From positions 1-29,498 of the IMG/VR virus record IMGVR_UViG_3300020160_000171: 29,498 bases of DNA, one strand, 5' to 3'. Positions 1-29,498 of the stretch are shown piece by piece. The notes below the pieces were generated by a model. The model was not told the origin of the DNA. It worked only from the letters and a program-made list of their open reading frames with translations, and made no database searches. Source of the stretch: a virus. Position numbers and translations under genes: made by a program. Within the stretch, counting starts at the first letter, position 1. Each line of letters starts with the position of its first letter.

Positions 1-627
1 TAGACCAGTAGCACCAGTAGCTCCCTGTGGGCCAGTAGCACCTCCAGGATCACCAGTGTCTCCTTTAGGACCAGTTGCACCTGTTGCGCCGTCTGGACCT
101 GTAGCACCTGTTGCACCTTGATAGCCGGTATTACCAATCGGACCTTCAGGGCCTGTTGCGCCATCGGGTCCTGTAGCGCCTTGTGCGCCAGTAGCACCGT
201 TAGGGCCTGTTGCACCTTCACCAGTTGCTCCTTGAGGACCAGTAGCACCTGTACTGCCAGTAGCACCCTCAGGACCAGTTGCACCTGCGCCGGTTGCACC
301 CTCAGGACCAGTTGCGCCAATATCTCCTGTAGCGCCTGTACTACCGATATTTCCGGTTGCACCTGTTGAACCGTCAACACCATTTAATCCATTGGATCCA
401 GTTGCTCCTGTAGGACCAGTAGCACCTTGTGCGCCAGTAGCACCTGTTGAGCCTGCTCCTGTAGCACCTTGCAAACCTGTTGCACCAGTTGATCCTTGTG
501 CCGATGCTTGAATTTGTGCTTTAAAGTCGCTAAAAACTACTTTGTAGTTGGTTCCGCTAGAAACAACAGGAAATATTGTTTCGTCCGTTACGTTGGTTAA
601 TGTTGATAATTGTGATATTTTTGCCAT
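1..627 (-). CDS. Collagen-like tail fibre protein (3' end outside window)
   Basis: An open frame of 209 codons starts at the ATG at 627-625 and runs off the left edge without a stop. Residues 1 to about 46 are non-repetitive (start [10 protein letters not shown]) and probably form an attachment or trimerisation head. From about residue 47 on, the protein is Gly-X-Y repeats dominated by GAT, with GPE, GPD, GPQ, GAQ and GST triplets. The Gly-X-Y phase slips where one or two residues are missing ([22 protein letters not shown]). Thr-rich Y positions and few prolines are typical of bacterial and phage collagens, which form trimeric rods. The gene starts one base after the stop of the giant tail gene, with only a weak TAGG ribosome site, so it is probably translationally coupled and late expressed. 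Inferred role: a thin fibre or connector on the baseplate or tail-fibre network. The C-terminal tip, which would show receptor-binding features, is not visible. Confidence 0.88.
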
Positions 628-628
628 G

Positions 629-3600
629 TTATAAACCTATTAAAGGACTTCCTGTCTCGCTGTCCAGAGTATCTCCAAATTCTAATGTTAGATATTGATC
701 TGTTGTGGTGTTCTGACCATAGTAATATTTATCTGGCACAAAAGATGGGCTCTCTAACAAGAACTGTGTTTGTGCTGTATTACGTAGATGTACATTAGAA
801 TATTCAAATCCTGTTACCATATCAGACTTAATTACTACTTTGATCTCAGCGTCTTCTCTTGGAAGATCTGCAAGAACTAATACATTAGTACCTGTTATTG
901 AAAATCCTGAAACTATTGTTTCGTTACTAGATGTTCCGTAAGAATTAACTGAATCAGAATCATAAGCAATATCTGTTCTTGTTCTAACATATTCTAAACC
1001 AGGTTTTGTTAATTGACGTCCTTGTACAAATACATCAATCTGATATTGCGTTGAAGTAGATGTGCTAAAAGTCAATGCAGATAGCGTACTTAAATCCCAA
1101 GTTGAAGTTCCATATCTAATATTGTCGTTGCCTGTAGCCCAATAGGTAGTAGCAGTTGTCCAAGTTTTAACAGACTGTTCTACAGGAATTGTTTGTCCTG
1201 CACCTTGGTCAACAACAATAGAACTTTCTTTGTGTAGTGTCTTAACTCCAGTCCCTAGTGTTCCTCTACGTAGACTACTTAGTTTATTGCCTTCCATTTT
1301 GTAGAATTCAATACGTTCACCGTTAACAAGTATAATACCAGGACGATAATTTATAGCAGTATTTTGCAGATTTATAGCAGGAATATAAGGAGGGGTTAAC
1401 ACACTAGCGTCTTCTACTGTTATCTCAGTATCTGATGCTAATAAATCAGCAGCTAACTGAGTAGAATTTCCGCTGCTTAGACGTTTATAATGTGTTCTTC
1501 CTAGGTTATCTCTAAAGATTCTATAACCTAAAAGAGATTCGTTTGTTTTATCAACTACACTCATTATAACCACAGTATCAGAACCTTGAACATTTAATGA
1601 CGATCTCAATAGTACTGTTTTTTGATCACTTTCTAATCTGTAGTCAATATCTTTAGTCAACGGTTTTCCGTTTAATTCAACCCAAATATAATTTGTGCTT
1701 AGTGCAGGTCGAGTAAGCCTAAAAATACCGCTGCCATTACCAGGGAATCTTTCTCGTCTAATCAACGAATTATCATGATTAGTAAAAGTGGTGACTTTTA
1801 CTGTGCTCGAGCTAGCAACACTTACTCTATCAGTAAGGATCAAACTTTGTCCTTGAACAATATAATCATGATCACGAAGAATTGTAATAGCAATAGCATC
1901 ACCGATTGAAATTGTATTTTCTGCAAATTCAATTAAATTTTCTTCTTGTCGAAGAGTTAAATTTGCTCCAAAGTTTCTTCTAACACCATTAACATAAACT
2001 TCTAAGTGTGCCATGTCTGGCAGACCCTGCGGATAATCGTAATGCTGTTCAAAAGAGAATGTCAATTGATTTGCTTCTGCAATATAGTAAACCGTATCAG
2101 GAGGACTTAATCTTGTTCCATTCTTTTCTACAACAATTTGACTATGCAACGGGCCAATTACCCCAGGAGGTTGCGATAAAGTAAACGTACTGGTTCCTAT
2201 ATTTGCAGTGAAGTACTCGTCATTTACTTCGCTAAACGCTTTATGCTCACCACCGAATGCCCAGACTTGCAGTACATCTCCATAGTTTAGATTATTAGTA
2301 AATCTTACAATTGCTCTACCTGTAGTTCCTACCAATATATAGCTAGTCGATTTAACTCCGTTAACTGTGACATATGCACTGTTGATGTTATTCTTGCTGA
2401 CTGCTAATTCAAAATTATTTCTTCCTGTAGCAGAACTTATAGCATAATGAACTTTGTCTATTAGATTTTTTCCGCCAACATTCATGGTAGTAATTGACAT
2501 AAATTGAGGCGTAAACGATGTTTGCCTAAACGCATCAAAGCTACCTTGCCCTGCATACTGCCAGTTTCCGCCATTAATAGTGCTGTAAAATACATGACTA
2601 GTATTATTGAGAATTTGTGTGTAGTCTACTTCAACTCCTGTACCATTCGTAGTTCCTGTTCTGCCTGTAGCAATACCTGTAACAAATCCTAGATCACCAT
2701 TGAAGTTTGCTTCGCGCCATGTGTTTTCATAGATCATTTCGACATATTGATCTGTTCCGTTGCTATACAAAGTAACTTCGTATTGATATGCAGGCACTGT
2801 CGGTGATTGATTTCTTTTATTATAGTGTGAACCTTGGAATCTTAATCTCCAATATATAAAATCACCAATAGTGCCGTTACTTAGGAATAAGCCAGGAACT
2901 TCCCCTGTATCTAAAGGTTGTCCTGAACTACCTACTGCCTGCCATAAATCACAATACTCAATATAAATTGCAGGCTGAGTTAGGAATCCTAATTGTAAGG
3001 GTGTCCAACTTGAATTGCCACTGCCAAATGTTAGATATCCATTAGTTCCTACGTACACTTCATCGTAGACAAAACCAAACATGTTCCATTCAAATCCTAA
3101 TGAGTACGGACCCGTTGATGTATCATCACCTGCGGTTGATGCTATTGGAAAACTAATGTTTTCTTTTCTTGGAAGAACTTCTGTCGAACTAAAGTACGGC
3201 CCTTGAATATTAATTAATGGGCTGTCTAATAATACAATTTCATTTGTAGTAAAATCGATATCAAAGTCAATGCCATAAGTTAATACAACGCCATCTTTGA
3301 TTACTTCAACTGAACTAATGTTTGGAGGAATAATTCCTATAGAGTATCTGTCATTACCGGCTTCGATATAATATTTTTTATTAACGACAATACCAGTGCC
3401 AGCTTCCGGATAGGTAAAGATATTAATTCCTAAACTATCTGATACTCGACCTGGAAGATTTTCTTCTGGGCCGTAGCTGTTGGTAACACTAACAAATGCA
3501 TCACCATCGATGTTGATATCTTCGTAGTCTTCTGATTTTGTTACGACAAACTTACCATCTAAAGTTGTATAGTAGCCGCCACCTGAAATATATGTATCAA

Positions 3601-6600
3601 GATCGGGATCAACAATAGAACTACTACCGTCACTTGACTGTGTTCTAAAAATTACAGTAGCAGTAGAGTCGTAGATCTTAGTAACTGTTACGGTACTCTG
3701 ATATCCGTTACCAACAAAAGTGGGCATAAAGGCATCAGGATTTGTAGCAGTGCTTCCGTCAATTCTTATTGTGATAAATTTATTAGTTACTGTGTTAAGA
3801 GTTTGAACATAGACGTTAATTGATTCATTTAGCTCAGGAATAAAATCTAGTTGATAAGTGTAAGGATTTGGATTTAAAAATACCACAGTGCCTGTAGTGT
3901 TTGCAACAGTAGATGATGAAAGGCTTACTGCCCACTGAGAAACACTACCACCTTTATAAGTAGACGAGGTTACTGTGTAAATTGTATTAGTTGTTAATGC
4001 AGTGGTTGTAGATCCAACTTTAACTGTTTTAACATCTGGGTAATTAATTAGATCAAAATAGAATGTGCTAGTTGTTGGATTAACATTTGAAGAATTAAAC
4101 TTAGCTGATACTCTTGGTCCTTTTATTAGATAGGCACGTTCTTCAGGAATAAAATCATCCCAGTTGTTTATACCAAAAGGTAAGGTGTCAAATCCGCTAG
4201 ATAAGCCGAAAGGTAAAGTATCAACTGTTACTCCTGGATATTCTAACCCGTTCATTAACAGCGTAGCTGTATTTCCAGGCATACCAGAGGTAGGCTCATA
4301 ATAATCTCTAATTCTATCTATTGCGTTATATAAAGACGTCTCTTTACGATATTCAATTGTTATTTCAGTACGTTTAGGAATGATAGTATCAAACACTAAA
4401 GAACCGTATTTTTTAGTGTATCCTCTAAATTTTCCAGTAAAGGTATTGATCGAATAATCGCCTGACAATACTCTTATACCATTGAGTTTAACTGTGATAA
4501 AGTTTTTATCTGGGTTTGGTGCCCATGTTAATTCAAACTTGTTAGTTAACCCAGATGCAATGAATTTATCTTCAGCATCTTTAGAAGTGATTTCGTTATA
4601 TCCTGCAACTCGATCAAATTTTATTTTGATAGTACTTGATCTAACTTTATTGTTTGACATAACAACACTGATTTTAGCCGGTGTTAGCGTCGATGGACCG
4701 CCGCCAATAAGATTTATCAAAGGAGTAGCAGTGTAACCAGATCCTGTATCTGTTACAATTACTTGAGTCACTTTACCTAAAGCAATATAAGCCACTGCCT
4801 TAGCTCCGCTGCCAGTGTCGCCCGCTTGTGCAACAATTTCTACTACAGGCGGAGTATCATATCCTGCGCCACCGTTATAGACCTGTACAGACTCAACTGA
4901 ATAGCTATAATTTTCAGCCCAGGCTTTCCACGGATACACTGTTAGTTCTGGTCTACCAAATGTAATAGGTGTAAATTGTTTATTAGTAGTATCATACACT
5001 GAAGGTAAATCAAAGTCTGTAGTTACAGATTGAGTAATATCTGTTGCTGTGTAATTTGCAGAGAAATTTCTTATCTTGGTATGATAAGGTTTCGCCTCCT
5101 CAATATAGCTTTGATAATAACTTTCGTTATTCAGTTTGTATACTGGGCGTTGATCCAAAGATCCTGCATAATTTATAACATTAATAAAAGATGTTTTGAA
5201 TACCCAGTCTAAAGATTTTTGTTCTGTTAGAGCATACTTAACTAATTTAAAGAATAACAAGTTGTAGTATACTTTCAATTCTCGAACAAAAACATCTTCA
5301 AGTAATCCTAAGAAAATATTGTTAATTTCTTTAATCGGAGTTTGATCAAATAATGTTTGATCGAATCCGGCAATTTGATCAAACCCATAAATTGATTCTG
5401 AATAATTCCATAATGAATCCAATAACTGAATTGTTCCAGCTTCTTGATATACTAGATCGTACTGGCTGTTGTATGTTCCTGAAAGTTGAGTACTAAGAAT
5501 TTTACGCAGGATAATATATCTACCATCGCCCGCATTTCTAATCTTAATATAATTGCCTTCGGGAACATTAACTAGTGCAGATAATTGATATGGTTCATCA
5601 ATAGTTGCTAGTATATCTTGTGCGTTGTTAAATTCATTTTCAACCCAATCAATGTACTTCCAATAAGCTGTAGTATCGTAGCTTTGAGACGAAACTCTAT
5701 AATATTCTTTATTAGTATAGTTCCATTCGTATTTGCTCCACTTATTATTAACGGTAGTGTCTACTGATACAATAACCGTGAACGGTCGAACTGTTAATGT
5801 TGGGGAAGTGATATATCCAGTACCTGCATTAACAATAGTTGTCTTAACAACTTGTCCTACAATGTTAATTTCTGTTTCAACTATTGCACCACGACCGCTA
5901 CCTGCTACAATAACAGTTGGGCCAATATAGTTTTCTGATGATGAATTTGAAGTTGCTGATTTTAAATTTGCAGCCTTATATCCATATCCTCTATTAACAA
6001 TTACTACATTAACAATTCTTCCATTTACTACATCACATGTTAATTCTGCTTGTTTTAAATTACGAGTAACAATGCTAAAATCTCTTTCAATAAGATCTTC
6101 AACTAGAAAATCATATTGTCCCAATAAAGGATTAGGAGGAGTGTCTTTATTCAAAAATCTAGTTAAATTAACATAGTCAACAATATTATTCTTTTTAAGT
6201 ATATTATTTGCATACTCAACTAAAACTCGAAGAGCACCTTGTTTGTTTACAAATACTGTCTGTCTCGGTCTAATTCCTATACCGTATCGATTTCTAACTG
6301 ATAATGTTTCATCAGGAATAGTATTATTTGAACTATCTATTCCTACTAGACTATCTAATATTTTGTTAATTAGTTTTTTGGGAGGTAGACTTGACTTATT
6401 ACCTTCTTGTAATAATAGCCACTCTGTATGTTTGTTGTTAATATTTTCAATTGTATCTAAATTAATTGATAGATTAATTTTTGTTCCAACAACACTTTGT
6501 TGCATATTAGTTAGCATCACTGCATTTTCAGCAATCATACTTGCAAATTTAATTCCCTGTGCTTTAGGATCTGCAATTATTGTTGCAACAGTATAAGCAC

Positions 6601-9600
6601 TGATCTTTCTTTGTGCTCCTGTGGGAACTGTAGTTTTATTTTTTACCCAGAAATAATAAAAATTACTGAAAGAGTTAGAAATAGGATCCCATACTTGTTT
6701 TACAGATATAACTGAGTTGTCAGGAAATTTTGGTTGTCCGCTGATTCCTTGTGCAAGGCCTTCGTTGGTATCTGAAATTGCCGACCATTGGCTAGGTAGA
6801 TAAGGAGTGCCTACCCATTCGTAGACATCAACCATAGACCCTGGGAACATACTGTTCCAGTTATTTTTTCTAAATTCTAGTTCGCCTTGTTCGTATTGCG
6901 TATATTTTATTGATCCTAGATCCCACCATAGTTCACCAACGTGCTCATCTAACCAGTTAGCAGTAGTATCTGCAGATACTCCCGGTACTCCAATTGAGTA
7001 AATTGCAGGATCAAACAATGATTTATAACGCAATTCTTGATCTGCTAGTCCAGAAATTTTACCCTTAATTGGATCAATAATTTCTAGATAATCAACAATA
7101 CTGTCTAATTCTGTATCAATGGTCTTAACATTTTTAATTTTATCTAGATCCACTAGCTCTGATTCTTCTCTTAATGGGTACCAACTATCTAAACTATTAG
7201 ATTTAGATTCATAAAGATACAATGCACCCGATTGATTATCTGTATAGTCTTGTCCCGGAGCTCCAATTAATACATAACTATTTGAGGCAAATATGCTCTT
7301 TCCATATACTTGATTTGTTGTTACTCTATTGTCAAATAATTCTTCAGCAAATACAAATTTTTCTTGTTTACGTATAAAAGTAAACACAGCACCCGAATTT
7401 CTTACTGTAGAATAAAATCCCACTGTTCCTGAATCAAAGGTTGTAGCAGAATCTCTTGGTGTACTCTTTGGGTCAAGTATATATTTTGGTGATCCTGATT
7501 TTTGTTTTGAATATGTGTCAAATGTTAGGTACGGACGATGAGTTGAACCAATACTAGACACTATCAAAGTTTTTCCATCAGGCGATAAACTCATATTAGC
7601 ACCAAAATCATATCCGTTATCAACAAACGGATTTGAAATAATCTGCGACAATGCGTAGTCAACTAGGTCTCCTAACGAATTATATTCTGCTTTAAACACA
7701 AAAATTTTGCCAATTTTTCCGTTATCGCCTAATGCTTTAGGAGCCGAAATATAAAGATAGTCGCCGTCGCCGTCTAATAGTATTTTTTCTCCAAAATTGT
7801 CACCAACTTTGACATGACTAGATAAATCAGCGTCGGTAATATCTTTTGTGATAATAGTAGAATTAGGGAGGAATGAAGTTACTCTTACATAGCCGCCGCC
7901 TAGAGCAGATACTGCCGATCTTTTAACAGTTCCTTTGTTTAACGCTATACTATGACCAAATCTATCACCCGTTGCAGGAATAAAATCTACCTGTCCTGCA
8001 AAATCGACTAATGTACTAGTAGATACAACATTAGTATTTAGATCAAGTGTACTATAAAATACTGTTCCAGCATTGTTATTAAATCCTGGAGCTGATACAA
8101 TAACAAACTTAGCAGAATTTGTATCGGAAGCCACAGCAACGTCCCAACCAAATTGTGCATACGACTGTGGTAGAGGACTGGTAAACACTGCCCTATCAAT
8201 AGCTGCCGCATTAGGTTTTTCAAAATCAAATTTAATAAGCTGGATTAGTCCCTCTTCAATTTTGTTTGACGCAGTATTATTAATATTCACTACTGTAAAA
8301 TAACTAGATGTATTGCTATACTTAACGTGTGATGCCTTAGGAGCACCTACGACTGCCCAACCGCTGCTTTCATCAAATTCAATTGATTGACCGAACATAG
8401 GAACATTTGTTCCGGTAAAAAATGTTGAGATAGATGATGGATTATTATTTCTGCTGCCAGCATAAACTAGTCCGTCTGTGCCTTTCCCTGTTTTGTTGTA
8501 GGCATACAATCTGCCGTAAGACGGAGATAATGTTGATTTATAATCAGGTGCAACAACAATTAATTTACTACCGTCAGTATTTCCAACAATTGAATATCCA
8601 TATCTTTGATTACCATCGGCTCCAAAATTATCAGGTGATCCGTAAAGAGTAGAATCAAAATTATTATTTTTTTGATACACTGCCCATTTGTCTGATCCAT
8701 TGTTATCTATCCAAACTTTTTCTTTGTCTTTGAATCTGTCAAAAGTTGGCAGATATACTAGGTCGTCAAATGTATTAAATCTAGAACTAACAAATTTAAA
8801 CAGTAGTCCCACCGACGGGTCAAACGGGATTGTTAAGTCTGTTAACTGTGACTGTACAATAACTTGATTTAAATCTGTAACAACATCAACAACAAATACT
8901 CCGTCAATGTACGGATCGAACTGAGAAATACTTATTATATCACCGGCAGATAAATTATGGAAAGAATCTGTAGTGACTATTAACGAGGTTCCTGGAATAT
9001 AAATTTCAACATTGATAATTTTAGAAGATAGTTGAGTATATCGATAAACTCCCCAGTCGCCGTTGTCTTCAAATCCGATCCATACAGTGTTACCGTCTTT
9101 GAGTGTTCTGTTATTAGCAATGTCTAATAAACTATTTCTATTATATGCAGTAGCAGTTACATCATCAATCCTCACATACCCAGCTACGGGTAATGTGCTG
9201 GCTATACTACTATATTTTTTTGTAACGGAAAAAGGACTATTATTGTAATTATCAGGTTTTATTAGTATATCTTTTTCTTCAATGTACGAAATATAATCTT
9301 TAGTAACTACAGGTTTTGTCTGAACAAAATTAATAATTTGAGGATTTTCTTTAAATTCTGATTCGTTTAGAATAATTTCAAATGATTGGTCTGTACTAAA
9401 TGATCCATATTCGCCAATACGCACCGCCCAATCTTCATAAAAATCTATATAGCTTCCTTGGGAAACTACGCTGGCCTTGCTTAATCTGTCAATTGTATTA
9501 CGTGTGCCTTTTTCTTTAAGGAACCCTTGATAAAATTTATACTGACTAATTGCATTAGTAAAGATATTATCAAGATAAGGTCTTGGAGTATATCCAATAA

Positions 9601-12600
9601 GATGCTGTGCTAGCGACTGCTGACTTTGATCAAAATTATCAATATCTAGACTATAAAAATCATCGAACTGTGCAATTTTATAATCAAAATTTGGTAAGAG
9701 CTCTGCTACAGGTTTACTACCTAGGACCGACCATTCGTTAAAATTAAATGTGTCCGCTCCGATGCTTTTGACAATAGCGGTATAATAATTTCCTGCATAA
9801 AAAACAACATCACTGATTGCGTAGTCGGTGTACGGAGACCAAGATTCTATTTCTGCCTCGTCATAGATAAACCCTGGACTGAATAAGTCTCCGTTCCAAT
9901 TATCTGTAATAAATCCAGAAAGTTTAATTCTGCGTTGTCTGTATCCCGTTTCTACATCATAAATCACATCATTAAAAAATGTGTAATTGTTTAATACTAG
10001 AGTATGTTCTTTCTGAATTAAATTTAATCTTGCAAAATAAATTCCGTCAGTTGTATTCAAAGTCTTTAATGTAAAATCATTTTCTTCTCTGTAAGTAGAA
10101 ATATTTTTACTAGACAGTACTGCGCCGTCTGCTTTTAATACACTGTATTCGTAAAACACGTTGGTTAAACTATCAACAACTGCTGAAGAATTTTTAAATT
10201 TTAATTTGTCTGCAAAAGGACTTAGTGTTATTACACTATTAACTGCCCAATTTTGACTCGACCAATAAATTAATTCTTTTGCTGAGAATTTCCAATCAAC
10301 TACTTCTTGAACTTCTTTACTATATTCGTCAAATATTAGACCTTCAGATTCTAACCAACGTCCATATCCTAACAACACTGCATAGATATCTGTAATACTA
10401 TTATACTCTGTCCCGTAAGGAATTAGAGTAACGACTTTTTCAAACTTCTTAGGAGTTTTAATTGTAATGCCACCAATTTTAGGTAGCTCAACTAATGCCT
10501 GAAAGTTGGCCGTATTAAATGTAGTTCCAGAGTTGTGGCTTACTTTGACTCGATAGAACCTTTCAAGATGTCTTACAATTTGTCCTTGTTTATAAAATCT
10601 ATAACCATCGTTAGTACTAACTGAGACAGTATCAAATCCTGACATAGGATTTGAAGCTGAAGGGGCCCAATCAACAAAAGGAGAACTTTTCCCTCCAATT
10701 GTTACTGCTGGATCAAGTGTCGTAAACACTGGCATATAACAGTTGAAGTACGGATTTTGTGTGTCGTAACCTTTAATAGAGTAACCCTTGTCTGTTTTTT
10801 GTACAATTACTCCGCTAACACCTATGCTCTTTACTGGACTGCTTTTATCAAGAAATATTGAATAGTCGCTGTTTGCAAGAAAAACTCCAGGACTTGCACT
10901 TGAAGGACTTACACTGTCGATAACTATTTTAAATTTGTCTTTGTTAACAAAGCCGCCAATTTTATGTGTAAGTTTTGAATACACAAAAGAAGTATCTGTT
11001 TTTAACTTTTCAAGATAATTTCTATTCTTTTGTTTACCTGCTTCAATTAAAAATACACTATATCCAGCTGCTAGTAAAGGTGCACCATCAACTATATCTT
11101 GATAAAATTTTAAAACATCAAAACTATGAAAGTCTACATTATCACCGTAGGTATATTGTCCTGCTAAATTCTTTTTAGTTCTACTAGTATCAAATAATAA
11201 AGAACTATAAGAAGACGGATTTGATAATGCCATTAAAATTTGTACGGCAAATGGCCATAAACTGCTGCGCCTCCATGCTGTTTCTACAGGCCCTTGATCT
11301 CCAAATTCCCAATTAGTATCAGTGGATTGATAATCAACACCTGTAGCAATGTTTACCTGTGTTGGCATTAACAAATTACCGTTATCGTCAACTGGGATAA
11401 TATTTGACAGTCCTGGTCTTGCATACAAGGGATTAATATCTGTGTTTATAGGATCTTTAATTAACCCTTGTTCTAAGTCATTCCACAAAATTGTATTACC
11501 TAGTGTGTATGGCGCAGGTCCGTATTCAGTTTCCCACCATTCGGGTTGTTCTCTAAATCCTAACATTTCCCAAGGATGCGTATGTGGACGATCTGTGTCA
11601 AAGAAATATTTGTAAACAGCTCTCCATCCTCCAGGCAATGGCATCTTAGTTATTAGATCTTTTCCTGATTTTACATTCCAGGTTTTAGGATCATCGCCGG
11701 CTGTGGCATTCTGTGAGAAATTAAATCCGTAAAAAGCATCCCATTTTAAAAATTCTCTTGCAAGAATAGAATTAATTTCTTTTGGAGAATAATCATTAGT
11801 TCTAAATGCTCCTGGAAAAATTTTATCAATGTTAACTAGTTCAGGATTATATTGAATTTTAAGATTGTTATATATTCTACGTTCATATTCAAGGATAACT
11901 GCATCTCGGCTATCACCAAATGCAATTATGATACTACCGTCATGTCCTTGTATCACTGTCTGAGGTTCTACATAAGTATCGTCAATGTAAATTTTTGGTT
12001 CAAACTTAGGGTACAATCCTAACTTTGTAGGTGTAGGTGGTACATAGCATCCTCGAGTACTGGCATAATCGTCTACTCTAATTACATCGCCCTTAGTTAA
12101 AGGTATTTTGATATGTACATTTGACTCATATAGATCAAATTCATACTCAGTACCGTGTACTAGTTGTATGGTATTTCCATTAGTATCAGTATAATATACA
12201 ATAACCGATCTTTCAGAAAGCTCAGTAAGATTAAAATTAGATAGTAAAGAATATACTGTATTTCTACTATCAGTTACTGTGTAATTTCTAGTAACTGCAT
12301 CTGTACCATACCCTATCATGTCGCTCATTGAATACGGGAACATGATGTCTTTATTTGCATTAACATTATAAAGAGCAATATCAAGTGCCCGAGACGGCGT
12401 ATAGACTCCGGATAAATTTGTTATTTGATCAATCAATGCCAATTTAAATTGATTGTAATGTTGACCTACTAGTCTTGTAGCAGATATTAAATTAAACTCG
12501 TCATTGGCAATAAAATATCCGGCAAACGCCAAGGGATTTTTATTAGAAATTAATCGTGTGCCGTATGCTGAAAGATTTGATATATCTCTTAGATTACTCG

Positions 12601-14950
12601 AACCTGGGAATGTTCCAGTAAAGTTTGGATGTCTATCAACCATTGTTTTAACATGGTCTGACAATTCAGATAGTGTAAATTCTCCAATAGGACCATTTAA
12701 CGGATTATTCGTCCATCCAGGAGAGGTTTCATAGTAACCTGTTGCACTTGGTACTGCTGTTGTTTTAATTTTAAACAATACCTTATCGCCAACTAATAGT
12801 GCAGTTTTAAACACTACAGAATAATTTCTACCTGATGCAAATAAAGTATACTCTGTTCCCAATACTTTCTTATCTTCGTTGACATATACTTCAATATCTA
12901 GTGTTTGATATCCTGGGTTATCAACTGATGTAATTTGAATTTCTGTAGTCGATTCAGAAATAATATTATATTGAAGAATAGGAATTTGATATTCTTCTGT
13001 TTCTGACCAAACATTTAAAAATGTCGCCGTATCACGAGAAATATTTTTCTTAATAAACCCACTTGCAACTTTAACATCAAACGAAACATTGGTATCAATA
13101 ATAGTGTTAGTTTCGTTCATAAAATAGTTTTCAAACAAGTAGTACGCTTGATTAGCTACGTTTTTATATTTTAATGGGAAGCCTAAAACTGTATCTTTGG
13201 TTCCTGTACCGATGGCATAACCGAATATTTTAGATCCAATAAACCCGCCTTTATATACTGTTTCGTCACTGTAACTTATTCCATTGTTGTCAACAATGTC
13301 AAATCTCGGTGCTTGATTAATTGCTATTTTTTGCTGACTTAGTACCCACTCGGTGCCGTTGTACCACCAGTTAGTGCCTCTGTATGCTGTACCTTTGGTA
13401 ATAGTAATAGAATCACCATCTAGAGGTGTAACATCGTCAGCTTCTTCGAGACTAATCTTAAACTTATCTTCAATCTTAACAAAGTTAACATAAAAAGTTT
13501 TACCATTGACATAACTGTCATTGTCGGCAGTAAAAATAATTCTATCACCTTGACCTAATTCTACCCCGTCAACATAATACCCTAACTTGCCTTCGACTTC
13601 TGTAAATGCATCAGTTGTAGATGTATCAATAAATTGTACATTAGGTTTTGCAAAACTTCCAAAATTATCAAGTTGTAAGTCAGCGACAAATTCAATAATT
13701 GGTCGCTTTGCTTTATTCTTGATAGGAAATAACAAAGGTATTTTATTTGCTTCTGCAGATGTTTTAATTACATCTTCATGGAACCAACGATTATAACGAC
13801 TCCACGGATTCTTATCTTGACTTGATCGATTAATAGTAACGTATTCAGGAGTTTCTGGAAAGTTATTTGACTGGTCAAACGCATACTGATCAAATGCTTG
13901 TGTATCGAATCTTTCGTCAAATGTTGATGTAAATTTTTCTGGAGTTTCTAAACTATCAATATCAATTAATTTAATTTTATCTCCAACACCTTCGACAATG
14001 AAATGTTTATTTTTATATTTTACAGGGGTAACATTTCCAACAAAGTCTATTACTAGACCGTTAGTCAGTGTTATTCCATTATAAGAAGTATAGTCTTTCT
14101 TTCCAATAATTTCTTTCTCTACATCAATACTACTGTTTTCTTCTATACTTTTAATTACAAATTCACCGCCATTTAGCTTGTCATTTTCAGATACAAAGTA
14201 CAGCAGTGCCGGCGATGTATGGTCAATTTTAAGAGTAATAGTTCCTTTTTTGATACCGTTATTTTCTGTAACTCTGAAAGGCGCTTCTTTCCCGTCAACA
14301 CGGCTTGTTTTAATCCAGAAAGGATTTTTTGAATCAACATTAAACTTATATGTCACACCTCGATAAAGTGTTACTTGTGGTGCAGGTGTTAGACCGTCCG
14401 GACTAAAAACAAAATAAAATCCGTCAGCAGTGTCTGTTACATTATATGTACTGACAATTTCTTTTTGCTGATTCCCTATGGCAACAGAGTCCGGTCCATT
14501 AGGAAGCCAATAATAGTTTTCAAAATTAACAAACTTGTCCCAGTCAATATGCGGATTATATGAATAGAATTCAGGTTTAAATAATCTATCTACTCTAGAA
14601 GTATTTGCTCCTTCGAACGCTAGCTGATTAATTAAATCATCGTAAGATGTCGATTTAATAATTCTTAAAATATCATCTGTTATAATTAGTGCTGGTTCTA
14701 ATTGATAATCTTGGCGCAATTTTGAATTAGATTCAAGATAAAAGTCTTTTTCAACATTATAAGTAGGAGTAATTTTTCCACCAACCCACCCGTCTACTCG
14801 TTTTAATTGAGGAGTCTGTATTAATTGATCAATAGTGCCTGATAAAAATTTTGAGTTTTTATCTGTTCTAAATAATACAGGTAACAGATTTGCCGATTTT
14901 CTCATCGGACTATTGTTTTTATCTGCTACTTGTGATAGGTCATCTGACAT
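629..14950 (-). CDS. Giant 4,773-residue baseplate/tail structural protein
   Basis: One uninterrupted frame fills 14.3 kb. The start ATG overlaps the gp6 stop as TAATG and has a good ribosome site (GGGAG, 7 bases upstream). Residues 1-160 contain the segments LLPVLFRTD and [19 protein letters not shown], which I recall from very long tail proteins of T4-like aquatic phages. Other such segments are [11 protein letters not shown] (about 384), HPWEMLGF with [12 protein letters not shown] (1121-1164), and [14 protein letters not shown] with [14 protein letters not shown] (1750-1820). A seven-repeat FG-GAP-like propeller follows at about 2105-2595, then GxGYxxxP repeats (about 2990, 3050, 3360, 3403). 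Further on are a nidogen-like domain (about 3935-4130) and repeated small beta-modules to the C terminus. A segment at about 4470-4600 ([20 protein letters not shown]) resembles a tail-protein module. The gene stands where T4 has gp7-gp10 after gp6, so I infer a wedge or peripheral baseplate role. True homology to gp7, gp8 or gp10 is not shown. No enzymatic motif is seen. Confidence 0.85.
821..2383 (-). repeat. Repeated beta-modules, C-terminal part of giant protein
   Basis: Residues about 4190-4710 of the giant protein contain at least five degenerate copies of a module: a V-x-V-x-G strand, a D-Y or T-Y turn, then an I/V-x-F/L strand ending in GD-x-I/V-x-I. Clear examples are [45 protein letters not shown] and [10 protein letters not shown]. 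The same pattern occurs earlier at about 684-730, 914-960, 3484-3537 and 3877-3917. Such strings are common in phage fibre shafts and tail proteins. The copies share a pattern but little identity, so this is a fold-level repeat, not a recent duplication. Confidence 0.6.
2561..3148 (-). other. Nidogen-like beta-sandwich domain in giant protein
   Basis: Residues about 3935-4130 follow the pattern of nidogen-type extracellular domains. A hydrophobic-aromatic segment ([20 protein letters not shown]) is followed by YLTFG, a [11 protein letters not shown] stretch at the place of the usual acidic P..W.D segment, and IYWRLRFQG plus [11 protein letters not shown]. Nidogen-like domains in bacterial and eukaryotic adhesins read similarly (VYV.SNG.ITFG, then a W.D element). 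This suggests a surface-exposed adhesive domain in the distal part of the protein. The call rests on motif resemblance only. Confidence 0.45.
7166..8638 (-). other. Seven-repeat FG-GAP-like beta-propeller in giant protein
   Basis: Seven repeats each begin with an aromatic-Gly pair and a hydrophobic strand, and most end in a V-x-x-A/G-P strand: YGYSIVG (residue 2117), FGQSIEF (2185), FGWDVAV (2266), FGHSIAL (2331), FGEKILL (2385), FGANMSL (2448) and YGKSIFA (2548). Strands such as [25 protein letters not shown] and YVLIGAPG follow, and then strands such as GRLYAYN, GKIFVFK and GALYLYE. Spacings of roughly 54 to 100 residues fit propeller blades with variable loops. This is the FG-GAP signature of integrin-alpha-like propellers. 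Seven copies match the usual closed seven-bladed ring. DxDG-like calcium loops are only partly present (DGDGD in repeat 5, SPDGK in repeat 6). Confidence 0.7.
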
Positions 14951-17900
14951 TAATATACTCCCGCTGAGGTGCTGTTAACAATATTTTCTGAAGTTTTAAT
15001 TTGATTAGCAGTAATAGCATCAATAATTTCAATGTCATTGATCGATGCACCATTGATGAAAATTTCGTTACTCTGACAGGCTATTTCATATAAACTCCCA
15101 AATGGAATTTCTGCTTTTGGTACTATGATAAAATTTGTAATATCTGGTGTTAATGAATTCATTATATATGTCGATAGCTCACTAAAGTAGAAAGTTTGCC
15201 CAAATTCCCAATTTTCTAAACTAAAGAAATTTTCAATTGCTGCTAGTATTTTTGTTTTCAATTCGTTGTCTGTAGTTGATCTGGCTGTATTTCTTACAGC
15301 CTTGAAGGTAGCCTGAAGATTTCTAGTAGATTTAGTTCCAAATAAAACTTTATATTTTACAGGTTGATATACTAGTTCATCGCTGATAGCTTTAATTGGT
15401 TCTAGTGCAGAAGCATAATTTTCTTCTAGAGTTGAACTAGTAGGTGGTAATGGTTCAGCCCCAGATAACGATAGTAACCAATTCCTATAGTCAGTGTCGT
15501 AGCTCTTAGTCAATATAAAAATATCCATTAAGTTTGTCTTACTTGGATCTAGTCGTCGATCTTCACCGCTGTTATGTTTGTATTGGAATGTTAATCCTCG
15601 ACGCCCGGGTTTAGCAAAATAACTAGATTCTAAAGTAAATGCATCTATTGTACTAGTTGAATAACTTTTAATTACATCAAATGACGCATCATAAAAATAA
15701 AATAGTTGCCCGTCATTGTATTGAGTTAACGGTAAAGGTACATTGTCTTCTGTAGGGTAAGATAAAATCTCAGCACCATCAAATATAGAATAAGTTAACT
15801 CGTCTGCAGATCTCTTAAAAAATACAAATTTATCTTTTTTAAGTGTTTGAAAACTTACTGAATCAGGAGCTACTATGTCGGCAAATGCGTCAGGATTTTC
15901 GATCTGCCCGTCATCATATTCGTCTAAGAACGAAATTTTAATTTTCTTAGGTTCTATATATCCGTCGGCTTCAATAATATTTCCGTCTATTTGCCATCCG
16001 TAGTTGTTACCTAACGGCAATGTAGAAAATGCAGCGTCCGAAACACTAACTGTAACTGAGCATGTTGAGCTATAACCTGATCCAGAATTTACAACTACAA
16101 CTTCAGATATTCCGCCATTCTTTAATAAAGGAATAAAATATCCACTAGTGCCCGGTAACGATACTGTTATATTAGGAGTTGTTACAAATCCCGATCCTCT
16201 GTTTTCTATATTAAACCCAGTGACATTTCCTGCACTATTTGTATTGATAGACAGTACCGCGTTTCCGTAGTAACTAGCAGGTGCAGGGTTTGTTGATAGA
16301 ATTTTAATTTGATCTTTAACCACTGTATTTTTAACAAAATCAAAATTCTTAGAAGTAGTATCAAAGTAAAATGCTGTTTCATTTTCACTTTCAAAAATAT
16401 AATCAGTAACTCTATATCTTACCTGATATCCAAGACCTGTCCATTCAAATGCAAATAACCAGCTGGCGTCTTTATTATTATTTGTAACGTCTTTCTGATA
16501 TACTATAGAAAAATCGCCGTTTAAATTTAAATTAGTATCAGTTATAATGTACCATTGTCTAGTGTCAAGAGCAAAACTTAAACCAAAATTACGTTTTGAT
16601 AAACAAAGATTTACAACATCTGTTTGAAGTGTATAGCTAAAGACTGTGTCAAACGGTGGAATAATTTCTTTTGCAATTGCGCCAGTTGGAACAAATTGAG
16701 TTAAAATAACTGGTCCAGTGCCGTCAGGTAGTTTGCCAAGTCCGCCGTAAGCACCATCTCCTATAACCAATGCAGTCTTAGTCCATTGAAAATTGCGGGT
16801 AGTTGAATCTTGTGTCGATGTCAATGTTCCGTTAGGTAGGAAGTACTGCCCGTCCGGTGGGACGAATTTTATTAGACTATCAGGTCTAACATAAGTTAAA
16901 TTATTTGATGAAAATATTCCTGTCTGTAAAGGAGTATCTAATGCATCTTTAAAATATCCAGTTGTCTGATTAGTAGACTTTGTTACCTGTTGCCAGTAAA
17001 CTTTAGGATCTAATAATTGAGGTCTTGCCCAATTTCTAAGATAAAAATTTCTCATACTAGTCGATTCAACAATGGGAACCATTTGATTTATGATCGCTGC
17101 ATAAATTTCATTTTTGTTAGTAAATGAAAAGTCAAATGTTAGTTCTGTGTTGTCTTGATATAGTGCTCCGTCGCTGCCGAAGATATTGGTGCTAGAGTAT
17201 TTTCCGCTGACATCGCTTAGTTCAAAATATTTAGAAACTCCGCTGGCAATTCTATTAACGGTTTTCACTTTAACTATATCTGCACCTGCGGTCAACGGAG
17301 CAATATTATAATCTTCACCTGTTACCATACGATTTTGTGTATAGTAAGCCTGTGGTGCTTTTAGTTTTATATCAATATCAGACTCAGTAGATTCACTATT
17401 AGACACAGTATACTGAAGACTAAATGTCATTGTGAGCGTGTGTCGCTGACCAGACTTATTGTAATACGGAACTTGTATTTGAACTCCATTAACTTGTTCT
17501 GGTTTAATGCTGTATTTTAAACCGTTACTTTGTCTATAGAAAAATACAAAATTACCCTTAGGTAAATTACCAAACAATCCGTCTGCAAAATTTAAATCTA
17601 TTTGATCGTTTTCTCTAGTAGTTACTGCAAAAATATTTCTTTGATCGTTATTAAGACTGTTATAGATAACATTGTTTCCAACAACATTGGTTACCTTGGT
17701 CCAATTTGTTGAGTAATTACCATTAGCATCAATTTGCCATAGCCACACATCGCTGTCATTAATATTACTAGCGTTAACTCCAACAATTTCATTAGGTACA
17801 GGTGCATCGATACTAAAACTAGTTAGATTTAATGTACCTTGTCTAAAATGGGCAAAGAATCCTGTGTTAGCACTAGCACTGCCTTTTGAATCGTTTCTAA

Positions 17901-18615
17901 ATAACATACTGAATTGATCGGCGGGCTTAGGTACAGATTCGTAGATATATTCTTTACCTGTAAATTCACAACTAGTAATTTCAAAAGGCATAGAGATACC
18001 GCCAATTGTTTTAGAGAATGAAAAAATTGGTACATCGGTGTTGGCTGAATTTATCTTGTATTGCTCTGTGGGAATTGCACTGATTAGTTTTTTACCGTAG
18101 GGTTTACCAAATGTAACATTGCCCGGCATCGCTGAATTTAGAACTGTGATAAACTGTTGATACCAATTTAAATTACTAGTATCGTTCCATGCGATAATTG
18201 CATTGGCAAGGTTACTACCGTTGGCATCAAATACGTTATCAGTAGTTGTTATTGCTGTTAATTTTAGTAGTCCATTAGCAGGTGTATTTCTGGCAGCATT
18301 GTAATTAATCAACTGTGCTAGTCGTAAAATACTGTCTCGGCGCTGTGCAGTTTCTAAAAAGTTTTCACGTGCATTAAGATCAACGCGGAAACTTAAATTT
18401 TGTCCAAGGTATGCAATTAGATCAATTAAGGCAATAAATTCACTAGATTCAATATAGTCGTTAAAATCTTCTGGGTACTTTTCACGTAGATACGAAATCA
18501 TTGTTCTACGTAGAGTTTCAAAATCATAGCTTTTGAAATCAGAATTTTTAAACGATTGGTATACTTTTTTCCAATCTTCGGCTACAAGTAATTTAGAATT
18601 TGTTGACGGAATCAT
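14950..18615 (-). CDS. 6: Baseplate wedge protein gp6 (baseplate J-like)
   Basis: T4 gp6 forms the wedge ring that holds the baseplate together and rearranges during sheath contraction. The N terminus (residues 1-110, including EFIALIDLIAYLGQNLSFR and RRDSILRLAQLINY) is the conserved start of T4-like gp6. GEDYNIAPLTAGADIVKVK with SDVSGKYSS (about 432-480) is the baseplate-J core. FKAVRNTARSTTDNELKTK to TFYFSELSTYIMN (about 1100-1165) is the C-terminal wedge region. At 1,221 residues it is nearly twice T4 gp6 (about 660). The added middle part includes GSGFVTTP and GSGYSSTC repeats (about 810-850), similar to repeats in the next gene. The start ATG lies 50 bases after gp25, behind a late-promoter match and a weak GGAT ribosome site. 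The stop overlaps the giant gene's start as TAATG. I am sure of the family, less so of what the extra domains do. Confidence 0.93.
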   Translation of the reverse strand: MIPSTNSKLLVAEDWKKVYQSFKNSDFKSYDFETLRRTMISYLREKYPEDFNDYIESSEFIALIDLIAYLGQNLSFRVDLNARENFLETAQRRDSILRLAQLINYNAARNTPANGLLKLTAITTTDNVFDANGSNLANAIIAWNDTSNLNWYQQFITVLNSAMPGNVTFGKPYGKKLISAIPTEQYKINSANTDVPIFSFSKTIGGISMPFEITSCEFTGKEYIYESVPKPADQFSMLFRNDSKGSASANTGFFAHFRQGTLNLTSFSIDAPVPNEIVGVNASNINDSDVWLWQIDANGNYSTNWTKVTNVVGNNVIYNSLNNDQRNIFAVTTRENDQIDLNFADGLFGNLPKGNFVFFYRQSNGLKYSIKPEQVNGVQIQVPYYNKSGQRHTLTMTFSLQYTVSNSESTESDIDIKLKAPQAYYTQNRMVTGEDYNIAPLTAGADIVKVKTVNRIASGVSKYFELSDVSGKYSSTNIFGSDGALYQDNTELTFDFSFTNKNEIYAAIINQMVPIVESTSMRNFYLRNWARPQLLDPKVYWQQVTKSTNQTTGYFKDALDTPLQTGIFSSNNLTYVRPDSLIKFVPPDGQYFLPNGTLTSTQDSTTRNFQWTKTALVIGDGAYGGLGKLPDGTGPVILTQFVPTGAIAKEIIPPFDTVFSYTLQTDVVNLCLSKRNFGLSFALDTRQWYIITDTNLNLNGDFSIVYQKDVTNNNKDASWLFAFEWTGLGYQVRYRVTDYIFESENETAFYFDTTSKNFDFVKNTVVKDQIKILSTNPAPASYYGNAVLSINTNSAGNVTGFNIENRGSGFVTTPNITVSLPGTSGYFIPLLKNGGISEVVVVNSGSGYSSTCSVTVSVSDAAFSTLPLGNNYGWQIDGNIIEADGYIEPKKIKISFLDEYDDGQIENPDAFADIVAPDSVSFQTLKKDKFVFFKRSADELTYSIFDGAEILSYPTEDNVPLPLTQYNDGQLFYFYDASFDVIKSYSTSTIDAFTLESSYFAKPGRRGLTFQYKHNSGEDRRLDPSKTNLMDIFILTKSYDTDYRNWLLSLSGAEPLPPTSSTLEENYASALEPIKAISDELVYQPVKYKVLFGTKSTRNLQATFKAVRNTARSTTDNELKTKILAAIENFFSLENWEFGQTFYFSELSTYIMNSLTPDITNFIIVPKAEIPFGSLYEIACQSNEIFINGASINDIEIIDAITANQIKTSENIVNSTSAGVY

Positions 18616-18634
18616 ATCTTATCCAGTTATAGCA

Positions 18635-18642
18635 TATTTATT
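18635..18642 (-). promoter_or_regulatory. Candidate T4-type late promoter for gp6
   Basis: The minus strand reads AATAAATA, matching the NATAAATA late -10 element of T4-like cyanophages (TATAAATA in T4), which is read by polymerase carrying gp55. It lies in one of the few noncoding gaps, 19 bases upstream of the gp6 ATG, giving a leader of roughly a dozen bases. The motif also occurs by chance in AT-rich DNA, so position is the main support. Confidence 0.5.
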
Positions 18643-18646
18643 TTAA

Positions 18647-18668
18647 TAATAAACTGCGTAGTTTATTA
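18647..18668. repeat. Perfect inverted repeat over gp25 stop codon
   Basis: Nine-base arms TAATAAACT and AGTTTATTA flank a four-base loop (gcgt). In the leftward transcript the hairpin would include the gp25 TAA stop and end just before the gp6 late-promoter match. The stem is AT-rich and no U-run follows on either strand, so it is not a standard terminator. It might be an mRNA-processing or 3'-end stabilising hairpin. Confidence 0.5.
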
Positions 18669-19100
18669 GCCGGCTAGTCCGACACGTTTATCAAATGACA
18701 ATATCATATTATCGCTAACATCTGTTCCTCGATAGGACAGAGTAAGCTCAATTAAAAATCCGTAGTCTTGCTCGACGATGTTAATCAGCGTAGGGACTAC
18801 TCTAGGATCTAGATTTAATATTCTATCAATGTCGGCTGCAATCTGTTGTTTTACCACAGGTGTAAGGGGCTCATAGATTAAATCCCAAATTATCGACCCA
18901 AACTCAGGATTCATTACACGCTCACCTTTGCGAGTATTAAACTGATTTAAAATATCTTGTTTAATTAACTCGTAGTCATATAGCTTAACATTAGTAGTAG
19001 TTTCATCTACTGTACTAAAGCCTTTATAAAACTGACTTCTTTGTTGAGTAGTTACGTTGTCTACATTTGGGGGTGTAATGATTGTATTTTTGTAAGCCAT
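18666..19100 (-). CDS. 25: Baseplate wedge protein gp25 (GPW/gp25 family)
   Basis: gp25 is a small wedge component near the tail tube that nucleates sheath assembly, with homologues in type VI secretion (TssE) and P2 gpW. The hallmark basic-acidic segment TRKGERVMNPEFGS is at residues 56-69, preceded by the helix LIKQDILNQFN and followed by IIWDLIYEPL. Residues 75-143 give the usual alpha/beta end (IAADIDRILNLDPRV, then FLIELTLSYRG). Length 144 is close to T4 gp25 (132). The start ATG is 8 bases after the gp5 stop and has no recognisable Shine-Dalgarno site. The next in-frame ATG is inside the conserved domain, so this start is the only sensible one. Confidence 0.95.
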   Translation of the reverse strand: MAYKNTIITPPNVDNVTTQQRSQFYKGFSTVDETTTNVKLYDYELIKQDILNQFNTRKGERVMNPEFGSIIWDLIYEPLTPVVKQQIAADIDRILNLDPRVVPTLINIVEQDYGFLIELTLSYRGTDVSDNMILSFDKRVGLAG

Positions 19101-19105
19101 GACAG

Positions 19106-19113
19106 TATTTATT
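19106..19113 (-). promoter_or_regulatory. Late-promoter-like NATAAATA just before gp25
   Basis: AATAAATA on the minus strand overlaps the gp5 stop codon and ends 5 bases before the gp25 ATG. If active it would start a transcript at or a base or two from the ATG, giving a nearly leaderless mRNA. That would fit the lack of a ribosome site here. A chance match is quite possible. Confidence 0.25.
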
Positions 19114-21373
19114 TAGGTGGAAATGGTCCGTATCTTACAGCATTTCCGCTACCGTCTCTAATAACATTTCCACTACTATCTTTCCATACACCCCCCTCGT
19201 CTGGGATTTTTAACAACTGTGTTCTAATATAACTTATCTGAGCTCTAGCTTTACCGGCTGCTTCAGCTTTAGTTATGTTTCCGTCTTTGTTAATATCAAG
19301 GCCTTTATTCTGCTCATAGGCCTTAGACGGACTTGCAAATAGAACATAGTCATTTGGCTTACCTACTGCGGCTGGCCAAAGGATAGCCATGTAAAGATCT
19401 TCTAATGTAACTGATGATAGTTTTCTAATAGGACCTGCTTTAAAGTATTTTAATACCCAATCCATTTGTTGCACTCGTGTCATTGTTCTTAATTGATCTG
19501 TTGTTGTGCCAAGACCTATAGCAGTTGGTCTAATAAATTGTATTAATCCAGTAGCACCGATACTGTTTTGTATTGCAGGATCCATTGTTCTTCCTGTTTC
19601 GAACGCCATACAGGCTAATAGATCAATGTGCGAACATTTTAATTCTGTAGCTACTTCTTTAACTTTCTTATAGAACGGAAGATCTTTTGTCCAGTCAGTG
19701 GGCATATCAGTTCTGTTATAATTTGGAGGATTAGGGTTTGCTGATGTTGCTGGGCCTCGATTAGGATTAGCTGCTGTTCCAGAAGTTGGATTGGCTACTG
19801 TTCCAGGATTTGATACAGGTGCTTCAACATCTGTTTGCGGTCCGGCATATTGCTCACGATTAATACTTTCGTGATGATCCCAGGGTTCGTGTGTGGGCAC
19901 ACGTTTCATTATAGAAGTTATGTCTTGATCTTTATAAAATTTACCGTCATCCCAACCAGCTTCTTTATTTCTATTAGGCAATTTAAATTTAGGCAAAGCC
20001 GATGGAATTTCAGCAAAATTAGATGCAGTAGCATTGACAGCACTAGCAGCCGTTGGTCCGTTCATATCAATACGGGCCGCAGTTTCAAGATAATTTCCTG
20101 TAGCTTTAACATTAAAACTTGCACCAGACTGTTGATACATGTCAAGTCCTGATTTTAAATGTAATTTACTAGTGGTAAATGTGTAAGAGTCTCGACCAGC
20201 ATAGGTATGAAAGTCTCGGGTAGCTGTTTGAAAAATATCAGAGCCGGCACCTATATGTAGAGTTTTACCTATCGAATAAGTAGCATCAGAGTCTACACTA
20301 TGATTAAGAGCTCCAGAATAAGTGATAAATCCATTCTTTGTTACTAATAACGTATGATTTCCTACTACATCAGTTTGCATGTTACCGCCAACTGATATAT
20401 TCATATTTCTTCCTGCTTCTATATTAACGTCTCTATCTGCACGAAAGTTAAAGTCTTGTTCAGTATGTATACTAACACTGTCTGCGGCGTAGATATCTAT
20501 CTTACCGTTACTGGTCAATTCAATCCATGCGGTGCCTTTACTGTTGGCAATATAGATCAAATCATGACTGTTATGCATTAAAATTTGATGTCCAGTCCGT
20601 GTTCTAATTCTTACAAGTTCGTTCTGACCATTTTTATCTCCGTCATCCATGACAAATGTTGTACCACCTAATCTACTAGTAGGAGCTGTGGCTACATTAG
20701 AGTATCCTACATATCCTTTTTTACTGTTAGGATCAATAGGGCCGGGAGTTGATATACCAAATACCGCACTGGGTAAATCTCGACGGGCACTACTGGATGT
20801 AATACCGCGGATAGTATCTGTCAATAGCCCCTGTGCTAGTAGTCTATCGGCAAAAGGATGTATTGGTTTTGTAAAACTATCAGGACGAGGATTGGATAAA
20901 TTTCGTCCTTTCTTTAAAAATTCTGCTACTGGTAAATTTCTTGTACCATATTTTCTTTCTTGTTCAGCAGTTATAGCAACATTTTGACTGGCTGCAATTC
21001 CTGGAACCATGTGATTTTGAAATTTAGACGGAGCACACCCGATCCAATACCCGTCATTAGGATCTCCATCAATGAACATGCAGATAACTGTTGTACCAAC
21101 GTCTGGCGGAACAAACCACATACCGTAACTTTTTTGTACATCTTCAAAATCTGCAGAGTTAGTACCTTCATATTTGATTGAGCTAACTCCGTAAAAGGGA
21201 GTCATGTGTTTGACAATCACTGTTTCATTTTGTAGTGTAAGTTCGCCTGTGGTCGACTTGGCTAATATTACTTCTAAACTGCCCATGCGGGCAGGATCCA
21301 AGTAGTTAGTTACAACTCCCACCCAGGGACCAGGATGCGGAAACTTTGCTGTTCGTCTTTTAAATACTGACAT
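19109..21373 (-). CDS. 5: gp5-like baseplate spike with C-terminal lytic transglycosylase
   Basis: In T4, gp5 is the central spike that pierces the outer membrane and digests peptidoglycan. Residues about 10-140 form the gp5/VgrG-type OB fold (PGPWVGVVTNYLDPARMGSL; FVPPDVGTTVICMFIDGDPN). Residues about 255-420 are a spike beta-helix with octad-like repeats (VNIEAGRNMNISVGGNM). THEPWDHHE (about 492) closes this part. An Asn-Pro-rich linker (about 517-548) leads to a lysozyme-superfamily/SLT-like domain at about 555-690: HIDLLACMAFETG, with the likely catalytic Glu592, then GATGLIQFIRPTAIGLG. An EF-hand-like loop (693-704) and a short tail follow. In T4 the lysozyme lies between the OB fold and the helix; here a different hydrolase is placed after the helix. 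The start is 3 bases after the stop of the preceding gene, with GAAAG upstream. Confidence 0.92.
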   Translation of the reverse strand: MSVFKRRTAKFPHPGPWVGVVTNYLDPARMGSLEVILAKSTTGELTLQNETVIVKHMTPFYGVSSIKYEGTNSADFEDVQKSYGMWFVPPDVGTTVICMFIDGDPNDGYWIGCAPSKFQNHMVPGIAASQNVAITAEQERKYGTRNLPVAEFLKKGRNLSNPRPDSFTKPIHPFADRLLAQGLLTDTIRGITSSSARRDLPSAVFGISTPGPIDPNSKKGYVGYSNVATAPTSRLGGTTFVMDDGDKNGQNELVRIRTRTGHQILMHNSHDLIYIANSKGTAWIELTSNGKIDIYAADSVSIHTEQDFNFRADRDVNIEAGRNMNISVGGNMQTDVVGNHTLLVTKNGFITYSGALNHSVDSDATYSIGKTLHIGAGSDIFQTATRDFHTYAGRDSYTFTTSKLHLKSGLDMYQQSGASFNVKATGNYLETAARIDMNGPTAASAVNATASNFAEIPSALPKFKLPNRNKEAGWDDGKFYKDQDITSIMKRVPTHEPWDHHESINREQYAGPQTDVEAPVSNPGTVANPTSGTAANPNRGPATSANPNPPNYNRTDMPTDWTKDLPFYKKVKEVATELKCSHIDLLACMAFETGRTMDPAIQNSIGATGLIQFIRPTAIGLGTTTDQLRTMTRVQQMDWVLKYFKAGPIRKLSSVTLEDLYMAILWPAAVGKPNDYVLFASPSKAYEQNKGLDINKDGNITKAEAAGKARAQISYIRTQLLKIPDEGGVWKDSSGNVIRDGSGNAVRYGPFPPK
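19262..19297 (-). other. EF-hand-like calcium-binding loop in gp5
   Basis: Residues 693-704 read DINKDGNITKAE. Positions 1, 3, 5, 9 and 12 (D, N, D, T, E), Gly at 6 and Ile at 8 fit the canonical EF-hand loop. It sits directly after the transglycosylase domain. A single loop is typical of lytic enzymes and dockerin-like modules. Calcium binding is inferred, not shown. Confidence 0.7.
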
Positions 21374-21376
21374 TTT

Positions 21377-24300
21377 TTAACTTTCTATTGGTGGTAGGCC
21401 TAATCTTCTTCTCACAATAGGATCAGTGCCTTTGTATGCTGGGGCATTGGGATCGCCAAGTTTTTGTAGTGTTTGATTCATTAATTTATCTAAAGGGGTT
21501 CCTATGGTGCCTGCTAAACTGCCAAACTGTTCAGTAACACTTTTTCCTAAATTACCTAGTTGTGTAATATCAGAACCAGGGTTTCCTAATGCCTTCTGAA
21601 CTCCGGCTAATGCACCTTCTACCGATCCTGCTCCTGAAAAATTAGCAGCAGATCTATATCCTATGCCTCCGAGAGGATTTTGTATTCCGGCATTAACATC
21701 ATTAATAGAAGCAGATCTAGGAATAAAATTGCTCAATTCTCCCTGTACTGAAGATAACTTGCCTGCTAATTGATCAATGCTACCAAGCCCCAGTGCTGAG
21801 AGAGATGCTAGATTACCAGATCCTGGCAACGGTTTTGTTCCTGCTAATGGTGCTATTCCTAATCTAGCACGTATATAAGGATCGGTGGGATCTGCATTAC
21901 CTAGAGCTTTTATCTGTATAGGTGTAAGATTAGCATAAGGATCACCGTTAGCTAATCTTTGAGCGGTTGAAGTCAGCCCTTGTACATTTATTCCAAATAA
22001 TCCTGCATTTCGAAGTGCTTGATCAACTGGGATTCCTTTAGCAGTAGCATCAGCTATCACTGCACTTCTTTGTGCAGGAGTTAATTCTGATGAAAAACTT
22101 CTAGTAGGAACTTGGGCATAAGGAGCTGTGAGTTTGGGAGGCACTGCTGGTAGATTCTTTAACGTGTCTACTGCTAGATTGCCCATAATAATACCCTGTT
22201 CTCTAATTGCTTTTAGATTAACATTATTAGGAACTTCTTCAGCAATAGCTTTCATTTGAGGGGCAATATTACTATCTATATTAGCTGCTAGGCCGGATAA
22301 TTGCTGAGGATCAATGCCTAATTTTGCATATATAGCTGCGGCATTTGATGCCTGTCCTGGCAAATTAACGCCAAAAATATCAGCATTTCTTAACGCTTGT
22401 GCAGTTGGAATTCCTTTGGCTTTTGCATCAGCAATTATCGCAGCCCGTTGTCCTTCAGTTAAACTAGCACCGGGTGTTGATGTATCTTTAGGAAGACCGT
22501 AAGAATTAATATTACCAATTTTATCTTTTATTTCGCCGCCTAGAGCATCTGCAGATGCCTTAAAATTCAATGCAGATTGACGAGGATTATCTAAAAGGCC
22601 GGAGCCGGCTGCTAATAAACTTTTCATATTAGGTGAAGACTCTAGATTTAAATTTTGTGTAGCAGCCATTAAGCTACCGATAGAATTTCCTGCAGATTCT
22701 CCCATGGTTGAACTTAGTATATCCCCAGAAGGACCGGGCAATATTCCATTAAGTGTATCACTAACTCGATTCATCATCGAAGCTGATGCCGGCAATTTAA
22801 GTCCAAGGCTGGCCAATCCCTCTGTGCTGATAGGAATTCCTTTAGCTAATGGGTCTAGGCCCGAAAGACTGCTGCCCACAGATAATCCTATATTATCTCC
22901 TATTTGATTAAGCAGAGAAGCACTCGGTCCAAGAGCTCCGCTGACTTTCTTCAACGTGCCTGCAAGATTAGCGCCGTCGCCAGGTAATCCTAAACTTGGA
23001 AGACCCCGTTCAAGTAAATTATATAGTTGTAAATCGTTTGGTTGAACTCCTGCCCTTGCTACATCTACAGGTGCTGTATCAATAATTTTTTGTTCACCTG
23101 GTTTATCTGATTGCTCGAATCCGATGGCAGTAATTGTATCTTTACGATTTTTATCGTCTTCTATTTGACCGGTATATCTAAATAGGTCTAATCTTTGCTT
23201 AAATGTGCCGTCTTTAAAAGTACTTCGACAGTTTCTAACTTGATATACTCCGCTAAAAGAAACATTAGTTTTAGAAAACATAGCTAGTCCTGTTTGAGGA
23301 TCAATATCTATAGGGTTTCTAAAATTTAATTGTATCACCACAGGTCCGTTGGTTGGATTTGCTTCACCTAATGTAGTTATTGCAGGGTCTTTTAACGACG
23401 GAGTATAATTTCCCATGCCGCCTGTTGATAGGAAAAACGGATCTCCTAGAATTTCTAATTCTCCTGTTAATAAGTTAACACTTTCTAAAATAGCTTTGTG
23501 AGCAGCATAGGCAATCTGATAGTAGGGATCGGTTTGAAAAGTATTTCCTCTACCAGTATCAGAACTAGCTTCCTCATCTGCAGAAGTCTGAGGTCTATCA
23601 TTAATTTCTGACGATGCTAATTTTCCTGCATTTAATCTTGCCGTAATTTCTTGATCTGCTGAGGCTGCACCTGCATTAGCAGTACCTGATAAAGATGTAT
23701 TACCCATTTTAGGATTAGCTGCCTGATAAAATAAATTGTTAAAATTTAATTTGAAATTTAAAACATCAACGTTTTTACCGGTGTAAAGGTAATTGTATGT
23801 TCTTTTAACATAAGTCTGCATTTTTTTAGCATCAAATTTATTGTACGCCTGTCCAGGCAGCACTGAAAAATGTACTTTGTAGGGGACAACTATATACTGA
23901 TATTTGAATCTCTGTTGATTAAATGTTGTATCCATTTCTGTAGGCACAGTATTGATTGTTATTTGAAAATACTCTACCATCTGGTCGCCTTTTATTGCTG
24001 TGTCAATGTCAGTTAAAATAGTTTTCCAGTATAGACTATCTCTGATTACTGCTTCGATAATTTCGTGTATGTTAGCATTTGCGGCAAATTGGATTTGTGC
24101 TATAGTTGGATCAAATCTTGCATCAGTATCTTGGATTACTCTTGGATCTGTAGATACATTGGCCCTGCCATCAGCGTTAACTGTTGATCGATTAAACAAC
24201 CTTGCAGAACCCAATCCTCCCGCAGGTCGTTGTGTTTCTCCTAAACTCGTAGCGCCAGGTGTTTCTTCAATTGGTGGAAATTTATAAACAACATTTGATT

Positions 24301-25372
24301 GTAAATTATTGTTAATACGTGCTTTAGAAATTGCGTTTTCTGGTGCGTTGGGAGAAGTATCTAATGATTTGCCAGGTTGGGGCATAGCTGGAAAATATAT
24401 TTCATACTGATCAACTACTTTGGCAGCTTCTCGAGTTTTTTCTTTTATACTTCGTTCAACTACACTTGCGTTTAACCCTTTAAAAAGATTTTCTAAAACT
24501 TCTTTTACCGTAGTACCGTGAAAAGAAATATCTGTATAAATCTTGTTAGGATTAGAAAACCCAAACTCATTATAAGGTACTCCCTTGCAACGATATCGTG
24601 TGCCGTTTTCGGAAACATCCATTTCTACACCAGTTAATTTTAGAGGAAGATAACGGGTAGCATTTATTGTTTCTGCTTCTGCTATAGGCTGTTTGCTAGT
24701 ATCGGGATAACCTATAAATTCAATTTTTAAAAGAAAACAGGCATTTAAATATCCTGTCCATCCTGCGGCCCTAGATGCAACGTGCAGTGCTTCAATAAAT
24801 CCGTTAATACTTAAAGGTTCAAAAATTTCAAAAGTAATACCTGTAGTCAATGCAGGACCAGTTTTTTCATTTGGTGCTATCACCGAATTTACTTCAACTC
24901 CATCAATAAAAAGATCAAATCTACCAGGACTAACTTTGTTAAATTCTTCTACAGTTTTAGTATCACTTTTATCAATTGCTGATACAGTATTAACAGACGC
25001 AACTCCGTCAACTTCTTCAACTGCAAGTTTTGATATAGCGATTCCTTCAACTGCTGGAGATATTGCATTAGGTCCTTTACCTTTTGATGTAGCAATCACA
25101 TATTTTAATTTTGAGTCTCTATATCTAGCAGGATTTTTTAAATCGTCAGGAGTTAAAGCTGCAAGAGTAAAATGGCATACTGTAGATCTGTAATCGTTTA
25201 AAATATTCTCCTTCTCTCCAGGAGCTTCTCTTTTTGCTGTGACAATATTTTCAGCTAAAGTTCCTTGTGATTCATCGGAACGAGGAACATTATTTGTAGA
25301 GGATCTTCCATACGCACCTGCGGCTTGACTAGCATAAGGAGATTTAACTACTGCTGTATTAGAATCATCCAT
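21377..25372 (-). CDS. Large baseplate hub protein, gp27-like N-terminal part
   Basis: A 1,331-residue virion protein between gp53 and gp5, where cyanophage-like genomes carry a large hub gene. Recognisable stretches include FDLFIDGVEVNSVIAP (about 148) and FEIFEPLSINGFIEALHVAS with KIEFIGYPD (about 180-225), which resemble T4-like hub (gp27-type) proteins. ANANIHEIIEAVIRDSLYWK (about 430-450) and KVHFSVLPGQAYNKFD (about 500-515) follow, consistent with a protein that docks the gp5 spike to the tube. From about residue 810 the chain is Ala/Gly/Leu/Ser-rich and low in complexity, with two copies of a 34-residue repeat (971-1004, 1097-1130). TDPYIRARLGI (about 1160) recurs at the extreme C terminus as TDPIVRRRLGL. 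The ribosome site AGGA is 7 bases before the ATG, and the gene starts one base after the gp53-like stop. The gp27 assignment is by context and recalled similarity. The C-terminal half could instead be tape-measure-like. Confidence 0.65.
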   Translation of the reverse strand: MDDSNTAVVKSPYASQAAGAYGRSSTNNVPRSDESQGTLAENIVTAKREAPGEKENILNDYRSTVCHFTLAALTPDDLKNPARYRDSKLKYVIATSKGKGPNAISPAVEGIAISKLAVEEVDGVASVNTVSAIDKSDTKTVEEFNKVSPGRFDLFIDGVEVNSVIAPNEKTGPALTTGITFEIFEPLSINGFIEALHVASRAAGWTGYLNACFLLKIEFIGYPDTSKQPIAEAETINATRYLPLKLTGVEMDVSENGTRYRCKGVPYNEFGFSNPNKIYTDISFHGTTVKEVLENLFKGLNASVVERSIKEKTREAAKVVDQYEIYFPAMPQPGKSLDTSPNAPENAISKARINNNLQSNVVYKFPPIEETPGATSLGETQRPAGGLGSARLFNRSTVNADGRANVSTDPRVIQDTDARFDPTIAQIQFAANANIHEIIEAVIRDSLYWKTILTDIDTAIKGDQMVEYFQITINTVPTEMDTTFNQQRFKYQYIVVPYKVHFSVLPGQAYNKFDAKKMQTYVKRTYNYLYTGKNVDVLNFKLNFNNLFYQAANPKMGNTSLSGTANAGAASADQEITARLNAGKLASSEINDRPQTSADEEASSDTGRGNTFQTDPYYQIAYAAHKAILESVNLLTGELEILGDPFFLSTGGMGNYTPSLKDPAITTLGEANPTNGPVVIQLNFRNPIDIDPQTGLAMFSKTNVSFSGVYQVRNCRSTFKDGTFKQRLDLFRYTGQIEDDKNRKDTITAIGFEQSDKPGEQKIIDTAPVDVARAGVQPNDLQLYNLLERGLPSLGLPGDGANLAGTLKKVSGALGPSASLLNQIGDNIGLSVGSSLSGLDPLAKGIPISTEGLASLGLKLPASASMMNRVSDTLNGILPGPSGDILSSTMGESAGNSIGSLMAATQNLNLESSPNMKSLLAAGSGLLDNPRQSALNFKASADALGGEIKDKIGNINSYGLPKDTSTPGASLTEGQRAAIIADAKAKGIPTAQALRNADIFGVNLPGQASNAAAIYAKLGIDPQQLSGLAANIDSNIAPQMKAIAEEVPNNVNLKAIREQGIIMGNLAVDTLKNLPAVPPKLTAPYAQVPTRSFSSELTPAQRSAVIADATAKGIPVDQALRNAGLFGINVQGLTSTAQRLANGDPYANLTPIQIKALGNADPTDPYIRARLGIAPLAGTKPLPGSGNLASLSALGLGSIDQLAGKLSSVQGELSNFIPRSASINDVNAGIQNPLGGIGYRSAANFSGAGSVEGALAGVQKALGNPGSDITQLGNLGKSVTEQFGSLAGTIGTPLDKLMNQTLQKLGDPNAPAYKGTDPIVRRRLGLPPIES
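21983..22084 (-). repeat. Internal 34-residue repeat, copy 2 (hub protein)
   Basis: Encodes residues 1097-1130, starting LTPAQRSAVIADATAKGIP. It matches copy 1 at 23 of 34 positions, counted by eye, with conserved Q-R, A-D-A, A-K-G-I-P, Q-A-L-R-N-A and F-G-x-N. The pattern looks like two short helices. Confidence 0.85.
22361..22462 (-). repeat. Internal 34-residue repeat, copy 1 (hub protein)
   Basis: Encodes residues 971-1004, starting LTEGQRAAIIADAKAKGIP, and is 126 residues before copy 2. Both are followed by alanine-rich sequence, suggesting that a longer unit was duplicated and the flanks diverged. Confidence 0.85.
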
Positions 25373-25373
25373 T

Positions 25374-25667
25374 TTATAATCCTAGGGCAGAAGTAATTGT
25401 GCTGAGTTTTGGCAGATAAATTTTTTGTCCTGCTACCATGTCATACACAGGATCTCTAATAACGTTCTTATTTCTTACAGCAAATACCCACCACAAGTTA
25501 ACATCATTGTAAAGGTCATAGGCTAAAAGATCAGGACGATGAGTATATTGTTGTGTGACTGTAAACAGTATATCGTCAACTTGATTTGGAAGGTCTCTTA
25601 AGTCTAAAATTTCAAGATACGATCCGTTGTCAGTAGTAGTATAATAAGGGCTAGTTTTAGAGTACAT
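25374..25667 (-). CDS. 53: gp53-like baseplate wedge protein, LysM-type
   Basis: A 97-residue protein with YTHRPDLLAYDLYNDVNLWW (residues 41-60), VFAVRNKNVIRDP (61-73) and DMVAGQKIYLP (76-86). This is the pattern of gp53/LysM-like baseplate proteins: a Tyr-Arg-Pro-Asp-Leu-Leu helix, a Leu-Trp-Trp strand, and an AGxxIxLP end typical of LysM folds. T4 gp53 is about twice as long, so this is a compact version, as in many myoviruses. The stop is one base before the hub gene, and the start overlaps the preceding stop as TAATG. AAGGA lies about 10 bases upstream. It probably connects wedge proteins to the hub. Confidence 0.75.
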   Translation of the reverse strand: MYSKTSPYYTTTDNGSYLEILDLRDLPNQVDDILFTVTQQYTHRPDLLAYDLYNDVNLWWVFAVRNKNVIRDPVYDMVAGQKIYLPKLSTITSALGL

Positions 25668-26770
25668 TATAGATATCCTTGTCCTTTTAATTTTCCTGTC
25701 ATAAAGTCGTCGACATTAAAATCTTGTGTTTCTCTTCGACTGTACATTATTGCCAAGCCTAGTGTAATAGTAGAAATTGTAGGTACTAGAGTAGTTTTGT
25801 ACATGGGCACTTGAATATAGTCTACAGTATCGGGCATCTCAAATTTAACACTGGTAACTACTACAGGAACATTGCTTAACATGTAATCACCAAATGCATC
25901 TAATCTACAAACTGGTGGTGGTGCTCCGGCATTAGCATCGTATTCGCCCCAACGCATTTTTGTCAACGACCTTAATAAATTAATTATTGCACAGTATATT
26001 GCACCTTCTTTTTGATTCTGTACTGTAAATTTTCCAGAGATGCTAATGTTTCCAACACTGCTGTTCTTATAAAATTGTTGTGTATAGTTACTGTGAACAG
26101 GATTAACTGCTGTATAAGCAGCGGCACTTTCATAGGTGATCTGAGGCGTGTAGGGGAACATGATTCCGCCAAGATCTTTTAACAAGGGGTATCCTATCTT
26201 ATCTTCAGAAGGGCCGACTAGATAAGAATTAGGAACTCGAAGAAATACTCTCAGATCTTTTGCACCAGCCCAGGCCGCCGCAGCAGGTGCAGAATTTTTA
26301 GTTACTGCACCCGGTCCAATATTTGACGGCAGACGACTGGCTTTTTTATCATCAGAATCAGAACCTGTAATGGCTGATAACACACTTTTATTAGTCTGTT
26401 CAATTGTCGGTGCATTGGGATTCGCAGGATCAGATGAGGGGGCTGCTGTTGCAGGATCAGGGACTCTAGTAGAGTCCTCGTATTTTTGAGCAGTCTCGGC
26501 GTCTTTGGCAGAAGGTATAGTTGGTTGATTATTATATTCAGCTAACTGTTTTTCGCCTTCTGCTTTTTTAGCTTCGTTGTCTATGATGTTTTGTCGATTA
26601 AAATCAAGACTTTCCTGCCACCTTGCGGCAGCGGCTGTATCGCCGGCTGCATTTGCTTCCGCTAGTTTTCGTTGTGCTTTTAAGACACCAAATTTAGAAG
26701 CTTCAGCCTGATTACCGTATCCCTCAACTTCATTTTTAAGACTAGCTGCTTCGTCGGATCTTAATGCCAT
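25667..26770 (-). CDS. Tail-tube cap / baseplate protein (gp48/gp54-like)
   Basis: First gene of the leftward operon, with AAGGAA six bases before the ATG. Residues about 5-80 are charged and helical (KAQRKLAEANAAGDT; NEAKKAEGEKQLAEYNN), probably a coiled coil. Residues 82-170 are a Pro/Ala/Ser/Asp-rich linker. The folded part is 171-367: DLRVFLRVPNSYL, GGIMFPYTPQITYES, SNYTQQFYKNSSVGNISISG, AIINLLRSLTKMRWG, PPPVCRL and VPVVVTSVKFEMPDTVDYI. T4 gp48 and gp54 are tube-like proteins that start tail-tube polymerisation on the hub. The length (367 versus about 364 for gp48), the position before gp53 and the tube-like beta pattern support this class. I cannot separate gp48 from gp54 by eye. The coiled-coil and linker N terminus is not something I recall from T4 gp48. 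Confidence 0.55.
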   Translation of the reverse strand: MALRSDEAASLKNEVEGYGNQAEASKFGVLKAQRKLAEANAAGDTAAAARWQESLDFNRQNIIDNEAKKAEGEKQLAEYNNQPTIPSAKDAETAQKYEDSTRVPDPATAAPSSDPANPNAPTIEQTNKSVLSAITGSDSDDKKASRLPSNIGPGAVTKNSAPAAAAWAGAKDLRVFLRVPNSYLVGPSEDKIGYPLLKDLGGIMFPYTPQITYESAAAYTAVNPVHSNYTQQFYKNSSVGNISISGKFTVQNQKEGAIYCAIINLLRSLTKMRWGEYDANAGAPPPVCRLDAFGDYMLSNVPVVVTSVKFEMPDTVDYIQVPMYKTTLVPTISTITLGLAIMYSRRETQDFNVDDFMTGKLKGQGYL

Positions 26771-26787
26771 AGTTATTTCCTTATAGC

Positions 26788-26806
26788 TTATTTACCCAAT
26801 AAATAA
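26788..26806. repeat. Inverted repeat in the divergent promoter region
   Basis: Arms TTATTTA and TAAATAA are separated by cccaa. Each strand carries a TAAATA core resembling the late -10 element: AATAAATA on the plus strand at 26798-26805, and GGTAAATA on the minus strand with one mismatch to NATAAATA. The minus-strand match lies about 17-26 bases before the gp48-like start and could be its late promoter. The symmetry may be chance in AT-rich DNA. Confidence 0.4.
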
Positions 26807-26830
26807 ACCACAGTTTTTAATGGTTGACAA
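26802..26830 (-). promoter_or_regulatory. Possible leftward sigma70-like promoter
   Basis: On the minus strand, TTGTCA (5 of 6 to the -35 consensus) is followed after 17 bases by TTTATT (4 of 6 to the -10). It would transcribe the tail operon from the gp48-like gene. Its -35 box overlaps that of the gp55 promoter on the other strand. The -10 lacks the strong second-position A, so the call is weak. Confidence 0.25.
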
Positions 26831-26842
26831 CAGTGTTGTGAA
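26824..26842. promoter_or_regulatory. Dyad over the gp55 -35 box (operator-like)
   Basis: ACAACA-g-TGTTGT is a perfect six-base dyad about position 26833. It extends to nine bases a side with one mismatch (TTG...GAA). It covers the -35 box of the rightward promoter and that of the possible leftward promoter, where a symmetric repressor would block both. No regulator gene is visible in the window. Confidence 0.35.
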
Positions 26843-26853
26843 AATGTTACACT
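26824..26853 (+). promoter_or_regulatory. Host-type promoter for gp55 (extended -10)
   Basis: A perfect -35 TTGACA (26824-26829) is followed after 18 bases by TACACT (26848-26853), which keeps the key T, A and final T. A TG one base before it (TGTTACACT) makes it an extended -10. Transcription should begin near 26860, almost on top of the ribosome site, giving a leader of about 20 bases. This fits expression by unmodified host polymerase early in infection. Confidence 0.65.
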
Positions 26854-26857
26854 ACTC

Positions 26858-26865
26858 AAAAGGAG
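26858..26865 (+). promoter_or_regulatory. Ribosome-binding site of gp55
   Basis: AAAAGGAG ends 12 bases before the ATG at 26878. It belongs to a promoter-plus-ribosome-site cassette that recurs before gp47. Confidence 0.75.
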
Positions 26866-26877
26866 ACCGTATCAAAT

Positions 26878-27783
26878 ATGGCCACAGTAATAGCCCCCAC
26901 TGGACGCAAAGTCCGATATTTAAATAATAGAGATTTACTCTCTGAAATACACAAAAGTAAAAACACATTCAGCGTGTTTACCAAACCTGAATACGGACAG
27001 CATGATATTATTCTAACTAACTTAGATAAAATTAATATTAGAACAGTTGCTGAAGCTAAACGGATTCGTGCTAAACGATTAGGTTTACAGGCTTTTAATC
27101 GTGCAAGATTAGACGGTGATAAAAAAATCAAACTAGCAGAAGTTACACCGGATTACAAAACTATACAAAAAATAGATCTAGTGTTTCGAATTATGACATT
27201 TGATCATATACCACTAGCGCCAGGACGCAAGAAGACAACCAAGACCACAGCAGACAGTCACGACAAAGTAAACTTTCCGCCGTTCCAGCATTGGAAGTTT
27301 GACGATACTGATCAGCTTATCTGTGTTGGTAAAAGTCATTGGAAGGGTGATTTAGTTACTGGGCACTTTAACAAAGATCATGGACGAATAACTGAGAATC
27401 TTGGAAAGATGTTTATTAAACTTTCAGAAAGATATGCTCAAAGATCTAACTGGCGAGGATATACCTACAATGATGAGATGCGTGGACAGGCTATCCTACA
27501 GTTAAGTCAAATTGGATTGCAGTTTGACGAATCAAAATCAGAAAACCCGTTTGCTTACTATACGGCCGCAGTGACAAATTCATTTACTCGAGTGCTTAAC
27601 ATTGAAAAGAAAATGCAAAACATCCGAGACGACATGTTAGAGTCGCACGGACTTACTCCGAGTATGACTAGACAAAGCCGCGATGAGTTTGCCGAAGAAA
27701 CTGCACGTCAAGCCGAACTGTATAAAAACTTTAAATTACCGAAATCAGAAGAACCGGACGTCGAAGAAGAGGACGGGGCTTGA
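26878..27783 (+). CDS. 55: Late-transcription sigma factor gp55, N-terminally extended
   Basis: T4 gp55 is a small sigma70-family factor that recognises the late -10 element and contacts the sliding clamp, coupling late transcription to replication. The sigma region 2-like core is at residues about 170-255: ITENLGKMFIKLSERYA, NWRGYTYNDEMRGQAILQL, NPFAYYTAAVTNSFTRVLN, EKKMQNIRDDML. The C-terminal tail (ELYKNFKLPK followed by an acidic end) is where T4 gp55 binds the clamp; conservation of that function is inferred. The protein has 301 residues against 185 in T4. The surplus is an N-terminal domain (about 1-165) with YLNNRDLLSEIHKSKNTF, DIVFRIMTF-like sequence at about 100-108 (DLVFRIMTF) and FPPFQHWKFDDTDQLICVGK (134-152). 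I recall this domain in uncultured aquatic phages but know no function for it. The gene order 55-47-46 is as in T4. Confidence 0.9.
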   Translation: MATVIAPTGRKVRYLNNRDLLSEIHKSKNTFSVFTKPEYGQHDIILTNLDKINIRTVAEAKRIRAKRLGLQAFNRARLDGDKKIKLAEVTPDYKTIQKIDLVFRIMTFDHIPLAPGRKKTTKTTADSHDKVNFPPFQHWKFDDTDQLICVGKSHWKGDLVTGHFNKDHGRITENLGKMFIKLSERYAQRSNWRGYTYNDEMRGQAILQLSQIGLQFDESKSENPFAYYTAAVTNSFTRVLNIEKKMQNIRDDMLESHGLTPSMTRQSRDEFAEETARQAELYKNFKLPKSEEPDVEEEDGA

Positions 27784-27808
27784 TCTGTATAACACATTTT
27801 GCTATACT
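27780..27808 (+). promoter_or_regulatory. Host-type promoter for gp47 (extended -10)
   Basis: The -35 box TTGATC (4 of 6), overlapping the gp55 stop codon, is followed after 17 bases by TATACT (27803-27808), with TG one base upstream (TGCTATACT). The ribosome site TAGGAG (27816-27821) follows at once, 10 bases before the ATG at 27832. The layout copies that of the gp55 promoter, so gp47-gp46 can be transcribed separately from gp55. Confidence 0.65.
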
Positions 27809-27831
27809 GTTCAAGTAGGAGACTCTAATTA

Positions 27832-28845
27832 ATGCCCTTGTTTAAAAAAGTTGCATGTTTCACAGACATACATTTCGGATTAAAATCAAATAGCAGCACA
27901 CATAATCAAGATTGTGAAGATTTTGTAGATTGGTTTATCACAGAAGCCAAGAAAGAAGGTTGCGATACCTGTATATTTCTTGGCGACTGGCATCATAATC
28001 GAAATACTATCAATTTAACTACCCTAGATTCTAGTCTAAGGTGTTTAGAAAAACTTGGTGCGGCATTTGATCAATTCTTTTGGTTTCCAGGTAATCACGA
28101 TCTATTTTATAAGGACAAGCGTGACATTCATTCCAGTGCCTTTGGTCGGCACATTCCAGGAGTTACGGTTGTAGACCGTGTTACAACTCTTGATGATGTT
28201 ACCCTAGTTCCTTGGCTAGTAGGTGATGAATGGAAATCAATGAAAGATTTGAAGTCGAGATATGTATTTGGACACTTTGAATTACCTAGTTTTTATATGA
28301 ACGCCATGGTACAGATGCCAGATCACGGTGAATTACAGCGTGGCGATCTATCTAGTCCCGAATATGTATTCAGCGGACACTTTCATAAGCGTCAACATAA
28401 CGGTAATGTCGTCTATATCGGCAACGCATTTCCACACAATTTTGCAGATACATGGGACGATGAACGCGGTATGATGTTTATGGAATGGGGCGGTGTGCCG
28501 CAGTATCGCAATTGGCCCGATGCTCCTAAGTTTAGAAGTCTAAAACTCAGCAGATTAATTGAAGAAAAAGATACATTAATGAAAAGTAAAATGTATCTCA
28601 AAGTTAATCTTGATATTGATATCAGTTTTGAAGAAGCTAATTTTATCAAGGAAACATTTGTTAAAGAACATGACGTTAGAGAAATCAGTCTTATTCAAGA
28701 CAAAGACAACGTAGATATTCTAATCGAAGACCAGACTGATGCAAAATTTGAAAGTGTAGATCAAATTGTAACTGAACAATTGGTTAATATCGAGTCGGAT
28801 TCATTTGATAAATCAACTTTACTTGAAATTTACAATAACCTATGA
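27832..28845 (+). CDS. 47: Recombination nuclease subunit gp47 (SbcD/Mre11-like)
   Basis: gp47 with gp46 forms the nuclease complex that resects DNA ends for recombination-dependent replication and degrades host DNA. All metallophosphoesterase motifs are present: TDIHFG (D12, H14), GDWHHNR (D52), GNHDL (N88, H89), GHFE (H148) and SGHFHKRQ (H183, H185), which together ligate two metal ions. Residues about 240-337 form the charged C-terminal part expected to cap the nuclease or bind gp46. The length of 337 is essentially that of T4 gp47 (339). The ATG has a strong TAGGAG site and its own promoter. The stop overlaps the gp46 start as ATGA, so the two subunits are coupled in translation. Confidence 0.95.
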   Translation: MPLFKKVACFTDIHFGLKSNSSTHNQDCEDFVDWFITEAKKEGCDTCIFLGDWHHNRNTINLTTLDSSLRCLEKLGAAFDQFFWFPGNHDLFYKDKRDIHSSAFGRHIPGVTVVDRVTTLDDVTLVPWLVGDEWKSMKDLKSRYVFGHFELPSFYMNAMVQMPDHGELQRGDLSSPEYVFSGHFHKRQHNGNVVYIGNAFPHNFADTWDDERGMMFMEWGGVPQYRNWPDAPKFRSLKLSRLIEEKDTLMKSKMYLKVNLDIDISFEEANFIKETFVKEHDVREISLIQDKDNVDILIEDQTDAKFESVDQIVTEQLVNIESDSFDKSTLLEIYNNL

Positions 28846-29498
28846 CATTTAAAATTAAAAATATCACTGTTAAGAACTTTCTATCTGTAGGAAATCAAAC
28901 ACAGGCTGTTAATTTTGACAAAGAACACCTTACTCTTGTACTAGGTGAGAATGTCGATCTAGGTGGTGACGACAGCGGAAGCCGCAACGGCACTGGTAAA
29001 ACTACTATTATCAATGCGTTGAGCTACGCATTGTACGGACAGGCACTGACCAATATCCGTAAAGAGAATTTAATTAACAAGACTAATGCTAAACATCTAT
29101 TGGTTACTGTAGAATTTGAAGTTAACGGGCAAGCATTTAGAATTGAGCGTGGCCGTAAGCCTAATATTTTACGATTGTTTGTCAACGATCAAGAACAAAA
29201 AGCTAAAGACGAAGACGAAAGTCAAGGCGATAGTAGAGAAACTCAGAAAACTATTGAAGAATTACTGGGCATGAGCCATACTATGTTCAAGCATCTAGTA
29301 GCTTTAAACACATATACTGAACCGTTTTTATCTATGAAGGCTGCTGATCAGCGTGAAGTGATTGAACAACTGTTGGGTATTACACTATTATCTGAAAAGG
29401 CTGAAAAATTAAAAGCAGAAATTAAATCTACTAAAGATTCAATACAAGCTGAAACATATAAAATTGACGGTATTAAGACTGCCAATGAAAACGTACAA
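28842..29498 (+). CDS. 46: Recombination nuclease ATPase gp46 (SbcC/Rad50-like), partial
   Basis: The first 219 codons are visible; the gene runs off the right edge in frame. The ATG at 28842 overlaps the gp47 stop (ATGA), with no clear ribosome site of its own. The N-terminal ABC-ATPase half starts with FKIKNITVKNFLSVGN, the usual SMC/Rad50 beta-strand pair. Walker A is GSRNGTGKTT (residues 46-55; K53, T54). YALYGQALTNIRKENLIN follows. LGMSHTMFKHLVALN and TEPFLSMKAADQREVIEQLL (about 145-185) lead into the coiled-coil arm, which begins about residue 190 (EKAEKLKAEIKSTKDSI). The zinc hook and the C-terminal Walker B half lie outside the window. It supplies the ATP-driven clamp for gp47. Confidence 0.94.
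   Translation, partial: MTFKIKNITVKNFLSVGNQTQAVNFDKEHLTLVLGENVDLGGDDSGSRNGTGKTTIINALSYALYGQALTNIRKENLINKTNAKHLLVTVEFEVNGQAFRIERGRKPNILRLFVNDQEQKAKDEDESQGDSRETQKTIEELLGMSHTMFKHLVALNTYTEPFLSMKAADQREVIEQLLGITLLSEKAEKLKAEIKSTKDSIQAETYKIDGIKTANENVQ

Follow-up and report, generated by a model that had tools for sequence, protein, structure and literature searches.

Introduction

Animal cells provide the best-known FG-GAP propellers of the integrin type, which serve there as adhesion heads, and in this fold the BC and DA loops share one face. Integrin alpha chains (e.g., PDB 7usm, 9ind, and 3v4p) carry seven FG-GAP blades, each built of four antiparallel strands, with long, variable BC and DA loops on that face. 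In 2024, FG-GAP was still called hardly known in viruses, and an attachment role has been proposed for the FG-GAP genes of the prasinovirus MntV1 (PMC11467894). Giant eukaryotic viruses (MntV1, mimiviruses, and pithovirus) share the FG-GAP fold with the propeller described here, and a Foldseek search of BFVD with this propeller returned FG-GAP proteins from both giant viruses and uncultured tailed phages. A fold match was also obtained for the stand-alone FG-GAP propeller AUZ95081 of phage Atu_ph07 (L207 5019-6200), which is annotated as a "hemagglutinin". The propellers of giant viruses and the stand-alone propellers of phages are separate proteins, whereas the one analyzed here is a domain fixed in a protein of a baseplate locus. 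The repeat family and the fold are therefore already known, here in a version without calcium loops; our search of the literature for FG-GAP together with phage baseplates found no description, and a fixed propeller insertion in the giant baseplate-locus protein of a large phage clade appears to be undescribed in the literature searched.

The protein that carries this propeller, designated P0001, has relatives in virion proteins of 3,300 to 4,600 residues from RaK2-like, PA5oct-like, and Atu_ph07-like jumbo phages. They form the family phrog_10938, which includes PA5oct gp355, 121Q gp582, and Atu_ph07 AUZ94962, and mass spectrometry records exist for homologues in PA5oct (gp355) and fENko-Kae01. 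Judged by its size and gene position, phAPEC6 gp245 is probably a member of the same family; this 382-kDa protein adjoins the wedge protein gp244 and was found by mass spectrometry (PMC7247149). In T4, the position after gp6 is held by gp7, which has 1,032 residues and no propeller, compared with 4,773 residues for P0001.

Results

P0001 is a giant virion protein of a baseplate locus

The window, that is, the whole stretch of viral DNA analyzed (a record of 29,498 bases), carries baseplate-type genes on its minus strand (Table 1). The gp6-like gene lies directly upstream of that for P0001, with an overlap of one base, and gp53-like and gp5/lysozyme-like proteins are encoded on the same strand. 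A PHROG search assigned P0001 to phrog_10938 (E = 0, 1105 bits), and BLASTP matched jumbo-phage homologues along its length, in blocks across residues 1 to 3300. Identity to the giant proteins of this family is ~24 to 38% in the conserved blocks, and the gene order gp25 - gp6 - giant protein is common to both, yet at the site where P0001 has its propeller there were 0 carriers among the cultured members examined.

Table 1. Features of the baseplate locus and of the propeller insertion in P0001 (positions in the window)
Feature	Residues of P0001	Window position	Strand	Basis
gp25-like baseplate wedge protein		18666..19100	-	PF04965, E = 3.6e-10
gp6-like baseplate wedge protein		14950..18615	-	phrog_10646, E = 2.2e-289; Pfam Gp6-like (weak)
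P0001, giant virion protein carrying the propeller		629..14950	-	ORF, 4773 aa
WAVYQK, hairpin strand 1, upstream border of insertion	2089-2094	8669..8686	-	Contiguous with strand 2 in propeller-less relatives
Inserted FG-GAP_2 propeller	2095-2587	7190..8668	-	Empty-site test and fold
Blade 1	2115-2168	8447..8608	-	HMM 27.4 bits; four strands
Blade 2, 30-aa BC loop	2184-2257	8180..8401	-	HMM 9.7 bits; strands modelled
Blade 3	2265-2315	8006..8158	-	HMM 18.9 bits; strands modelled
Blade 4, degenerate, no A-P	2329-2372	7835..7966	-	Four modelled strands, pLDDT ~80-93
Blade 5	2384-2439	7634..7801	-	HMM 31.5 bits; strands modelled
Blade 6, 53-aa low-confidence BC loop	2447-2538	7337..7612	-	HMM 27.0 bits
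Blade 7	2547-2595	7166..7312	-	HMM 26.4 bits; Pfam FG-GAP_2
WYPLRE, hairpin strand 2, modelled outer (D) strand of blade 7	2590-2595	7166..7183	-	Model and empty-site comparison

T4 gp7 is a positional analogue of P0001 only, with no similarity detectable by hhalign (probability 0.3%), and T4 gp6, gp8, and gp10 gave no hhalign match either. An AlphaFold2 model of the 878 residues preceding the propeller (pLDDT 80, pTM 0.53) matched no PDB entry at E 0.001, with no solved wedge protein among its matches, and the body of P0001 is thus without an assignment to a known wedge fold. Since P0001 has no detectable similarity to T4 gp7 and the body model resembles no solved wedge protein, the label "wedge protein" comes from gene order.

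Several other features of the locus were recorded. Directly preceding the propeller, a small barrel-like module occupies residues ~1967-2060 (window ~8770-9050, minus strand); for the body model as a whole, Foldseek gave weak local matches to the barrels of E1 FCCH domains and of phage endosialidases, and one relative (L115) has a weak Pfam E1_FCCH match. Residues 169-255 (14186-14446, minus strand) are shared with cyanophage P-SSM2, where they match a protein resembling a tail fibre (36% identity, E 2e-7). Directly after P0001, positions 1-627 of the minus strand encode a collagen-like GxT repeat protein clipped at the window edge, and positions 26878-29498 of the opposite, plus strand carry genes for a late sigma factor (gp55-like) and SbcD/SbcC-like proteins (gp47/gp46).

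Seven FG-GAP repeats are present in P0001

The original prediction, made from the sequence alone, placed seven aromatic-Gly-initiated repeats in P0001, and all seven starts are present within one residue of the positions first given (2117 YG, 2186 FG, 2267 FG, 2331 FG, 2386 FG, 2449 FG, and 2549 YG). Its DNA span, 7166-8638, was correct to ~30 bases, the inserted module being better described by the limits in Table 1. The A/G-P pattern said to follow most starts takes the form A-P in five of the seven blades (1, 2, 3, 5, and 7); blades 4 (AVSALG) and 6 (IVSSIG) lack it.

Profile searches likewise bore out the assignment to FG-GAP, through both Pfam and an independent blade model. P0001 as a whole passes the cut-off of Pfam FG-GAP_2 (PF14312) with 30.1 bits against 23 (E 5.6e-7), and its relatives score up to 88 bits. 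Two features set it apart from other FG-GAP_2 repeat proteins: its propeller interrupts a hairpin, and every blade except the seventh has diverged beyond the reach of the Pfam model, the sole single-blade match lying at residues 2545-2580. The nearest relative, L001, which is 78% identical, has no Pfam match at all, and the curated library alone would therefore nearly miss the propeller. FG-GAP_2 was the only propeller-repeat family that Pfam returned in P0001 at E up to 0.1, with no match to VCBS or others. A blade HMM built from 13 relatives, with P0001 and L001 left out, gave P0001 a total of 104 bits. All positive scores fell at residues 2115-2590 and the rest of the protein had negative-scoring matches only; the best single domain in 200 whole-protein shuffles reached 6.2 bits. 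Blade 4 is degenerate, scoring -0.1 bits in P0001 and 4.3 bits in L001. The BC loop of blade 6 contains two conserved T-F-D motifs.

The predicted fold is that of an integrin alpha propeller

An AlphaFold2 model computed from 15 relatives (25 to 78% identical matches from IMG/VR) has a pTM of 0.78, a mean pLDDT of 71, and 28 strands, four for each of seven blades. Confidence is lowest in the flanks and in the BC loop of blade 6, where pLDDT falls below 50 at residues 2473-2513. A Foldseek search of the PDB placed nothing but integrin alpha chains on ranks 1 to 29, with a best E of 2e-12 and target TM values reaching 0.64, and the superposition on integrin propellers spans ~550 columns. A profile made from the AlphaFold2 alignment likewise found integrin alpha chains only among PDB sequences (integrin alpha-4, E 2.7e-8), and a single-sequence phmmer search of P0001 against the PDB gave no match, integrins being reached by profiles only. 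The seven-bladed, integrin-alpha-like fold first proposed from the repeats thus stands on strand count, structure comparison, and profile matches, with neither a non-ring model nor a lack of FG-GAP hits observed. That the ring is closed is suggested by the DSSP strand counts and the Foldseek superposition, in a model of moderate confidence.

A different architecture for the repeats, such as a beta-solenoid, an open propeller, or a ring of six or eight blades, is very improbable. The degeneracy of blade 4, the moderate confidence of the model, and a detected count other than seven in 27 of the 91 relatives with a propeller among the matches listed would be compatible with it, but the strands fall into seven sets of four, the superposition covers whole integrin propellers, and 64 of these 91 relatives have exactly seven detected blades. 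A further 16 have six, the count that overlooking a single weak blade would give. The blade number is held at seven across the clade.

The likeness to integrins has limits. Identity is ~14%, and the P0001 propeller lies within a phage virion protein and has no beta subunit. In place of the 9-residue Ca2+ loops of integrin alpha, the phage family has AB turns of only ~5 residues, and the calcium-loop motif DxDxDGxxD of classical FG-GAP (PF01839) was found 0 times in P0001 and once in 74 relatives.

The propeller is inserted in a hairpin turn

BLASTP showed 121Q and its kin to be colinear with P0001 through residue 2063 and from residue 2596 onwards, with ~15 residues between. Many propeller-less relatives have a short hairpin at this site, with the pattern W-x-V-Y ... 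W-x-x-x-R-x-Q-x-x-V-D, and a profile of 14 such hairpins served as a model of the empty site. When the flanks of P0001 were joined at 2094/2588, they scored 81.1 bits on this profile, compared with 20.2 and 50.5 bits for the halves alone and a maximum of 27.4 bits among 239 random joins. Shifting the right-hand cut in steps of 5 residues gave the best score at the unshifted position. Because the joined flanks score far above their halves and the random joins, the propeller sits in the hairpin turn. Its two ends would both be located on the outer edge of blade 7, an arrangement resembling the closure of integrin propellers. Taking fold and insertion jointly, residues 2095-2587 are, with high confidence, an integrin-alpha-type seven-bladed propeller inserted in P0001.

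Other phages have little or quite different material at this site, which contains almost nothing in 121Q, BF, and K64-1 and holds unrelated material of ~1,500 residues in Atu_ph07 and Phosso and ~380 residues in SCTP-2. The size at the insertion site is thus free, propeller-less relatives ranging from nearly empty to ~1,500 residues, and this would suit a rigid spacer, a ring with no ligand that gives a giant wedge protein only bulk or stiffness. We consider such a role quite unlikely, because seven blades are maintained and the B strands are the most conserved part (entropy 1.89 bits) while one kind of loop varies, and the carbohydrate-binding modules inserted in some relatives (see below) would be needless in a spacer.

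In two relatives (L003 and L006, residues ~1690-3180), the propeller is replaced by ~1,500 residues in which GxGYxxxPxVxVxGG repeats abound, and the same repeat occurs in P0001 near residues 3354-3450. For the SCTP-2 site, a LamG-like assignment suggested by visual inspection was dropped, as Pfam did not support it.

The propeller marks one large clade of uncultured jumbo phages

We sampled ~160 IMG/VR loci together with cultured phages, drawn by similarity to P0001 or 121Q, and built a tree of 137 representatives from the block after the insertion, using a quick method and a midpoint root. The 91 propeller carriers among the matches listed occupy one side of a single branch (SH-aLRT 98), and the presence of the propeller on the tree of the 137 listed representatives takes one change, compared with 38.8 in shuffles. 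A frequently swapped propeller hotspot was therefore rejected. As all listed carriers form one clade, the propeller was probably gained once, in an ancestor of this large group of uncultured jumbo myophages, and then kept, to judge by this sequence sample. A search of INPHARED phages with the propeller by tblastn gave only weak tail-end matches, belonging to the flank. The original prediction had called a propeller in such a protein unusual; it is no oddity of one phage and is stably present throughout a large uncultured clade (at least 91 representatives, one gain).

One gain and no detected loss in the 91 listed carriers, unlike the history of often-swapped receptor-binding modules, fits a structural role no less well than a receptor-binding one, a point against the binding reading. 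It agrees with the main alternative, in which the propeller is a docking platform, a protein-protein hub that operates within the virion and anchors tail fibres, whiskers, or a neighboring wedge with no host contact; beta-propellers in general are protein-interaction hubs. Loop variation and divergence bear on this alternative from both sides.

Long inserts cluster in particular loops

The mean standard deviation of loop length is 1.0 for AB, 8.6 for BC, 6.2 for DA, and 5.4 for CD, the last driven by blade 3. Inserts of at least 25 residues number 27 in BC and 13 in DA; CD has 19, of which blade 3 accounts for 15, and AB has 0. Two relatives carry CBM_5_12 modules inside the propeller above the Pfam cut-off (L105, E 1e-9; L112, E 3e-7). 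Between P0001 and L001, non-synonymous divergence is 0.147 in the propeller versus 0.078 and 0.088 elsewhere, so that the propeller diverges about twice as fast as the rest of the protein, under purifying selection (dN/dS 0.14). The hypervariable surface loops anticipated by the original prediction did not appear in this comparison, as the BC and DA loops (0.15) were not faster than the AB and CD loops (0.26), and together with the dN/dS this means that there is no arms-race signature.

Strong purifying selection is what a docking platform would lead one to expect, and long, varied inserts could match varied fibres. The carbohydrate-binding modules inserted in the loops of several relatives and the faster divergence of the propeller relative to the remaining protein speak against it, and we regard docking as rather unlikely, more probable all the same than a spacer.

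In L105 and L112 (at 6601-9024), the CBM_5_12 modules nested in propeller loops make a domain within a domain within a domain. CBM-like modules judged by eye in L032, L033, and L036 were not retained, L036 having no Pfam match. Helical-looking repeat inserts of up to ~490 residues, with the pattern SRAEVIAAYQNN..PSEQEIRYWM, stand between blades in L084 (6601-9024) and L081 (3-2123); the one in L084 had no Pfam match.

Discussion

The best explanation of the whole, to which we give a probability of roughly 55%, is that the ring was inserted once in a hairpin turn and serves as a display or binding platform on a baseplate protein. Both ends would exit via the outer edge of blade 7, so that the hairpin would mount the ring edge-on from the baseplate body, leaving the BC/DA face free. 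This face could then act as a binding platform, its likeliest targets being glycans or proteins of the cell surface or matrix during adsorption, and the blades would provide a rigid scaffold tolerant of loop changes and even of whole inserted carbohydrate-binding modules. The nearly constant AB turns, the long and variable BC and DA loops, the CBM_5_12 modules of some relatives, and the elevated divergence of the propeller are consistent with such a display face. The 15 long inserts in the CD loop of blade 3, on the opposite face, argue against a binding role, and analysis of the sequence and model found no ligand, catalytic site, or metal site for the propeller. As between glycan or host binding and a spacer, the sequence evidence leans towards a binding or display platform. 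The narrower proposal that the propeller binds the host surface and has a role in adsorption is evenly balanced on these data. The analogy to the integrin head would be limited to the display face, given the lack of calcium loops, and implies no common function.

A more far-reaching version, which we offer tentatively and rate well below the general reading, is that in a large lineage of uncultured jumbo phages the integrin-like propeller became a lasting component of the baseplate, an adhesion scaffold for host recognition that would be located in the wedge itself, not in a tail fibre, with a loop face diversified by the insertion of whole carbohydrate-binding modules. For giant wedge proteins of more than 4,500 residues, the insertion of whole domains into hairpin turns offers a simple model of growth. 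Because the insertion point is precise and relatives with an empty site exist in nature, clean tests are possible, as deletion of the module has a defined junction.

FG-GAP repeats also occur elsewhere in the Sinorhizobium phage Phosso. Its stand-alone FG-GAP propellers XYS97288 and XYS97289 (L206 46125-48533) adjoin a MazG-like gene, as in Atu_ph07. Two giant hypothetical proteins encoded side by side, XYS97266 (3162 aa; L206 48338-57826) and XYS97267 (3692 aa; 57900-68978), contain dozens of FG-GAP_2 repeats (178 bits in XYS97266), which probably form several tandem propellers, and XYS97266 also has glycine-rich ALK/LTK-like domains.
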